Assembly: GCF_007994135.1 (NCBI RefSeq)
Contig: NZ_VLKF01000001.1
Location: 3,596,001-3,660,000, forward strand
Length of the DNA: 64,000 nt
Direction of reading: 5' to 3'
Origin: Modestobacter roseus
GTDB lineage: Bacteria > Actinomycetota > Actinomycetes > Mycobacteriales > Geodermatophilaceae
A program made the translations under genes and the position numbers. Within the stretch, counting starts at the first letter, position 1, and each line of letters begins with the position of its first letter. The notes under the pieces were generated by a model. That model saw only the letters and a list, made by a program, of their open reading frames with translations. It did no database searches and was not told the origin of the DNA. Of the stretch, positions 1 to 64,000 are shown piece after piece.

Positions 1-699
1 GTCGTCGTCCAGCACGTAGTGCGAGTTCGCCCCGGCGATCCACAGCACCGGGCCGTCGTAGTGCGCGCCGGGCTCGGGCTCGGGGAACCGGCGCAGCTCG
101 CCCACGTCGCGGGCGAGGGTCTCCAGGTTCAGCCGCCAGCGCCAGCCCTCCTGGCCGTCACGGACCAGGCTCTGCAGCAGGAAGCCGCGGACCATGGGGC
201 TGCGCACCGCGTCGCGCAGCGCCCGATCGGCGTCCTCCCGGGTCTGCAGCGCCCCGACGTCGACCGCCTGCATCGCGGCGATGAACGCGGCGAACGGCGA
301 CTCCTCCTCGTCCGGGTCATCCGTCCGGCCGCCGGTCTCCGGGTAGTCGACCGGGGCGATGTCGACGACGACGAGGCCGCGCAGCAGCTCCGGCCAGCGC
401 AGCGCCAGCAGCATCCCGACCTTGCCGCCCATGGAGTGCCCGACCAGGGTCACCGGCTCGCCGAGCAGGGCGAGTTCGGCGGCGACGAACTCGGCCATGT
501 CGCCGTAGTCGACCCGGTCGGTCCACGGCGAGTGCCCGTGGTTGGGCAGGTCGAGCAGGGTGACCCGGTGCCCGTCCTCGGCCAGCGCCTTGGCGGCGGT
601 CGTCCAGTTGCGCCCCTGGCCGAAGAGTCCGTGCACGAAGACCACCCGCGGCCCGGAGTCGCCGAGCGTGCGGGCCGCCAGCCGGTTCGGGTCCGTCAT
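1..699 (-). CDS. Alpha/beta-fold hydrolase, C-terminus outside window
   Basis: The minus strand is open from an ATG at 699 to the window edge, giving 233 residues without a stop, so the C-terminus lies beyond the window. The protein reads MTDPNRLAARTLGDSG and then FVHGLFGQGRNW (oxyanion-hole HG motif), DLPNHGHSPW, and the nucleophile elbow GHSMGGKVG (Ser about residue 92). VVVDIAPVDYP follows, as in esterases of the YbfF type. This marks a serine hydrolase, probably a cytoplasmic esterase since no signal peptide is visible. The Asp and His of the triad should lie in the second half, partly outside the window. The substrate cannot be read from sequence. The gene is divergent from the ATPase gene starting at 796. 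Confidence 0.85.
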   Translation of the reverse strand, partial: MTDPNRLAARTLGDSGPRVVFVHGLFGQGRNWTTAAKALAEDGHRVTLLDLPNHGHSPWTDRVDYGDMAEFVAAELALLGEPVTLVGHSMGGKVGMLLALRWPELLRGLVVVDIAPVDYPETGGRTDDPDEEESPFAAFIAAMQAVDVGALQTREDADRALRDAVRSPMVRGFLLQSLVRDGQEGWRWRLNLETLARDVGELRRFPEPEPGAHYDGPVLWIAGANSHYVLDDD

Positions 700-795
700 G
701 CCCTCATCCCACCAGACCCGATGTCGCTGCCGGCGACCGTCGGTGCCCACGCCTACCGTCGACCCGCTCACCGCCGCCTCCCCGAGGAGATCCCC

Positions 796-2625
796 GTGCC
801 CGGACGCCGCCGGCGTGCCACCCGCTCGTCCACGGCCAGCACCTCACGGACGGCCGCGTCCGGGCAGGCCGCCCCGAGGAAGGCCGCGCCCGCCCGGAAG
901 GCGGCGCCGAAGAAGGCGGCACCGAAGAAGGCCGCAGCGAAGAAGGCCCCCGCGAAGAAGGCCCCCGCGAAGAAGGCCGCGCCGGCGCTGCCGGTCGCCG
1001 GGCCGGGGGAGCGGGTCTGGGTGCTCGCCGTCCCGTTCCGGGCGCCCGCGCCCGGCGCGAGCTGGCACGCCGGGCTGTCCGCGCACGTGTACGTCGGCGC
1101 ACGGCTGCCCGCGGCGCTGCAGCCGTACGACCCGCCGCCGCACAGCCTGGAGCGCTGGCTGGAGGACGAGCTCAACGCCGAGCCCCGCCCGCTGCGGGCG
1201 GCCCGGCCGATGACCCCGCGGGAGCAGCAGGTCATCGGGGCGGCCGTGATCGCGGCGCACGCGGCCGCCGGCGGGCGGATGTTCCTGCTCGGCGACGACC
1301 CCGGCGTCGGCAAGACCGGCACCGCGGTCCTCGCCGTCCAGCAGATCGCCCGGCAGCGGCCGGTGCAGCGGGTGCTCGTGGTGGCCGACCGCCCGGCGGC
1401 GATCACCGTGCCGCACTGGACCCGGTCGATCGGGGCCTTCGGCGACGCCGGGCTCCGCTGGTGCGTGACCACCTGGGACCGGCTGGGCAAGATCGCCGCC
1501 GCGACCAGGGCGCTCGGGCACGGCTTCGACGTCGTCATCGCCGACGAGGCGCACATGGTGCGGCACACGACCACCCAGCGTTGGAAGCACTGGAAGGCGG
1601 TCTCCGGCAGCGGCCGGGTCAAGGACGCCCCGTTCGTGCTGCTGGCGACGGCGACGCCCGCGCACACCCCGCTGGAGCTGCCCTACCTGGCGCCGCACTT
1701 CGCCGCGCTGCACGGGGAGCCGCTGCGGGAGTGGGCCGACCTGCCCACCCGGCTCGCGGCGCACGGGTTCCACGTGGAACGTGGCCGGTACGGCTGGACG
1801 TGGACCGAGGACGCCGACGAGCGCCGGGCCGACCTCGCCCGGCTGCGCAGCTGGCTCGCCGACACCGAGCCGCCGGCCACGCTGCACCGGCCGGCGCCGT
1901 GGGGCCCGGTGAGCGTCACCGGCACCCCGGTGGAGCTCACCCCGGCCGAGCGCGCGCAGTACGAGGCCGAGTGGTCGGAGTTCCGGGCGGAGATGCAGCT
2001 GGCCCGCCGCAAGCGGGAGACCGCCCGCGGGCGCGCGGCGCTGCTGCGGTTCCGGCAGAAGGCCGGGCTGATCCGGGCCGCCGCCACCGTCGACTGGGTG
2101 ACGGCCCAGGTGGAGGCCGACCGGCAGGTCGCCGTCTCGGTCGAGTTCGTCGAGACCGCCGCCGACCCGATCCGGGAGGCGCTGCTGGACGGCGGGATCG
2201 CCGTCGCCGGGATCTACGGGCGCGACCGGTTCGACGTCGAGGCCGAGCGGCTGCGGTTCCAGACCGGCGAGGCACCGGTGTGCGTGTTCACCGTGACCGC
2301 CTCGATCAGCCTGCACGCCGGCGAGCAGCTGCCCGGCGGCCTCGTCGCCTCGACCACGCCGCGGGTCGGGCTGTTCCACCAGCCACGGTTCTCCGGCATC
2401 GCCGCCCGCCAGGTCACCGGCCGCACGCACCGCGACCACCAGGTCTCGCCCTGGCGGGTGGCGTTCGCTGCGGACACCGTGGAGGAGGACGTCGCCCGGG
2501 TCATGGTCGAACGGCTCGCGGTCACCGGGTCGACGGCGGGCGGCGACACCGCCGGGCTGCAGCAGATCGCCGAACTGCTGGACGCCGACTGGCTGCCGGC
2601 GACGTCGCTGACGGGCGCTGACTGA
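796..2625 (+). CDS. SNF2-like DEAD/DEAH ATPase with N-terminal Lys/Ala-rich tail
   Basis: The start is taken as GTG 796 because GAGGAGA (784-790) sits 5 nt upstream; an in-frame ATG at 721 lacks a clear ribosome site. The 609-residue protein opens with a basic stretch and then KKAAP/KKAPA repeats (residues about 35-63), resembling the tails of histone H1-like and actinobacterial HU proteins. An SF2 ATPase follows: an atypical Walker A GDDPGVGKT, a Walker B DEAH followed by MVRHTTTQ, motif III-like LLATATPAHT, and motif VI GRTHRDHQ with the arginine finger. No nuclease or zinc-finger domain is evident. SNF2-family proteins translocate on double-stranded DNA and remodel bound proteins; the basic tail suggests nucleoid association, which is inference. 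Short phage- or plasmid-encoded helicases look similar. The gene contains a perfect parS site. Confidence 0.75.
   Translation: MPGRRRRATRSSTASTSRTAASGQAAPRKAAPARKAAPKKAAPKKAAAKKAPAKKAPAKKAAPALPVAGPGERVWVLAVPFRAPAPGASWHAGLSAHVYVGARLPAALQPYDPPPHSLERWLEDELNAEPRPLRAARPMTPREQQVIGAAVIAAHAAAGGRMFLLGDDPGVGKTGTAVLAVQQIARQRPVQRVLVVADRPAAITVPHWTRSIGAFGDAGLRWCVTTWDRLGKIAAATRALGHGFDVVIADEAHMVRHTTTQRWKHWKAVSGSGRVKDAPFVLLATATPAHTPLELPYLAPHFAALHGEPLREWADLPTRLAAHGFHVERGRYGWTWTEDADERRADLARLRSWLADTEPPATLHRPAPWGPVSVTGTPVELTPAERAQYEAEWSEFRAEMQLARRKRETARGRAALLRFRQKAGLIRAAATVDWVTAQVEADRQVAVSVEFVETAADPIREALLDGGIAVAGIYGRDRFDVEAERLRFQTGEAPVCVFTVTASISLHAGEQLPGGLVASTTPRVGLFHQPRFSGIAARQVTGRTHRDHQVSPWRVAFAADTVEEDVARVMVERLAVTGSTAGGDTAGLQQIAELLDADWLPATSLTGAD
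898..984 (+). repeat. In-frame 15-bp repeats coding for the Lys/Ala tail
   Basis: About six imperfect 15-bp units of the form AAGAAGGCSSCNSCG encode KKA(A/P)(A/P) pentapeptides. Two neighbouring units (around 940-969) are identical. The copy number could change by slippage, altering tail length. Confidence 0.8.
1767..1780. promoter_or_regulatory. parS site inside the SNF2-like gene
   Basis: GTTCCACGTGGAAC is a perfect 14-bp palindrome identical to the core of the sites next to parA. ParB of the same replicon (43911-44963) is expected to load here. This site lies about 50 kb from oriC. Confidence 0.85.
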
Positions 2626-2628
2626 CCG

Positions 2629-3990
2629 TCAGCGGGTGATGTCCCAGGCGTCCCGCACCTGGCTCGCGCTCAGCACCGAGTTGTAGATGCTGACGTGCGC
2701 CAGCGACCCGGCGAAGTACCGGCTGGTGGGCGCCGACGGCCAGGTGTTGAGGTTGTCGTAGCCGATCCGCCAGAACCCGGTGATCGACTCCGCGGCCGGT
2801 GCCGAGCCGCTCGCGACCAGGCTGCCGTCGACGTAGAGCCGCAGGCCGGTGCCGGCGGAGAACGACGCGGTCACCAGGTGCCACCCGCCGTCGTTGTAGG
2901 TGCGCGGACTGGTCACCGTGTAGATCGACCCGTTGTAGACGCCGAACACCAACTGCCCGGCGTTGGTCAGGTAGACGTGCCGGTCGTAGCTGCTGGACAG
3001 GTCGCCGTTCGTGCCGTTCCCGAAGCCGATCAGCTTCCCGCCGCGGTTGGTCGTGGTCCGGAACCACAGCTGCACCGTGAAGGTCTGCGGGTTGGTGACC
3101 GCCTGCGTCGTCCAGATCGCTCCGCTCGAGCCGTCGAACTGCACCGCCCGCTCCTCGTTGGGGCCGCAGGCCGGACCGTCCGGGACGCTGGTCAGGCCGC
3201 GCGGGCTGTAGGTGCCGTTGGCCGCGCTGCCGGCGGTGCCCGTGGTCGCGGCCGTGGTCCCCGAGCGTTCCTGCATCCGGTAGTAGTGCGTCGCCCGGTT
3301 CGCACTGCCGACGTCCGAGCAGTTCCACACGGCCGCGACGGGCAGGGTCAGCCGGGGGGTGGCCGTGGTGTCGGAGAAGCGCGCCGCCGCACCGGGCAGC
3401 GCGAGGGTGAGCAGGGCGGCGGTGGTGAGCACGGCACCGCGACGGAGCCCGCGCCCGGTGGACGGCGGGCCGGCCGGGAGGTCGTCGTCCGGACGGCGGT
3501 GCAGCAGTGCCAGGGCAAGCAGCACGGCCAGCCCGGCGGCGGTGCCGACCAGCGGCCAGACCCGTCGCTCGGCGAGCCAGACGACCGGCTCCCCGACCAG
3601 CGGCAGCCGGAAGGAGACGGCGCCGTGGACCGCCGCGGGGGCGACGAGGCTGCTGTCGGCCGCGGGGTTGGCGTCGCCCTTGAGCTGCAGGCCGGCGGCG
3701 TCGACGGCGACCAGCCGGTGCAGGCGCAGGCGGCCGGGCAGGTCCGGGTCGTCGACGAGCAGCACCGCCCCGGGTTCGAGCGCCGCGCTGTCGACCGGCC
3801 GGACCACGGCGACGTCACCGGGGGCGAGGGCCGGCGCCATGGAGCCGGACATCACCACGGTGGACTGCCAGCCGACGAGGGCGGGGACCAGCGAGGCGGC
3901 GAGCAGGAGCGCGAGCGCGCCGAGCGCGATGCGGCTCAGCGTGCTGACGGCGAGGGCGGCCCAGCCGTGCCGCCACGAGGGGGTGGTCAT
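2629..3990 (-). CDS. SipW-like signal peptidase I fused to a LamG domain
   Basis: This 453-residue protein starts at ATG 3990, overlapping the TasA-like stop by 4 bp (ATGA). A first membrane segment (about 16-40) is followed by an S26 peptidase domain with MSGSM (catalytic Ser50), LHRLVAV (His91 in place of the bacterial Lys, as in SipW and ER-type signal peptidases) and LKGDAN (103-108). A second membrane segment lies at about 147-164. A third hydrophobic stretch (184-202) is followed by AAARFSDTT, which itself looks like a SipW-dependent cleavage region, and then by a LamG/concanavalin-like domain (about 275-450). The peptidase half should process the upstream TasA-like protein. The LamG half would be outside the membrane and bind carbohydrate or protein. 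SipW homologues are usually about 190 residues, so the fusion is unusual. Confidence 0.85.
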   Translation of the reverse strand: MTTPSWRHGWAALAVSTLSRIALGALALLLAASLVPALVGWQSTVVMSGSMAPALAPGDVAVVRPVDSAALEPGAVLLVDDPDLPGRLRLHRLVAVDAAGLQLKGDANPAADSSLVAPAAVHGAVSFRLPLVGEPVVWLAERRVWPLVGTAAGLAVLLALALLHRRPDDDLPAGPPSTGRGLRRGAVLTTAALLTLALPGAAARFSDTTATPRLTLPVAAVWNCSDVGSANRATHYYRMQERSGTTAATTGTAGSAANGTYSPRGLTSVPDGPACGPNEERAVQFDGSSGAIWTTQAVTNPQTFTVQLWFRTTTNRGGKLIGFGNGTNGDLSSSYDRHVYLTNAGQLVFGVYNGSIYTVTSPRTYNDGGWHLVTASFSAGTGLRLYVDGSLVASGSAPAAESITGFWRIGYDNLNTWPSAPTSRYFAGSLAHVSIYNSVLSASQVRDAWDITR

Positions 3991-4592
3991 CGCTGCTGCG
4001 CCTCCCACGCGAAGGTGACCGTCGCCGAGGCGCCCTTGACGCTGGCCGGCGCGTTGGCCGACAGCGAGAAGCTCACCCGGTACGTGCGCCGCTCCGCGGT
4101 GGCCCCTCCGGTCGTGTCCCAGGGCAGGACCCCCTGGGCGTAGGTGGTGCCGAACGACGCGAGGGTCGACGTCACCGTCGACGTGGTGGGCGTGAACGCG
4201 GCACAGTCGTCGTTCACCCCGCCGCCGGTACCGGCGGTCCAGGTGAAGGTGAGGCTGCTCGGCAACGCCGTGGCGGTGGCCGACCGGTCCTTGACGTAGA
4301 GCCGCACCTGGGCGGGCACCGAACCGGTGGAGGTGACGGCGACGCACTCGGTGTAGGTCTCGCCGGGGCGCAGTGCCGGCAGGGCGACCGTGCCGAGACC
4401 CTCGATCTCGTTGCCGACCGCGACCGTGCCGGTGGTGACGCCGGCGGCGATCGGGGTGGTCGAGGCGGCGAAGCCGGCGTAGGCGGCCTGCCAGACGAGC
4501 GCAGCCGCGAGGACGAGCGCCCCGGCCGTGGACACGACGACCGCGCGGCGCGTCGTGCGACGGCTGGGACGGCGGAGGGTCACCCTCGTCAT
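3987..4592 (-). CDS. TasA/camelysin-like protein with SipW-dependent signal
   Basis: The 201-residue product starts at ATG 4592 (GGAGAG is 6 nt upstream). A basic N-terminus (MTRVTLRRPSRRTTRR) precedes a hydrophobic segment (17-40) ending in AYAGFAASTT, the pattern of SipW-dependent signals where cleavage falls near A-x-A. The remainder is a Thr/Val-rich beta-sandwich sequence with two Cys residues and no catalytic motif. In Bacillus, TasA and CalY are secreted by SipW and form matrix fibres. By analogy this is a secreted surface or matrix protein processed by the peptidase encoded directly downstream, with which it overlaps by 4 bp. The fibre role is inference. Confidence 0.75.
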   Translation of the reverse strand: MTRVTLRRPSRRTTRRAVVVSTAGALVLAAALVWQAAYAGFAASTTPIAAGVTTGTVAVGNEIEGLGTVALPALRPGETYTECVAVTSTGSVPAQVRLYVKDRSATATALPSSLTFTWTAGTGGGVNDDCAAFTPTTSTVTSTLASFGTTYAQGVLPWDTTGGATAERRTYRVSFSLSANAPASVKGASATVTFAWEAQQR

Positions 4593-4650
4593 GCCTGGCT
4601 CTCCGGGGCTCCGGGGGAGTCGACCGGAGCGGCCACCTCCTGCCCCCGCG

Positions 4651-4714
4651 ACGCTAGGGCCGGGCGATCCAGGGTGGAAGACTCCGGGTGACTGTGCCAC
4701 TCCGCAGGGTGACT
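4651..4714 (-). promoter_or_regulatory. Candidate promoter and direct repeats for the tasA/sipW-like operon
   Basis: On the minus strand a TAGCGT -10 element occupies 4656-4651, about 60 bp before the start codon. Two identical octamers, GGGTGACT on the plus strand, lie at 4686-4693 and 4707-4714, exactly 21 bp apart and just upstream of the expected -35. Two helical turns of spacing suggests a tandem activator site. The regulator is unknown. Confidence 0.45.
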
Positions 4715-4772
4715 ACCTGGGAGGGGGTGCGCCCCTCAGCCGGGTGGCCCGGTGACGCAGCGTCGACCGACC

Positions 4773-5231
4773 TCAGGCCGCGGGGACCGCCAGGCGCATC
4801 GGCAGGTGCGGGATGCCGTCCTCGAGGTAGTCCGGGCCCGACCGGCGGAAGCCGAACCGCTCGTACCAGCCCTCCAGGTACGCCTGCGCGCCGATGTCGA
4901 CGGTGCGGCCGGCGCACAGTTCGAGACCACGGCGGACGAGCTCCGCGGAGAGCCCCCGCCCCCGCGCGCCCACCGCGGTGGCCACCCGGCCGATGGCGCG
5001 GTCCTCGCCGTTGTGCAGCACGCGGATCGTGGCCAGCACCGCCCCGTCGCCGTCGTCGTCGGCGAACCAGAGGTGCTCGGTGGTCGGCTCGGTGTCCCGA
5101 CCGTCGAGCTCCGGGTAGGGGCAGGCCTGCTCGACGACGAAGACGTCGACCCGCAGCCGGAGGATGCCGTACAGCTCGGCGGGGGTCAGCTCGGCGAACG
5201 GCGCCTGGCGCAGGCGGGGTGCATCGGTCAC
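4773..5231 (-). CDS. elaA: ElaA-type GNAT N-acetyltransferase
   Basis: The 152-residue single-domain protein has the ElaA signature LRVDVFVVEQACPYPELDGRD near residues 27-47. The GNAT motif A region follows (IGRVATAVGARGRGLSAELV, acetyl-CoA pyrophosphate-binding R/Q-x-x-G-x-G/A variant GARGRG), then YERFGFRRSGPDYLEDGIPH at the C-terminus. Length and domain order match the ElaA family. It is expected to be a cytosolic acetyl-CoA-dependent acetyltransferase; the physiological substrate of the family is not established. It stands alone between the tasA-like promoter and the flotillin operon. Confidence 0.88.
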   Translation of the reverse strand: MTDAPRLRQAPFAELTPAELYGILRLRVDVFVVEQACPYPELDGRDTEPTTEHLWFADDDGDGAVLATIRVLHNGEDRAIGRVATAVGARGRGLSAELVRRGLELCAGRTVDIGAQAYLEGWYERFGFRRSGPDYLEDGIPHLPMRLAVPAA

Positions 5232-5286
5232 CGCCGCATGGTCGCAAGCCCTCGGGCCGCCGCCCGCCGCAGGTGGTCGCGGTGGG

Positions 5287-6825
5287 TCAGTCGCGGGCCG
5301 GCGCGGCCCCGTTGCCGTCCAGCGGCACGCGGGTCACCGGGGTGGCGTCGCCCACGCTGTCCGCGGCCCCGCTGCCGAGCCGCTTCAGCAGCGCGCCGAC
5401 GTCCAGCCCGGTGAGGTCGCCGGACAGCTGCAGCCCCTGGGCCACGTTCGCCGCCACCGACCGGCCCAGCGAGCCGGCGCCGTCGGCGGAGATGACCGTC
5501 ATCTTGTCCACCGCCGAGAGCGGTGCCGACGCCGCGGCCACCACGTCGGGCAGCACCTTGACCAGCAGGTCCAGGATCGCCGCCTCGCCGTAGCTGGCGA
5601 ACGCCTCGGACCGCGCGTCCATCGCCTCGGCCTCCGCCTTGCCCCGGGCCAGGATCGCGGCGGCCTCGGCGGTGCCCTCCCGCTCGACGGCGTCGGCGAT
5701 CGCCTGGCGGCGCTGCTTCTCCGCCTCACCGCGCTTGGCGCCCTCGATCGCCTCGGCCTCGGCCAGCGCCGACCGGCGGGCCCGCTCGCCCTCACCGGAC
5801 AGCCGCGCCTGCTCGGCGGCGGCCTGGGCGGCGGCGATGGTGGCCTGCCGCTGCGCCTCGGCGGAGAGGATCGCGGAGTTCTTCCGGCCCTCGGCCTCCT
5901 GCTCCACCCGGTAGCGCTCGGCGTCGGCCGGACGGCGGACCTTGGTGTCCAGCTGGGCCTGGGTCAGCGCGGCGGTCCGCTCGGCGACCTTCTCCTGGGC
6001 GGTGAGGACCTCCTGGTCCTGCGCGGCCTGGGCGAGCGGGCCGGCCGCGGCCGCGCGGGCCTTGGCGGCGTCGATCTCCGCGTCGATCTCGGCCTGCTTG
6101 AGCTGCAGCTGGCGCTGGGAGACCGCGATCGCCTCGTCGGCGAGCAGCTGCTCCTGCTGGGCGGCCTGCCGAGCCCGGGCCTCGGCGATGCTCGCCTCCT
6201 TGAGCACCCGGGCGGCCTCCGGCCGGCCCAGGTCGGCGAGGTAGGTGCCCTCGGCCTGGATGTCCTGCAGCTGGAAGGTGTCCAGCACCAGCCCCTGACC
6301 GGTGAGGGAGGACTCGGCCTCCTCGGCGACGGCGGAGGCGAACGCGGCCCGGTCGCGGATGATCTCCTCGATCGTCAGCCGGCCGACGATCGACCGCAGC
6401 GCACCGGCCAGCACCTCCGAGGTGAAGGTGTCGATGCCCTCCTGCTGGGCCAGGAAGCGCTGGGCGGCGGCGCGGATGGCGCCCTCGTTGCCGCCCACCT
6501 TGACGATGGCGACGCCCTCGAGGTCGCACTTGACCCCCTGCAGGCTCACCGCGCCCCGGATGCCGACCGGGATGCGCCGGCTGGACAGGTCGATGGAGTG
6601 CAGCTTCTGCACCACCGGCAGCACGAAGACGCTCGCCCCCATGACCACCTTCTGCCCGGACATGTCCCGGCTGACCGCGCCGTCCGTACCGGTGACCGAG
6701 CGGCCCTGCCGGCCGGTGACCAGGAACGCCTGGTTCGGGCCGGCCACCTTGATCCGGGACAGCACGAGGAGCACCAGCAGGACGACCAGGACGGCGATGC
6801 CGCCGATCGCGTAGAGCAGGGTCAT
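5287..6825 (-). CDS. Flotillin-like SPFH-domain membrane protein
   Basis: The 512-residue protein begins with a hydrophobic hairpin or transmembrane segment (about 4-24), then an SPFH/band-7 domain (about 30-200), followed by a long Ala/Glu/Arg/Gln-rich coiled coil (about 200-400) with repeated AEA and QAE patterns. It ends in a Gly/Ala-rich tail. This is the flotillin/YqiK-FloT architecture, forming oligomeric scaffolds in the cytoplasmic membrane. The start ATG at 6825 overlaps the NfeD stop by 4 bp. Flotillins and NfeD partners are commonly encoded together, which supports the call. No enzymatic activity is expected. Confidence 0.92.
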   Translation of the reverse strand: MTLLYAIGGIAVLVVLLVLLVLSRIKVAGPNQAFLVTGRQGRSVTGTDGAVSRDMSGQKVVMGASVFVLPVVQKLHSIDLSSRRIPVGIRGAVSLQGVKCDLEGVAIVKVGGNEGAIRAAAQRFLAQQEGIDTFTSEVLAGALRSIVGRLTIEEIIRDRAAFASAVAEEAESSLTGQGLVLDTFQLQDIQAEGTYLADLGRPEAARVLKEASIAEARARQAAQQEQLLADEAIAVSQRQLQLKQAEIDAEIDAAKARAAAAGPLAQAAQDQEVLTAQEKVAERTAALTQAQLDTKVRRPADAERYRVEQEAEGRKNSAILSAEAQRQATIAAAQAAAEQARLSGEGERARRSALAEAEAIEGAKRGEAEKQRRQAIADAVEREGTAEAAAILARGKAEAEAMDARSEAFASYGEAAILDLLVKVLPDVVAAASAPLSAVDKMTVISADGAGSLGRSVAANVAQGLQLSGDLTGLDVGALLKRLGSGAADSVGDATPVTRVPLDGNGAAPARD

Positions 6826-7376
6826 GACGCGGTGCCTCCGGGGCTGGCAGGGGGACCGTCGGGGGCGGTGGAGACCACCTCGACGGAGGTGTCGGACGGG
6901 GTGTCGACGACGTACACGGGGGTGCCCGCGGGCAGCGGGACGGCGCTGCGGGCGTGGTACTTGAGCTGCTGGCCGGCGACGCTGAGCCGCACCTCGCCGA
7001 ACCCGCCGGCCGGCACGCCGGAGACGACGACGCCCTGGGCGCCGAGCAGCCGGTCGCTGGTCAGGGTGGGCTCGGTCGGCATGTCCCGCAGCGAGGCCGA
7101 CAGCCGGATCGCCCCGGCCGCCAGCGGCAGCGCGACCACCAGGCCGCCGACGACGGCGAGCAGGACGGTCAGGGCACCGGCCAGTGGCGGCAGCAGGGCG
7201 GTCACCGCCGCGCCACCGAAGCCGACGCCGCCGACGAAGGCCGCGATCGCCGGGAGCGAGAAGGGGCCGTCGGCGTCCCCGCCGAACTCGCCGATCTCGC
7301 CGACCACGAGGGCGAGCACCAGCACGAGCAGGCCGAACCCGCCGACGGCGAGGAAGGCGACCGCGATCGGGTCCAC
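6822..7376 (-). CDS. NfeD-like membrane protein (flotillin partner)
   Basis: The 184-residue protein has an N-terminal transmembrane helix (about 4-27), then two or three further hydrophobic helices (about 43-92), and a C-terminal soluble segment (about 105-165). The soluble part contains LLGAQGVVVSGVPAGGFGEVRL and ends with VYVVDTPSD, matching the OB-fold NfeD domain. It is the short NfeD form without the ClpP-like protease domain. The Asp/Gly-rich loop after helix 1 (GEIGEFGGDADG) is typical of actinobacterial members. It is the first gene of the two-gene flotillin operon. Confidence 0.85.
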   Translation of the reverse strand: MDPIAVAFLAVGGFGLLVLVLALVVGEIGEFGGDADGPFSLPAIAAFVGGVGFGGAAVTALLPPLAGALTVLLAVVGGLVVALPLAAGAIRLSASLRDMPTEPTLTSDRLLGAQGVVVSGVPAGGFGEVRLSVAGQQLKYHARSAVPLPAGTPVYVVDTPSDTSVEVVSTAPDGPPASPGGTAS

Positions 7377-7473
7377 GTGCCCTCCTCCTGGGTCCGGCGG
7401 ACAGGTTCGCAGGTCAGCGCGTCGTGATCAAGCAGAGCCCGCGAACGGGTGAACGCCGGCCAGGGGGCGGTGT

Positions 7474-7479
7474 TAGCGT
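7474..7479 (+). promoter_or_regulatory. Candidate -10 element of the thi operon
   Basis: TAGCGT at 7474-7479 lies 6 bp before the first bases of the TPP riboswitch, so transcription would begin at the riboswitch itself. The surrounding TTAGCGTCGC is repeated in the dnaA leader (50028-50037). Confidence 0.5.
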
Positions 7480-7484
7480 CGCGG

Positions 7485-7562
7485 ACCGACACGGGGTGTC
7501 CCGCCCGGGACTGAGAGCACACCCGTCGAACCTGCTCCAGTTCGCACTGGCGAAGGGATGTC
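7485..7562 (+). ncRNA. TPP riboswitch (THI element) upstream of thiM
   Basis: The conserved blocks occur in order: ACACGGGGTGTC (7490-7500), GGGACTGAGAGCACACCC (7507-7524), GAACCTGCTCCAG (7528-7540) and CTGGCGAAGGGA (7547-7558). CTGAGA contacts the pyrimidine and GAACCTG the pyrophosphate-binding side of the known fold. The 3' arm GAAGGGA also serves as the thiM ribosome site, so ligand binding would hide the site and stop translation. Its neighbours are thiamine genes, as expected. Confidence 0.95.
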
Positions 7563-7566
7563 ACGC

Positions 7567-8361
7567 GTGGACGTCAGCTCCCTGCGCACCGCCCGCGAGG
7601 CGCTGCGCGACACCGCACCCCTGGTGCACTGCCTCACCAACACCGTGGTGCAGACCATCACCGCCAACGCGCTGCTCGCCGTCGGCGCGGCCCCGGCGAT
7701 GGTCGACGACCCGGCCGAGGCCGGCGAGTTCGCCGCCGTCGCCTCCGCCGTGCTGGTCAACGTCGGCACCGTCTCCTCCCGGACCGCCGACGCGATGCGC
7801 CTGGCCGCCCGCGCCGCCGGCGAAGCGGGCACCCCGTGGGTGCTCGACCCGGTCGCCGTCGGCGGGCTCGCGTTCCGCACCGCGCTGGCCGCCGAGCTGG
7901 TGGAGCTGCGGCCCACGGTGGTGCGCGGCAACGCCTCGGAGGTGCTCGCCCTGGCCGGCGCCGGGTCCGGCGGGCGCGGCGTGGACAGCACCGCCGACCC
8001 CGACGACGCGGTGGAGGTCGCCGCGTCGCTGGCCCGGCGCACCGGCGGTGTCGTCGCGGTCAGCGGGCCGGTCGACGTCGTCACCGACGGCGAGCGGACC
8101 GTGCGCGTCGGCGGCGGCTCGGTGCTGCTGACCCGCACCACCGGAGCCGGGTGCGCGCTGGGCGCACTGACCGCCGCCTACGTCGCCGCCACCGGCGACC
8201 CGCTGCTGGGCACCGTCGCCGCGCACGCCCACGTGGCGCTGGCCGCCGAGGTCGCCGCCGACCTCGCCGACGGGCCGGGCACCTTCGCCCCGCAGTGGCT
8301 GGACGCCCTCGACGCCCTGGACGGCGAGGCGCTCACCCGCGCCGACCTCCGCACCGCCTGA
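7567..8361 (+). CDS. thiM: Hydroxyethylthiazole kinase ThiM
   Basis: ThiM phosphorylates 4-methyl-5-(2-hydroxyethyl)thiazole for thiamine salvage. GTG 7567 is chosen because GAAGGGA (7552-7558) then sits 8 nt upstream; ATG 7558 overlaps that site and is an alternative adding three residues. The 264-residue protein carries the family motifs [19 protein letters not shown] (substrate binding), [23 protein letters not shown] and [16 protein letters not shown] near the C-terminus, with the catalytic Cys and the anion hole. It is the first gene of thiM-thiE-thiD and is controlled by the TPP riboswitch overlapping its ribosome site. Its stop shares a base with the thiE start (TGATG). Confidence 0.95.
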
Positions 8362-9020
8362 TGCGCCGGGCGTTCGACCCGACCCTCTACCTGGTCACCG
8401 ACACCCTGCTGTGCGCACCGCGATCGGTGCCGGAGGTGGTGGCGGCCGCGGTCGCCGGCGGGGTGACCGCGGTCCAGGTGCGGGACAAGACCGCCTCGCG
8501 CCGGGAGCTGCTGGCGCTCACCCGCGCGGTGCAGCGGGTGCTGCCGGACGGCGTCGCGCTGGTGGTCAACGACGCCGTCGACGTCGCGCTGATCGCCGGC
8601 GCCGACGGGGTGCACGTCGGGCAGGACGACCTGCCGGCCGCCGAGGTGCGGGCGCTGCTCGGCCCGGACGCCGTCCTGGGCGTCTCGGTGGGTGACGACG
8701 CCGACCTGGCGGAGGTGCTCGCGCTGCCGCCGGGCACCGTCGACCTGGTCGGGCTGAGCCCGGTCTGGGCCACCCCGACCAAGCCCGACGCCGGCTCCGG
8801 ACTGGGCCTGGACGGGGTACGCGCCCTGGCCGCCCGCGCGCACGCCGGCGGGGTGGCCGCCGTCGCGATCGGCGGCGTCTCGGCCGCGAACGCCGGGCAG
8901 GTCGCCGCCACCGGGGTCGACGGCGTCTGCGTCGTCTCCGACATCTGCACCGCCCCCGACCCCGCCGCCGCGGCCCGCGCCCTGCGGGCCGTCCTGACCC
9001 AGGAGCTGATCGCTCGATGA
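8361..9020 (+). CDS. thiE: Thiamine-phosphate synthase ThiE
   Basis: ThiE joins HMP pyrophosphate and thiazole phosphate to give thiamine phosphate. The 219-residue TIM barrel shows YLVTDTLL at strand 1, [35 protein letters not shown](DD), [23 protein letters not shown] (pyrophosphate and thiazole site) and [11 protein letters not shown] at the C-terminal phosphate loop. All the residues expected for pyrophosphate and Mg2+ binding appear intact. The start ATG at 8361 overlaps the thiM stop by one base and the stop overlaps thiD by 4 bp, so the three genes are translationally coupled. Confidence 0.95.
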
Positions 9021-9835
9021 CCGCTGCCGTTGCGCTCACCGTTGCCGGCAGCGACCCCAGCGGGGGCGCGGGCATCCAGGCCGACCTGAAGACGTTCAGC
9101 GCGCTGGGCGCCTACGGCACCGCGGTGCTCACCGCGCTCACCGCGCAGAACACCCGCGGCGTCACCGGGGTGCACGGCGTCCCCGCGGACTTCGTCGGTG
9201 AGCAGCTGCGCGCCCTGTTCGCCGACGTGACGGTGCACGCCACCAAGCTCGGCATGCTGGGCACCGCCGAGGTGGTCCGCGAGGTCGCCGCCGCGCTGGC
9301 CGACCGGCCGGGTGGCCCGGTGGTCTGCGACCCGGTGATGGTGGCCACCAGCGGCGACCGGCTGATCTCGGCGGAGGCGGTCGATGCCGTGCGCAGCGAC
9401 CTGCTGCCGGTCAGCGACCTGATCACCCCCAACGTGCCGGAGGCGGCCGCGTTGCTGGGCATCGACCCGGCCACCACGGTGGCCGAGCTGCCCGACCAGG
9501 CGCGGGCGCTGCTGGCCCTGGGCCCGGCGGCGGTGCTGCTCAAGGGCGGGCACCTCGGTGGGGCGGAGAGCGTCGACGTGCTCGTCACCGCCGACGCGGT
9601 CGTCGAGACCCGCCGGCCCCGGGTCGAGACGACGTCGACGCACGGCACCGGCTGCACGCTCTCCTCCGCGCTGGCCGCGCTCGCCGCCCGGGAACGGCAG
9701 GCGGGGCGGGCGGTGGAGTGGGCGCCGCTGGTCGAGCGGGCACGCGACTACCTGCAGCAGGCGCTGACCGCGGGGGAGACGCTGGGGATCGGCTCCGGGC
9801 ACGGCCCGGTGCACCACTTCGCCGGCTGGTGGTGA
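9017..9835 (+). CDS. thiD: HMP/HMP-phosphate kinase ThiD
   Basis: ThiD phosphorylates hydroxymethylpyrimidine twice, supplying HMP pyrophosphate to ThiE. The 272-residue ribokinase-fold protein has [20 protein letters not shown] at the N-terminus, [43 protein letters not shown] and the catalytic/anion-hole motif [15 protein letters not shown] near residue 210. It has the single-domain bacterial length and lacks the fused ThiE or TenA domain seen in some relatives. It completes the operon; no thiC or thiG is present in the window, so here the cluster covers salvage and coupling only. Confidence 0.95.
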
Positions 9836-9857
9836 CGGGCCGGTTGGTGGTGACGGG

Positions 9858-10799
9858 TCAGCTCTCGGCGTCGAGGACCTGGCGCAGCACCCGGGCCGCC
9901 AGCTGGTCGCCGCCCTCCGCGCCGCGCAGCAGCTGCTCGATGGCGCCGTCGACGTCGCCCTGGTCCAGCAGCAGCACGCCCAGGTCGTGGTGGCAGTGCA
10001 GGTCGCCGGCGTCGATCCCGGCCCGGTAGGCCGCCGCGGCCGCGACAGGGTGGTCGAACTCCTCGGCGAGCAGGCTGCCCAGCGGCCGCCAGCTCTCCTC
10101 CTCGTTGCGCAGCGCCCCGGCCTCCAGCACGCCGCGGGCCTCCTCCAGCCGGCCGGCAGTGCGCAGCAGGTCGGCCAGGTCGACCCGGGTGGAGGGATGC
10201 CGGTCGGCGCCGGCCCGCAGCTCACCCTCCAGCACCGGGTCGCGCGTCTCGTCCCACCGCCAGCAGGCCAGCACGGCCCGCGCGTGCGCGTCACCGGCGT
10301 CGACCGCGCGCTGCAGCCAGGACTGGGCGTCGGAGAGGTCGCCGTCCTCACGCAGCGACCAGGCGAGCTGCACGGCGGCGTCCGGGTCACCGAGCTCGGC
10401 GCCCCGGCGGAACGCGGCCCGGGCCTCCTCCCGCTGCCCCTGCTCCAGCTGGGCGGTGCCGAGCGTGGCCCAGGCGGCCCGGTCGCCGGCGGCCAGCGCC
10501 TCCCGTGCGGCCTCCTCGGCGTCGGCCCACCGTTCCACGTGCAACAACGCGATGGCCAGGTTGAGCCAGGCGTCGTCCTCGCCGTCGGCGGCGGCCCGCT
10601 GGTAGGCCTGGACGGCCTCGTCCCAGCGACGCAGCTCGGCCAGGCTGTTGCCGAGGTTGAACCAGGCCAGCGCCGAGCCGCGGGCGGCCGCCCGACCGAA
10701 CGCCACCACCGCAGCTGCGTGGTCCCCGGCCTCGGCCAGGTCGCAGCCACGGTTGATGAGGTCGTCGATCTCGGCCTCCGCCGCGCCGTCCCGGGTCAT
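9858..10799 (-). CDS. TPR/Sel1-like repeat protein
   Basis: The 313-residue protein is built of about eight helical repeats of 34-36 residues. Repeats include GDHAAAVVAFGRAAARGSALAWFNLGNSL, RWDEAVQAYQRAAADG and QREEARAAFRRGAELGDPDAAVQLA. ATG 10799 is preferred over upstream in-frame starts because the repeat array follows at once (MTRDGAAEAEIDDLINRGCDLAEAGD). There is no signal peptide or membrane segment, so a cytoplasmic scaffold or protein-binding role is likely. The partner is not identifiable. One near-match to parS (GTTCCACGTGCAAC, 10532-10545) lies within it. It ends 23 bp from thiD, tail to tail. Confidence 0.7.
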   Translation of the reverse strand: MTRDGAAEAEIDDLINRGCDLAEAGDHAAAVVAFGRAAARGSALAWFNLGNSLAELRRWDEAVQAYQRAAADGEDDAWLNLAIALLHVERWADAEEAAREALAAGDRAAWATLGTAQLEQGQREEARAAFRRGAELGDPDAAVQLAWSLREDGDLSDAQSWLQRAVDAGDAHARAVLACWRWDETRDPVLEGELRAGADRHPSTRVDLADLLRTAGRLEEARGVLEAGALRNEEESWRPLGSLLAEEFDHPVAAAAAYRAGIDAGDLHCHHDLGVLLLDQGDVDGAIEQLLRGAEGGDQLAARVLRQVLDAES

Positions 10800-10875
10800 G
10801 CGGGAAGTCTGGGGTGGCTGCCGGGCCGCCGTCGACGCCTGCACACCCGGACTGACCAGTCCGGGGGAGGCCGGC

Positions 10876-12240
10876 TCAACCGGTCCAGTCCGGGGGGTCG
10901 CCGGGGGCGAGGTCCGGGTCGTCGGCGGCCAGGGTGCGCACCGGCCCGGGCGCCGTCCGCGGCCCCTCGAAACGGACCGTCACCCGGTTCAGCCCGCTGC
11001 CCCACACCCACCCGGCGCCGAGCTCCGCGTGGACGACGTCCTGCCCGGGGTACCAGGCCACCACCGCGGGCGGGGGCTCCACGGTTTCGGGCTCGGGTGC
11101 CTCGTCGACCACGAGCGCCACCGGCTCCGGGTCGCGCTCGGCGAAGAGGTCGCCCTGGGCGTACGGCGACAGCCCCGAGACGCCGACGCCGAGCAGCCGC
11201 ACCCCGCCGCTGCGGTCCACCCCGGCGAGCAGCCGCTGCGCGACCTCGGCGATCTGCCGGGGCTCGTCGAGGGCGTGCGCCAGCGTCTGCGAACGGGTGA
11301 GGGTCGAGTAGTCGAACCGGCGCACCTTGAGGGTGACGGTGCGCCCGGACGTGCCCGACCGCTGCAGCCGGCTGCCCACCCGCACCGCGAGCGCCTCGAT
11401 CTCCGCGGCCAGCCGCGCGGGGTCGGTCAGGTCGCGGGCGAACGTCTCCTCCGCGCTCACCGACTTCGCCTCCCGGTCGGCGACCACCGGCCGGTCGTCG
11501 TCGGCGCGGGCCAGCCGGTACAGCCCGGCGCCGTGCGCCTGGCCCACGAGGCTGGTCAGGTCGACCAGGGAGAGCCGGTGCAGGTCGCCGATCGTCTTCA
11601 CCGAGATCTGCGCCAGCCGCTCCGCGGTCACCGGGCCGATCCCGCCGAGGCTGCGCACCGGCAGCGGGTGCAGCACGTCCAGCTCCGCTCCGGGCGGGAC
11701 GACGGTCAGCCCGTCCGGCTTGTCCAGCTCGGAGCCGATCTTCGCCAGCGACTTGGAGGTGGCCACCCCGACCGAGCCGGTGACCCCGCCGGTGGCCTCG
11801 GCGATGCGGTCCTTGAGGTCGCGGGCGAGCGCGGTGACCGCGGCGAGGGACAGGTCGTGCCCGCCGGCGGCCAGGTCGACGTAGGCCTCGTCGATGGAGA
11901 GCGGCTCGACCAGCGGCGAGAGCTCGCGCAGCAGGCCCATCACCACCTCCGACGTCCGGCGGTAGGCGGCGAACCGGCCGCCGAGGAAGGCGGTGCCCGG
12001 CGGGCAGAGCCGGCGCGCCTCGGCCGTGGACATCGCGCTGCGGGCGCCGAACGCCCGCGCCTCGTAGGAGGCGGTGGCGACCACGCCGCGCCCGCCCGTG
12101 CCCCCGACCACCACCGGCCGCCCGCGCAGCGAGGGCTTGTCCCGCTGCTCGACGGCGGCGAAGAAGGCGTCGAGGTCCAGGTGCAGGATGCTCGGCTCGC
12201 GCCGCACGCCGCGGGTCCCCCTCTCGCCTCCCGGGAACAC
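10876..12240 (-). CDS. dinB: DNA polymerase IV (Y family)
   Basis: DinB carries out error-prone translesion synthesis. The 454-residue protein has the palm motif HLDLDAFFAAVEQ with the first metal-binding Asp, ATASYEARAFGARSAMS, the second carboxylate pair PLSIDEAYVDL, the HhH region LGGIGPVTAERL, and a little-finger domain beginning near residue 245. A beta-clamp-binding pentapeptide QGDLF lies at residues 362-366, matching the dnaN product encoded in this window. About 88 residues follow it, with Pro/Glu-rich sequence and AWYPGQDVVHAELGAGWVWG, a C-terminal extension seen in actinobacterial DinB proteins. Catalytic residues look intact. Confidence 0.93.
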   Translation of the reverse strand: MFPGGERGTRGVRREPSILHLDLDAFFAAVEQRDKPSLRGRPVVVGGTGGRGVVATASYEARAFGARSAMSTAEARRLCPPGTAFLGGRFAAYRRTSEVVMGLLRELSPLVEPLSIDEAYVDLAAGGHDLSLAAVTALARDLKDRIAEATGGVTGSVGVATSKSLAKIGSELDKPDGLTVVPPGAELDVLHPLPVRSLGGIGPVTAERLAQISVKTIGDLHRLSLVDLTSLVGQAHGAGLYRLARADDDRPVVADREAKSVSAEETFARDLTDPARLAAEIEALAVRVGSRLQRSGTSGRTVTLKVRRFDYSTLTRSQTLAHALDEPRQIAEVAQRLLAGVDRSGGVRLLGVGVSGLSPYAQGDLFAERDPEPVALVVDEAPEPETVEPPPAVVAWYPGQDVVHAELGAGWVWGSGLNRVTVRFEGPRTAPGPVRTLAADDPDLAPGDPPDWTG

Positions 12241-12318
12241 GCCGGGCCGCCGCGGGGCTGGTCACCCCGGGGACCCATCATCCCCGGGACGCGAGCGGAC
12301 ACGAGGAGCGAGCAGGTC

Positions 12319-12909
12319 ATGACCGAGCAGAGCCAGTGGGTGGCGATCACGCAGGCCGACCCGGAGCACTCGGCACGCTACGCCGAGCGGTTCCGGGCGA
12401 TGGCCGCCGCCGGGGCCGACCTCGCCGGTGAGGCGCGGCTGGTCGACGCCCTCCTGCCGCGCGCCGCCCGGGTGCTCGACGCCGGCTGCGGGCCCGGCCG
12501 GGTGGGCGCGTTCCTCGCCGAGGCGGGGCACGACGTGGTCGGGGTGGACGTCGACCGGGTGCTGATCGCCGCGGCCGAGGCCGACCACCCCGGTCCCCGG
12601 TGGCTGGTCGGTGACCTGGCCGAACTGGACCTGCGCGACCGCTTCGACGGCATCGTCTGCGCCGGCAACGTGATGGCCTTCCTCGCCCCCAGCACCCGCC
12701 GTGCCGTGCTGGGGAGGTTCGCCGCCCACCTGGCCGACGGCGGCCGGGTCGCGATCGGCTTCGGCGCCGGCCGCGGCTACGCCTTCGACGACTTCCTGGC
12801 CGATGCCCGGGCCGCCGGGCTGGTGCCCGACCTGCTGCTGTCGACCTGGGACCTGCGGCCGTTCACGCCGGAGGCGGACTTCCTGGTCGCGGTGCTGCGG
12901 GCGGAGTAG
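12319..12909 (+). CDS. Class I SAM-dependent methyltransferase
   Basis: The 196-residue protein is a minimal Rossmann methyltransferase. It has the SAM-binding motif I VLDAGCGPGRVGAFLA, acidic motif II VVGVDVDRVLI (Asp for the ribose), motif III-like GDLAELDL and FDGIVCAGNVMAFL, followed by the strand/helix GGRVAIGFGAGRGYAFDDFLA. ATG 12319 follows GAGCGAGCAGG and gives a natural N-terminus. It is divergent from dinB and followed 10 bp later by a cupin gene, suggesting co-transcription. The acceptor substrate cannot be assigned; small-molecule methylation is more likely than rRNA methylation given the size. Confidence 0.85.
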   Translation: MTEQSQWVAITQADPEHSARYAERFRAMAAAGADLAGEARLVDALLPRAARVLDAGCGPGRVGAFLAEAGHDVVGVDVDRVLIAAAEADHPGPRWLVGDLAELDLRDRFDGIVCAGNVMAFLAPSTRRAVLGRFAAHLADGGRVAIGFGAGRGYAFDDFLADARAAGLVPDLLLSTWDLRPFTPEADFLVAVLRAE

Positions 12910-12919
12910 GACTCCCGGC

Positions 12920-13378
12920 ATGAGCCACCTGCCCGACCCCGCGACGTTCTCCCACCGGGGCGACCAGCCCAGCGCGGGGCGCACCCGCTTCGTCGCCACG
13001 GGTGCGCAGACGCGTGGCGACTTCGGGCTGTTCGAGGTGGCGATGCCGCCCGGCGGCGACGGGCCGGTGCCGCACCTGCACCGGAGCTTCAGCGAGGCGT
13101 TCCACGTGCTCGAGGGGTCGCTGGCGGTGCTGGCCAACGGGGAGTGGACGACCGCGCACGCCGGTGACCTGCTCTACGTGCCGCGGTCGGGGGTGCACGC
13201 CTTCCGGTCGGCCGGTCCGGACGTCGGCGCCCGGTTCCTCATCCTGTTCACCCCCGGCATCCCGCGGGAGGACTACTTCACCGGGCTGCTGGAGTTGCAC
13301 GCCGACGGCCGCACCCCGACGACGGAGGAGATCGACGAGTTCGCCCTCCGCCACGACCAGCTCAACCTGCGCGACTGA
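12920..13378 (+). CDS. Cupin-domain protein
   Basis: The 152-residue protein has a single cupin barrel. Motif 1 is PHLHRSFSEAFHVLEGSLAVL (two His, a Glu-position variant and a later His) and motif 2 is DLLYVPRSGVHAFRSAG. The His residues of PHLH and GVHAF and the Glu of SEAFHV suit a mononuclear metal site. The start ATG lies 10 bp after the methyltransferase stop. It could be a dioxygenase-like or sugar-binding cupin; no substrate is indicated. No signal peptide is visible. Confidence 0.85.
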   Translation: MSHLPDPATFSHRGDQPSAGRTRFVATGAQTRGDFGLFEVAMPPGGDGPVPHLHRSFSEAFHVLEGSLAVLANGEWTTAHAGDLLYVPRSGVHAFRSAGPDVGARFLILFTPGIPREDYFTGLLELHADGRTPTTEEIDEFALRHDQLNLRD

Positions 13379-13383
13379 CCGGC

Positions 13384-13653
13384 GTGCCCCTGCTTACCGT
13401 GGGCCACGGGCCCGACGACCGCACCCGGCTGGGCGAGCGGCTGCGGACTTCCAGGATCACCGAGCTGGTCGACGTCCGCCGCTTCCCCGGCAGCCGGGTG
13501 AACCCCGAGGTGCGGCGGGAGGCGCTGGAGGCCTGGCTGCCGGAGCGGGGCGTCGCCTACCGCTGGGAGGAGCAGCTGGGCGGCCGGCGGCGCGGTGCCC
13601 GGGGACGACGGCGCGGTGCACTGCCCGGCCCGGTCCTGCCCGGCCGGTCCTGA
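13384..13653 (+). pseudogene. Truncated DUF488 protein
   Basis: GTG 13384 opens an 89-residue frame whose first 67 residues fit DUF488: LLTVGHGPDDRTRLGERL, ITELVDVRRFPGSRVNPEV, and AYRWEEQLGGRRRG. Full DUF488 proteins run to roughly 120-180 residues, with further conserved blocks after the LGGRR motif. Here the frame turns into low-complexity RGARGRRRGALPGPVLPGRS and stops. I see no continuation in the other frames before the opposing gene at 13675, so the 3' half appears deleted rather than frameshifted. Likely a decayed gene. Confidence 0.65.
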
Positions 13654-13674
13654 CCGGACCGGCCAGCGGGAGGC

Positions 13675-14262
13675 TCAGCCCTGGCGACCGCGCCCGTCGC
13701 CGTTGTCGTTGCCGTTGCCGTTGCCGGCCTGCTCGACGACGGCCTGCTGCGGAGCGACCTCCGCGGTGTCCTCGGTCGGGGCCGGCGCAGGCGCCGGAGC
13801 CGGGGCCGGGGCCTTCGCCCCGCCGTTCTGCCGGGCTGCCTCGGACACCGCCCGGCCGTGCTCGCGGCCGGACTCGAAGCTCTGGTGGGCCACGTCGGAG
13901 ACCGCCTGGCCGTGGTTCTGCGGAGCCGGGGCGGGCTCGGTGCTCGGCACCTCCGGCGCGTCCGGGTCCGTGGGCTCCTCGGACGGGTCGGTCACCGGCT
14001 CGGTGGTCGGGTCGGTCGGTTCTGGTGCGTCGGCGGGCTCCCCGGTGTCCGTCGGCTCCTGGGTGCCCGTCGGCTCCGTGACCTCGATCGTCTCGTCGGC
14101 GTCGACCTCGGCCACCGTCGGCTCAGCGGCTGCGGTGACCACCTGCGTGGTCACCGCAGCCCCGCCACCGGCCACGACGACGGCCGTGGCGCCAGCCGCC
14201 ACCTTCGTCGCCAGCGACGCGGACAGGGACTTGGCCACCAGGCCGGACAGGAGCGAGAGCAC
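13675..14262 (-). CDS. Pro/Thr/Glu-rich membrane-anchored protein of unknown function
   Basis: GTG 14262 is chosen because GGAGG (14269-14273) lies 6 nt upstream. The 195-residue product begins VLSLLSGLVAKSLSASLATK, has one hydrophobic stretch (about 20-42, VAAGATAVVVAGGGAAVTTQ), then a low-complexity region of TEPT, EPTD and PAPAPAP repeats with many acidic residues. A short more ordered segment follows (NHGQAVSDVAHQSFESGREHGRAVSEAARQNGG), in which (H)GxAVSxxA occurs twice. The tail is Gly/Asn/Asp-rich. I do not recognise a family. The layout suggests a single-pass protein with a flexible extracytoplasmic stalk. Confidence 0.6.
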   Translation of the reverse strand: MLSLLSGLVAKSLSASLATKVAAGATAVVVAGGGAAVTTQVVTAAAEPTVAEVDADETIEVTEPTGTQEPTDTGEPADAPEPTDPTTEPVTDPSEEPTDPDAPEVPSTEPAPAPQNHGQAVSDVAHQSFESGREHGRAVSEAARQNGGAKAPAPAPAPAPAPTEDTAEVAPQQAVVEQAGNGNGNDNGDGRGRQG

Positions 14263-14365
14263 AGGAGACCTCCGGGTCGTGGAACTGACGTCACCGGAGC
14301 ATCGGCAGTGCACTCAGGGCAGTTGAGTCATACCGGTCTCGTATCCCCGATCGAGTGAACGACGG

Positions 14366-14897
14366 TCAGTCGGCCAACGTGATCCAGTACCGCCGGGCGC
14401 GGCCCAGCTCCGTCTCCCGAACGTCCTCCAACACCCCACCGGCGCGTTCGATCACCCGCGCGGACGCGACGTTGTCGTCGGCGCAGGTGACCAGCACCCG
14501 GTCCAGCCCCATCCGCCGGGCCACCGGCAGCACCTCGCCGAGTGCCCAGGTCACCAGGCCGCGCCGGCGGGCGGAGGGCCGGATCCCGTAGCCGATGTGC
14601 CCCCCCGGCCCGGAGCAGGAAGTCGTTGAGCTCGTGGCGCAGGGCGATGGCGCCGAGCACCTCCCCGCCCTCGACGACCCACCAGTACGAGCACCGCACC
14701 CCGCCCTCGGCCGGAGTGACCGCGGGATCGGACTCCGCGCGCAGCCGGTGCACCCAGGCCGCGAAGCCCGCCGGCGTCTCGACGTCGTCCTCCGGCCGCA
14801 GCCCCGCGCCGTCCTCGTGCACCTCGGCGCCCCACTCGCGGTGCGCGGCCAGCCACGCGGCGTGCAGCCGGGTGGCCGGCTGGACGAGTTCGGGCAC
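14366..14897 (-). pseudogene. GNAT acetyltransferase with a frameshift at a C7 run
   Basis: GTG 14897 begins MPELVQPATRLHAAWLAAHREWG and reads as a GNAT protein through YWWVVEGGEVLGAIALRHEL and NDFLLRAGG. A plus-strand run of seven C (14600-14606) then throws it out of frame. The second frame continues exactly where expected: HIGYGIRPSARRRGLVTWAL, then GLDRVLVTCADDNVASARVIERAGG, ending at 14366. Six C instead of seven would restore one protein of about 177 residues with the acetyl-CoA motif. It may be a true null allele, a slippage-prone locus or a sequencing error. It lies 5 bp downstream of dnaB. Confidence 0.8.
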
Positions 14898-14902
14898 GCG
14901 GA

Positions 14903-17509
14903 TCAGTTGGCCATGTCGACGAAGCGGGAGTAGTGGCCCTGGAAGGCGACGGTGACGTTGGCGGTGGGGCCGTTGCGGTGCTTGACCAGCATGATGTCGG
15001 CCTCGCCGGCTCGCGGGGACTCCTTCTCGTACATGTCCTCGCGGTGGATCATCATCACCATGTCGGCGTCCTGCTCGATCGAGCCGGACTCACGCAGGTC
15101 GGACAGCATCGGCTTCTTGTCCTGACGCTGCTCCGACCCACGGTTCAGCTGCGACATGGCGATGACGGGCAGCTCGAGCTCCTTGGCCAGCAGCTTCAGC
15201 GCACGGGAGAACTCCGAGACCTCCTGCTGGCGGCTCTCGACCTTCTTGCCCGAGGTCATCAGCTGGAGGTAGTCGATGACGATGAGCTTGAGGTCGTTGC
15301 GCTGCTTGAGCCGCCGTGCCTTGGCCCGGATCTCCATCATCGTCATGTTCGGGGAGTCGTCGATGTAGAGCGGGGCGTCGGCGATCTCGCCCATCCGCCG
15401 GGCCAGCTTCGACCAGTCCTCGTCCGACAGCGTGCCGGCGCGCATGTGGTGCAGCGGCACCTTCGCCTCGGCCGACAGCAGACGCATGGTGATCTCGTGC
15501 TTGCTCATCTCGAGCGAGAAGATCGCCGCGGGCAGGTGGTGCTTCACCGTCGCCGACCGGGCGATGTCGAGCCCCAGGGTGGAGTTGTGCGTCGGGATGA
15601 AGCTGCGGCCGGCCAGGAACAGGTGGTCCTCGGCGTCGACCTGGATGCAGCGCACCGGGACGCTGGCGATCGGGCGGACGTCGGTGATGAACCGGACCCC
15701 GCGGGCAGTGAACGTGCGGGCCCCTCGCTCCTTGTGCAGCAGCTTCTTGCGCTCCAGGCGGAAGACCTCGTCGTCGGTGCTGAAGGTGAGCGTGAAGCAC
15801 GTCGAGGAGTTCTCGCTGCGACCAGGCACCCGCTTACGACTCATCCGGACCCGGTGGCCGAGGCCGGCGATGAGCTCACGGACGTCCTCAGCGAGCCGCT
15901 GACTGGTGACGGCGAACTGGACGACACCGCTGACAGCCACCGTTCCGTCGGTGTCGAGCAGACCGGCCAGGAGCGCCTGACGCTGCGCCACCGAAGCCCG
16001 CAGGTAGGCCGCCGGGATGTGCTTGTTCCCCAGCACGCCGAGAGATCGCAGCAGGCCCGTGACCGTGCCGTGGTCGGCCAGGCATGCTGCGCACTGCACG
16101 AGGCCGGCGGATGGTCCCCCGCAGTCCGGGCAGGTGGCCGTGCGACCGGTACCACCGCTGGCGCGCAGCGCCCCACCGCAGGTCTTGCCGCAGGTCTGCA
16201 CCTGCGACGTCTTCGGGACGAAGAGCTCACCGCACATCGGGCAGGCCCGGGCGGCCGGCCCCGACTGGGCGGGCAGCTGGAGCGCGTACCGGCGGTCGAC
16301 GTTGGTCGGCACCACGACGAGACCGTCGGCCTCGATGTAGGCGGCGATCTCGGGGTCCGCGCTGGTGTAGTGGGCACTCGCCGAGGTGCCGTCGCCCAGC
16401 CACACCCCGAGCGCGTAAGGGGGCAGCGACAGCTCCGCGGCCGGCAGCTCCAGCGGCGCGGCGTTGCGCACCGAGTGGTTGAGCCGGGAGTCGGCCGTAC
16501 TGCAGCGAACAGTGCGGGCGATCTCCTCCGTCGTCCGGACGGCGGCGAGTTCCCGGGGCACCCCAGCACGAGCGCGTGCCTCCTGGGCCGAACGGCGGCT
16601 GGCGCGGGTGTCGGTGAGCCACTGGTGCTGGGCGTCGGCCACGATCACCGAGCCGTCGGAGAAGTGGACCTCGTAGCAGGGCCGGTCGGTCATCGTCTCG
16701 GTGGCGGCGACGACCGTGGTAGGACGGCCATCCGAACCGATCACCTGGTCGCCGACGGCGACCTCGCCCATCGTCGTCCAGCCGCTGGGCGTGGCGACGG
16801 GGGTGTCGAGCGCCAACGCCTTGCCCACCCCAGGGCGGGCGGCGATGACGACCATCTGACCGGCCTGCAGGCCGTTGGTCAGCTCGTCGAGGTCGCGGAT
16901 GCCGGTGGGCACGCCGCGGGCCGTTCCACCCCGTGACGCAATGGCGTCCAGCTCGTCCATCGTCGGCTGCAGGACGTCCTCGAGGCGGGAGTAGTCCTCG
17001 CTCATCCGCTTCTCGGTGACGTCGTAGATCTCCTGCTGGGCCCGGTCGACGATGTCGTCGACGTCGCCCTTGCCACCAGCCGCGCCGTAGCCCAGCTGCA
17101 CCACGCGGGTGCCGGCCTCCACCAGCCGCCGCAGCACCGCCTGCTCGGCGACGATCGCGGCGTAGTAGCCGGCGTTGGCGGCGGTCGGGGTCGAGGCGAT
17201 GAGCGTGTGCAGGTAGACCGCACCGCCCATCTTGGACAGCTGGTCGGTGCGGTTGAGCTCCGCGGCGACGGTGATCGCGTCAGCCGGCTCACCACGTCCG
17301 TAGAGGTCGAGGATGACGTCGAAGACGATCTGGTGCGCCGGGCGGTAGAAGTCCGGGCCGGCCAGGACCTCCACGACGTCGGCGATCGCGTCCTTGCTCA
17401 TCAGCATGCCGCCGAGCACCGACTGCTCGGCCGCGACGTCCTGAGGGGGCTGGCGGTCGTACTCCGGAGCCGTCGGCCTCGGCCGGCTGATGTCGTCGAC
17501 GACCGCCAC
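14903..17509 (-). CDS. dnaB: Replicative DNA helicase DnaB, intein-containing
   Basis: DnaB unwinds the fork. GTG 17509 is chosen (GGAG 7 nt upstream), giving 868 residues: 456 of helicase and a 412-residue intein. The extein has the N-terminal DnaB domain (about 20-125: PPQDVAAEQSVLGGML, TPTAANAGYYA), a linker (about 125-195) and the RecA-like domain beginning PTGIRDLDELTNGL. The intein interrupts Walker A between Lys230 and Ser (RPGVGK/STLGLD). Walker B LIVIDYLQLM, the SQLNRG motif and LSDLRESGSIEQDAD follow in the C-extein, so the spliced enzyme appears complete. In the Rv0058-like context it lies beyond rplI, separated from it by an unusual non-coding stretch. DciA, the DnaB loader, is encoded at 56477. 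Confidence 0.97.
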   Translation of the reverse strand: MAVVDDISRPRPTAPEYDRQPPQDVAAEQSVLGGMLMSKDAIADVVEVLAGPDFYRPAHQIVFDVILDLYGRGEPADAITVAAELNRTDQLSKMGGAVYLHTLIASTPTAANAGYYAAIVAEQAVLRRLVEAGTRVVQLGYGAAGGKGDVDDIVDRAQQEIYDVTEKRMSEDYSRLEDVLQPTMDELDAIASRGGTARGVPTGIRDLDELTNGLQAGQMVVIAARPGVGKALALDTPVATPSGWTTMGEVAVGDQVIGSDGRPTTVVAATETMTDRPCYEVHFSDGSVIVADAQHQWLTDTRASRRSAQEARARAGVPRELAAVRTTEEIARTVRCSTADSRLNHSVRNAAPLELPAAELSLPPYALGVWLGDGTSASAHYTSADPEIAAYIEADGLVVVPTNVDRRYALQLPAQSGPAARACPMCGELFVPKTSQVQTCGKTCGGALRASGGTGRTATCPDCGGPSAGLVQCAACLADHGTVTGLLRSLGVLGNKHIPAAYLRASVAQRQALLAGLLDTDGTVAVSGVVQFAVTSQRLAEDVRELIAGLGHRVRMSRKRVPGRSENSSTCFTLTFSTDDEVFRLERKKLLHKERGARTFTARGVRFITDVRPIASVPVRCIQVDAEDHLFLAGRSFIPTHNSTLGLDIARSATVKHHLPAAIFSLEMSKHEITMRLLSAEAKVPLHHMRAGTLSDEDWSKLARRMGEIADAPLYIDDSPNMTMMEIRAKARRLKQRNDLKLIVIDYLQLMTSGKKVESRQQEVSEFSRALKLLAKELELPVIAMSQLNRGSEQRQDKKPMLSDLRESGSIEQDADMVMMIHREDMYEKESPRAGEADIMLVKHRNGPTANVTVAFQGHYSRFVDMAN
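15584..16819 (-). mobile_element. DnaB intein, class 3 (Ala1, WCT motif), with LAGLIDADG endonuclease
   Basis: The 412-residue insert runs from ALALDTPVATPSGW to SFIPTHN and is followed by Ser+1. Residue 1 is Ala, not Cys or Ser. Block B ends HQW (His65, Trp67), block F has VRCIQVD (Cys391), and block G has PTHN (Thr410, His411, Asn412). Trp, Cys and Thr in these places define class 3 inteins, in which the block-F Cys makes the first branched intermediate. The homing endonuclease has two LAGLIDADG helices, ALGVWLGDG (136-144) and LAGLLDTDG (284-292). Between them are two Cys4 clusters (C193, C196, C210, C214; C230, C233, C243, C246) that look like zinc fingers. Both splicing and homing motifs appear intact, suggesting a functional selfish element. 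Confidence 0.93.
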
Positions 17510-18304
17510 GCTGGATCTCCCTGTCCGCCGGCCCACGTCGGGACCGGCTGTTGCTGTGCTGCTGGTGCGGACCGCATGACGGCCTGCCTCCGGGCGTGCG
17601 CCGACCGTCGGGTCGTTGCTACCGCCGGGCACCGACAGTTCGGCGCCCGGCGGCAGCTGGGGAGGACGTTAGGAAGCTGCGGCCCCCACGTCCAACACCG
17701 CTGTGCACGTCGATCTGCACAACTTGTGGACAAGTCGGTGGACGACGGTGGTCGCCGTGTGGACGGCCCCGGGGACGACGGCCGGTTGCGTCCCGGCAAC
17801 CCCCTCGTCACCTGCGGCGCAGCCGCTCCAGGGTTGTGGACGGGAGAAAGTCCGACACTTCCCCGGCGCGGCGTGCCGTCGGCGTGTCGTCGGCGTTCCC
17901 GCTGGTCACATGCGCACCGCTGCGCATCACCGGACCGGTCGCGGACGGTCGTGACGGGGGCCACGGTCGGACGGCGGGCGACCGGCAGGTGAACGGCGAC
18001 CCGAGGTCGGGTCCGGTGACGGCGGGCGCGGTCGGCGCCGGGCGGGAGCAGCAGCTCTGGCGTGAGAGGGCTCCCACGCCGCCGCGTCGTCCACCGTCGT
18101 CCCCACCGTCGGGCACCGTTGTGCACCGTGATGTCCACAGACTGTGGAGAAGTCGACACGTGGCTGCGGTCGCTGGCCCCGACCCGGCGGCCCGGGGCAG
18201 CGGACCTGTGGACGGAACGCCACGAGGGGCGCCGGACCGGAGTCCGACGCCCCTCGTGGGCGGTGCTGTGGTGCCGGCGGGAGGATCAGCCGGCGACGAC
18301 GTCC
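17510..18304. other. 795-bp non-coding stretch with DnaA-box-like sites
   Basis: No convincing gene: the open frames here lack homology and agree in no frame. The stretch holds a rplI terminator (18221-18258) and several 9-mers resembling DnaA boxes: TGTGGACAA (17725-17733, perfect complement of TTGTCCACA), ATGTCCACA (18131-18139), TGTGGAGAA (18143-18151), and TGTGGACGG at 17758-17766, 17835-17843 and 18207-18215. The first lies in the palindrome ACTTGTGGACAAGT. The dnaB promoter should also be here. A DnaA-binding or titration role is inference. Confidence 0.5.
18221..18258 (-). terminator. Intrinsic-type terminator after rplI
   Basis: CACGAGGGGCG (18221-18231) and CGCCCCTCGTG (18248-18258) form a perfect 11-bp stem, extended inside by CGGAC/GTCCG. 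It sits about 45 bp after the rplI stop and separates the ribosomal-protein operon from dnaB. No U-tract follows, as is common in high-GC actinobacteria. Confidence 0.75.
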
Positions 18305-18760
18305 TTACCCAGCGACGACGTCGAGGTTCACCGATGCGGTGACCTCGGGGTGCACCCGCACCGTGACGGTGTGGGCGCCGGTCGTCTTGATGCTGCTGGG
18401 GATCTCGATCCGGCGACGGTCGAGCTCCGGGCCACCGGCGGCGGTGACCGCGGCGGCGACGTCGGCGCTGGTGATCCGGCCGAAGAGCCGGCCACCCTCA
18501 CCGGCGCGGGCCGGCAGCGTGACGGTCAGGCCGCCCAGCCGCGCGGCGATCGACTGCGCCTCTTCCAGCGAGGCGACGTCGCGGGCGGCACGCGCCCGGC
18601 GCAGGCTCTCGACCTGCTTCTCGGCACCCCGGGTGGCGACCATGGCCAGCCCGCGGGGCAGGAGGTAGTTGCGGCCGTAGCCGCCCTTGACCTCGACGGT
18701 GTCGCCGGAGGACCCGAGACCGGTGACCTCCTGCGTGAGGATCAGCTTCATGGTGCTCAT
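18305..18760 (-). CDS. rplI: 50S ribosomal protein bL9
   Basis: The 151-residue protein begins [39 protein letters not shown] in meaning, with the N-terminal RNA-binding lobe ([18 protein letters not shown]), a long connecting helix (about 45-80) and a C-terminal lobe ([14 protein letters not shown]). Length and layout match bL9. ATG 18760 lies two bases after the rpsR stop; the internal ATG at 18751 (MKLILTQ) is the more usual bL9 start and is a good alternative. It is the last gene of rpsF-ssb-rpsR-rplI. Confidence 0.96.
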
Positions 18761-18762
18761 GA

Positions 18763-18999
18763 TCAGCGCGCCGTGGAGGTGTAGGGCAGCAGGGCCATCT
18801 CGCGGCTGTTCTTCACGGCCACGGCGACGTCACGCTGGTGCTGGCTGCAGTTGCCGCTGACGCGGCGGGCACGGATCTTGCCGCGGTCGGAGATGAACTT
18901 CCGCAGCAGGGTCGTGTCCTTGTAGTCGATGTAGGTCGCCTTGTCCTTGCAGAACTGGCAGACCTTCTTCTTGGGCTTGCGCACAGGGGGCTTGGGCAC
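18763..18999 (-). CDS. rpsR: 30S ribosomal protein bS18
   Basis: The 78-residue protein is basic at the N-terminus ([12 protein letters not shown]), has CQFC near residue 14 and a later Cys in [11 protein letters not shown], and includes [22 protein letters not shown], the S18 core. It is the Cys-containing (zinc-ribbon type) form of S18; many actinobacteria keep a second, Cys-free copy elsewhere for zinc limitation, which is not in this window. It binds with S6 in the platform of the small subunit. Its neighbours are ssb, 36 bp upstream, and rplI, 2 bp downstream. Confidence 0.97.
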
Positions 19000-19035
19000 T
19001 TGGGGTTCTCCTGGGAGATCAGTACAGAGAGAGGA

Positions 19036-19524
19036 TCAGAAGGGCGGTTCGTCGGAGGACGCCGGCGGGGTGGACCAGGGGTCGCTCGCCCCGCCGCCGG
19101 AGAAGCCACCGCCACCGCCGCCGCCTCCGCCGAACCCACCGCCGCCGCCACCCTCGCTGCGCGCAGCGCGGGTGACCTTGGCCGTGGCGTACCGGAGGCT
19201 GGGGCCGATCTCGTCGACCTCGAGCTCGACGACGGTGCGCTTCTCGCCTTCCTTCGTCTCGAACGAGCGCTGCTTCAGGCGCCCCGAGACGATGACCCGC
19301 GAACCGCGGGTGAGTGACTCAGCGACGTTCTCCGCCGCCTGACGCCAGACGTTGCACCGCAGGAACAGCGCCTCGCCGTCCTTCCACTCCTGCGACTGAC
19401 GGTCGAAGGTGCGGGGGGTCGAGGCGACGGTGAAGTTGGCGACGGCGGCGCCGGACGGCGTGAACCGCAGCTCCGGGTCGGCCGTCAGGTTCCCGATGAC
19501 GGTGATGACGGTCTCGCCGGCCAT
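19036..19524 (-). CDS. ssb: Single-stranded DNA-binding protein
   Basis: The 162-residue protein starts [20 protein letters not shown], the OB fold used for ssDNA binding (about 1-110, including [20 protein letters not shown] and [17 protein letters not shown]). A Gly-rich linker (about 122-145) follows, and then the acidic tip DEPPF that recruits partner proteins. It lies between rpsF (2 bp) and rpsR, the standard actinobacterial order. This is the long essential SSB form. The linker DNA contains long CCGCCG runs. Confidence 0.97.
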
Positions 19525-19526
19525 GC

Positions 19527-19814
19527 TCAGTGGACCTCGGGCCGCATCAGCTTGGTGCGCAGGATGGACTCGTTGAGGTTCAGCTGACGGTCCAGCTCGG
19601 CGACGGCGGCCGGCTCGGCCTGGATGTCGACGATCGCGTAGATGCCCTCGACGTTCTTGTTGATCTCGTAGGCCAGCCGGCGGCGGCCCCAGATCTCGGT
19701 CTTGACGGTGCCACCGGAGTTGGTGACGACGGTCAGGAACCGGTCCAGGCTGGGAGCGATGGTCCGCTCCTCGAGCTCGGGGTCGAGGATGATCATCAGT
19801 TCGTAGTTACGCAC
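19527..19814 (-). CDS. rpsF: 30S ribosomal protein bS6
   Basis: GTG 19814 gives 95 residues, the usual S6 length: [27 protein letters not shown], then [27 protein letters not shown] and a C-terminal [16 protein letters not shown] (19826-19830) lies 11 nt upstream, somewhat far. An upstream extension would add a poorly structured leader and is rejected. It is the first gene of the operon; the roughly 100-nt leader is long enough to hold the S6:S18 autoregulatory structure known in other bacteria, but I cannot confirm that motif by eye. Confidence 0.96.
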
Positions 19815-19924
19815 GGAGAACCCCACCTCCTCTGGTCTCAGCGGCCGCAGGGTGTCTGCAGCAGGAGGGTCGTACATGCGTCGCGCGCCGGACCTGCAGG
19901 CAGCAGGACAGACGCGCACCGATC

Positions 19925-19930
19925 ACAGTA
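19925..19930 (-). promoter_or_regulatory. Candidate -10 of the rpsF operon
   Basis: ACAGTA on the plus strand reads TACTGT on the minus strand, a good -10 hexamer about 105 bp upstream of the rpsF start. It lies in the divergent gap shared with nfo. Confidence 0.4.
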
Positions 19931-19970
19931 CCAGCGACGTCGGTGGCCCAGGGCTGTCGGACCGGGGACC

Positions 19971-19982
19971 TAGGCTCTGCCC
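19971..19982 (+). promoter_or_regulatory. Leaderless promoter of nfo
   Basis: TAGGCT (19971-19976) is followed by only 6 nt before GTG 19983, so transcription would begin at or next to the start codon. No ribosome-binding sequence precedes the start. Confidence 0.55.
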
Positions 19983-20798
19983 GTGGCTGGACAGCGGATC
20001 GGCGTGCACGTGGGCAGGGGCCTGACCGAGGCCGGCGAGCTGGAGGACGGCGGCCCGCTGGCCCGCGCCGCGGAGCTGGACGCCGACGCCGTCCAGGTGT
20101 TCCTCGCCGACCCGCAGGACTGGAAGGCGCCGAAGCCCCGGCCGGACGCCGACGCGCTGATCGCCGGTGACGTCGCGGTGTTCGTGCACGCCCCCTACGT
20201 GCTCAACGTCGCCTCCACGAACAACCGGATCCGCATCCCCAGCCGCAAGCTGCTCGGTCAGCACGCCGCGGCGTCGGCGGCGATCGGCGCAGCCGGCATG
20301 GTCGTGCACGGCGGGCACGTGCTCGCGAAGGACGACCCGGCCGCCGGCGTCGACAACTGGCGCAAGACCTTCGCCCGGCAGGCCGACGACGGCGGATTCG
20401 GGGTGCCGGTGCTGATCGAGAACACCGCGGGCGGCGAGCACGCGATGGCCCGCGAGCTCGACGCCCTGGCCCGGCTGTGGGAGGCGGTGGGCGGCTTCGG
20501 CGCCGGCTTCGTGCTCGACACCTGCCACGCCTGGGCGGCCGGCTGGGACCTGTCGAGCGTCGTCGACGACGTCCGGGCGGTGACCGGGCGCATCGACCTG
20601 GTGCACCTGAACAACAGCCGCGACCCGGCCGGGTCCGGGCGCGACCGGCACGCGGCCCTGGAGTCCGGGGAGATACCGGCCGAGCTGCTGCTGCAGGTCG
20701 CGCGGGAGGCGGGCTGCCCGGTGGTGCTGGAGACCCCCGGCGACCCCGCGTCCCACGCGGCGGAGATCAGCCTGCTGCGCGCGGCCCTCGCCGGCTGA
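19983..20798 (+). CDS. nfo: Endonuclease IV-like AP endonuclease (TIM barrel)
   Basis: The 271-residue protein belongs to AP endonuclease family 2. It has IGVHVGRGL at strand 1, AVFVHAPYVLNVAS (His ligand), GMVVHGGHVL, VPVLIENTAGGEHAMA (Glu ligand), GFVLDTCHAWAAGWD (Asp and His ligands), LVHLNNSRDPAGSGRDRHAAL (Asp/His ligands) and LETPGD. These correspond to the trinuclear zinc ligands of Nfo. It would cut abasic sites in base-excision repair. No ribosome site precedes GTG 19983; a TAGGCT -10 ends 6 nt upstream, implying a leaderless message. Its 3' end overlaps the opposing GT87 gene by 32 bp. Confidence 0.9.
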   Translation: MAGQRIGVHVGRGLTEAGELEDGGPLARAAELDADAVQVFLADPQDWKAPKPRPDADALIAGDVAVFVHAPYVLNVASTNNRIRIPSRKLLGQHAAASAAIGAAGMVVHGGHVLAKDDPAAGVDNWRKTFARQADDGGFGVPVLIENTAGGEHAMARELDALARLWEAVGGFGAGFVLDTCHAWAAGWDLSSVVDDVRAVTGRIDLVHLNNSRDPAGSGRDRHAALESGEIPAELLLQVAREAGCPVVLETPGDPASHAAEISLLRAALAG

Positions 20799-22353
20799 AC
20801 CGACGCGGTGCGACGCGGGAGGGTCGCAGTGTGACCACGTCCACCGCGCCGTCCAGCACGCCGCCGGCGGGGTCGTCGACCCCGGGCCAGCTGCGCCGCA
20901 CCAGGTCCCGGTCGGGCTGCCAGACCTCGCGGACGACGAGCACCATCAGCGCGACGATCGCGACGTCCCGCAGCACGACGGCCGTGTAGAACCACTCGAC
21001 GCCCACGCCGCGGGAGTCGGCACCCAGGTAGTAGAGCATCGTCATCGCCCACACCAGGGCCTCGGTGGCCTGCCAGGCCAGCAGTGAGCGCCACCGCGGC
21101 CGGGCCAGCACGGCCAGCGGCAGCAGCCAGAGCGCGTACTGCGGGCTGTACACCTTGTTCAGCAGCAGGAAGGCCGCCACCAGCAGGAACGCCAGCTGCG
21201 GCAGGCGGGGACGCAGCGGGGCCGCCAGCGCCAGCCAGCACACCCCGGCCGCGCAGCTCACCAGCACCACGGCCACCACGGTGTTCAGCTGCTCCGGCGC
21301 CTGCCCCTCGGCCAGCGGGCCGTCGAGGAACCGGTCGCCGGACCAGTCGATGAGCAGCGCCCAGATCGACTCGGGGTTGGCCGGGCGGGTGTCGCTGAGG
21401 GTGAAGAAGCGGGCCCAGTTCTCCGGCGCGGCCAGCGCCACCGGCACGTTCACCACCAGCCAGGCGACCCCGGCGGCGACCACGGTGGCGAGCCAGGTGC
21501 GCAGCCGGCCGGCCCGCAGGCAGAGCGCGAACAGCACCCCGGGCACGATCAGCGGGTAGAACTTCGCCGCGATCGCGAGGCCCAGCAGCACCCCGGCGAG
21601 CACCGGGCGGTGCCGCGCCCACGCCCACATGCCCAGGGTGGTCAGTGCGACGGCGAGCAGGTCCCAGTTGGTGAAGGCGTAGACCAGCAGCACGGGGGAG
21701 AGCGCCACCATCGCCGCGTCCCAGGGCCGGCGACCGCTGAGCGCCAGCGTGCCGCGGGTGACGAGCAGCGCCAGCACCGCCAGCAGCAGGGCGGTGACCA
21801 CGGTGAAGGTGTAGATCGGGAGCGGGTCCGGCAGCAGCCCGGAGCCGCCGGCCAGCGCGTCCCAGCCCCGGCCGATGACGGCGGCCAGCTGCATCATCGC
21901 ACCGGTGAGCACGGGGTACTCGACGGCGGAGTCCAGGTAGGGCACCTGCCCCTCGGCCAGCCCGCGGCTGCCGAACAGGGCGACCGCGTCGCTGTAGCAG
22001 AGGTGGGTGTACTGCTTGGAGCCGCTCCAGTCGCCCGTCGCGCACGGCGCCTGCTTGGCCCAGGCGAGCGCGAGGACGCCGACGGTGAAGAGCAGGCAGA
22101 CCCGCAGCGGGGTCCAGAACCGGGCCCGGCCGGTGACCGCGTGCCTGCCCCAGGGGCCGCCGACCGCCTCGCTCGCCTGGGCGACCACCGGATCGCTCCA
22201 CGACGGCACGACGCGGTCCGGCTGTGGGGACGCCACCGCCTGAGACCCCACCGCCTGAGACCCCACCGCCTGAGACCCCACCGCGGGAGACACCGCGGGC
22301 CCGCCCCCCGGCTGGTGTGCCGGGACGGACGGGCCCGTGGTGGAGGTGCTCAC
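20767..22353 (-). CDS. GT87-family (DUF2029) polytopic glycosyltransferase
   Basis: The 528-residue membrane protein matches the position and type of the Rv0051 gene beside ponA. The N-terminus is cytoplasmic and low-complexity, with AVGSQ repeated. About ten hydrophobic helices follow, beginning near residue 82. The extracytoplasmic loop contains CYSDAVALFGSRGLAEGQVPYLDSAVEYPVLTGAMM, where an Asp and Glu pair resembles the catalytic region of polyprenyl-phosphomannose-dependent (GT-C) mannosyltransferases. LAIAAKFYPL and LLNKVYSPQY are conserved GT87 motifs. It would add a sugar to an envelope glycolipid or glycan; the acceptor is unknown. Confidence 0.85.
   Translation of the reverse strand: MSTSTTGPSVPAHQPGGGPAVSPAVGSQAVGSQAVGSQAVASPQPDRVVPSWSDPVVAQASEAVGGPWGRHAVTGRARFWTPLRVCLLFTVGVLALAWAKQAPCATGDWSGSKQYTHLCYSDAVALFGSRGLAEGQVPYLDSAVEYPVLTGAMMQLAAVIGRGWDALAGGSGLLPDPLPIYTFTVVTALLLAVLALLVTRGTLALSGRRPWDAAMVALSPVLLVYAFTNWDLLAVALTTLGMWAWARHRPVLAGVLLGLAIAAKFYPLIVPGVLFALCLRAGRLRTWLATVVAAGVAWLVVNVPVALAAPENWARFFTLSDTRPANPESIWALLIDWSGDRFLDGPLAEGQAPEQLNTVVAVVLVSCAAGVCWLALAAPLRPRLPQLAFLLVAAFLLLNKVYSPQYALWLLPLAVLARPRWRSLLAWQATEALVWAMTMLYYLGADSRGVGVEWFYTAVVLRDVAIVALMVLVVREVWQPDRDLVRRSWPGVDDPAGGVLDGAVDVVTLRPSRVAPRRFSRRGPRAAG
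22236..22280 (-). repeat. Three perfect 15-bp tandem repeats in the GT87 N-terminus
   Basis: CCGCCTGAGACCCCA occurs three times without change (22236-22250, 22251-22265, 22266-22280), coding for VGSQA on the minus strand. Identity at every base suggests recent slippage expansion. Confidence 0.9.
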
Positions 22354-22374
22354 GCGGTCAGTCTGCCGGGGTGC

Positions 22375-24870
22375 TCACTGGTCGGTGCCCGGGACACCCG
22401 GCCGGCCCGCCTGACCCGGCGCGACCGGCTGGGTCGGCTGCGAGGGCTGCGACGGCTGACCGGTGGGCGCCGGTGAGCCGCAGGGCGGGAGCCCGGCCGC
22501 CCCGCACGTCGGCGTCACCTGCACCGGGGTGCTGGTGGGAGCCGGGGCGGTGGACGACGGTGCCGAGCTGGTGGTCGGCGCCGGCGCCTGGCTGGTCGGC
22601 ACCGGGGCCTGGGAGGTCTCCACCGGGGTCGGGCGCGGCTCGGGGACGCTCTTGTCCGGGTCGCCCTTGATGACGGCCTTGGACGGGAGCGGCTCCTCCG
22701 GCGTGCCGTCGAGCACGGTGTCCATGAACTGCTGCCAGATCTCCCCGGGCAGCCCCGAGCCGTAGATGATCCGGCCCGAGGCGTTCGTGATCGCCTCGGT
22801 GCCCTTCGACCCGACCCAGACCGCGGTGGAGATCGACGGGGTGTAGCCGACCATCCAGGCGTCGGAGTTGTCGGTGCGGTCCTTCCCCTGGGTACCGGTC
22901 TTGGCCGCCACCGGCCGGTTGCCGTCCAGAGGCAGCTTCGACGACGAGGCGACGTCCTCCAGCGCGAAGGTCACGTCCCGGGCCACGTCGGCCGGGACGG
23001 CCGGTTCCGAGGTGGTGGACCCGATGCCCCGCAGCTCCCCCGCGCTGTCGGTGACCGTGCCGATGAAGTGCGTCTCGTGCCGCACCCCGTCGGCGGCCAG
23101 GGTGGCGAACCCGGCGGCCTGCTGGATCGGCCGCACCTCGTACTCGCCGATGCCGATCGAGCCACCGGTCACCCCGGTCTGCGGGCTGGACAGCGTCGGC
23201 TTCCCGGTCAGTTCCGCCGACACGGTGGAGTCGTTGTTCTCCGCGTCCCAGACGTCCGGGAGGCCGATGATCGTCCGGGCCGTCTCGGCGACCAGGTCCG
23301 GACCCACCTCGTAGGCGAGGCCGTAGAAGGTGGTGTTCAGCGACTTGGTCATCGCCTCCTTGATCGTGCAGTTGGCGCACTGGGCGTTGCCCGAGTTGAC
23401 CACCGGCAGCCCGGGGCGGTCGTCGAACTCCTGGGGCGAGCTGCCGTCGCGGCGGGTGTCCACGCTGTAGCCGTTCATCAGCGCGGTGGCCAGCGTGTAC
23501 GGCTTGAACGACGAGCCCGGCGGCTTGGGCGCCTGGGCGTAGTCGGTGGTGTCGACGTTCGGGTCGTCGCTGCTGGCCTGCGCGTTGCCGTAGTAGGCCA
23601 GCACCCCGCCGGTCTTCGGGTCGATGGCGACCAGCGCCTGCCGGAGGTTCCCCGGCTCGCCCGCCATCACGTCGTTCACAGCGGCGACCGCGGCGTCCTG
23701 CTTGGCCTTGTCCACCGTCGTGGTGATCCGCAGGCCACCGGTGTAGATCTGCTGGTCGTCGTAGCTGAACGGCGACCTCCGCAACTCGCCGAGGACCTGC
23801 CGGACGATGTGCCCCTCCGGCCCGGCCGGGATGCCGGCGGTGCTACCGGTGTTCGGCAGCACCGGCGGGTAGACCGCCGCGTCCCGGGCGGCGGGGTCCA
23901 GCCAGCCCTGCTCGACCATCGCGTCGAGCACGAGCCCCCAGCGCGACTGCGCCCCCTCCGGGTTGGTCTCCGGGTCGTTGGCGCCCGGGTTGCGCACCAG
24001 GACGGCGAGCACCGCGCCCTGCTCGGCGGTCAACTGCGCGGCCGGGACGCCGAAGTAGGTGTTCGCCGCCGCCTCGATGCCGTAGGCGCTGCGGCCGAAG
24101 TAGATGGTGTTGAGGTAGTTCTCCAGGATCTCTTCCTTGGAGTACTCGTTGTCGAGCTTGACGGCGAGGAAGAGCTCCTTGAACTTCCGGCTGAAGGTCT
24201 GCTCGGAGCTCAGGAAGGCGTTCTTCACGTACTGCTGGGTGATCGTCGAGCCGCCCTGGGTCGAACCGCCGGTCAGGTTGTTCCAGGCAGCGCGCGCGAT
24301 GCCGGTGAAGGAGATGCCCGGATCGGTGTAGAAGTCCCGGTTCTCCGCGGCGAGGATCGCGTTCTGGGCCGGCTCGGAGACCTGGTCCAGGGGGACCTCG
24401 GTGCGGTTCTCACCGTCGTTGAGCCGGGCCATCTCCGTGACGCCGTCGGAGTAGTAGACGACCGTCGTCTGCGCGTTCTGCACCGACTCGGGCGAGGGCA
24501 CCTCGGTGGTGGCGTAGACGACGCCGACGAAGACCCCGAGCAGCACGAGCATGCTGACGGCGAGGCCGGCGACGATCTTCAGCCAGCGACGGCGCCGCTG
24601 CTTGCCGGTGCGCTTCTTCTTCCCGCCACCGCCACCGGCGCCGCCCCGGGCCGTGGGAGGCCGGTTGCCCGGGGGACGGCCTCCGGCGCCACCGGCGGAC
24701 GGTCGCCCGGACGCCGGTCGGCCGGACGCGCCGGACCGCGAGGCGCTGGTCCCGCCGCGGGCGGAGGTGCTGCGGCCGCGGCTGCTGCCGCTGCCACTGG
24801 TGGCACGGGCGGCCGGCGGACGGCGGACCGGACCCGATGAGACGCGGGCGGTCTCGTCGTGGGGAGGCAC
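22375..24870 (-). CDS. ponA: Bifunctional penicillin-binding protein (class A)
   Basis: GTG 24870 gives 831 residues. A Gly/Pro/Arg-rich cytoplasmic segment (1-97) ends in KKKRTGKQRRRRW. One transmembrane helix follows (98-119), then a GT51 glycosyltransferase domain with AAENRDFYTDPGISF (catalytic Glu176), QGGSTITQQYVKN and RKFKELFLAVKLD. The transpeptidase domain has GSSFKP (active Ser), SLNT and KTGTQ. The C-terminal tail (about 720-831) is rich in Pro/Thr/Ser/Gln with PTQ/SQP repeats and two Cys. It polymerises and cross-links peptidoglycan at the membrane. The order DUF5318-ponA-GT87-rpsF mirrors Mycobacterium Rv0049-Rv0053. Confidence 0.96.
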   Translation of the reverse strand: MPPHDETARVSSGPVRRPPAARATSGSGSSRGRSTSARGGTSASRSGASGRPASGRPSAGGAGGRPPGNRPPTARGGAGGGGGKKKRTGKQRRRRWLKIVAGLAVSMLVLLGVFVGVVYATTEVPSPESVQNAQTTVVYYSDGVTEMARLNDGENRTEVPLDQVSEPAQNAILAAENRDFYTDPGISFTGIARAAWNNLTGGSTQGGSTITQQYVKNAFLSSEQTFSRKFKELFLAVKLDNEYSKEEILENYLNTIYFGRSAYGIEAAANTYFGVPAAQLTAEQGAVLAVLVRNPGANDPETNPEGAQSRWGLVLDAMVEQGWLDPAARDAAVYPPVLPNTGSTAGIPAGPEGHIVRQVLGELRRSPFSYDDQQIYTGGLRITTTVDKAKQDAAVAAVNDVMAGEPGNLRQALVAIDPKTGGVLAYYGNAQASSDDPNVDTTDYAQAPKPPGSSFKPYTLATALMNGYSVDTRRDGSSPQEFDDRPGLPVVNSGNAQCANCTIKEAMTKSLNTTFYGLAYEVGPDLVAETARTIIGLPDVWDAENNDSTVSAELTGKPTLSSPQTGVTGGSIGIGEYEVRPIQQAAGFATLAADGVRHETHFIGTVTDSAGELRGIGSTTSEPAVPADVARDVTFALEDVASSSKLPLDGNRPVAAKTGTQGKDRTDNSDAWMVGYTPSISTAVWVGSKGTEAITNASGRIIYGSGLPGEIWQQFMDTVLDGTPEEPLPSKAVIKGDPDKSVPEPRPTPVETSQAPVPTSQAPAPTTSSAPSSTAPAPTSTPVQVTPTCGAAGLPPCGSPAPTGQPSQPSQPTQPVAPGQAGRPGVPGTDQ

Positions 24871-25003
24871 GCGCGGGCCCCTTCCTCGAGTGTGGTGGAC
24901 GGCGGCAGGTGTGCCGGCCCGCCCCAGGATGACGCGTCCAGCTGTGCACGGGTGGTGGCTCGCACCACAGGTGGGGCCGGACGGGCAGGGCGGACGGGTG
25001 TGA

Positions 25004-25417
25004 CTACTCGGTCGCGGCCCGGCGCCGGGTGCGCCGGGGCGCCCGGCCGGGGACCGGCTCGGCACCGAGCACGAACGAGGTGACCAGGTGGTTCCAGCCG
25101 CAGCCGCGGCAGACCTCGACGGTGTAGACGGAGAACTCCTCCTGGGCGGCGTCCATCCGGGCCAGCTCCCGCCCGGTCTTGGCCTGGCCGGAGACCGGGC
25201 CGAGCGCCTCGCCGTAGACCCAGCTCACCTGGCTCAGGTGCGCCCGGCGGCAGATCGGGCAGGGCGCCTCGGTCGCCTCCCCGTGGTACTTCGCCGCCCG
25301 GGACAGGTAGGGGCTCGCGTCACAGACCTCGAACAGCCCGGTGCGGCCGGCGGCGACCGCGGCGAGCACGGCACGGCGCTGGAGTGCGTAGTCCACCACC
25401 GACCGTCGTCCGGGCAC
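25004..25417 (-). CDS. DUF5318 protein (zinc-ribbon like)
   Basis: GTG 25417 gives 137 residues: VPGRRSVVDYALQRRAVLAAVAAGRTGLFEVCDASPYLSRAAKYHGE in meaning, then CPICRRAHLSQVSWVYGEALG and EVCRGCGWNHLVTSFVLG. The pairs CPIC and CRGC form a probable zinc site. The family is conserved next to ponA in actinobacteria (Rv0049 position) but has no assigned function. It shares its promoter region with the divergent padR gene, including the palindrome at 25482-25504, so PadR may also affect it. Confidence 0.88.
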   Translation of the reverse strand: MPGRRSVVDYALQRRAVLAAVAAGRTGLFEVCDASPYLSRAAKYHGEATEAPCPICRRAHLSQVSWVYGEALGPVSGQAKTGRELARMDAAQEEFSVYTVEVCRGCGWNHLVTSFVLGAEPVPGRAPRRTRRRAATE

Positions 25418-25481
25418 GGGGCCAATGTACCGACCGCCGAGCCGCGGAGGTGGTGCTCGAGTTGCGTGCGCCACCACCCGC

Positions 25482-25504
25482 CGATGTATCGTGCCGATAC
25501 ATCG
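25482..25504. promoter_or_regulatory. PadR operator palindrome
   Basis: CGATGTATCG-TGC-CGATACATCG is a perfect 10-bp inverted repeat around a 3-bp centre. ATGTAT...ATACAT matches the known PadR-family operator form. It lies 61 bp before padR in the divergent DUF5318/padR gap, suggesting autoregulation. Confidence 0.8.
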
Positions 25505-25564
25505 ATCCGGTGAACGGTCGATGACCACAGGACGTGACCGGATCCCGGACGGCGAGGAGGCGAC

Positions 25565-26179
25565 GTGCTCGAACTCGCCATCCTCGGCCTGCTCCACCAG
25601 TCCCCGGTGCACGGCTACGAGCTGCGCAAGGAGCTCGCCGCGGTGCTCGGCGGGCGGCGGAGCATCTCCTACGGCTCGCTGTACCCGGCGCTCAAGCGGA
25701 TGGCCGCCGCCGGGCTCATCGCCAGCGACGAGCCGACCCCGCGATCCCTGCTGCCCGCCGACGCCCCGGCCCTCACCGGCCGCCGCGGCAAGGTCGTCTA
25801 CTCGATCACCGCCGAGGGCAAGGAGCGGTTCGCCGAGCTGCTCAGCTCCGCGGGCCCGGAGTCCTACGACGACGAGGGCAGGTTCGGCGTCCACCTCGCC
25901 TTCTTCCGGCACACCGCGGCCGACGTGCGGCTGCGGATCCTCGAGGGCCGCCGCCGCACCGTCGAGCGGCAGCGCGACCGGCTCATGGAGTCGCTGCGCC
26001 GCACCCAGCAGCGGCTGGACCGCTACACCCTCGAGCTCCAGCGCCACGGACTGGACTCCGTCGACCGCGAGGTCCGCTGGCTCACCGAGCTGATCGACAG
26101 CGAGCGGGACGACAACGCCCGCGACGCCGCCGCCCGGGCGGAGCGCGCAGCCGTGCCACCGCCCGACGGCACCACCTGA
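25565..26179 (+). CDS. PadR-family transcriptional regulator
   Basis: The 204-residue protein starts [24 protein letters not shown], the PadR winged-helix signature, continues with [18 protein letters not shown] (recognition helix and wing) and [19 protein letters not shown], and has a long C-terminal helical region (about 120-185, [26 protein letters not shown]) for dimerisation. GAGGAGG lies 3-9 nt before GTG 25565. Binding to the nearby palindrome, and so control of itself, DUF5318 and possibly ino1, is likely. This padR/ino1 pair matches Rv0047c/Rv0046c. The effector is unknown. Confidence 0.93.
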
Positions 26180-26253
26180 GCTGCACCACCCGCACACACC
26201 GTCCGCACACAAAACGTCCGGGCCCGCACGGGTCCGCCGGAGGGAGTCACTCC

Positions 26254-27333
26254 ATGGCATCGGTCAAGGTCGCCATCGTCGGCGTCGGCAACTGCGCCGC
26301 CTCGCTCGTCCAGGGCGTCGAGTACTACCGGGACGCCGACGAGACCGCCTCGGTCCCCGGCCTCATGCACGTCCGCTTCGGCGAGTACCACGTCTCCGAC
26401 GTGCAGTTCGTCGCCGCGTTCGACGTCGACGCCAAGAAGGTCGGCCGCGACCTCTCCGAGGCCGTCTTCGCCAGCGAGAACAACACCATCAAGATCTGCG
26501 ACGTCCCGCCGCTGGGCGTGACCGTGCAGCGCGGCACCACCCTCGACGGCCTCGGCAAGTACTACCGCGAGACCATCGAGGAGTCCGACGACGCCCCGGT
26601 CGACGTCGTCGCCGCCCTGCGTGAGTCCGGCGCCGACGTGCTGGTCTGCTACCTGCCGGTCGGCTCGCAGGAGGCCGCGGAGTTCTACGCCCAGGCCGCC
26701 CTCGACGCCGGCGTCGCCTTCGTCAACGCCCTGCCGGTCTTCATCGCCGGCACCAAGGAGTGGGCGGACAAGTTCACCGCCGCCGGGGTGCCGATCGTCG
26801 GCGACGACATCAAGAGCCAGGTCGGGGCCACCATCACCCACCGGGTGCTGGCCAAGCTGTTCGAGGACCGCGGCGTGCAGCTGGACCGCACCATGCAGCT
26901 CAACGTCGGCGGCAACATGGACTTCAAGAACATGCTCGAGCGCGAGCGCCTGGAGTCCAAGAAGATCTCCAAGACCCAGGCCGTCACCAGCCAGGTCGAC
27001 CGGGACATGGGCAAGGACAACGTGCACATCGGCCCCTCGGACCACGTGCCGTGGCTGTCGGACCGCAAGTGGGCCTACGTCCGCCTCGAGGGCCGCGCCT
27101 TCGGCGACGTCCCGCTGAACCTGGAGTACAAGCTCGAGGTCTGGGACTCCCCGAACTCGGCCGGGATCATCATCGACGCCGTCCGCGCGGCGAAGATCGC
27201 CAAGGACCGCGGGATCGGCGGCCCGATCCTGTCCGCGTCGTCCTACTTCATGAAGAGCCCGCCGGAGCAGTACAGCGACAGCGAGGCCCGCGACGCCGTC
27301 GAGGCCTTCATCCGCGGCGACATCGAGCGGTAA
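26254..27333 (+). CDS. ino1: Inositol-1-phosphate synthase
   Basis: Ino1 converts glucose 6-phosphate to inositol 1-phosphate, the first step towards phosphatidylinositol and mycothiol. The 359-residue protein has the NAD-binding [66 protein letters not shown] and [18 protein letters not shown] with catalytic Lys residues. AGGGAG lies 7 nt before ATG 26254. It follows padR by 74 bp and is closed by a strong terminator, so padR and ino1 may share a transcript. It is the actinobacterial short form, near 360 residues. Confidence 0.96.
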
Positions 27334-27350
27334 GCAGCCACCCGCACCGC

Positions 27351-27389
27351 GACTGAGGGGCCCGGACCGTTGGTCCGGGCCCCTCAGTC
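27351..27389 (+). terminator. 18-bp stem-loop terminator after ino1
   Basis: GACTGAGGGGCCCGGACC and GGTCCGGGCCCCTCAGTC form a perfect 18-bp stem with a 3-nt loop (GTT). It starts 18 bp after the ino1 stop. Confidence 0.92.
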
Positions 27390-27397
27390 GTCCCTCC

Positions 27398-27409
27398 TAC
27401 CCTGTGGCC
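27398..27409 (+). promoter_or_regulatory. Leaderless promoter of the lipoprotein gene
   Basis: TACCCT (27398-27403) ends 6 nt before ATG 27410 and no ribosome site is present, implying a leaderless message. Confidence 0.6.
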
Positions 27410-28189
27410 ATGAGCTCCCCGCGCCGTCCGGTGTCCCTGCTCCGCGCGCTGGTCGTCGGCCTGGTGCTGGTCCTGCTCGCGGGGTGCTCGTCGGACTCCG
27501 ACACCCCCCGGCCCCCCGGCGACCCGGTGAGCGACGCGGAGTCCCAGGTGCTGGCGCAGGTGCTGGCCCGCAACGTCGAGGAGGGCGGTGCGGACTTCGT
27601 CGTCACCGCGCCCTACGCCGACGGCGCGGTGCTCACCCTCACCGGCGAGGTCGACTTCACCCAGCCCGCCGGGCGGGCGCAGGCGGTCACCACCTTCGAC
27701 GACGGCCGCCCGGACGACACCCGCACGCTCTTCTTCACCGACGAGTCGATCTGGTTCGGCGACGTGCCCGGCCTGGCCGAGGCGGTGGCCCAGGCGAACC
27801 TGCCCGAGGTGTCCTACGTGCGCCGGCCCCTGGGCGGGGAGGCCACCGCCGGCAACGCCTCGCTGGTCGACGTCCTGCTGACCATGGTGCTGCGGCTGGC
27901 CAGTGACCAGGAGCAGGACCCGCGGTCGTTCTCCGGCTACACCTGGCAGAGCAGCGAGCTCATCGACGGGGAGCTCGCCTCCCGCTTCAGCAACGGCCAG
28001 GGGACGACGGTCGCGGTGGCCGCCGACAGCGAGCTGCTGGTCCAGTACATCGGGCGGATCACCGACCAGGAGTTCGACGTCACGATCACGCTGTCCGACC
28101 ACGGTCCGGTGGAGATCACGCTGCCCTCGGACGAGGAGACCCTCAGCGCGACCGAGTACCCGGAGATCGCCGCAGCGCTGGGCGTCTAG
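27410..28189 (+). CDS. LppX/LprG-like lipoprotein
   Basis: The 259-residue protein has a lipoprotein signal: MSSPRRPVSLLRALVVGLVLVLLAGCSSDSD, with lipobox LLAGC and Cys29. The mature part fits the LppX_LprAFG fold: QVLARNVEEGGADFVVTAPYADGAVLTLTGEVDF, FDDGRPDDTRTLFFTDESIWFGD, then a Thr/Ser-rich strand region with TVAVAADSELLVQYIGRIT. Such proteins bind and carry lipids between membrane and wall in mycobacteria. ATG 27410 fits the leaderless promoter better than GTG 27404. Function in this organism is inferred from the fold only. Confidence 0.78.
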   Translation: MSSPRRPVSLLRALVVGLVLVLLAGCSSDSDTPRPPGDPVSDAESQVLAQVLARNVEEGGADFVVTAPYADGAVLTLTGEVDFTQPAGRAQAVTTFDDGRPDDTRTLFFTDESIWFGDVPGLAEAVAQANLPEVSYVRRPLGGEATAGNASLVDVLLTMVLRLASDQEQDPRSFSGYTWQSSELIDGELASRFSNGQGTTVAVAADSELLVQYIGRITDQEFDVTITLSDHGPVEITLPSDEETLSATEYPEIAAALGV

Positions 28190-28221
28190 CGGGCGCGCTG
28201 GGCCGCCGGCGACAGACAGAA

Positions 28222-28260
28222 CGGGAGGGGGCGGCCTCTTCCCCAGGCCGCCCCCTCCCG
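28222..28260. terminator. Bidirectional terminator between lipoprotein gene and yqgE
   Basis: CGGGAGGGGGCGGCCT and AGGCCGCCCCCTCCCG form a perfect 16-bp stem with a 7-nt loop, midway between two convergent genes. Confidence 0.9.
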
Positions 28261-28319
28261 CAGGTCCCTTCGTACCAGAACCGGGCCCCCACCGGGAGGC
28301 CGACACGCCGGTGGACCGG

Positions 28320-28991
28320 TCAGTTGGCCGAGGGGTCGGCCGCGGCCGTGGAGAGCACGGCCAGCCGGCCGGCCTGCCGCCGGAGCACCGCCCGCCACAG
28401 CTCCGGCCCCGCGGCCCCGGTCAGCACGTCGGCCGGGCTCCCCGCCACGCACGCCCAGGCGCCCTCGGCCAGCTCGGTGGCCAGCTGCCCGGACGACCAG
28501 CCGGCGTAGCCGGCGAAGACCCGCACCCCGTCCAGCTGCCCGGCCAGCGGCTCGGGGTCGGCGTCCAGGTCGACCAGGTGCACGGCGCCGGCCACGGGCC
28601 GCAGCCCGCTGCCCGCCGCGGGTGGCACGTCGCCGGTCCAGCTGGCCAGGCACAGCGCGGTGTCGGTCTCGCAGGGGCCGCCGACGTGGAAGACCCCCGG
28701 CTCGACCGCCAGCTCCGACCAGCCGGGCAGCACGTCGTTGATCCGCACCTCGCTGGGCCGCCCGAGGACGACGCCGAGCGTGCCGGTGTCGGAGTGGTCG
28801 AGCACGTAGACGACCGCACCGGCGAACGTGGGGTCGGTCAGCGCCGGCATGGCCACCAGCAGCGCCCCGGGGCGGACGTCGTCGAGACACCCGACCGAGA
28901 GCGCCGGCACAGCGGCTCCTCGGCGGCGTCCGGCGGCCGGGGAGGCAGCGGGACGGCGCTCGGGATCGGGGGAGGCGGGCACCGGGTTCAT
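28320..28991 (-). CDS. yqgE: YqgE/AlgH family protein
   Basis: The 223-residue protein has an Ala/Pro/Arg-rich leader (about 1-40), then the family core: GALLVAMPALTDPTFAGAVVYVLDHSDTGTLGVVLGRPSE, VFHVGGPCETDTALCLA, VRVFAGYAGWSSGQLATELAEGAWACV and DVLTGAAGPELWRAVL. The family is widespread but its function is unknown. It is single-domain and cytosolic. It is divergent from the MFS gene with a 73-bp gap. The exact start is uncertain because the leader is not conserved. Confidence 0.88.
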   Translation of the reverse strand: MNPVPASPDPERRPAASPAAGRRRGAAVPALSVGCLDDVRPGALLVAMPALTDPTFAGAVVYVLDHSDTGTLGVVLGRPSEVRINDVLPGWSELAVEPGVFHVGGPCETDTALCLASWTGDVPPAAGSGLRPVAGAVHLVDLDADPEPLAGQLDGVRVFAGYAGWSSGQLATELAEGAWACVAGSPADVLTGAAGPELWRAVLRRQAGRLAVLSTAAADPSAN

Positions 28992-29052
28992 CGCCTCCCA
29001 GTGTGCATCAGCCAGGGACCTGAGGGGTGGGCTCCCGCTGCGCCGGGCGACG

Positions 29053-29064
29053 TACCGTGGACTG
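29053..29064 (+). promoter_or_regulatory. Leaderless promoter of the MFS gene
   Basis: TACCGT (29053-29058) lies 6 nt before ATG 29065, with no ribosome-binding sequence in between. Confidence 0.55.
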
Positions 29065-30450
29065 ATGGCAGACCGAGCGGGGACCGTGCGTGCCCTGCTC
29101 TCCCGCCCCGACTTCCGCCGGCTCCTGACCACCCGGCTGTCCGGCCAGTTCGGTGACGGGGTGTTCCAGGCCGCGCTGGCCGGCACGGTGCTGTTCAACC
29201 CCTCCCGCGCGGCCGACCCGGTCGACGTCGCGGCCGGGTTCGCCGTCCTGCTGCTGCCGTACTCGCTGATCGGCCCGTTCACCGGCGTCTGGCTGGACCG
29301 CTGGAGCCGGCGGCAGGTGCTGCTGCTGGCGAACGTCGTGCGGGCCGGGCTGGTGGCCGTGGTGGCCGCGCTGATCCTCGCCGACGTGGCCGGGCCGGCG
29401 TTCTACGCCGCGGGCCTGCTCGTCGTCTCGGTCAACCGGTTCGTGCTCTCGGCGCTCTCCGCCGGGCTGCCGCACACCGCCGACGAGCCCTCCCTGGTGT
29501 CGGCGAACGCACTGTCGACCACCTCCGGCGCGGTCGCGGCGGTGCTCGGCGGCGGGTCCGCGATCCTGGCGAGCGCCCTGGCCGGCTCCGGGAACGGCGG
29601 CTACGCGCTGCTCGCGGCCGGCTCCGCCGTGCCGTACCTGATCGCCTCGGCGGTGGTCGCCGGCTTCGCCCGCGGCCACCTGGGCCCTGACCACGACGTC
29701 CCGCCGGACCGCGCCGGCGTGCGCGACGTGCTGCACGGGATGGTCGCCGGCGCCCGGCACGTGCTCGCGCACCCGCCGGCCACCGCGGTGCTGACCGTGA
29801 TGGCCGTGCACCGGCTGTTCTACGGCCTGCTCACGCTCGTCGTCCTGCTCCTGTACCGCAACACCTTCACCGACGGGGGCGGGCTGTTCCCCGGCGGACT
29901 GGCCGGGCTGGGGCAGGTGCTCGCACTCGGCGCGGTGGGCACGCTGCTCGCCGCGGCGGTCACGCCGGCGGCGGTGCGGCGGCTGGGCAAGGCGCGCTGG
30001 ATCACCCTGATGCTCGCCGTCGGCGGCGTCGGGCAGCTGGCCCTCGGCGGGCTGTTCCGGCCGACGACGACGGTGGCCGCGGTGTTCACCCTCGGGTTCG
30101 TCGCCCAGGCGGTGAAGATCTGCGTCGACACCACCCTGCAGGAGTCGGTGGACGACGACTTCCGCGGCCGGGTGTTCTCGGTCTACGACACCCTGTTCAA
30201 CGTCACCTTCGTCGTGTCGCTGATCGCCGGGGCGTTCCTGCTGCCCGCCTCCGGGGAGAGCGTGGCCGCGCTGGTCGGGGTCGGCGCGGGTTACCTGCTC
30301 ACCGCGGCGGCGTTCGCCCGGTGGTGCGCCCGGCGCCAGCGTCGGATCTCCGACACCCTGCACCCCGGGGAACCGGTCGCCGACGCGCGTCGGCGACCGG
30401 AGCTCGGGCGGGACCGCCGGCCGGCTACGAGCGGGAACGCCACCAGCTGA
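29065..30450 (+). CDS. MFS transporter
   Basis: The 461-residue protein has about 12 hydrophobic helices. The N-terminal MFS signature region reads LLPYSLIGPFTGVWLDRWSRRQVLLLANVVRAG, with the loop 2-3 motif GVWLDRWSRR. The C-half repeats the pattern more weakly (AVRRLGKARWITLMLAV; DDDFRGRVFSVYDTLFN). The family type resembles enterobactin-exporter-like or antibiotic-efflux transporters with NTP-like signatures, but no substrate can be read. ATG 29065 has no ribosome site and a TACCGT -10 ends 6 nt before it. Its 3' end overlaps cca by 26 bp, tail to tail. Confidence 0.88.
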   Translation: MADRAGTVRALLSRPDFRRLLTTRLSGQFGDGVFQAALAGTVLFNPSRAADPVDVAAGFAVLLLPYSLIGPFTGVWLDRWSRRQVLLLANVVRAGLVAVVAALILADVAGPAFYAAGLLVVSVNRFVLSALSAGLPHTADEPSLVSANALSTTSGAVAAVLGGGSAILASALAGSGNGGYALLAAGSAVPYLIASAVVAGFARGHLGPDHDVPPDRAGVRDVLHGMVAGARHVLAHPPATAVLTVMAVHRLFYGLLTLVVLLLYRNTFTDGGGLFPGGLAGLGQVLALGAVGTLLAAAVTPAAVRRLGKARWITLMLAVGGVGQLALGGLFRPTTTVAAVFTLGFVAQAVKICVDTTLQESVDDDFRGRVFSVYDTLFNVTFVVSLIAGAFLLPASGESVAALVGVGAGYLLTAAAFARWCARRQRRISDTLHPGEPVADARRRPELGRDRRPATSGNATS

Positions 30451-31909
30451 GCAGCTCGGCCTCGGCGTCCGCGGGGTCGAGCGGACCCCGCTCCAGGCGC
30501 AGCTCCTTGAGGAACCGCCACGCCTGGCCCACGTCCGGGCCCGGCTGGATGCCCAGCAACTCCATGATCCGGTTGCCGTCGAGGTCCGGCCGCACGCGGG
30601 CCAGGTCCTCCTGCTCGGCCAGCTCGGCGATCCGCGCCTCGAGCGAGTCGTAGGTCGCCGACAGCGCCGCCGCGCGCCGCCGGTTGCGGGTGGTGCAGTC
30701 GGAGCGGACCAGCTTGTGCAGCCGGGGGAGCAGGTCGCCGGCGTCGGTGACGTAGCGCCGGACGGCGGAGTCGGTCCACTCCCCGCGGCCGTAGCCGTGG
30801 AAGCGCAGGTGCAGGAAGGTCAGCCGGGAGACCGCCTCGACGACGTCCTTGGGGTACTTCAGCGCGAGCAGCCGCTTGCGCACCAGCTTCGCGCCGACCA
30901 CCTCGTGGTGGTGGAAGGAGACCCGGCCGCCGGCCTCGTGCCGCCGGGTCGCCGGCTTCCCGATGTCGTGCAGCAGCGCCGCCAGCCGCAGCACCAGGTC
31001 CGGGCCCTCGACCGCCGGGTCGGCCTTCTCCAGCGCGATCGCCTGGTCCAGCACGGTGAGGGAGTGGGCGTAGACGTCCTTGTGCTGGTGGTGCTCGTCG
31101 ATCTCCATGCGCAGCGCGGAGAGCTCGGGCAGCACCACGTCGGCCAGGCCGGTCGAGACCAGCAGGTCCAGGGCGGCCGCGGGGGCATCGCCCCGCAGGG
31201 TGCGCGACAGCTCGTGCTGCACCCGCTCGGCGGTGATCCGGCCCAGCTCCTGGTGCATGTCGGTCATCGCTCGGACGACCTCGTCGTCGGGGGTCAGCCC
31301 GAGCTGGGCGACGAAGCGCACCGCGCGCAGCATCCGCAGCGGGTCGTCGGCGAAGGAGTCCGCCGCCGCACCCGGGGTGCGCAGCCGGCCGGCCAGCAGG
31401 TCACCCAGCCCGCCGAAGGGGTCGGTGACCGTGCGGTCGGGCCCGAGGGAGACGGCCATCGCGTTCACGGTGAAGTCGCGCCGGGCGAGGTCGTCGACGA
31501 GCGACGTCCCCCAGGCGACCTCCGGGTTCCGGGACTCCCGGTCGTACCGGTCGGCCCGGAAGGTGGTGATCTCCACCCGCTGGCCGCGGATCTCCGCGCC
31601 CACCGTGCCGAAGGCGATCCCGGCGTTCCACGTGGAACCGGCCCAGCCGCGCAGCAGCTGGAGCGTCTGCTCGGGGTGCGCGCTGGTGGTCAGGTCCAGG
31701 TCGCCGGGCGGCGCCGCCGACGACGACCCGGCGGCCAGGAGCGCGTCGCGGACCGATCCGCCGACCAGGTGCACCTCGAACCCGGCGGCGACGAACCGCC
31801 GGCCCAGTTCGACCAGCACCGGCTCGACGTCGACCAGCGCGCGGACGGTCTCCTGGACCGCCGGGGGCACGGGCTCGCTCGGACGGCGGGGCGGGGGCTG
31901 TGCGGACAC
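30425..31909 (-). CDS. cca: CCA-adding tRNA nucleotidyltransferase
   Basis: The 494-residue protein has the class II nucleotidyltransferase head: HLVGGSVRDALLAAG and GDLDLTTSAHPEQ (metal-binding Asp-x-Asp), VEITTFRADRYD, RRDFTVNAMAVSL and DPLRMLRAVRFVAQLG. A tail follows with the HD-domain motif LLHDIGKPATRRHEAGG and FHHHEVVGAKLVRKRL. It adds or repairs the 3' CCA of tRNAs; the HD part adds phosphatase or phosphodiesterase activity in related enzymes. GTG 31909 is set by a TACCCT -10 (minus strand, 31923-31918) with an 8-nt spacer, so the message is nearly leaderless. The gene matches Rv3907c and contains a parS site. Confidence 0.95.
   Translation of the reverse strand: MSAQPPPRRPSEPVPPAVQETVRALVDVEPVLVELGRRFVAAGFEVHLVGGSVRDALLAAGSSSAAPPGDLDLTTSAHPEQTLQLLRGWAGSTWNAGIAFGTVGAEIRGQRVEITTFRADRYDRESRNPEVAWGTSLVDDLARRDFTVNAMAVSLGPDRTVTDPFGGLGDLLAGRLRTPGAAADSFADDPLRMLRAVRFVAQLGLTPDDEVVRAMTDMHQELGRITAERVQHELSRTLRGDAPAAALDLLVSTGLADVVLPELSALRMEIDEHHQHKDVYAHSLTVLDQAIALEKADPAVEGPDLVLRLAALLHDIGKPATRRHEAGGRVSFHHHEVVGAKLVRKRLLALKYPKDVVEAVSRLTFLHLRFHGYGRGEWTDSAVRRYVTDAGDLLPRLHKLVRSDCTTRNRRRAAALSATYDSLEARIAELAEQEDLARVRPDLDGNRIMELLGIQPGPDVGQAWRFLKELRLERGPLDPADAEAELLSWWRSRS
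31625..31638. promoter_or_regulatory. parS site inside cca
   Basis: GTTCCACGTGGAAC is a perfect palindrome identical to the parA-proximal sites. It lies within the coding region of cca. Confidence 0.88.
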
Positions 31910-31954
31910 GACGGCCGAGGGTAGTGCCGACCGGGCGGGGACCTCCGCGCGCGC

Positions 31955-31966
31955 TACCCTCCTGAC
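31955..31966 (+). promoter_or_regulatory. Leaderless promoter of the NUDIX gene
   Basis: TACCCT (31955-31960) is followed by CCTGAC and ATG 31967. The divergent cca promoter TACCCT lies at 31923-31918 on the other strand, so the two -10 elements are only about 31 bp apart. Confidence 0.6.
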
Positions 31967-32443
31967 ATGGCTGGGACGGGCGGGCGACAGCGCCCCGGCC
32001 GCCGGCTGCGCCGCGTCGACGAGACCTCGGCGGGGGGTCTGGTGGTCGCTGACGACGACGTCACCGGCCCGCGCGCGGCCCTGATCGGCCGCACCGACCG
32101 CCGCGGCCGCCTGCTCTGGTCCCTGCCCAAGGGGCACATCGAGGAGGGCGAGACGCCGGCCGACACCGCCGTCCGCGAGGTCGCCGAGGAGACCGGCATC
32201 ATCGGCGAGGTGGTCGCCCCGCTGGGCATCATCGACTTCTGGTTCGTCGCCGACGGGCGGCGCGTGCACAAGACCGTGCACCACTTCCTGCTGCGCGCGG
32301 TCGGTGGCGCGCTGTCCGACGCCGACGTCGAGGTCACCGAGGTGGCCTGGGTGCCCCTGACCGAACTGCGGAGCCGGTTGGCCTACGCCGACGAGCGGGC
32401 CCTCGTCGAGCGGGCCCCGGGCCTGCTGGCCGACAGCGCGTGA
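31967..32443 (+). CDS. NUDIX hydrolase
   Basis: The 158-residue protein carries the complete Nudix box [23 protein letters not shown] (residues about 57-79) with the metal-binding Glu residues. A beta-strand-rich domain frames it ([38 protein letters not shown]). It corresponds to the Rv3908 (MutT4) position beside cca, so it may sanitise nucleotides or hydrolyse dinucleotide polyphosphates; the substrate is not readable. Its stop overlaps the next gene by 4 bp (GTGA), linking it to the DUF6049-murJ run. Confidence 0.92.
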
Positions 32444-34761
32444 ACCGGCGGGCCGCCGGCCGCGCCGACGGCCGCCGCTCCTCCTCCGCCCTGCGGCGCG
32501 CCGGCGTCCTCACCGGGCTGCTGGGGGTGGTCGGCGGGTTCCTCGCGACCCCCGCGGCCGCCGCCCCGGCCGACGACGCGGGCACCGACCGGCCGGTCGT
32601 GGTCGACGTCGACCGGATCGAGCCGCGCACCGTCGTGCCGGGCGCCGCCGTCGAGGTGAGCGGGGTGCTGGAGAACACCACCGACGAGACGTGGTCGGAC
32701 CTGACGGTGCGGCTGCAGCGCGGTGAGGTGCTCACCAGCCGGGCCGAGCTGGCCGACGCCGCCGACGACCCGGACGACGTCACCAACGTGGTGACCTCCT
32801 TCCAGCCGGTGCCCGGCGAGCTGGCGCCGGGCGGCCGGCTGCCCTTCTCCTACCTGGCCCCGGCCGAGGAGCTGCAGCTGGACGCCGACGGCGTCTACCG
32901 GGTGCTGGTGAACGTCAACGGCACCGACGAGGAGGGGTTCACCGAGCGGGTCGGGGACCTCTCCACCTGGTTGGTCGCCCAGCCGGCGGAGCCGGCCACC
33001 CGCACGACCGTCGCCTGGCTCTGGCCGCTGACCGACCGGCCGCACCGCGGCCCCAGCGGTGCCTTCACCGACGACGACCTGGCCGAGCAGGTGGCCTCCG
33101 GCGGTCGCCTGGACCGGGCGGTCACCACCCTCGAACAGCTCGCCGGCGTGCCGGCCGGGGCTCCGGGTGGCAGCGCACCGGAGGTGCCGGTCACCCTCGC
33201 CGTCGACCCGGCGCTGCTGGAGGAGCTCGCGACGATGGCCGCCGGTGACTACACCGTCGACCCGCCGGACGGCGACCCCCGTGCCGGCACCGGCAGCGAG
33301 GCCGCCGCGGCCCTGCTCGCGCGGCTGCGCGGGCTGGCCGACGACCACCCCGTGGTCGCGCTGCCCTACGCCGACGTCGACGCCTCGGCGCTGGTGGCCG
33401 CCGGCCGGCCGGCCGCGGTGCTGCGGGCGCTGCCGGGCACCTCGGCGGGCACCGCCCGGCAGCCGCTGGACGACGGCGCCGGCCTCACCGACGGCGCCAC
33501 CGAGGCCCCGACCGGCGACACCGGGGCCGGGGCCGGGGCCGCGATCGTCCGCGAGGTGCTCGAGGTGACACCGCGCACCGACCTCGCCTGGCCGGTCGGC
33601 GGCGCCGCCGACCCGGCGACCCTCGAGGTGCTCCAGGAGGGCGGGGCGAGCACGGTCCTGCTCACCGAGGGGGCGGTCACCGAGGGCGACCGGGCCACCG
33701 GGGCCGTCGGCCGGGCGGCCACCGCCGCCGCCTCCGTGACCACGGACGGCGACCCGCTGCCCGCGCTCGTCGCCGACGGCCGGCTCGCCGACCTGGTGGC
33801 CGGGGTCACCACCGATCCGGACCCGGCCGACGGCCGGCTGGCCGAGCAGCGCTACCTGGCCGAGCTCGGCGCGCTGACCACCCAGCTGCGCGGCGCCGGT
33901 GGGCAGAGCGTCCTCGTCGTCCCGCCCCGCCGGGTCGACCCCGACCCGGCGACGGTCGCGGCGATGATGACCGACACCGCCCGGCTGCCCTGGCTGGCCC
34001 CGGGTTCCGTGGCGTCCCTGGCGACCGGCCCGTCCGTCGAGGTCGGCGGACCCGTCGCCGAGCCGGCCGGCGAGCGGCTGTCCCCGGCCGGGGTGGCCGA
34101 GCTCGCCCGCGCCGTCGCCGTCCGGGACGACGTCGCCGCCGCCGTCTCGGGTGAGCCGGCGACCGCGCTGGCCGGGTACGACGCCGCCATCGCCCGCGCC
34201 GGCTCCGCGGCCTGGCGCGGCGACCCCGCGGCCTTCGCCCGCGCCGTGTCCCGGGTCCGGGAGACCCTGCTCCGGCTGCAGGACGAGGTCACCCTGGTCT
34301 CGCCGGCGGAGGGCACGTACAGCCTCGCGTCGAGCAGCGCGCCCCTGGTGCTCACCGTGCAGAACGACCTCCCGTTCGCCGTCGCCGTGCGAGTGGAACT
34401 GCAGGCCCGGGGCAACGTCGGCCTGACCACCGAGGACATCGGCGTGCAGGTGCTCCAGCCGCTGTCCCGGACCAACCTGGAGGTGCCCGCGGAGGTGCAG
34501 CAGTCCGGCGGGTTCCAGGTGACCGCCCAGCTGACCACCCCCAGCGGGGCACCCCTGGGCGAGGCCGTCCGGCTGCAGGTCAAGAGCACGGCCTACGGGC
34601 CGGTGACCCTGGCGATCACCGTGGGCGCCGCCGCTCTGCTGGGGCTGCTCTTCCTGCGCCGCCTGGTGCGCTACCTGCTCGCCCGTCGCCGCGGCACCGC
34701 CGACGAGGCCCCCGGTGCGGGCGACCCGGCCGCCCCGGCGCCGGCCCGGAGCCCGGTGTGA
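32440..34761 (+). CDS. DUF6049 membrane-anchored secreted protein
   Basis: The 773-residue protein has a signal peptide ([25 protein letters not shown], about 20-44). A large extracytoplasmic region follows, including an NPCBM/CARDB-like segment ([26 protein letters not shown]), and then a C-terminal transmembrane helix (about 727-748, [19 protein letters not shown]) and a short basic cytoplasmic tail. It matches Rv3909, encoded between the NUDIX gene and murJ in Mycobacterium. The function is unknown; the conserved place before murJ suggests a role in envelope assembly. GTG 32440 overlaps the NUDIX stop, and its stop overlaps GTG 34758. Confidence 0.85.
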
Positions 34762-35028
34762 CCGGCCCCAGACCCGCCGACACCCCGCAGCAGCGCCAGG
34801 AGCCGGACGCCCCGGCGCCCCGGCCCCCGCTGCCGCCCCCGCCCTATCGCTCCGTGCCCGCCGCCCCACCGCCCGCCGCCCCACCGCCCGCGGTCACGCC
34901 CCGTCGACCGCCGGTCTCGCCGACGGCGTGGCCGACGGCGCCGGCCCGCCGCTCCCGTCCGCGCCCCAGCAGCGACAGCTGCCGCCGACCCCGGGGCCCG
35001 CCCCACGCCGGCCGGGCACCTGCCGCCG

Positions 35029-36900
35029 GTGCCACCACCGGCACCGCGGCGGCGGACCGCACCTGCTCCGGAGCCGGCCCAGGAGCAGGTGACGGAGGTC
35101 GTGCCGCTCCGGCGGACCGGGCTGCCCCCCGTCCCGCCACCCCGGGTCCGCCGCTTCGTCCCCGGCCCCGACGACACCCAGCTCATCCCCGCCTTCCCGG
35201 CGATGCGCCCCCTCGACGAGACCGACGAGGAGAGCGAGCAGCGGGAGGGCGCCCCCGGTGGCAGCAGCAGCATCCTGCGCGCCGCCGGGACCATGGCGGT
35301 GGCCAGCCTGGTCTCCCGCCTCACCGGCTTCCTGCGGACCGTCGTGCTCACCGCCGCCCTGGGTCTGGCCGCCGTCGGCAACGCCTACACGGTCGCCAAC
35401 ACGCTGCCCAACATCGTCTACGAGCTGCTGCTCGGCGGTGTGCTGACCTCGGTCGTCGTCCCGCTGCTGGTCAGCGCGCAGGAGAAGCACGCCGACGGCG
35501 GGGTGGGGTACACCCAGCGACTCCTCACCCTGGCCACCGCCGCGCTGGCCGCGCTCACCGTGGTCGCGGTGCTCGCCGCCCCGGCGCTGACCTGGCTGAT
35601 GGGCATCCGGGACGACCCCGCGACCCCGGGACAGGTGGAGCTGGCCAACTGGCTGGCCCGCATCCTCCTGGTCGAGATCGTCTTCTACGGGATCGGGGCG
35701 CTGGCCACCGCGGTGCTGAACGCACGGCAGGTCTTCGGGCCACCGGCGTGGGCGCCGGTGCTGAACAACCTCGTCGTCATCGCCACCGGCGCGGTGTTCC
35801 TCCTCGCCGCCGGGCCCGGTGAGCTCACCCCCCTCACCATCACCCCCTTCCAGGTCTGGCTGCTGGGCATCGGCACGACCCTGGGCATCGCCGTCCAGGC
35901 GCTGGTGCTGCTGCCCCTGCTCAGCCGCAACGGCGTGCCCCTCCGCCCCCGGTGGGGCCTGCGGGGTACCGGCCTGGGCGAAGCCGGCACGCTCGGGCTC
36001 TGGGTGATCGGCTACGTCCTGGTCAGCCAGGTGGGCGTGGTGGTGGCCAGCATCGTCGCCAACCAGGCGGCCGCCGCCGGTGGGCTGGGCCCGTTCGCGT
36101 TCAGCAACGCCAGCCTGCTGTTCCAGATGCCGTACGGGATCATCGGCGTCGCGCTGCTCACCGCACTGCTGCCCCGGATGAGCCGTGCGGCCGCCCGGCG
36201 CGACATGGACGGCGTCGTCGCCGACCTCACCCTGGGCACCCGGCTGTCGGCGACCGGCCTGCTGCCCGTGACCGCCCTGCTGATGGTCCTGGGGCCCACC
36301 ATCGGCGTCCTCGCCTTCGCTCGGGGCAACGCCGACGTCACCGATGCGCGCGGGGTGGGCGTCGCCCTCGCCTTCGGCGCCTTCGGCCTGCTGCCCATGG
36401 CGCTCACCCTGCTCCAGCTGCGGGTCTTCTACGCGATGAAGGACGCCCGCACCCCCACGCTCATCCAGGTGGCCATGGTCGCCGTGCGCGTGCCGCTGCT
36501 GCTGGTCGTCCCGGTGCTGGTCGAGCCCGAGCACGTGGTCGCCGGCCTGATGGTGGCCACCAGCGTCACCTACCTCGCCGGCTGGCTGGCCGGCAGCGTG
36601 GCGCTGCAGCGCAAGCTCGGGGTCCGGGCCGGCGGCGAGGCAGGGGTCACGGTGGCCCGGATGACCCTGGTCTCGGTCGTCGGCGGGGCCCTGGGGTGGG
36701 TCGTCGTGTCCCTCGCCGGACGCGCGCTCGGCACGTCGGTACCGGGCTCGCTCGGTACGGTCGCGCTCGGTACCGTGGTCATCGGCATCGCGGTCGTCGC
36801 GGGTGCCGTGGTGGTCGGCGTCCCCGAGCTCAGGGAGGCGTGGGCCGGTGTCCGGGCCCGCCTCGGCACGCCACGGCGGTCCGGCCGGCGCGGTGCCTGA
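35029..36900 (+). CDS. murJ: Lipid II flippase MurJ, N-terminus uncertain
   Basis: From GTG 35029 the protein has 623 residues. A cytoplasmic Pro/Arg-rich leader (about 1-80) contains RRTGLPPVP (28-36). The MVF/MurJ core follows: LVSRLTGFLRTVVLTAALGL (helix 1 with the signature Arg residues), TLPNIVYELLLGGVLTSVVVPL, and roughly 14 membrane helices to about residue 600. It flips lipid II across the membrane. The best-coupled start, GTG 34758 (overlapping the DUF6049 stop), is in another frame; the proline-rich stretch 34758-35028 seems to change frame twice before joining murJ, so the true N-terminus may be longer. In Mycobacterium MviN carries a pseudokinase at its C-terminus; here that is a separate gene. 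Confidence 0.9.
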   Translation: MPPPAPRRRTAPAPEPAQEQVTEVVPLRRTGLPPVPPPRVRRFVPGPDDTQLIPAFPAMRPLDETDEESEQREGAPGGSSSILRAAGTMAVASLVSRLTGFLRTVVLTAALGLAAVGNAYTVANTLPNIVYELLLGGVLTSVVVPLLVSAQEKHADGGVGYTQRLLTLATAALAALTVVAVLAAPALTWLMGIRDDPATPGQVELANWLARILLVEIVFYGIGALATAVLNARQVFGPPAWAPVLNNLVVIATGAVFLLAAGPGELTPLTITPFQVWLLGIGTTLGIAVQALVLLPLLSRNGVPLRPRWGLRGTGLGEAGTLGLWVIGYVLVSQVGVVVASIVANQAAAAGGLGPFAFSNASLLFQMPYGIIGVALLTALLPRMSRAAARRDMDGVVADLTLGTRLSATGLLPVTALLMVLGPTIGVLAFARGNADVTDARGVGVALAFGAFGLLPMALTLLQLRVFYAMKDARTPTLIQVAMVAVRVPLLLVVPVLVEPEHVVAGLMVATSVTYLAGWLAGSVALQRKLGVRAGGEAGVTVARMTLVSVVGGALGWVVVSLAGRALGTSVPGSLGTVALGTVVIGIAVVAGAVVVGVPELREAWAGVRARLGTPRRSGRRGA

Positions 36901-36919
36901 CCGGGGACGCCGTCCCCGG
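36901..36919 (+). terminator. Short hairpin directly after the murJ stop
   Basis: CCGGGGAC-GCC-GTCCCCGG forms a perfect 8-bp stem starting at the base after the murJ stop codon. It separates murJ from the pseudokinase gene by 51 bp and may reduce read-through. Confidence 0.55.
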
Positions 36920-36951
36920 CGGGGTAGTGGTCCAGGGGGTCGGCACCGTCC

Positions 36952-38571
36952 GTGACGTCGACGATCACCGGTCTGCCCGACCGCTACCGCCCACTGGACC
37001 AGGTCGCCCCCGACGAGCAGACGCCCACCGGCGTCATCCGCTCCTGGCGCGCCCGTGACCGGGTGCTCAACCGCGACGTCGCGCTGCGCGTGCACAGCCC
37101 CGGCGGACCGGCCGCCCGGGAGTGGATCACCCGGGCGCTGACCGCCGGCGGGCTCGCGACCCCGGCGCTGGCGATGGTCTACGACGCCGCCGAGGGCACC
37201 GGGGGCACCGAGCCCGGCGGCGCCGCCTACGTGGTCAACGAGTGGATCGACGGCGTCCGGCTGGCCGACCGGCTGGCCGCCGACGGCCCGCTGCCCGAGC
37301 GGGAGGCCCGCGCCGTCGTCCGCCGTCTGGCCGAGGGCGTGGCCGAGGCACACCGGGCCGGGCTGGCCGTCGGCGGGCTGACCGCCGACCACGTCGTGCT
37401 GCGCTCCGGCGGCCTGGTGGGCCTGCTCTCCGTGCCTGCCGCAACCGGATCGGTGCCCGAGGACATCGCCGCCCTCGGCGCGCTGCTCGAGCTGTGCCTG
37501 ACCGGGTACCGCGCCGCCCAGCCCGATGCCCGGCCCGCGCCGATCACCGACCCCGACCTGGCCGCGCTGGTGCGCCGCGCCCGCTCCACCGACCCCGCCA
37601 CCGGCCTGTCCAGCGCCGCCGCGATGGCGGCGCTGCTGGCCGACCGGGGCCGGCCGAGCACCGGCCCGCAGGAGGCCGCGCGTCCCGACCCGGTCAGCGA
37701 CAGCGGCTGGATGCGGCGGCTCCGTGACCGCCGCGACCTGGCCGAGGCCGAGGGCCCGGACGACGCCGGCGAGCAGGCCCCGGTCCGGATGCGCCGCACC
37801 GGTCTGCCGCCGGTCCCCGGCGTCTCGCCGGGCGCCTCCGCCACGCCGGCGCCGGCCGACGCCGAGGAGGAGCTGGACTGGCCCGACTCCCTCCCCGAGG
37901 ACGACGCGGCTGACGAGCCGCCGGCCGCGCGCCGCCGACTGGCCCTGGTCGGGCTGCCCCTGCTGGCCCTGGCGCTGGTCGCGGCGATCGGCTGGTGGTT
38001 CGGCTCGAACGTGCTCTCCGTGGCCAGCAGCGTCGACTCCGGCGGGACGACGGTCCCTGCGCCGAGCGCCCCGGCCGGTGCGGACGATCCGGCTGCGGGA
38101 GAGGAGCCGGCTCCCGACCCCGGCGGCCCCCTGGCGGTCGCCGGCGCCGACGTCTTCGACCCGTTCGGCGACGGCGAGCCGGAGAACGACGACGACGTCC
38201 CCCTGACCACCGACGGCGACCCGGCGACCGCGTGGTCCACGCTGACCTACCGGGGCACCGCGGAGTTCGGCAACCTCAAGCCCGGCGTCGGGATCGTCTA
38301 CGACCTGGGCAGCGAGCAGTCCGTCGCCGGCGTCCAGCTGCGCACCGGCACCCCGGGCGCCACGGTGGAGGTCCGCACCGGCGGCACCCCGGACGGTGAC
38401 CTGGCAGCCTTCGACGTGGCCGCGACCACCGAGCTGACCGGCGAGGACGAGGTCACCTTCGACGCACCGGCCACGACGCGCTACGTGCTGGTCTGGTTCA
38501 CCTCGCTGGTGCCGGTCGACGACGGCTTCGCCGCCGACCTGGCCGAGGTCACCGTCTCCGCCGCCTCCTGA
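36952..38571 (+). CDS. Membrane-anchored serine/threonine pseudokinase (detached MviN C-terminus)
   Basis: The 539-residue protein has a kinase-like domain (about 10-235) without catalytic residues. The ATP-binding Lys is replaced (VALRV, Arg46), and GGLTADHVVL (141-150) stands where HRDLKPxN should be. No DFG is seen. A linker with RRTGLPPVP (281-289) leads to one transmembrane helix (330-350). An extracytoplasmic domain follows (about 400-539, discoidin-like: WSTLTYRGTAEFGNLKPGVGIVYDLG). In M. tuberculosis the equivalent domains are fused to MurJ (Rv3910), are phosphorylated by PknB and bind FhaA. Here they follow murJ as a separate gene, so the same role is inferred. Confidence 0.85.
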   Translation: MTSTITGLPDRYRPLDQVAPDEQTPTGVIRSWRARDRVLNRDVALRVHSPGGPAAREWITRALTAGGLATPALAMVYDAAEGTGGTEPGGAAYVVNEWIDGVRLADRLAADGPLPEREARAVVRRLAEGVAEAHRAGLAVGGLTADHVVLRSGGLVGLLSVPAATGSVPEDIAALGALLELCLTGYRAAQPDARPAPITDPDLAALVRRARSTDPATGLSSAAAMAALLADRGRPSTGPQEAARPDPVSDSGWMRRLRDRRDLAEAEGPDDAGEQAPVRMRRTGLPPVPGVSPGASATPAPADAEEELDWPDSLPEDDAADEPPAARRRLALVGLPLLALALVAAIGWWFGSNVLSVASSVDSGGTTVPAPSAPAGADDPAAGEEPAPDPGGPLAVAGADVFDPFGDGEPENDDDVPLTTDGDPATAWSTLTYRGTAEFGNLKPGVGIVYDLGSEQSVAGVQLRTGTPGATVEVRTGGTPDGDLAAFDVAATTELTGEDEVTFDAPATTRYVLVWFTSLVPVDDGFAADLAEVTVSAAS

Positions 38572-38645
38572 CCGACACGACGCCCGTACGGCGCCACCCC
38601 TTCCACCACGTGGGTGGAGGGCCTGGCACCGGGGAATGGCGGCTC

Positions 38646-38658
38646 TACCCTGTCCGTT
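38646..38658 (+). promoter_or_regulatory. Leaderless promoter of trxB
   Basis: TACCCT (38646-38651) is followed by 7 nt and GTG 38659, with no ribosome-binding sequence in between. This sets the trxB start. Confidence 0.55.
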
Positions 38659-39678
38659 GTGCGCCCTGTGACGAGTGACCAGCCCACCCCCGGCCCGGCC
38701 GTCTCCACGGACCCGGACAACCCCGCCATCCCCCCGGCGGAGCACGACGGCGTCCGCGACCTGATCATCATCGGGTCCGGCCCGGCCGGGTACACCGCCG
38801 CCACCTACGCCGCCCGGGCGAACCTGCACCCGCTGGTGTTCGAGGGCTCCCAGTTCGGCGGCGCACTGATGACCACCACCGAGGTGGAGAACTATCCCGG
38901 CTTCCCCGAGGGGATCCAGGGCCCGCAGCTGATGGACGACATGCGCACCCAGGCCGAGCGCTTCGGCGCCGAGCTGGTGCCGGCCGACGTCACCGAGGTC
39001 GACCTCACCGTCGACCCCAAGATCGTCAAGGTCGGCTCCGAGGTGCACCGGGCGCACGCCGTCATCGTGGCCACCGGGTCCAAGTACCGGTACCTCGGCC
39101 TGGACAACGAGCAGCGCCTGCTCGGCCACGGCGTCTCGGCCTGCGCCACCTGCGACGGCTTCTTCTTCCGCGACCAGGACATCGTCGTGGTCGGCGGCGG
39201 CGACTCCGCGATGGAGGAGGCCACGTTCCTCACCCGCTTCGCCAAGTCGGTCACCGTGGTGCACCGGCGCACCGAGCTGCGGGCGTCGAAGATCATGCAG
39301 AAGCGCGCCCAGGACAACGAGAAGATCCGCTGGGCGCTGGGCAAGCAGGTCACCGACGTGCACGGTGACACCGCCGTCTCCGCCGTCGAGCTCACCGACG
39401 TCGAGACCGGGGCCACCGAGCAGCTGCCGGTCTCCGGCCTGTTCGTGGCGATCGGCCACGACCCGCGCACCGAGCTCTTCGCCGGCCAGCTCAAGCTGGA
39501 CGACGAGGGCTACATCGTCGCGGAGCACCCGACCACCCGCACCAACATCGACGGCGTCTTCGCCTGCGGCGACGTGGTCGACAACATCTACCGGCAGGCC
39601 ATCACCTCCGCCGGCACCGGCGCCAAGGCGGCCATCGACGCCGAGCGCTGGCTCGCCGACGCCTTCGACGAGCGCTGA
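38659..39678 (+). CDS. trxB: Thioredoxin reductase
   Basis: TrxB transfers electrons from NADPH via FAD to thioredoxin. GTG 38659 gives 339 residues. After about 34 poorly conserved residues come the FAD-binding [21 protein letters not shown], the redox pair ACATCDG (Cys162, Cys165), the NADPH-binding [15 protein letters not shown] and the C-terminal FAD motif [23 protein letters not shown]. All are intact. It precedes trxA by 77 bp, the same pair order as Rv3913-Rv3914. The sigM/anti-sigma genes that sit upstream in Mycobacterium are absent here. Confidence 0.97.
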
Positions 39679-39755
39679 GCGCTGAGCGCGGGCATACATC
39701 GCCCCGTCCGCTGGTTCCACCAGCGGACACCCGAGCAACCACAGGGAGCAGCACC

Positions 39756-40082
39756 ATGGCAGGCAACACCGTGACCGTCACCGACGCCAGCTTCGCCAGC
39801 GACGTGCTGGGCAGCGACAAGCCCGTGCTGGTCGACTTCTGGGCCGAGTGGTGCGGACCGTGCAAGATGGTCGCCCCCGTGCTCGAGGAGATCGCCGCCG
39901 AGCACGCGGACAAGCTGACCATCGCCAAGCTCAACATCGACGAGAACCCGCAGATCGCGCGGGACTACCAGGTGATGTCGATCCCGACGATGACCGTCTT
40001 CCAGGGCGGCAAGCCGGTGAAGAGCATCATCGGCGCCAAGCCCAAGGGCGCCATCCTGTCGGACCTGTCCGACTACATCTGA
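39756..40082 (+). CDS. trxA: Thioredoxin
   Basis: The 108-residue thioredoxin has the active site FWAEWCGPCKMVAPVLEE (Trp32, Cys33-Gly-Pro-Cys36), LNIDENPQIARDYQVMSIPTM with the cis-Pro, and FQGGKPVKSIIGAKPKGAIL. It reduces disulfides in the cytosol and is recycled by TrxB, encoded just upstream. AGGGAGCAG lies 5-13 nt before ATG 39756. It is closed by a 16-bp terminator. Confidence 0.98.
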   Translation: MAGNTVTVTDASFASDVLGSDKPVLVDFWAEWCGPCKMVAPVLEEIAAEHADKLTIAKLNIDENPQIARDYQVMSIPTMTVFQGGKPVKSIIGAKPKGAILSDLSDYI

Positions 40083-40107
40083 TCCACGACCCGCCCACAG
40101 GCGGGCC

Positions 40108-40143
40108 GGAGCCCGCCCGTCCGAACCCGGACGGGCGGGCTCC
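40108..40143 (+). terminator. 16-bp stem-loop terminator after trxA
   Basis: GGAGCCCGCCCGTCCG and CGGACGGGCGGGCTCC form a perfect stem with the loop AACC, about 25 bp after the trxA stop. A CGTCGTT stretch follows. Confidence 0.9.
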
Positions 40144-40304
40144 GTCGTTCCCCGGCAGGTCACTCCTCCGGTGGTCGGCGGTCACCGGACCACGGACCTC
40201 CCGTCACCCGGTGCACGCGCCACGGAGCCGCACCAGCCACAATCGACGGTGCCCGCCCACCCGGTGATCGCCCGGCACCCGCGTAGAGGAGAGACGACCC
40301 CCGT

Positions 40305-41417
40305 ATGGACGTCCTGCGACCCGGAAGCTCTGGTCCCGCCGTGGCCGAGGTGCAGGCGGTGCTCAGCACGCTCGACCTGCTGGCCTCCCAGCCGGCATCC
40401 GGGGAGTACGACGGCGTCACCGAGCTGGCGGTCCGGCACTTCCAGCAGGTCCGCGGCCTGTCCGTCGACGGCCGGGTCGGCGAGGAGACCTACCGCGCGC
40501 TGACCGAGGCGCGCTGGTCGCTGGGTGACCGGCTGCTCCGGCACGACCCCGAGCACCCGGCCCGCGGCGACGACGTGCGCCGGTTGCAGGAGCTGCTGCT
40601 CGAGCTCGGCTACGACGCCGGCCGCGCCGACGGCATCCTGGGCCCGGAGACCGAGGCGGGGCTGCGGTCCTTCCAGCGCGACTACGGGCTGACCTCCGAC
40701 GGCACCTGCGGCCCGGCCACCCTGCGCGCGCTCAAGCAGCTGGGTCGGCGGGTCACCGGCGGCCGGCCGCAGCTGCTGCGGCAGAGCGCCTCCCTGGTGG
40801 AGTCCGGGCCGCACCTGATCGGCCGCGTCATCGTCATCGACCCCGGCCACGGTGGCGCGGACACCGGCTTCACCGCCGGGGAGACCACCGAGGCCGACCT
40901 GGTGTTCGACCTCGCGTCCCGGATCGAGGGCCGGCTGGCCGCGGCCGGCGCGACGGTCTACCTGACGCACGGCCGCACTGGCGACCCCACCGCCGCCGAG
41001 CGGACCGCGTTCGCCAACGACGCCCGAGCCGACCTGTTCCTCTCCCTGCACATGGAGGCGCACGGCTCCGCGCACGCCCGCGGCGTGGCCAGCTACTACT
41101 ACGGCACCGGTTCGGGGGCCAGCTCCACCGTCGGCGAGCAGTTCGCCAACCTGGTGCGCCGGGAGGTCATCGCCCGCACCGGGATGCTCGACTGCGGCTC
41201 GCACCCCAAGACCTGGGACATCCTGCGGATGACCCGCATGCCCGCCGTCCGGGTCGACTGCGGCTACCTCTCCCACCCGGTCGACCGGCTGCTGCTGCTC
41301 GACGCCCGGCTGCGGAGCACGGTCGCGCAGGCCGTCGTCGCCGCCGTCCAGCGGCTCTTCCTGCCGGCCGAGGCCGACCCGCCGACCGGCACCTTCCTGC
41401 TGCCCGCCCGGGGCTGA
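40305..41417 (+). CDS. cwlM: CwlM-like amidase homologue
   Basis: The 370-residue protein has two peptidoglycan-binding domains (about 5-70, LDLLASQPASGEYDGVTELAVRHFQQVRGL; 85-145, LGYDAGRADGILGPETEAGLRSFQ) and an Amidase_3 domain (about 172-355). Zinc ligands appear present (IDPGHGG His182, Glu196, SLHMEAH His249), but the catalytic Glu region reads VRVDCGYLSHP with Asp318 in place of Glu. There is no signal peptide, so the protein is probably cytosolic. In Mycobacterium CwlM (Rv3915, also after trxB-trxA) is inactive as an amidase and, once phosphorylated by PknB, activates MurA. The same regulatory role is inferred. GAGGAGAG precedes ATG 40305. Confidence 0.9.
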   Translation: MDVLRPGSSGPAVAEVQAVLSTLDLLASQPASGEYDGVTELAVRHFQQVRGLSVDGRVGEETYRALTEARWSLGDRLLRHDPEHPARGDDVRRLQELLLELGYDAGRADGILGPETEAGLRSFQRDYGLTSDGTCGPATLRALKQLGRRVTGGRPQLLRQSASLVESGPHLIGRVIVIDPGHGGADTGFTAGETTEADLVFDLASRIEGRLAAAGATVYLTHGRTGDPTAAERTAFANDARADLFLSLHMEAHGSAHARGVASYYYGTGSGASSTVGEQFANLVRREVIARTGMLDCGSHPKTWDILRMTRMPAVRVDCGYLSHPVDRLLLLDARLRSTVAQAVVAAVQRLFLPAEADPPTGTFLLPARG

Positions 41418-41451
41418 CCCCCGAGGAGCCGACCCGGGACGCCGTACGGCT

Positions 41452-41464
41452 TACACTGCGAAAG
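41452..41464 (+). promoter_or_regulatory. Leaderless promoter of the aminotransferase gene
   Basis: TACACT (41452-41457) is followed by GCGAAAG and GTG 41465. The upstream cwlM stop is at 41417, so the gene has its own promoter within 48 bp. Confidence 0.55.
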
Positions 41465-42865
41465 GTGACCCCACCCGTGCCCGGAACCGGTCAGGCCGGG
41501 GCGCACTCCACCGGTGCGTCCCCGCACGTCCACCCCCGCCACCCGCGGCTGGACCCACTGGCAGACCGGTACGCAGCACGCACCCACGGGATGAAGAGCT
41601 CGGAGATCCGGGCGCTGTTCTCCGTGGTGAGCCGACCCGAGGTGGTCTCCCTGGCCGGCGGCATGCCGGCGGTGAGCGCCCTCCCGCTGGACGCCGTCGG
41701 GTCGATGATCGGCGAGCTGGTCTCCGGGATGGGCGCGCAGACGCTGCAGTACGGCTCCGGCCAGGGCGACCCGCGGCTGCGCGAGCGGATCTGCGACGTC
41801 ATGGCGCTGGAGGGGATCACCGACGCCTCGCCCAGCGAGGTCGTGGTCACCGTCGGCTCCCAGCAGGGGCTGGACCTGGTCACCCGGGTGTTCATCGACC
41901 CGGGCGACGTCATCCTCGCCGAGGCGCCGTCCTACGTCGGCGCGCTGGGCGTCTTCCAGGCCGCCCAGGCCCAGGTGCGGCACGTCGCCATGGACGACGA
42001 CGGGCTGATCCCGGAGGCGCTGGAGCAGGCGGTGCTGGAGTGCCGGGCCCGCGGTGACCGGGTGAAGTTCCTCTACACGGTGCCCAACTTCCACAACCCG
42101 GCCGGCGTCACGCTCTCCGAGGCCCGGCGGGAGGCGGTCATGGCGATCGCCGAGCAGTACGACCTGCTGATCATCGAGGACAACCCCTACGGCCTGCTGG
42201 GCTTCGAGCGGGAGCCGATGCGCGCGCTGCGCGCCCGCGACGACGAGCGGGTCATCTACCTCGGGTCCTTCTCCAAGACCTTCTCACCCGGCCTCCGCGT
42301 GGGATGGGTCCTCGCGCCGCTGGCGGTGCGCGAGAAGCTGGTGCTGGCCACCGAGGCACAGGTGCTCTGCCCGCCCTCGCTCACCCAGTACGCCGTCGCC
42401 CGCTACCTGGACACCCAGCCCTGGCGCGAGCAGATCAAGGTGTTCACCGAGCTGTACCGCGAACGCCGCGACGCCACCCTGGAGTCGCTGAGCGCCCTCA
42501 TGCCGGCCGGCACCACCTGGACCCGCCCGGAGGGCGGCTTCTACGTCTGGCTGAAACTGCCGCACGGCCTGGACGCCAAGCTCATGCAGCCGCGCGCGGT
42601 CGCCGCGCACGTGGCGTACGTGCCCGGGATCGGCTTCTACGCCGACGGCGGGGGCACCGAGCACATGCGGCTGTCCTACTGCTATCCCGAGCCGGACCAG
42701 ATCCGGGAGGGGGTGCGCCGCCTCGCCCGGGTGATCGAGGCCGAGCTGGACCTGCACTCGACGTTCGACGGTGTCGACACCGGGACCTTCCGCGCGGTGC
42801 GGGCCGGCGCACCCCCTGTCATCGGTCCGTCCAACAGCGACCAGAGTGGAGACCGCCAGCCATGA
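41465..42865 (+). CDS. PLP-dependent aminotransferase (LysN/MocR-type, no HTH)
   Basis: The 466-residue fold-type I aminotransferase has a nonconserved His/Pro-rich leader (about 1-40), then MKSSEIRALFSVVSRPEVVSLAGGMP, GSQQGLDLVTRVFIDPGDVILAEAPSYVGALG, YTVPNFHNPAGVTLS, IIEDNPYGLLGF and the PLP-Lys motif GSFSKTFSPGLRVGW. It resembles 2-aminoadipate/branched-chain aminotransferases; the acceptor is undetermined. Its stop overlaps the ATP-grasp ligase start by 4 bp (ATGA), so the two are coupled and probably act in one pathway. No mycobacterial equivalent sits at this place. Confidence 0.9.
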   Translation: MTPPVPGTGQAGAHSTGASPHVHPRHPRLDPLADRYAARTHGMKSSEIRALFSVVSRPEVVSLAGGMPAVSALPLDAVGSMIGELVSGMGAQTLQYGSGQGDPRLRERICDVMALEGITDASPSEVVVTVGSQQGLDLVTRVFIDPGDVILAEAPSYVGALGVFQAAQAQVRHVAMDDDGLIPEALEQAVLECRARGDRVKFLYTVPNFHNPAGVTLSEARREAVMAIAEQYDLLIIEDNPYGLLGFEREPMRALRARDDERVIYLGSFSKTFSPGLRVGWVLAPLAVREKLVLATEAQVLCPPSLTQYAVARYLDTQPWREQIKVFTELYRERRDATLESLSALMPAGTTWTRPEGGFYVWLKLPHGLDAKLMQPRAVAAHVAYVPGIGFYADGGGTEHMRLSYCYPEPDQIREGVRRLARVIEAELDLHSTFDGVDTGTFRAVRAGAPPVIGPSNSDQSGDRQP

Positions 42866-43851
42866 CCGAGCCGGCTCCCGCACCGGTGGAGGCCACCGGC
42901 ACCGACCTCCAGCACCTGCGCGCCCTGGTGCTCGCCGGTGGGCTGACCTTCGAGCGCGAGGTCAGCATCAACTCCGGCGGCCAGGTCGTCGAGGCGCTGA
43001 CCCGCGCCGGCGTGGACGCGGAGCTGCACGACGCCGACGCCGAGCTGCTGCCCGGTCTGGCCGCCGCCCCGGTCGACGCGGTGTTCATCGCCCTGCACGG
43101 AGCCACCGGCGAGGACGGCGCGCTGCGGGCCGTGCTGGACCTGGCCGGGGTGCCCTACGTCGGCTCACCGGCGGCCGCCTGCCGACTCGCCTGGGACAAG
43201 CCCGCCGCCAAGTCCGTGCTGCGATCGGCCGGCGTCGCGACCCCGGACTGGGTGGCTCTGCCGCACAGCACGTTCCGCGAGCTGGGCGCCGGCGCGGTGC
43301 TCGACCTCATCGTCGCCCGGCTCGGCCTGCCGTTGATGGTCAAGCCCGCCACCGGCGGCTCGGCCCTGGGCGTGCAGAAGGTCACCCGGGTGGAGGACCT
43401 GCCCGCCGCGATGGTCAGCTGCTTCGCCTACGGCGACACGGTGATGGTCGAGCGGTTCGTGGACGGGATCGAGCTGGCGCTGTCCGTCGTCGACTTCGGG
43501 GACGGCCCGCAGGCGCTGCCCGCGGTGGAGATCGCGCCGGAGTCCGGCGTCTTCGACTACACCTCCCGCTACACCCCCGGCCTCACCGAGTACCACGCGC
43601 CCGCGCGGGTCGACGACGCGGTCGCCGCCCGGGCAGCCGAGGTGGCGTTGACGGTGCACCGGGTGCTCGGGCTGGCCGACCTCTCGCGCACCGACGCGAT
43701 CGTCACCCCCGACGGCGAGGTGCACTTCCTCGAGGTGAACGTCTCCCCGGGCATGACCGAGACGTCGATGTTCCCGATGGCCGTCGAGGCCGCCGGTCAC
43801 CGGCTGGGCGACGTGCTCGGCCGGCTGCTCGCCCGTCGCGCCCGACCCTGA
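42862..43851 (+). CDS. D-Ala-D-Ala ligase-like ATP-grasp enzyme
   Basis: The 329-residue protein has the Ddl layout: LVLAGGLTFEREVSINSG, IALHGATGEDGALRAVLDLAGVPYVGS, a PLMVKPATGGSALGV glycine loop, LADLSRTDAIVTPDGEVHFLEVNVSPGMTETSMFP with metal-binding Glu and Asn. Several usual residues differ: ALRAVLD replaces xxQGxLE, and EVNVSPGMT replaces EVNTLPGMT. It may therefore be a divergent Ddl or a related dipeptide ligase. Operon coupling to the aminotransferase suggests that the aminotransferase makes one of its substrates; this is inference. A housekeeping ddl is expected elsewhere in the genome. Confidence 0.78.
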   Translation: MTEPAPAPVEATGTDLQHLRALVLAGGLTFEREVSINSGGQVVEALTRAGVDAELHDADAELLPGLAAAPVDAVFIALHGATGEDGALRAVLDLAGVPYVGSPAAACRLAWDKPAAKSVLRSAGVATPDWVALPHSTFRELGAGAVLDLIVARLGLPLMVKPATGGSALGVQKVTRVEDLPAAMVSCFAYGDTVMVERFVDGIELALSVVDFGDGPQALPAVEIAPESGVFDYTSRYTPGLTEYHAPARVDDAVAARAAEVALTVHRVLGLADLSRTDAIVTPDGEVHFLEVNVSPGMTETSMFPMAVEAAGHRLGDVLGRLLARRARP

Positions 43852-43858
43852 CCCGCAC

Positions 43859-43893
43859 GCGGGGGGTTTCCGTCAGTGACGGAAACCCCCCGC
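43859..43893. terminator. Bidirectional terminator between ddl-like gene and parB
   Basis: GCGGGGGGTTTCCGTC and GACGGAAACCCCCCGC form a perfect 16-bp stem with a 3-nt loop. It lies in the 59-bp gap between the two convergent genes. Confidence 0.92.
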
Positions 43894-43910
43894 TTCCCCG
43901 GACTGCTGCG

Positions 43911-44963
43911 TCAGGACCCGTTGCCGCGTCCGGTGATGTCCGGCGCCATCATGCCGACGATCCGCTGCAGGTCGTCGACCGAGCCGAACTCGACGACGAT
44001 GCGGCCCTTGGCCCGGCCGATCTGCACCTTGACCTTCGTCTCGAAGACGTCGGAGAGCCGACCCGCGAGGTCCTCGACGCCGGGCGCGCTGATCTTCCGC
44101 TGGGACCGCCGCGCGGCCGTCGGGCTCTCGGCGACCGCCAGCGCGACCGCCTCCTCGGTGGCCCGCACCGACATGCCCTCGGCCACGATCTTGGTGGCGA
44201 GCGCATCCTGCGCCTCGGCGCCCGGGAGGCCCAGGAGGGCACGGGCGTGGCCTGCGGAGATGACGCCGGCGGCGACGCGCGTCTGCACCTTCACCGGCAG
44301 CTTCATCAGCCGGATCGTGTTGGTGACCTGCGAACGGCTGCGGCCGATCCGGGCGGCCAGCTCCTCGTGGGTGGCGCCGAACTCCTCCAGCAGCTGCTGG
44401 TAGGCCGCGGCCTCCTCCAGCGGGTTGAGCTGCACCCGGTGGATGTTCTCCAGCAGGGCGTCGCGGAGCATCGCGTCGTCGGTGGTGTCCCGGACGATCG
44501 CCGGCACCGCATCGAGCCCAGCCGCGCGCGCTGCACGCAGGCGCCGCTCACCCATGATCAGCTCGTAGCGCCCCGCACCGGACTCACGGACGACGATCGG
44601 CTGGAGCAGGCCGAACTCGCGGACGGAGTGGGCGAGCTCCTCCAGCGCTTCGTCGTCGAAGACCTGCCGGGGCTGCTTGGGGTTGGGGACGATGTCGTCG
44701 ACCGGCACCTCGCGCAGGTGGGCGCCGGGCACCCCGGCCACCGGCTCGACGGCGGACTGCCCGCCGGTCGCCGCGTCGCGGGCAGCCGCGCGCTCGGTCA
44801 GCGAGGTGGGCGGGGGAGGAGTCGCCTGGTCCGGGGCGCCGGCACCTGCCGCCTCCGCCTCGGCTGCCTCCGCGGCGCGGGCCGCGGGCGTCGCCGTCGG
44901 TGCCGGCGCACTGGTGGGGATCAGGGCCGCCAGGCCCCGGCCGAGTCCGCCACGCTTGGTCAC
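43911..44963 (-). CDS. parB: Chromosome-partitioning protein ParB
   Basis: GTG 44963 is preceded by GAGGAG with a 6-nt gap. The 350-residue protein starts [15 protein letters not shown] (the ParA-activating basic end), has an Ala/Pro-rich linker (about 16-75), then [32 protein letters not shown], the CTP-binding motif [20 protein letters not shown] and [14 protein letters not shown]. The helix-turn-helix is [20 protein letters not shown] and the C-terminal dimer domain lies at about 285-350. It should load at the parS sites listed here and spread as a sliding clamp. Genes run parA-parB away from the origin. Confidence 0.97.
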
Positions 44964-45072
44964 TGGTTCTCCTCGCTGCTGCCCGGCCGCCGATGCGGCA
45001 CGGGGGTGGAACAACCGATCCCGGAGGGTCGCCGCCGCGGCGGTCCGGTGGGGCTGAGGGGACGGACGGGGC

Positions 45073-46185
45073 TCATGGGGCATGCCGTCCCCCCGCAGCA
45101 GGGCCGGCGACCGACTCGCCGAGCACCAGGGCGGCCACCGCAGGCGGCGGCGGGGGAGGAGGTGGCACCGGGCGCACCGCCGGGCGGACGGCCGGCTGGG
45201 CCGCCGTCCGCGGCTGCGCCGGTGGGGGAGGAGGCGGCGACGCCGGGGCGAGCTGGGCGCCGCGGGCGGCGAGCTCGCGGGCGGCCTCCACGTAGCTCGT
45301 CGACCCACGCGAGCCCGGGTCGTAGGTGAGCACCGACTGGCCGTACCCCGGCGCCTCGCTCACCCGGACGTTGCGCGGGATGACAGCGGTGAGCACCAGC
45401 TCACCGAAGTGGTTGCGCACCTCGTCGGCCACCTGGTCGGCGAGCTTGGTCCGGCCGTCGTACATGGTGAGCAGGATGGTGCTCACCGAGATGCCCGGGT
45501 TGAGGTGCGCGCGAACCAGGTCGATGTTGGAGAGCAGCTGCCCGAGACCTTCCAGCGCGTAGTACTCGCACTGGATCGGGATGAGCACCTCGTCGCCGGC
45601 CACCAGGGCGTTGAGGGTCAACAGCCCCAGCGACGGCGGGCAGTCGATGAGGACGTAGTGCGGCCGCTCCTCCGGCGGGAGTTCGTCGAGGTACCCCTCG
45701 ATCGAACGACGCAGGCGGTGCTCGCGCGCGACGACGGAGACCAGTTCGATCTCTGCTCCGGCCAGGTCGATCGTGGCGGGGACGCAGTGCAGGTTCGGGC
45801 TGGCCGTCGTCGGGTGCGTCACCTCGGCGAGCGTGGCGTCGCTGACGAGGGCGTCGTAGATCGACGGCGTCCCGACGGTGTGCTCGACCCCGAGGGCGGT
45901 GCTCGTGTTCCCCTGCGGGTCGAGGTCGATCACCAGGGTGCGCAGCCCGTACATGGCCAGCGCGACACCGAGGTTGACCGTCGAGGTGGTCTTGCCGACG
46001 CCACCCTTCTGGTTGGCGACGGTGATCACCCGGATCCGCCCGGGCCGGGGGAAGGGGTCCTGATCGGCCGCGTGCAACACGCGGGTGGCCCGCATCGCCT
46101 CGGCCGCGATCGGGCTGTCGAACTCGGCACCGACTGCCTGGTCGGCGGCGAGGCTGGTGCGCAGCCGCTCGCCCGGGTCCGTCAT
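45073..46185 (-). CDS. parA: Chromosome-partitioning ATPase ParA (Soj)
   Basis: The 370-residue Walker-type ATPase has an N-terminal extension (1-50), then [21 protein letters not shown] (deviant Walker A with both Lys), [32 protein letters not shown] and [20 protein letters not shown]. The core ends near residue 310. A tail of about 60 residues contains six- and eight-proline runs ([14 protein letters not shown]). ATG 46185 lies 3 bp from the parS-containing gap. ParA binds nucleoid DNA and moves ParB-parS complexes. Polyproline runs would need EF-P for translation. Confidence 0.97.
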
Positions 46186-46209
46186 CGGTGCGTCCTCCTC
46201 ACGGACTGC

Positions 46210-46223
46210 GTTCCACGTGGAAC
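46210..46223. promoter_or_regulatory. parS site 1 between parA and rsmG
   Basis: GTTCCACGTGGAAC, perfect palindrome, 25 bp upstream of parA. Its partner lies 28 bp away. Confidence 0.95.
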
Positions 46224-46237
46224 GACCGGGTGGTCGT

Positions 46238-46251
46238 GTTCCACGTGGAAC
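46238..46251. promoter_or_regulatory. parS site 2 between parA and rsmG
   Basis: TGTTCCACGTGGAACG contains the perfect 14-bp palindrome; of all five it is nearest to the classical TGTTTCACGTGAAACA. The two sites are 28 bp apart centre to centre, and site 2 ends 14 bp before the rsmG stop. Confidence 0.95.
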
Positions 46252-46264
46252 GCGGTTGAGCTGC

Positions 46265-46963
46265 TCAGCGCGGTGGGCGGGGAACGCCGGCCCGCGTCAT
46301 CAGCACCACGGTAGTGGCTGCGGCACCGAGGCCGACACCGACGGCCCGCGTGGAGATGTCCCGCATCCCCGCGGCCTCCAGTTCCGGGACGAGTGCCGGC
46401 ACCTCCTCGGCCGCCCGGGCGCCCACCAGGGCGATCAGCTGGGCGCCCGGCCGCAGCAACCCGCGACACCAGCCGACGAGCCGGGGCAGCGGAGCGACGG
46501 CGCGGGCGGTCACCACGTCGACCGGCCCCACGGCCCGGACCACCGCACGCTCCTCGGCGCGGCCGCGGACGACCTGCCAGGACCGGTCGAGCTCCGCAAC
46601 CACCTCGGCGAGGAACTCCACCCGCCGGGCCATCGGCTCGACCAGCGCCAACTCGAGGTCCGGCCGGGCCAGCCCGAGAGGCACGCCGGGCAGCCCGGCG
46701 CCACTGCCGACGTCGACCACCCGCGCGCCCTCCGGGACGACCTCGGCCAGCGCCGCACTGTTGAGCAGGTGCCGGTCCCACAGGCGCTCGACCTCGCGGG
46801 GCCCGACCAGGCCGCGGGTGACCCCGTCACCGGCCAGCTTGGCCACGTAGGCAGTCGCCGCGCCGAGTGCGGGCCCGAACACCTGCTCCGCGATCGGCGG
46901 GGCTAACGGAACCGAAGAGTCTCGGTTCTCAGCAGCTCCGCCGTCCTGGCCGGGCGCGCTCAC
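46265..46963 (-). CDS. rsmG: 16S rRNA (guanine-N7) methyltransferase RsmG
   Basis: RsmG (GidB) methylates G527 of 16S rRNA. The 232-residue protein has a Rossmann fold with VVDVGSGAGLPGVPLGLARPDLELALVEPMARRVEFL (SAM site), GRAEE, and VVTARAVAPLPRLVGWC. WDRHLLNSAALAEVVP is the usual RsmG lead-in. GTG 46963 overlaps the jag stop by 4 bp (GTGA). The order jag-rsmG-parA-parB is standard. Loss of rsmG gives low-level streptomycin resistance in other species; the gene here is intact. Confidence 0.96.
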   Translation of the reverse strand: MSAPGQDGGAAENRDSSVPLAPPIAEQVFGPALGAATAYVAKLAGDGVTRGLVGPREVERLWDRHLLNSAALAEVVPEGARVVDVGSGAGLPGVPLGLARPDLELALVEPMARRVEFLAEVVAELDRSWQVVRGRAEERAVVRAVGPVDVVTARAVAPLPRLVGWCRGLLRPGAQLIALVGARAAEEVPALVPELEAAGMRDISTRAVGVGLGAAATTVVLMTRAGVPRPPR

Positions 46964-47613
46964 GCGTCCGGCAGGACCACGACGCGACGGTTCGGCTCCT
47001 CGCCCTCCGACTCGCTGCGCACCCCGGCGGCCGCGGCCACGACGTCGTGCACCACCTTGCGCTCGAAGGGGTTCATCGGGGCGAGCCGCTCGGGCTGCCG
47101 GCTCTCCGCGACCCGCTCGGCAGCGGCCCCGGCGAGGCTGGTCAGGTCGGCCCGCCGCTTCGCGCGGAACCCACCGATGTCCAGCATCAGCCGGCTGCGG
47201 ACGCCGGTCGACTGGGCGACGGCCAGCCGGGTCAGCTCCTGCAGCGCCTCCAGGGTGGCGCCGTCCGGGCCGATGAGGGTCTTGAGCTGGCCTCCGACCA
47301 CGGCCACGGAGGCACGGTCGCCCTCGACGTCGAGGTCGATGTCGCCGTCCACGTCGAGGATGTCGAGCAGTCGCTCCAGGTAGTCCCCGGCCACGTCGCC
47401 CTCCCGGACCAGGAGGCCGTCGGAGCCCTGCTCGTCGTCGGTGTCGTCGTCATCGGCGTCGTCATCGATCGTGTCGACCGGCTCGACGACGGCGTCCGCG
47501 GACGCGGGGTCGGCGTCGGGCAGCGCGGGTTCCCCGCTGCCCCCGACCTGGGGGAGCACTGCGTCCGAGGTGGCCTCGGCCGTCGCGGCGGTGTCGCTGT
47601 CGGGTGCAGTCAC
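46960..47613 (-). CDS. jag: Jag/KhpB-like RNA-binding protein (KH and R3H)
   Basis: GTG 47613 follows GGAGG by 7 nt. The 217-residue protein has an acidic N-terminus (about 1-70, with a DDDADDDDTDD run), then GLLVREGDVAGDYLERLLDIL (Jag-N-like), a KH domain with LKTLIGPDGATLEALQELTRL (GxxG is GPDG) and a C-terminal R3H domain (RLAPMNPFERKVVHDVVAAAAG, RRVVVLPDA). It binds RNA and associates with YidC, encoded just upstream. The acidic stretch is unusual in length. Further upstream in-frame extension is rejected. Confidence 0.92.
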   Translation of the reverse strand: MTAPDSDTAATAEATSDAVLPQVGGSGEPALPDADPASADAVVEPVDTIDDDADDDDTDDEQGSDGLLVREGDVAGDYLERLLDILDVDGDIDLDVEGDRASVAVVGGQLKTLIGPDGATLEALQELTRLAVAQSTGVRSRLMLDIGGFRAKRRADLTSLAGAAAERVAESRQPERLAPMNPFERKVVHDVVAAAAGVRSESEGEEPNRRVVVLPDA

Positions 47614-47708
47614 GTTCGGTCCTCCGGTGTCGTGCAGGCGGCCGGGCGTACCCGGTGGTCGAGGGGGACGGGCACCGCGCGGGCCGCAGCCCGGGTGCGC
47701 CGTCGGCG

Positions 47709-48836
47709 TCAGCGTCGCTTGCGCTTGCCGCGGTTGGCGGGGCCGCTGGCGCGGTTGCCGCCGGAGCCCTGGCCGGGCCGGTTGCCGCCGGCGGGGCGCC
47801 CGTTCGCGCTGCCCCCGGCGGCCGTGCTGCCGGTGCTGCCCTCGGCGCCCGTCCCGCTCGGGCCGGTCCCGTTGCCACTGGGGCCGGTGCCGTGGGGCGG
47901 CGGGGTCTGCGACGCGTCCGTGCCGACCGTGGACTCCGGGGCGGCGGCGGCCGGGCGGCCGGGCTTGGGGCGGACCGGCTTGGCGCCCGGCTTGGGGGCC
48001 AGGGCCTTCGGGTCGATCTGCGGCTTGTCGGCGGCGGCCTTGGCCAGCGCGGCCGGCGAGCCGGGCGGGGGGAGCTTCTTGAGGATGTAGAACTGCTGCC
48101 CCATGGTCCACAGGTTGTTGGTGAACCAGTAGAGGAGCACGCCGACCGGGAAGAAGAAGCCGGTCACGAAGAGGCTGATCGGCATGCCGTAGAGCAGCAG
48201 CTTCTGGATCATCGCGGCCTGGCCCTCGACCGGGCCCGAGCGCTTCATGATCTGCTTCTGGGTGAAGAAGGTCGTGGTGCACATGACCACGATCAGCACG
48301 AACGCGACGATCCGGATGCTGCCGTAGGTGACGCCGTCCAGGCCGAGGATGGCCTGCTCCTTGGCCCCGGTCATGTTGAACGAGGAGGAGATCGGGGCAC
48401 CGAAGAGGTCCGCCCGCGCAGCCTGGTCGGTGAGTTCGTTGTCCCAGCTGTACAGACCCGGCTTGTCCGGGGCGAGCCGGCGCAGCACGTGGAACAGCGA
48501 GATGAAGACCGGGATCTGCGGCAGGATCGGCAGGCAGCTGGCCAGCGGGTTGACCCCGCGCTCCTTCTGCAGCGCCATCATCGCCTGGCTGAAGCCCTGC
48601 TTGTCAGCGCCGTACTGCTTGCGCAGCTTCTGGATCTCCGGCTGGATCTCCTGCATCGCGCGCTGCGACTTCACCTGCTTGACGAACAGGCGGAACAGCA
48701 GCACCCGGATGGTGATGACCAGGAAGACGATCGACAGCGCCCAGGTGATGCCACCGGCCGGGTCCAGGAACGTGGAGAACAGTGAGTGCCACTGCTTCAT
48801 CACCCACGCGATCGCGGTGTACAGCCAGTCAAGCAA
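47709..48836 (-). CDS. yidC: Membrane protein insertase YidC
   Basis: TTG 48836 is chosen because AGGAGG (48843-48848) lies 6 nt upstream. The 375-residue protein begins [20 protein letters not shown] and has five hydrophobic helices of the Oxa1 type, with [33 protein letters not shown] (helix 1 with Arg near the hydrophilic groove), [18 protein letters not shown] and [19 protein letters not shown]. The C-terminal 120 residues are Pro/Gly/Ala-rich and end in RGKRKRR, which may bind ribosomes. It inserts membrane proteins. Its start overlaps the yidD stop region. Confidence 0.95.
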
Positions 48837-49245
48837 CGCCAGCCTCCTGCTGCGCAGACCGGCGCGGTGCCGGCGGGGGTGCACTGTCGGGTCGGCGCGC
48901 GCCGGCGACCCCTGGAGCCGCCGGCTCCGGGGACTGCGCGGACGGCTGCGCCGCAGTGCACGACGAGTGGGTGGTCTCTGCGGTTCCGCGCGACCCGCGG
49001 TCGGTGCGCTGCGGGACGGTCCGCTCGGGGACGAAGTCGGCGCCGCCCGGGTGCCAGGAGGCACACCGGGCCAGTCGCCGGAACGCGAGCCAGGTGCCGC
49101 GCCCGGCGCCGTGCACCTCGAGGGCCTCGACCGCGTAGGCGCTGCAGCTGGGGTGGAAGCGGCAGCGCGGCGGGAAGACCGGGCTGATCGCCCGCTGGTA
49201 GAAGCGCACCGCGGCCAGCAGTGCCCGGGCGGGGGAGCCGCTCAT
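48829..49245 (-). CDS. yidD: YidD membrane-insertion accessory factor
   Basis: The 138-residue protein has the family core [40 protein letters not shown] with the Cys residues of RCRFHPSCS. It then has [17 protein letters not shown] and a variable Pro/Ser/Ala-rich C-terminus. It helps YidC insertion. Its start overlaps rnpA by 4 bp and its stop overlaps the yidC ribosome-site/start zone, so yidC translation is coupled to it. Confidence 0.94.
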
Positions 49246-49619
49246 GAGGAGCGCGCCCCGAGCAGCCGGTCCAGGCCCCTGTCCAGGTCGCGGCCGAGGG
49301 CGGTCGAGTCGGCCCCGGCGGCCTCCGGCCGGGCGCGGACCACCAGGTCGGCGGTCGCCGGCAGGCGGTCCAGCCGCGCGGCGACCAGGTGCCGCAGCTG
49401 ACGGGTCACCCGGTGCCGGCAGACGGAGTTGCCCACGGTCTTGCCGACCACGAAACCGGCCCGTGGCCCGGAGTCCGGGGCAACGGGGCCCCCGACCCGG
49501 GCGACGGGCCGTTCGGAGAGGTAGTGCAGCACCAGGGTCGGGCGGCCGGCACGCCGGCCGGACCGCACGACCGCGGTGAACTCCGGCCGCCGGCGCAGGC
49601 GTGCCTGCGCGGGCAGCAC
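49242..49619 (-). CDS. rnpA: Ribonuclease P protein component
   Basis: RnpA is the protein part of RNase P, which matures tRNA 5' ends. The 125-residue product begins [33 protein letters not shown] and carries the family motif [27 protein letters not shown] (RNR-type region with a Cys in place of the usual Lys/Ala). GTG 49619 follows the rpmH stop at 49621 within one base. Confidence 0.95.
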
Positions 49620-49620
49620 C

Positions 49621-49758
49621 TCAGGCGGAGAGCTTGTCGCGACCCTTGCGGCGACGGCCGGCGAGGATCGCGCGACCGGCCCGGGTGCGCATCCGCAGCC
49701 GGAAGCCGTGGGTCTTGGACCGGCGGCGGTTGTTCGGCTGGAACGTGCGCTTGCTCAC
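49621..49758 (-). CDS. rpmH: 50S ribosomal protein bL34
   Basis: The 45-residue protein reads [18 protein letters not shown] then [26 protein letters not shown], an exact L34 pattern. GTG 49758 is preceded by AGTACCTCGT on the minus strand, a weak ribosome site. It is the first gene of the rpmH-rnpA-yidD-yidC-jag-rsmG run that leads away from dnaA. Confidence 0.96.
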
Positions 49759-50354
49759 GAGGTACTCCCACTGCTGACGACATCGATGCGCCGCGGACCC
49801 GGGACGGGTGCCGCTGCCACGCTGGTGCTGGCTCGTGCTGCGGGGCGCGCCCACGTCGGGCGGACGCCGTCCACAGCTGTCGGTCCAGCATAGCCGAGAC
49901 CCCGGGGGGTCTGCGGCGCTGGCCCGACCCGTCATGGTGCACCCCTGACGACTGCCCCGGGAGAGGACACGCCGACGACGGTCCCGGGTCCCGGGTCGCC
50001 GTCGTTGCCCGGCTGTGGACGGGGCTGTTAGCGTCGCCGTCGCTCCGCGTTGGACGACTGGGTCCCGGGTCGACCACCCCCGCCCCGCCGGCCAGCCGCT
50101 CGCCAGCTCTCCCCGGGACCCCTCGGCCGGGCGCCGACCAGCGAGGACGCCACGTCCGACCGCCGGCCCCCGCTGGCTGCCGGGCCAGGCGTCGCCGGGC
50201 GTGCACAGACTGTGGACACTCATGTGGAACGTCCCCGTCCCACGTCCACACCCCGGGGCCGGTGCGGGGGACCGACCGGCCCTCCGGACACGGACCCACC
50301 TGTGGACGGCGGGTGCGGAGCGACGAACCAGAGGAACGGGAAGGGACACAGACG
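49759..50354. other. 596-bp rpmH-dnaA intergenic region
   Basis: No gene is seen. It holds the divergent promoters of rpmH and dnaA and several CCGTCCACA-type sites: 49867-49875 (plus), 50014-50022 and 50301-50309 (as TGTGGACGG), and TGTGGACAC (50211-50219). The first dnaA -10 candidate TAGCGT (50029-50034) lies 7 bp after one site, suggesting DnaA autoregulation. The dnaA leader from there would be about 315 nt. Confidence 0.6.
50029..50034 (+). promoter_or_regulatory. Candidate dnaA -10 element
   Basis: TAGCGT within TTAGCGTCGCCG, similar to the thiM promoter (TTAGCGTCGCGG). A TGTGGACGG site ends at 50022, in the -10/-35 spacer. Confidence 0.45.
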
Positions 50355-52196
50355 ATGGCCGACTCCCCGGTCGACCTGGCCACGGTCTGGGACCAGATCC
50401 GCGAGCGGCTCTCCAGCAGCCTGTCCCCCCAGCAGAAGGCCATGCTCGAACTGACCCGCCCGCTGGGGCTGGTCGAGGACACCGCCGTGCTGGCGGCCCC
50501 CAACGAGTTCACCCAGACCGTGCTCGAGTCCCGCATGCGGATGCAGCTGGCCGACGCGCTCTCCGCGGAGTTCGGCCGGGCCATCCGGGTCGCGGTGCAG
50601 CTGGAGGACACCCCGGCCCCGCCGGCTCCGGACACCTCCCGGCGCGAGGCCGACCACGACGACCGCCGCTGGTCACCGGCCGACCGGGAGCGCCCGCCGG
50701 CCGACGGACCGGTCGCGGACTGGCCGCCGGCCGAGCGCACCGCCGCCGAGCGCGCCCGCGCCGCGCAGGACCGGGCCGCCGAGGACCGGGCCGACCGGGA
50801 CCGGGTCGACGACGGCCGCAGCGCGTTCGGGGTCCGCTCGGACGCCGTCCGGGGCGGGGACCGTCCCGACACCGGCCGGGGAGGGCCCGGTCAGGGCAGC
50901 GCGTGGTTGCCGGAGTCCGGCGACGGCCGCGACTGGTCGCGGGGGGCACCCCGGGAGGACGCCGTCCCCGAGTGGTCACCCGCCGGCGCGGAGTCCGGCA
51001 TCGGCGTCGGCGTGCAGGGCCGGCTGGCCCCCTGGGACCGGGACGCCGGCGACGAGGCCGAGCAGCTGACCGGGCGCGGACCGGCGGAGGACCGGAACGG
51101 TGACCGACGTCGCGGCGGGGGCGCCGTCCCGCTGTTCGCCGACCGCCGTCCGGCCGGGCTGGACCCGGGCCTGAACCCCAAGTACGTCTTCGACAGCTTC
51201 GTCATCGGCAACAGCAACCGGTTCGCCCACGCGGCCGCCGTCGCCGTCGCCGAGGCGCCGGCGCGGGCCTACAACCCGCTGTTCATCTACGGCGACTCCG
51301 GGCTGGGCAAGACCCACCTGCTGCACGCGATCGGGCACTACGCGGCGCGGATGTTCCCCAACGTCCGGGTGCGCTACGTGAGCACCGAGGAGTTCACCAA
51401 CGAGTTCATCAACCTGGTGCACTCCGGCCGGGCCGAGGACTTCCGCCGCCGCTACCGGGACATCGACTTCCTGCTCATCGACGACATCCAGTTCCTGGAG
51501 CGCGCCGAGCGGACGCAGGAGGAGTTCTTCCACACCTTCAACACGCTGCACAACGCCAGCAAGCAGATCGTGATCACCTCCGACCGCGCGCCGAAGAAGC
51601 TGACGACGCTGGAGGACCGGCTGCGGACGCGGTTCGAGTGGGGCCTCATCACCGACGTCCAGGCGCCGGACCTGGAGACCCGCATCGCGATCCTGCGGAA
51701 GAAGGCCTGGGGCGAGCGGCTGCAGGCACCCGACGCGGTGCTCGAGTTCATCGCCAGCAAGGTGCAGACCAACATCCGCGAGCTCGAGGGCGCGCTGATC
51801 CGGGTCACCGCCTTCGCCAGCCTGAACAAGCAGCCGGTCGACCTGGCGCTGGCCGAGCTCGTGCTCAAGGACCTGATCAGCGACGAGCAGGGCCCGCAGA
51901 TCACCGCGGCGATCATCATGGCGGCCACCGCCGAGTACTTCTCCGTGACGATGGAGGAGCTGCAGGGCGCCAACCGCAGCCGCACGCTGGTCAACGCCCG
52001 GCAGATCGCGATGTACCTGTGCCGGGAGCTCACCGAGCTCTCCCTGCCGCGGATCGGCGCCTCGTTCGGCGGCAAGGACCACACCACGGTCATGCACGCG
52101 GTCAAGAAGATCACCGGCCTGATGAGCGAGCGCCGGGCCACCTACACGCAGGTCACCGAGCTCACCGCCCGGATCAAGAGCCGCGCCCGCCAGTAG
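50355..52196 (+). CDS. dnaA: Replication initiator DnaA
   Basis: The 613-residue protein has domain I (about 1-85, [34 protein letters not shown]), a very long charged domain II (about 85-270: Arg/Asp/Gly/Pro-rich), the AAA+ domain III ([20 protein letters not shown], Walker A 313-321; [12 protein letters not shown], Walker [11 protein letters not shown]) and domain IV with the DnaA signature [23 protein letters not shown] 50355 is preceded by GGGAAGGGA. It opens the origin located just downstream. The length exceeds the E. coli protein (467) because of domain II. Confidence 0.98.
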
Positions 52197-52923
52197 GGCC
52201 CGGCGCCGGCTCCGGACAGGTCACCCGACCCGTCCGGGGCCTCGTGCTGCCCGCTCCCGGCCCGTGGGCGACAGAGCGCCGCGGTGGACGATCGTCGCCC
52301 TTTGTCGCCTTGTCCCCAGATCTGTGCACAGGTTGGGGAGATCCCGTCCCCACCGCTCCACCGCAGGTGGACCGGCCGGTGGAGCCCGCCCGGCCGGGGC
52401 CGGCGACGGCACCGGCACGACAGCGGCGGCCGATGTCCCCTCCCTGTCCACAAGTCGTCAACCGGTGACGGTGGACGACCGGGTCGGACGGGGCCGGTTG
52501 CCCACGGGCTGGGGACGGACCTGCGGGCGGAGCGGGGATGCGGGGTGGACCGGGCACGGCGACACGTGCACAACGGTCGAGTTGTCCACGTGTCGACACA
52601 GGACGACGGTCGTCGGCCCACAGCGCACCAACAGGGGCACTTCCGGGCTGACGTGCACGAACAGGTCGAGTCCCCAGCATCCACACCCGTGATGACGAGG
52701 ATGAGCTATCTATCCCGAGGAGTTCTCGAACCACACTCTGGGTGGGGACGGACCGGACCGGGGCCGGTCGGCCCGCGATCCGGGGCCTCCGGCCGCACCG
52801 ACGAGAGCAGCTGGGGAGTCCATCGCACGGGGGACTGGTCAGACAGGGGGCCGGACAGGAGAGGATGGCGCCGCACACCCCGCCGCACGAGCGGGCGGAC
52901 GAGAAGCAGGGATGGGTCTCCAC
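52197..52923. other. Origin of replication oriC (dnaA-dnaN)
   Basis: A 727-bp non-coding gap between dnaA and dnaN, the standard actinobacterial oriC place. DnaA-box-like 9-mers: TTGTCCCCA (52310-52318), CTGTGCACA (52322-52330), CTGTCCACA (52444-52452), CGTGCACAA (52565-52573), TTGTCCACG (52582-52590) and GCATCCACA (52677-52685). No perfect TTGTCCACA is seen. A relatively AT-rich stretch at 52691-52740 (GATGACGAGGATGAGCTATC and onwards) is the candidate unwinding element. The dnaN promoter is probably also here. Confidence 0.8.
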
Positions 52924-54084
52924 ATGAAGTTCCGGGTGGCACGTGAGGTGCTCGCCGAGGCAGTCGCCTGGACCGCGCGCAGCCTGCCGCCGCGGCCGTC
53001 GGTGCCGGTCCTCGCCGGGATCCTGCTCGAGGTCGAGGGCAACCAGCTGTCGGTCTCCGGCTTCGACTACGAGGTCTCCGCGCGCTCGGAGGTCGACGTC
53101 CAGTCGACCGAGGGTGGGCGCACCCTGGTCCCGGGCCGGCTGCTGGCCGAGATCACCCGGGCCCTGCCCCCGCACCCGGTCGACGTGGTCGCCGAGGGCG
53201 CCCGCCTGTCGATCTCCTGCGGCAACGCCCGGTTCAGCCTGCCGACGCTGCCGGTGGAGGACTACCCGTCGCTGCCCTCCCTGCCGTCGACGGCCGGCGT
53301 CGTCGACAGCGACGCGTTCGCCGAGGCCGTCGGCCAGGTCGCCGTCGCCGCCGGGCGGGACGACACCCTGCCGATGCTCACCGGTGTGCGGCTGGAGATC
53401 GAGGACGACCTGGTCACCCTGGCCGCCACCGACCGCTACCGCCTCGCGGTGCGGGAGTTCGCCTGGCGCCCCGAGACCCCCGGTCTCTCCGCGGCCGTGC
53501 TGGTGCCCGCGCGGACCCTCGCCGACGCCGCCAAGACGCTGACCAGTGGACCCGAGGTCGTGCTGTCGCTGAGCTCGAGCGGCTCCGGTGAGGGCATCCT
53601 GGGCCTGTCCGGCAAGGACCGGCAGACCACCACCCGGCTGCTGGACGCCGAGTTCGTGAAGTACCGCGCGATCATGCCGACCGAGTCGGCGTCGTACGCC
53701 ACCCTCCCGGTCGGGCTGTTCACCGACGCGGCCAAGCGGGTGGCGCTGGTCGCCGACCGGGGCACCCCGCTGCGTTGCGAGTTCACCCCGGGCCAGGTCA
53801 CCCTCCGGGCCGGCGGCACCGACGACGAGGGCCAGGCGGAGGAGCGCTGCGACGTCGAGTTCGACGGCGACCCGCTGACCATCGGCTTCAACCCGACGTT
53901 CCTGCTCGACGGGCTGGCCGCGGTGCACACCGAGCGGGCGCGGATGGACTTCACGACCGCGCTCAAGCCCGCGGTCCTCTCCGGTGTGCCGGAGCCCGCC
54001 GCGCAGGACGACGGTGCTCCCGCGCCGGCCGAGCGCCCGGGCAGCTACCGGTACCTGATCATGCCGGTGCGGCTGCCCGGCTGA
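52924..54084 (+). CDS. dnaN: DNA polymerase III beta subunit (sliding clamp)
   Basis: The 386-residue clamp begins MKFRVAREVLAEAVAWTARSLPPRPSVPVLAGILLE, contains three repeated clamp domains, including SLPSTAGVVDSDAFAEAVGQ and DRYRLAVREFAWRP, and ends in YRYLIMPVRLPG with the conserved MPxR that forms the partner-binding pocket. ATG 52924 is chosen over ATG 52912, which would add MGLH without a better ribosome site. It is the first gene after oriC and is expected to bind DinB (QGDLF) encoded in this window. Confidence 0.97.
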   Translation: MKFRVAREVLAEAVAWTARSLPPRPSVPVLAGILLEVEGNQLSVSGFDYEVSARSEVDVQSTEGGRTLVPGRLLAEITRALPPHPVDVVAEGARLSISCGNARFSLPTLPVEDYPSLPSLPSTAGVVDSDAFAEAVGQVAVAAGRDDTLPMLTGVRLEIEDDLVTLAATDRYRLAVREFAWRPETPGLSAAVLVPARTLADAAKTLTSGPEVVLSLSSSGSGEGILGLSGKDRQTTTRLLDAEFVKYRAIMPTESASYATLPVGLFTDAAKRVALVADRGTPLRCEFTPGQVTLRAGGTDDEGQAEERCDVEFDGDPLTIGFNPTFLLDGLAAVHTERARMDFTTALKPAVLSGVPEPAAQDDGAPAPAERPGSYRYLIMPVRLPG

Positions 54085-54191
54085 GGGCCCGCCGTCGCGC
54101 GTGCCGCCGCAGGCGAGCACGATGGGGCGAGGAAGATCCCGGTCCGGAACCGGGAGCAGGGCCCGCAACGTCGCGTGCGCCCACCGAGACC

Positions 54192-54212
54192 ACCCGCGGG
54201 GATTCCGCGGGT
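54192..54212 (+). terminator. Hairpin between dnaN and gnd
   Basis: ACCCGCGG-GGATT-CCGCGGGT forms a perfect 8-bp stem, about 107 bp after dnaN and 10 bp before the gnd ribosome site. It may terminate dnaN or attenuate gnd. Confidence 0.55.
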
Positions 54213-54236
54213 CACGAGCGTGGAGGAGGACCGGAC

Positions 54237-55169
54237 GTGCAGCTGGGGCTGGTCGGGCTGGGCAAGATGGGCGCCAACATGGCGGAGCGGGTGCGCCGTG
54301 CCGGCATCGAGGTCGTCGGGTACGACCGTTCGCCGGGCAAGCGGGACGTGGACAGCCTCGAGGCGCTGATCGCGGCCCTGGAGGGCCCCCGCATCGTCTG
54401 GGTGATGGTCCCCTCGGGGGAGCCGACCCGGGCGACCGTCCGGGAGCTGGGCGACCTGCTCAGCCCCGGCGACGTGATCATCGACGGCGGGAACTCGAAG
54501 TTCACCGACGACAAGATGCACGCCGAGCTGCTGGGTCCGAAGGGCATCGGCTACATCGACGCCGGCGTCTCCGGTGGCGTGTGGGGCCTGGAGAACGGCT
54601 ACGCGCTCATGGTCGGCGGCAGCGCCGAGGACGTCGCGAAGGCCCAGCCGGTGTTCGACGCCCTCAAGCCGCCGACGCCGCACGACGAGTCCGGCGACGC
54701 GATCCCCGGCGCGGGCTTCGTGCACGCCGGTCCGTGCGGTGCCGGGCACTTCGCCAAGATGGTCCACAACGGCATCGAGTACGCGATGATGCAGGCCTAC
54801 GGCGAGGGCTACGAGCTGCTGGCCGCCGTCGACCTGATCGAGGACGTCCCGGGCGTCGTCGCCTCCTGGACCCAGGGCACGGTCATCCGCTCCTGGCTGC
54901 TGGACCTGCTGGTCCGCGCCCTGCAGGAGGACCCGGCGCTGGAGAAGATCACCGGCTACGCCGAGGACTCCGGCGAGGGCCGGTGGACGGTCGAGCAGGC
55001 GATCGAGCACGCCGTCCCGATGCCGGCGATCTCCGCCTCGCTGTTCGCCCGCTTCGCCTCCCGCCAGGAGGACTCGCCGACCATGAAGGCGGTCGCCGCG
55101 CTGCGCAACCAGTTCGGTGGGCACGCCGTGCAGGCCGTGCAGCAGCAGGAGGCCGAGAAGCCCGCGTGA
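54237..55169 (+). CDS. gnd: 6-phosphogluconate dehydrogenase (decarboxylating), short form
   Basis: GTG 54237 follows GGAGGAGGA by 6 nt. The 310-residue protein has the NAD(P)-binding [66 protein letters not shown] and the catalytic [31 protein letters not shown] with Lys and Asn. It is the short GndA/YqeC class (about 300 residues), which often prefers NAD+. It acts in the pentose-phosphate pathway. A gnd between dnaN and recF is common in actinobacteria. Confidence 0.95.
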
Positions 55170-55173
55170 TGAA

Positions 55174-55229
55174 GGACCCCCTTGCCCCCCACCGCTCGCA
55201 GGCTGGCGGCGGGGCCCTGCAAGGGGGCC
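55174..55229. repeat. GC-rich palindromic intergenic element, copy 1
   Basis: GGACCCCCTTGC at the 5' end pairs with GCAAGGGGGCC at the 3' end (one bulged A), with inner CCGC/GCGG pairing. It begins just after the gnd stop. A related element follows gyrB (62217-62269), and both share GGACCCCC and GGGCCCTGCRAGGGGGCC. Confidence 0.7.
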
Positions 55230-55250
55230 GTTCCAGCACGTCACCTGCCC

Positions 55251-55285
55251 GGCGTGGGGGGCACGGGGGCCGTGCCCCCCACGCC
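55251..55285 (+). terminator. 14-bp hairpin abutting the recF ribosome site
   Basis: GGCGTGGGGGGCAC and GTGCCCCCCACGCC form a perfect 14-bp stem with a 7-nt loop (GGGGGCC). The last stem base is directly followed by the recF AGGAGG. It could terminate upstream transcription or restrict recF translation. Confidence 0.75.
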
Positions 55286-55299
55286 AGGAGGACCTGACC

Positions 55300-56484
55300 G
55301 TGTACGTCCGGCACCTGCAGGTGGCCCAGTTCCGCAGCTGGGAGGCCGCCGACCTGCCGTTGACCCCCGGGCCCACCGTGCTGGTCGGGCGCAACGGGCA
55401 GGGCAAGACCAACCTGGTCGAGGCGGTCGGGTACCTGGCCACCCTGGGCAGCCACCGGGTCTCCGCCGACGCACCGCTGGTCCGGCACGGCGCCGAGCAG
55501 GCGATCGTCCGGGCCGCGCTGCGGCGACAGGACCGCGAGCTGCTGGTCGAGGTGGAGATCAACCCCGGGCGGGCGAACCGGGTCCGGGTCAACCGGGCGC
55601 AGCTGCCCCGCCCGCGGGAGCTGGTCGGGCTGGTCCGCACGGTGCTGTTCGCGCCGGAGGACCTGTCCCTGGTCCGCGGTGACCCGGCCGAGCGCCGCCG
55701 CTTCCTCGACGACCTGCTGGTCAGCCGGACGCCCCGGCTGGGCGGCGTGCGCAGCGACTACGACCGGGTGCTCAAGCAGCGCAACGCCCTGCTGAAGACG
55801 GCGAAGCTGGCTCGCGGCAACGCGCTGGCGACGCTCGACGTGTGGGACGGCCACCTCACCGACCTCGGCGGTCAGCTGCTGGCCGCCCGGCTCCGCCTGG
55901 TCGCCGCCCTCGCGCCGCACGTGGCCGCTTCCTACGCCGGCGTCGCCGGACCCGCCGCCGATCGGGCCGCGCTCGGCTACAGCAGCACCGTCCCGCTGGC
56001 CGGCGACGGGTCGCCCGTGGACCCGGGCCGCCCGCTGCCGGACGCCGCGGAGCTCGCCGCCGGGCTGCGGGACCGGATCGCCGAGCGGCGCCAGGAGGAG
56101 GTCGACCGCGGGGTCACCCTGGTCGGGCCGCACCGCGACGACCTGGTGCTGCACCTGGGCCCGGCGCCGGCCAAGGGCTACGCCAGCCACGGGGAGTCCT
56201 GGTCGTTCGCCCTGGCGGTCAAACTGGCCTGCTTCGCGCTGCTGCGCGAGGACGGCGACGACCCCGTGCTGGTGCTCGACGACGTCTTCGCCGAGCTGGA
56301 CGCCGACCGGCGGTCCGCGCTGGCCGAGGTGGCCGTCACCGCCGAGCAGACCCTGATCACCGCCGCGGTCGCCGAGGACGTCCCCGCGGCGCTGCGCGGC
56401 ACCCGGGTGGAGATCGCCGACGGGCAGACCCGCGTCGTCCGCCCCGAACCAGGGCTGCCGCTCGAGGAGGTCACCGGTGTCTGA
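55300..56484 (+). CDS. recF: DNA repair and replication protein RecF
   Basis: GTG 55300 is preceded by AGGAGG with an 8-nt gap. The 394-residue SMC-like ATPase has [19 protein letters not shown], Walker [45 protein letters not shown], a signature-like [17 protein letters not shown] and Walker [20 protein letters not shown]. It helps RecA load at gaps. It lies in the conserved dnaN-gnd-recF-dciA-gyrB order and overlaps dciA by 8 bp. Confidence 0.96.
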
Positions 56485-56989
56485 CCAGCCGCCCGCCGAC
56501 CGCCCGGCGCGCCCCTCCGACATCGCCCGGGCTGCTCTGGACGCGGCCCGGGCGGCGTCGGCGTCCCGACCCCGGCCCACCCGCCGCCGCGTCGCCGGGC
56601 CACGCCGCTCCTGGAGCGGGCCCGGCCCCGGCGCCGACGACCCGCAGCCGCTGGGCTCCCTGGTCGACTCGCTGGTCAGCCAGCAGGACTGGACCGCCCG
56701 CACGAAGGTCGGCGCGGTGTTCGGCCGCTGGGACTCCCTGGTCGGCCCGGACATCGCCGCCCACTGCCGGCCGGAGTCGCTCAACGAGGGCGAGCTGCTG
56801 GTCGTCGCCGAGTCCACCGCCTGGGCCACCCAGCTGCGCCTGCTCGCCCCGTCCATCCTGGGCCGGCTGCGGGCCGGCGTCGGCGGGGACGTCGTGACGA
56901 AGTTGCGCGTTGTGGGTCCGACGGCACCGAACTGGAAGAAGGGCCCGCGCACCGTCCGGGGCCGCGGTCCGCGGGACACCTACGGCTGA
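56477..56989 (+). CDS. dciA: DciA (DUF721) helicase-loading factor
   Basis: The 170-residue protein has a basic, Ala-rich N-terminus (about 1-50: [33 protein letters not shown]) and the DUF721 domain (about 60-150: [66 protein letters not shown]). DciA is the ancestral loader or operator of DnaB in bacteria that lack DnaC/DnaI, fitting the dnaB gene in this window. The start overlaps recF by 8 bp. Confidence 0.92.
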
Positions 56990-57046
56990 CGCCGCCCCCA
57001 GCACCAGCCCCAGCACGCGCCCGAGCCCTTCGAGGAGGACACCCAG

Positions 57047-58101
57047 ATGAGCAGCCCGCGCGACCGCGACGGCTTCGACGACGGCGGACCGGAGGGCTGG
57101 CGGGAGCCGGCACACCTGGGCGGCGACCCCGACGCCGGCCGGCCGGCGGACACCCCCAGCCGCCCGCCGAGCCGCCGCGCCCGGACGACGGCTCGGACCA
57201 CCGCACCGACGACGGCCCGGCCGGCTGGCAGCCACCGGGCTGGGACCTGCCGGCGGTCGATCCCCAGCGCCCCGACCCCCAGCGCCCTGACGCCCCGTCG
57301 CCGTCGGCTCAGTACCCGTCGGCCCAGTACCCCGCGGCCCCGCGGCCAGATGCCCAGCAGCCGGACGCCCAGCAGTGGCCGCCCGGTCAGCCGCCGGTGG
57401 CCGATCCGCGGGAGTCCGGTGCGAGCGCCCCGCCCCGCGGTGGCGGTCTGTTCGGGGGCGGGGGACTGTTCGGCGGCGGTCGCCGGGAACGCCGTCCCGG
57501 CGCCTTCGAGCAGGCCTTCGCGCCGCAGGGCGACCCCTGGGGGACCCAGGCGTGGGCTGCGACGGTCGGGTGGACCCCCTCCGACGGCACCGGGCCGGAG
57601 GACGCCGCCCTGGCCCAGCTGGTCGCGACCGCACCCGTGCGCCCGGGCAAGGAGGACCGGCCGGGGAACGTGGTGCGCGGGCGGGGCAACGGCCTGGACC
57701 TGGTCGCCTGCGACGTCCTGTCCCCGCTGGGCCGGGACCGCTGGCAGAGCACGCACGCCGTCACTGCGGCCCCCGTGCTGGGCGACGTCCCGGCGTTCCG
57801 GCTGACCCCGGCCCGGTTCTGGCGGCACGGCACCGGTGGTCTGCTGCACATCCCCAGCCCGGACCCGGAGTTCGACCGTCGGTGGGTGCTGCTCGGCGCC
57901 GAGGACGGACCCCAGCTGCGGCGGCTGGTCGACGACCCGCTGGTCCGCCAGCTGCTGCTGGGCAGTGACGACGGCGACGAGCTGTGGGCCGCGGCCGGCT
58001 ACGTGGCGGCCATCCGCCCCGACGGCCAGCGCCCGCAGCTGATCGAGCACCACGCCCGGCTGCTGGCCGCCGTCGTCGGCGCCCTCGCCGCGGCCGCCTG
58101 A
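57047..58101 (+). pseudogene. Conserved protein of unknown function with frameshift at a C5 run
   Basis: ATG 57047, preceded by GAGGAGGA, starts MSSPRDRDGFDDGGPEGWREPAHLGGDPDAGRPADTP. After CCCCC (57153-57157) this frame becomes Arg/Ser-rich and loses sense. One extra C would continue directly into the open frame QPPAEPPRPDDGSDHRTDDGPAGWQPPG and on to 58101. That frame includes repeats (QYPSAQYP, PDAQQPDAQQWPPGQPP), GGGLFGGGGLFGGG, and a folded region (about 57560-58090: FEQAFAPQGDPWGTQAWAATVGW, RGNGLDLVACDVL, FRLTPARFWRHGTGGLLHIPSPDPEFDRRWVLLG). I do not recognise the domain. GTG 57397 could start a shorter 234-residue product. Confidence 0.65.
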
Positions 58102-59900
58102 GCGGCACCCCGCTGAGCGAGGCCACCGGCGGGCGGACCCAGCAGCCCACCGCCGGGTTCCGCGACCTGCTGCCCCTCCTGCAGCCGCACCGCCGCGCAC
58201 TCGCCGCCGCGGCAGGGCTGTCGCTGGTCGCGGGGGCCGGGGCGTTGGCCCAGCCGGCGCTGGTCGGCCGGGTGATCGCCGCGGTGGGCGCAGGCGACCC
58301 GGTGCTGCCGGTGGTGGTCGTCCTGGTCGTGGTGCTGGTGGCCGCCGCCCTGCTCGGCGCCGGCCAGCAGTACCTGCTCCAGCGCACCGCCGAGGGGGTG
58401 GTGCTCACCACCCGGCGCCGGCTGGTCGACCGGCTGCTGCGGCTGCCGGTCGCCGAGTACGACCGGCGGCGCACCGGCGACCTGATGTCCCGGGTCGGCT
58501 CGGACACCACCCTGCTGCGGGCCGCGGTCACCAGCGGGGTGGTCGAGCTCGCCGGGTCGGTGGTCGTCGGGGTCGGCGCGCTGATCGCGATGGCGCTGGT
58601 CGACGTCTGGCTGTTGCTGGTCACGGTCGTCGCCGTCTCGGTGGGCGTGACCACCGCGGTGCTGGCCGCCCGCCGGGTGCGGGCGCTGTCCCGCCAGGCG
58701 CAGGAGGAGGTCGGGGCGATGAGCGCGGCCGTGGAGCGGGTGCTCTCCGCCGTGCGCACCATCCGCGCCAGCGGCGCCACCACCCGGGAGGTCGCCGGGG
58801 TCTCCACCAGCGCGGAGCGGGCCTACCGCGCCGGCGTCGCGGTGGCCCGGCTGGAGGCGCTGGTCTCCCCGGCCGGGTCGATCGCCGTCCAGGGGGCCTT
58901 CCTCGCCGTGCTGGGCCTGGGTGGCTGGCGGGTGGCCACCGGCTCGATCGCCGTCGCCGACCTGGTGGCCTTCATCCTCTACCTCTTCCTGCTGGTCATG
59001 CCGCTGGGTCAGCTCATCGGCTCCTGGACCCAGCTGCAGGCCGGCCTCGGCGCGCTCGCCCGGGTGCAGGAGGTGCTGGCGCTGGACCCCGAGCACGACG
59101 AGGTGCCCGAGCGCCGGCCCGCCGGTGGCGCCGCGGCGGTGCTGCGGGTGCCGACGGCCGGTGACCCGGTGCCGCTGCTCGAGCTCGACGGCGTCGACTT
59201 CGCCTACCCCGGCGGCGGGGAGCCGGTGCTGCGCGGGGTCTCCCTCACCGTCCCCGCCGGCAGCCGCACGGCGCTGGTCGGCCCGTCCGGGGCGGGCAAG
59301 TCGACCGTGCTGGCGCTGGTCGAGGGCTTCTACCCGCTGACCGGCGGCGCGGTCCGCTGGGCCGGCACCGACGTCCGGGAGCTGCCCCGGGCAGCGCTGC
59401 GGTCGCGGATCGGCTACGTCGAGCAGGAGGCGCCGGTGCTGGCCGGCACCGTGCGGGAGAACCTGCTGCTCGCCGCGCCGGACACCGCCGAGGCCGAGCT
59501 GTGGCGGGCGCTGGCCGACGTCGGCCTCACCGGGGTGGTTGCGCGCTCGCCGCTGGGCCTGGACGTGCCGGTCGGGGACGACGGCGTGCTGCTCTCCGGT
59601 GGTGAGCGGCAGCGGCTGGCGATCGCCCGGTCGCTGCTGTCCCGCCCGGCGCTGCTGCTGCTCGACGAGCCGACCGCCAGCCTGGACGCCCGCAACGAAG
59701 GTCTGCTGCGGGACACCCTCGCCGCCGCGGGCGCGGACCGGGCCCTCCTGGTGGTGGCCCACCGGCTGTCCACCGTGCTGGACAGCGACCGGATCGTGGT
59801 CCTGGAGGGCGGCCGGGTGGTCGCCGCTGGTACGCACGACGAGCTGCTCGACGTCAGCCCGCTCTACCGCGAGCTGGCCACCGCCCAGCTGCTGGTGTGA
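58098..59900 (+). CDS. ABC exporter (fused membrane and ATPase domains)
   Basis: The protein has a six-helix exporter domain (about 25-310: QPALVGRVIAAVGAG, YDRRRTGDLMSRVGSDTTLLRAAV coupling region) and an ATPase domain (about 350-600) with Walker A GPSGAGKST, Q-loop YVEQEAP, signature LSGGERQRLAIARSLL, Walker B LLLLDEPTASLD and H-loop VVAHRLSTV, all intact. The start is uncertain. CTG 58098 gives 600 residues and overlaps the previous stop by 4 bp (CTGA), whereas GTG 57984 would overlap it by 118 bp; no ATG, GTG or TTG exists near the expected start. It probably acts as a homodimer; its cargo is unknown. Confidence 0.85.
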   Translation: MSGTPLSEATGGRTQQPTAGFRDLLPLLQPHRRALAAAAGLSLVAGAGALAQPALVGRVIAAVGAGDPVLPVVVVLVVVLVAAALLGAGQQYLLQRTAEGVVLTTRRRLVDRLLRLPVAEYDRRRTGDLMSRVGSDTTLLRAAVTSGVVELAGSVVVGVGALIAMALVDVWLLLVTVVAVSVGVTTAVLAARRVRALSRQAQEEVGAMSAAVERVLSAVRTIRASGATTREVAGVSTSAERAYRAGVAVARLEALVSPAGSIAVQGAFLAVLGLGGWRVATGSIAVADLVAFILYLFLLVMPLGQLIGSWTQLQAGLGALARVQEVLALDPEHDEVPERRPAGGAAAVLRVPTAGDPVPLLELDGVDFAYPGGGEPVLRGVSLTVPAGSRTALVGPSGAGKSTVLALVEGFYPLTGGAVRWAGTDVRELPRAALRSRIGYVEQEAPVLAGTVRENLLLAAPDTAEAELWRALADVGLTGVVARSPLGLDVPVGDDGVLLSGGERQRLAIARSLLSRPALLLLDEPTASLDARNEGLLRDTLAAAGADRALLVVAHRLSTVLDSDRIVVLEGGRVVAAGTHDELLDVSPLYRELATAQLLV

Positions 59901-59908
59901 ACGGCACC

Positions 59909-59922
59909 GTTCCACGTGGAAC
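59909..59922. promoter_or_regulatory. parS site between the ABC exporter gene and gyrB
   Basis: GTTCCACGTGGAAC, a perfect palindrome, 8 bp after the exporter stop and about 7 kb from oriC on the gyrB side. Confidence 0.9.
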
Positions 59923-60053
59923 GGCGAGGGTGGTCCCGCACGCCGCCAGTCGCCGCGAGGCGGCGTGTCGACACGAGGGTCAAGACGGGTGGTGGTGCGG
60001 GTCGCGGGAGACGCTCTGACGCGACGTGGGGGCGTGCATCGCACGCCTGGGCT

Positions 60054-60071
60054 GTACCGACCCGGTACTCT
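60054..60071 (+). promoter_or_regulatory. Candidate gyrB promoter with inverted repeat
   Basis: GTACC-GACCC-GGTAC (60054-60068) is a 5-bp inverted repeat overlapping a TACTCT -10 (60066-60071). GGCGTGC-ATC-GCACGCC (60031-60047) lies upstream. The gyrB leader would be about 100 nt. Supercoiling control of gyrase is known elsewhere, but not shown here. Confidence 0.45.
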
Positions 60072-60178
60072 GGAGGAGACACACCGCCAGCAGCCCGCTG
60101 AGCGCCACCCTGCGCCCCTCGACACCGTCGTCGCATGCGCGCGGACGGTTGCGGAGCTGCGCGAGAGAAGGGCCCCCC

Positions 60179-62212
60179 GTGGTCGCTGCGCCCCAGAACG
60201 AGACCGCCTACTCCGGCAGCTCCATCACCGTCCTCGAGGGACTCGAGGCGGTCCGCAAGCGCCCCGGCATGTACATCGGCTCGACCGGCGAGCGCGGCCT
60301 GCACCACATGGTGTGGGAGGTCGTGGACAACGCCGTCGACGAGGCGCTGGCCGGTTACTGCGACACCGTCCGGGTCACGCTGCTGGCCGACGGCGGCGTC
60401 CGGGTCGAGGACAACGGCCGTGGCATCCCGGTCGACATGCACCCGGTGGAGAAGCGCCCCACCGTCGAGGTCGTCATGACCATCCTGCACGCGGGCGGCA
60501 AGTTCGACGGCAAGAGCTACGGCGTCTCCGGTGGTCTGCACGGCGTCGGCGTCACCGTGGTCAACGCGCTGTCCACCCAGCTGGACGTGACGGTCTGGAC
60601 CAAGGGCAAGGAGTGGCGCCAGCACTACACCGACGCCAAGCCCGGTCCGCTGGAGGAGGTCGGCACGACCGACAAGCGCGGCACCTCCATCACCTTCTGG
60701 GCCGACGGGTCGATCTTCGAGACGACGACCTACTCCTACGACACGATCAACCGCCGCCTGCAGGAGATGGCCTTCCTCAACAAGGGCCTGACCATCGTGC
60801 TGCGCGACGAGCGCCCCGGGCACGGCAAGGCCGAGACGGGCATCGGCGACGACTCGCTGGCCGAGGCGGCCGTCCCGGTCGAGGCGGCCGACGAGGCGTT
60901 CGAGCCGACCGAGGTCACCTACCGCTACGACGGCGGCCTGGTCGACTACGTCGCGCACCTCAACCGGCGCAAGTCGCCGATCCACCGCTCGGTGATCGGC
61001 TTCTCCGCCGACGGGGTCGGCAAGAACGACACCGCGATGTCGGTCGAGATCGCGATGCAGTGGTCCGACGCGTACTCCGAGTCGGTGCACACCTTCGCCA
61101 ACATCATCAACACCCACGAGGGCGGCACCCACGAGGAGGGCTTCCGCGCGGCGCTGACCTCGATCGTCAACCGCTACGCGGAGGAGAAGAAGCTCCTCAA
61201 GGGCAAGGACGACAAGCTCACCGGCGACGACATCCGCGAGGGCCTCGCCGCGATCGTCTCGGTCAAGCTCGGCGACCCGCAGTTCGAGGGCCAGACGAAG
61301 ACCAAGCTCGGCAACACCGAGGTCAAGGGCTTCGTGCAGCGGGTGTGCAACGACCAGATCGGCCACTGGTTCGAGGCCAACCCGGCCGAGGCGAAGACCA
61401 TCATCACCAAGGCCGCCTCGGCCGCGCGGGCCCGCCGGGCCGCGCAGGACGCCCGCAAGCTGGCCCGCAAGAACCTGCTCAGCGTCAGCGGGCTGCCGGG
61501 CAAGCTGTCGGACTGCCGCTCCACCGACCCGCGGAACTCCGAGATCTACATCGTCGAGGGCGACTCCGCCGGCGGCTCGGCCAAGTCCGGCCGCGACTCG
61601 ATGTTCCAGGCGATCCTGCCCATCCGCGGCAAGATCATCAACGTCGAGAAGGCGCGCATCGACCGGGTGCTGAAGAACACCGAGGTCCAGTCGATGATCA
61701 CCGCCTTCGGCACCGGCATCCACGACGAGTTCGACCTGGGGAAGCTCCGCTACCACAAGGTCGTGCTGATGGCCGACGCCGACGTCGACGGCCAGCACAT
61801 CTGCACCCTGCTGCTGACCCTGCTCTTCCGCTTCATGCGGCCGCTGGTCGAGGCGGGGCACGTCTACCTGGCCCGCCCGCCGCTGTACAAGATCAAGTGG
61901 GGCGGCAAGACCGGCGACGAGTACGCCTACTCCGATCGTGAGCGCGACGCGCTGCTCAAGGCCGGCGCCGACGCCGGCCGCAAGGTGCCCAAGGACGACG
62001 GCATCCAGCGCTACAAGGGCCTCGGCGAGATGAACGCCAGCGAGCTGTGGGAGACCACGATGAACCCCGAGACCCGGCTGCTGGGCCAGGTCACCCTGGA
62101 GGACGCCGCGGCCGCCGACGAGCTGTTCAGCATCCTCATGGGCGAGGACGTCGTCGCCCGCCGCAGCTTCATCACCCGCAACGCGAGGGACGTCCGCTTC
62201 CTCGACGTCTGA
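60179..62212 (+). CDS. gyrB: DNA gyrase subunit B
   Basis: GTG 60179 follows GAGAGAAGG. The 677-residue protein has the GHKL ATPase ([74 protein letters not shown]), a transducer ([19 protein letters not shown] region) and the TOPRIM domain ([29 protein letters not shown]) ending [23 protein letters not shown]. All hallmark residues are intact. It pairs with gyrA 127 bp downstream and lies on the standard dnaA-to-gyrA strand. Confidence 0.98.
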
Positions 62213-62216
62213 GGGA

Positions 62217-62269
62217 GGACCCCCGCCCCCGCGCCCCGCTCCGCTCGGCGCGGGCCCTGCGAGGGGGCC
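62217..62269. repeat. GC-rich palindromic intergenic element, copy 2
   Basis: Starts 5 bp after the gyrB stop. It begins GGACCCCCGCC and ends GGGCCCTGCGAGGGGGCC, like copy 1 at 55174-55229. An inner stem CCCGCGCC/GGCGCGGG is perfect. It separates gyrB and gyrA. Confidence 0.7.
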
Positions 62270-62339
62270 GGTGGCCCTGCCGGGCCGATGAGCTGCATCT
62301 CCCATCCACCGCTGTGTATCGACTTGTGGAGAACCAGAA

Positions 62340-64000
<1,661 letters not shown>

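Follow-up and report, generated by a model that had tools for sequence, protein, structure and literature searches.

Paired Cys4 groups in the endonuclease of a predicted class 3 DnaB intein, and synonymous variation at its insertion point

INTRODUCTION

What do two groups of cysteines contribute to an intein that interrupts the Walker A motif of DnaB, and what lets such an element come and go among close relatives? These questions are raised by a locus in a stretch of 64,000 nucleotides from Modestobacter roseus (contig NZ_VLKF01000001.1, positions 3,596,001 to 3,660,000; hereafter the window). An initial annotation, made from the letters alone, had read the locus as a dnaB gene with a class 3 intein whose LAGLIDADG endonuclease holds two Cys4 groups. 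The closest known systems are DnaBi1 of M. smegmatis, described by Kelley et al. 2018 (PMC6195587) as sharing the insertion site and the Trp-Cys-Thr (WCT) set, and DnaB1 of M. chimaera (6bs8 and 6rix, respectively). Both have the same insertion site, Ala1, WCT set, Cys48, and splicing-domain fold as the window intein; they are mini-inteins without an endonuclease, whereas the Modestobacter intein keeps its LAGLIDADG and Cys4 parts. PI-SceI, TliVMA, PI-TkoII, and PI-PfuI, like the window intein, have a LAGLIDADG endonuclease inserted in the splicing domain. Accessory DNA-binding parts, two of them helix-turn-helix-like, are reported for PI-SceI and other inteins, lying in some cases between the endonuclease and the C-terminal splicing part and in others inside the splicing domain (PMC8966425). 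The window module is instead Cys-rich and lies at residues 193 to 246, between the LAGLIDADG repeats, a placement different from that of the archaeal VMA-type ACD.

RESULTS

The dnaB locus and its intein

The open reading frame was identified as dnaB by Pfam (DnaB, 5.6e-33; DnaB_C, 4.4e-100), and its nearest proteins are DnaB of Modestobacter, Geodermatophilus, and Blastococcus. The intein-bearing gene is present in one copy in the 4.5 Mb genome. Relatives start at codon 42, which gives a precursor of 868 aa and agrees with the 456-residue spliced DnaB forecast by the initial annotation. The position and length of the intein given there were confirmed to the base: its 1236 nt (412 codons) split Walker A between GVGK and Ser+1 (Table 1). 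Cysteines occur at intein residues 48, 106, 193, 196, 210, 214, 230, 233, 243, 246, 341, and 391. The precursor would presumably be inactive until splicing, as is likewise only assumed in the paper on M. smegmatis DnaBi1 (PMC6195587). Some relatives (L011, L012, L014, L016, P0010, P0018, and others) carry a second intein further along dnaB, seen as fragments split near residue 849-850 and as 1297-aa proteins with Pfam PF14890.

Table 1. Features of the intein-bearing dnaB gene, in window coordinates
Feature	Position	Strand	Remarks
dnaB with in-frame intein	14903..17632	-	909 codons from first possible start
Class 3 intein, 412 aa	15584..16819	-	Junctions read by base; aligned with 6bs8 and 6rix
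N-terminal splicing part, residues 1-95	16535..16819	-	Ala1, Cys48, Asp62, His65, Trp67
First LAGLIDADG helix, residues 134-143	16391..16420	-	YALGVWLGDG; Asp143
Cys4 group 1, residues 193-214	16178..16243	-	CxxC-x13-CxxxC
Cys4 group 2, residues 230-246	16082..16132	-	CxxC-x9-CxxC
Second LAGLIDADG helix, residues 277-291	15947..15991	-	Ends LLAGLLDTD; Asp291
C-terminal splicing part, residues 376-412	15584..15694	-	Cys391, Thr410, His411, Asn412
-1 codon AAG	16820..16822	-	Walker A Lys; 5' half of proposed homing-site core
+1 codon TCC	15581..15583	-	Ser; 3' half of proposed homing-site core

Class 3 splicing signature

Judged by its sequence, the window intein belongs to class 3, being of the DnaBi1 type known from mycobacteria, and it still has its endonuclease attached. 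Position 1 is Ala and thus offers no Cys, Ser, or Thr nucleophile, while the Trp-Cys-Thr set of blocks B, F, and G is present as W67, C391, and T410 at positions that match 6bs8. The block B DxxH (D62, H65) and the C-terminal His-Asn (H411, N412) are also in place, and the C-terminal splicing model TIGR01443 matched residues 659-684 of protein P0001 (16.5 bits; cut-off, 15.6). A sequence search of the PDB returned M. chimaera DnaB1 (6rix; 2.2e-39) and M. smegmatis DnaB1 (6bs8; 1.7e-37), both of which align with the window intein starting at residue 1 and again at its C terminus. The predicted model (64-row alignment; pLDDT, 93.0; pTM, 0.89) superposed on 6bs8 with an rmsd of 1.1 over 125 residues.

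The same signature holds across the insertion site. Among 190 distinct inteins at the dnaB site, collected with a pattern that put no constraint on position 1, Ala1, Cys48, Asp62, His65, Trp67, THN, and the Cys of block F were each present in 190/190. The true junction therefore carries Ala and no canonical Cys, and the WCT residues stand where the initial annotation had placed them. Earlier sets of 92 and 153 inteins came from a pattern that demanded Ala1 and THN, and only their other columns count as evidence. Cys48 (window 16676-16678) is the redox disulfide partner in DnaBi1, where a Cys48-Cys118 bond is reported to pause splicing and Cys48 is termed nonconserved (PMC6195587); since it is invariant in the 190 inteins, the redox switch may be general. 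By pattern, several viral relatives (L152, L158, L162, and others) begin with Pro and one, L155, with Cys, all with the block F Cys kept; L155 might be an intermediate between classes 1 and 3.

Endonuclease and Cys4 groups

The endonuclease of the window intein is probably able to cut DNA. Its match to the LAGLIDADG_3 profile is weak, though above the cut-off (28.7 bits versus 22.5), and 325 residues of the predicted model match the PI-SceI precursor, which points to a PI-SceI-like fold. Both LAGLIDADG motifs are present with both catalytic acids (Asp143 and Asp291); the two acids are kept in 124/153 distinct inteins at the dnaB site. Decay at the level of single residues was also seen: L215 lacks Asp143 and Cys193, and L224 lacks Asp291 and parts of both Cys4 groups.

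As the initial annotation had it, C193/C196/C210/C214 and C230/C233/C243/C246 lie between the two LAGLIDADG helices, which occupy residues 134-143 and 277-291 in the predicted model. The conservation that this reading depended on was found. All eight cysteines are intact in 116/153 distinct inteins at the site and in 110/117 among the nearest proteins, which is more than chance would give; because the named half of the 153 was found partly by a peptide pattern containing two of the cysteines, that set favors intact groups. The insertion had also been called uncommon. Across actinobacterial genera it is the usual state of the dnaB-site intein, whereas it was not seen in those class 3 inteins of other hosts that were inspected.

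The Cys4 groups are under purifying selection. Over 40 rows, dN/dS was 0.15 in group 1, similar to the LAGLIDADG parts, and 0.24 in group 2, compared with 0.40 and 0.31 in the adjoining linkers. In an alignment of 57 modules, selected for at least eight Cys, the eight cysteines are invariant, and their spacing is kept down to 36% identity. These results argue against the proposal that the insert is passive and its cysteines incidental, which we regard as very improbable even though the slot varies in length and tolerates precise losses. Profile matches point to zinc ribbons: DZR_2 matched 34/57 modules (best, 8.8e-6; the window's own module fell under the cut-off), and the best fold matches of group 1 were the FCS finger and YacG, both weak.

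Might the groups act on splicing as a zinc or redox sensor, rather than on DNA? Zinc is reported to inhibit splicing of mycobacterial DnaB inteins reversibly (PMC7360933). Against this, many dnaB-site inteins that are splice competent by sequence do without the Cys4 groups, including mini-inteins of 141-145 residues in which every splicing residue is kept, and we consider a regulatory role unlikely. Losses tend to affect the Cys4 groups and the nuclease together: 109/153 inteins keep both and 22/153 neither (full split: 109, 15, 7, 22), and the 73 rows found without the Cys pattern split 41, 10, 2, and 20 in the same order. In a tree that omitted the slot and the two acid columns, the differing pairs always went the same way and were too few for significance, so we rejected joint loss as proof of joint function.

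Host families are given here by code, f1 being the host's own family and f8, f10, and f16 other families. In f16, 18/35 inteins, of a kind about 440-475 aa long, have a single CxxC...CxxC and no double set, and the double Cys4 set is found in 5 inteins of about 509 aa.

The same slot in class 3 inteins of other hosts

Class 3 inteins from other hosts have splicing and endonuclease parts in common with the dnaB-site intein. None of the 12 distinct bacterial examples that were inspected (dCTP deaminase-, PhoH-, and FtsK-like, and others, with hosts named by inspection), has a double Cys4. Where the DnaB inteins carry these groups, three FtsK-like P-loop inteins (L126, L128, and L135) have a helix-turn-helix candidate, with HTH_23 above the cut-off in one (8.9e-7) and weaker in the other two. 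A position list of 64 viral loci contained two CxxC pairs inside the intein in 0/64. Of nine viral inteins inspected in full, five (L150, L151, L154, L155, and L159) hold in the slot a CxRGH...CxxC motif that no Pfam model recognized, and another, L169, sits in a DnaB-like host, in the same kind of P-loop, without the Cys4 module. Because some other class 3 inteins hold a candidate helix-turn-helix or CxRGH...CxxC in the same place, the slot appears to house a DNA-recognition module that can be exchanged.

Occupancy and a silent core at the insertion point

Intein presence and absence flip often between close relatives. Comparison of close genomes for empty dnaB sites, suggested in the initial annotation, yielded 13 empty and 9 occupied sites in Modestobacter, with one genome (70% complete) giving no match. 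Among 89 f1 genomes, occupancy changes at least 22 times on a dnaB tree from which the ten codons flanking the insertion site on each side were omitted.

Occupied and empty alleles differ right at the insertion point. With the home core of each family defined from its occupied alleles, the four families together had it in 116/119 occupied and 34/93 empty alleles; this analysis is post hoc, the codon having been spotted in the 13 empty Modestobacter alleles and then tested in larger sets that include them. The occupied core is AAG/TCN (the slash marks the insertion point), or AAG/AGC in f16. In f1, a C-junction followed by TCN was found in 44/112 genomes and one followed by AGY in 0/112, while empty sites had 26 AGY and 23 TCN (leaving out of the latter G113, which is occupied and also has a second, GLGK gene). 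In the f1 tree set, from which G807 (extreme branch) and three more occupied genomes without usable flanks had been dropped, 40/40 occupied alleles were AAG/TC; the 49 empty ones were 18 AAG/TC, 25 AAG/AG, 5 AAA/TC, and 1 AAA/AG. The mirror image was seen in f16, where occupied alleles were 35/35 AGC and empty ones 12/16 TCN, a count that includes G145 and G194, otherwise left out of f16 counts for their far-off dnaB copy. The home core was present in 34/36 occupied and 8/22 empty alleles of f8 (G313 was dropped from the tree) and in 8/8 and 6/8, respectively, of f10. Within the f8 count, 12 mini-intein genomes each had TCN at the C-junction by pattern lookup; two of them had an extra non-Ser pattern match elsewhere.

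Could shared ancestry or local codon bias account for the pattern? The core was seen by inspection, tested on sets including the same genomes, and set from the occupied alleles, all of which leave room for such an account. Tree-independent pairs went the same way in 11.1/15 for f1 (median p, 0.001), 7.2/8 for f16 (0.016), 5.6/10 for f8 (0.06), and 1.5/4 for f10 (0.5); only f8 contributed pairs the other way (0.07). Summed, 25.4 pairs went the same way and 0.07 the other way (sign test, 25/25; 6e-8), and the least favorable pairings gave 20 to 1 (2e-5). Tree tests thus support the link between core and occupancy in f1 and f16, are borderline in f8, and have too few pairs in f10. A general Ser-codon bias of intein-bearing genomes was rejected, as the gene's other Ser codons show no such link (TCN:AGY, 565:184 versus 673:233). 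Ancestry or bias is, in our judgment, quite improbable.

The signal is also narrow and local. Of 630 positions scanned in f1, the first two bases of the +1 codon were the only ones with p < 1e-3 (3e-9), and in f16 only -1 to +2 passed this threshold. At -1, empty alleles had an excess of AAA over the rest of the same gene in f1 (6/49 versus 3/688), f16 (9/14 versus 2/157), and f8 (13/22 versus 69/300); none was seen in f10. An order-wide core rule was rejected: at matched sites, some of them second dnaB-like genes, seven further families had 61/75 AAG/TC, 8 AAA/TC, and 6 AAG/AG. Since these are mostly AAG/TC, AAA is not a general preference of the Walker A Lys, and the core pattern is not universal.

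The main rival of synonymous escape is co-conversion, in which homing copies the donor's junction bases along with the intein, so that occupied alleles show the donor core and empty alleles vary. The Ser codon would then be locked in, since any path between TCN and AGY takes two steps and passes through a non-Ser codon. This account predicts one core per intein lineage, as in f1 (40/40 TCN) and f16 (35/35 AGC), and for haloarchaeal MCM inteins it has been proposed that the final N-extein codon travels with the intein (PMC10643990). It leaves the AAA excess at -1 in f1, f16, and f8 unexplained, and a long co-converted tract was not seen at the 630 positions per family in f1 and f16, where only 0 and +1 and -1 to +2, respectively, stood out, although later drift would erase a tract. 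We view co-conversion as a possible explanation, yet not the probable one. A tie between escape and exposure was rejected: in f1, empty sites kept the home core in 6/8 cases in genera without the intein versus 12/41 elsewhere (p = 0.039), but the comparison was not significant in f8, f16, or f10.

DISCUSSION

We think it likely that the class 3 intein in the window is full length and mobile and belongs to the DnaB-b (P-loop) allele, that its Cys4 groups form a zinc-held accessory DNA-recognition module, and that the silent core is a nuclease target from which alleles can escape. From the invariant residues, and from what others have shown for close mini-inteins, Cys391 would attack the Lys/Ala1 junction, the N-extein would pass to Ser+1, and Asn412 would then cyclize, leaving DnaB with an intact Walker A. 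In homing, the LAGLIDADG domain would cut an empty dnaB at the insertion point, and repair would copy the intein in. The Cys4 groups are most likely held by zinc as an accessory recognition module, in a slot where class 3 inteins from certain other hosts have different modules.

We infer that the fixed synonymous core is the core of the nuclease target and that host alleles escape by silent changes. LAGLIDADG enzymes are reported to cut across four central base pairs (PMC3936771, PMC8966425), and the core signal, two to four bases long, straddles the insertion point. A spreading nuclease would leave alleles that it cannot cut, and in the Walker A motif synonymous ones would be the only cheap kind. 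In its broadest form, the reading is that a zinc-finger class 3 intein uses the silent P-loop sequence (the -1 base and the +1 Ser codon) as its address, that actinobacterial dnaB has escaped many times synonymously, and that one family's intein has been re-addressed from TCN to AGC, which would make the synonymous codons of an essential gene the ground of a natural arms race. We offer this tentatively, as a proposal with slightly less than an even chance of being right. Escape and co-conversion may both act.

A parallel comes from haloarchaeal MCM-d inteins, for which empty mcm alleles also differ right at the insertion point (PMC10643990). That difference is an amino acid (Pro versus Ser) and was put down to splicing, whereas the dnaB difference is synonymous, and so splicing cannot explain it. 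In the open-access literature that was available on synonymous resistance, co-conversion, and natural resistant target sites, we found no account of the dnaB intein system, nor, in that on zinc in intein endonucleases, a description of a Cys4 class 3 intein.

Yeast HO and WHO are intein-derived LAGLIDADG proteins with a Cys-rich zinc finger region, HO requires zinc, and the two are presented in PMC7282813 as the sole known fusions of an intein with a zinc finger. In both, the finger region lies at the C terminus, exteins are absent, and no splicing occurs, whereas the window module is internal and its intein lies in frame within DnaB. The dnaB-site Cys4 intein family would be another such fusion. 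Zinc binding by the Cys4 groups, if real, would place bacterial inteins beside yeast HO/WHO as combinations of intein and zinc finger, with a recognition slot that can be swapped inside a LAGLIDADG enzyme. Were the silent core indeed the target, these dnaB genes would provide a natural example of host resistance to a homing element without protein change, the central issue in resistance to gene drives.
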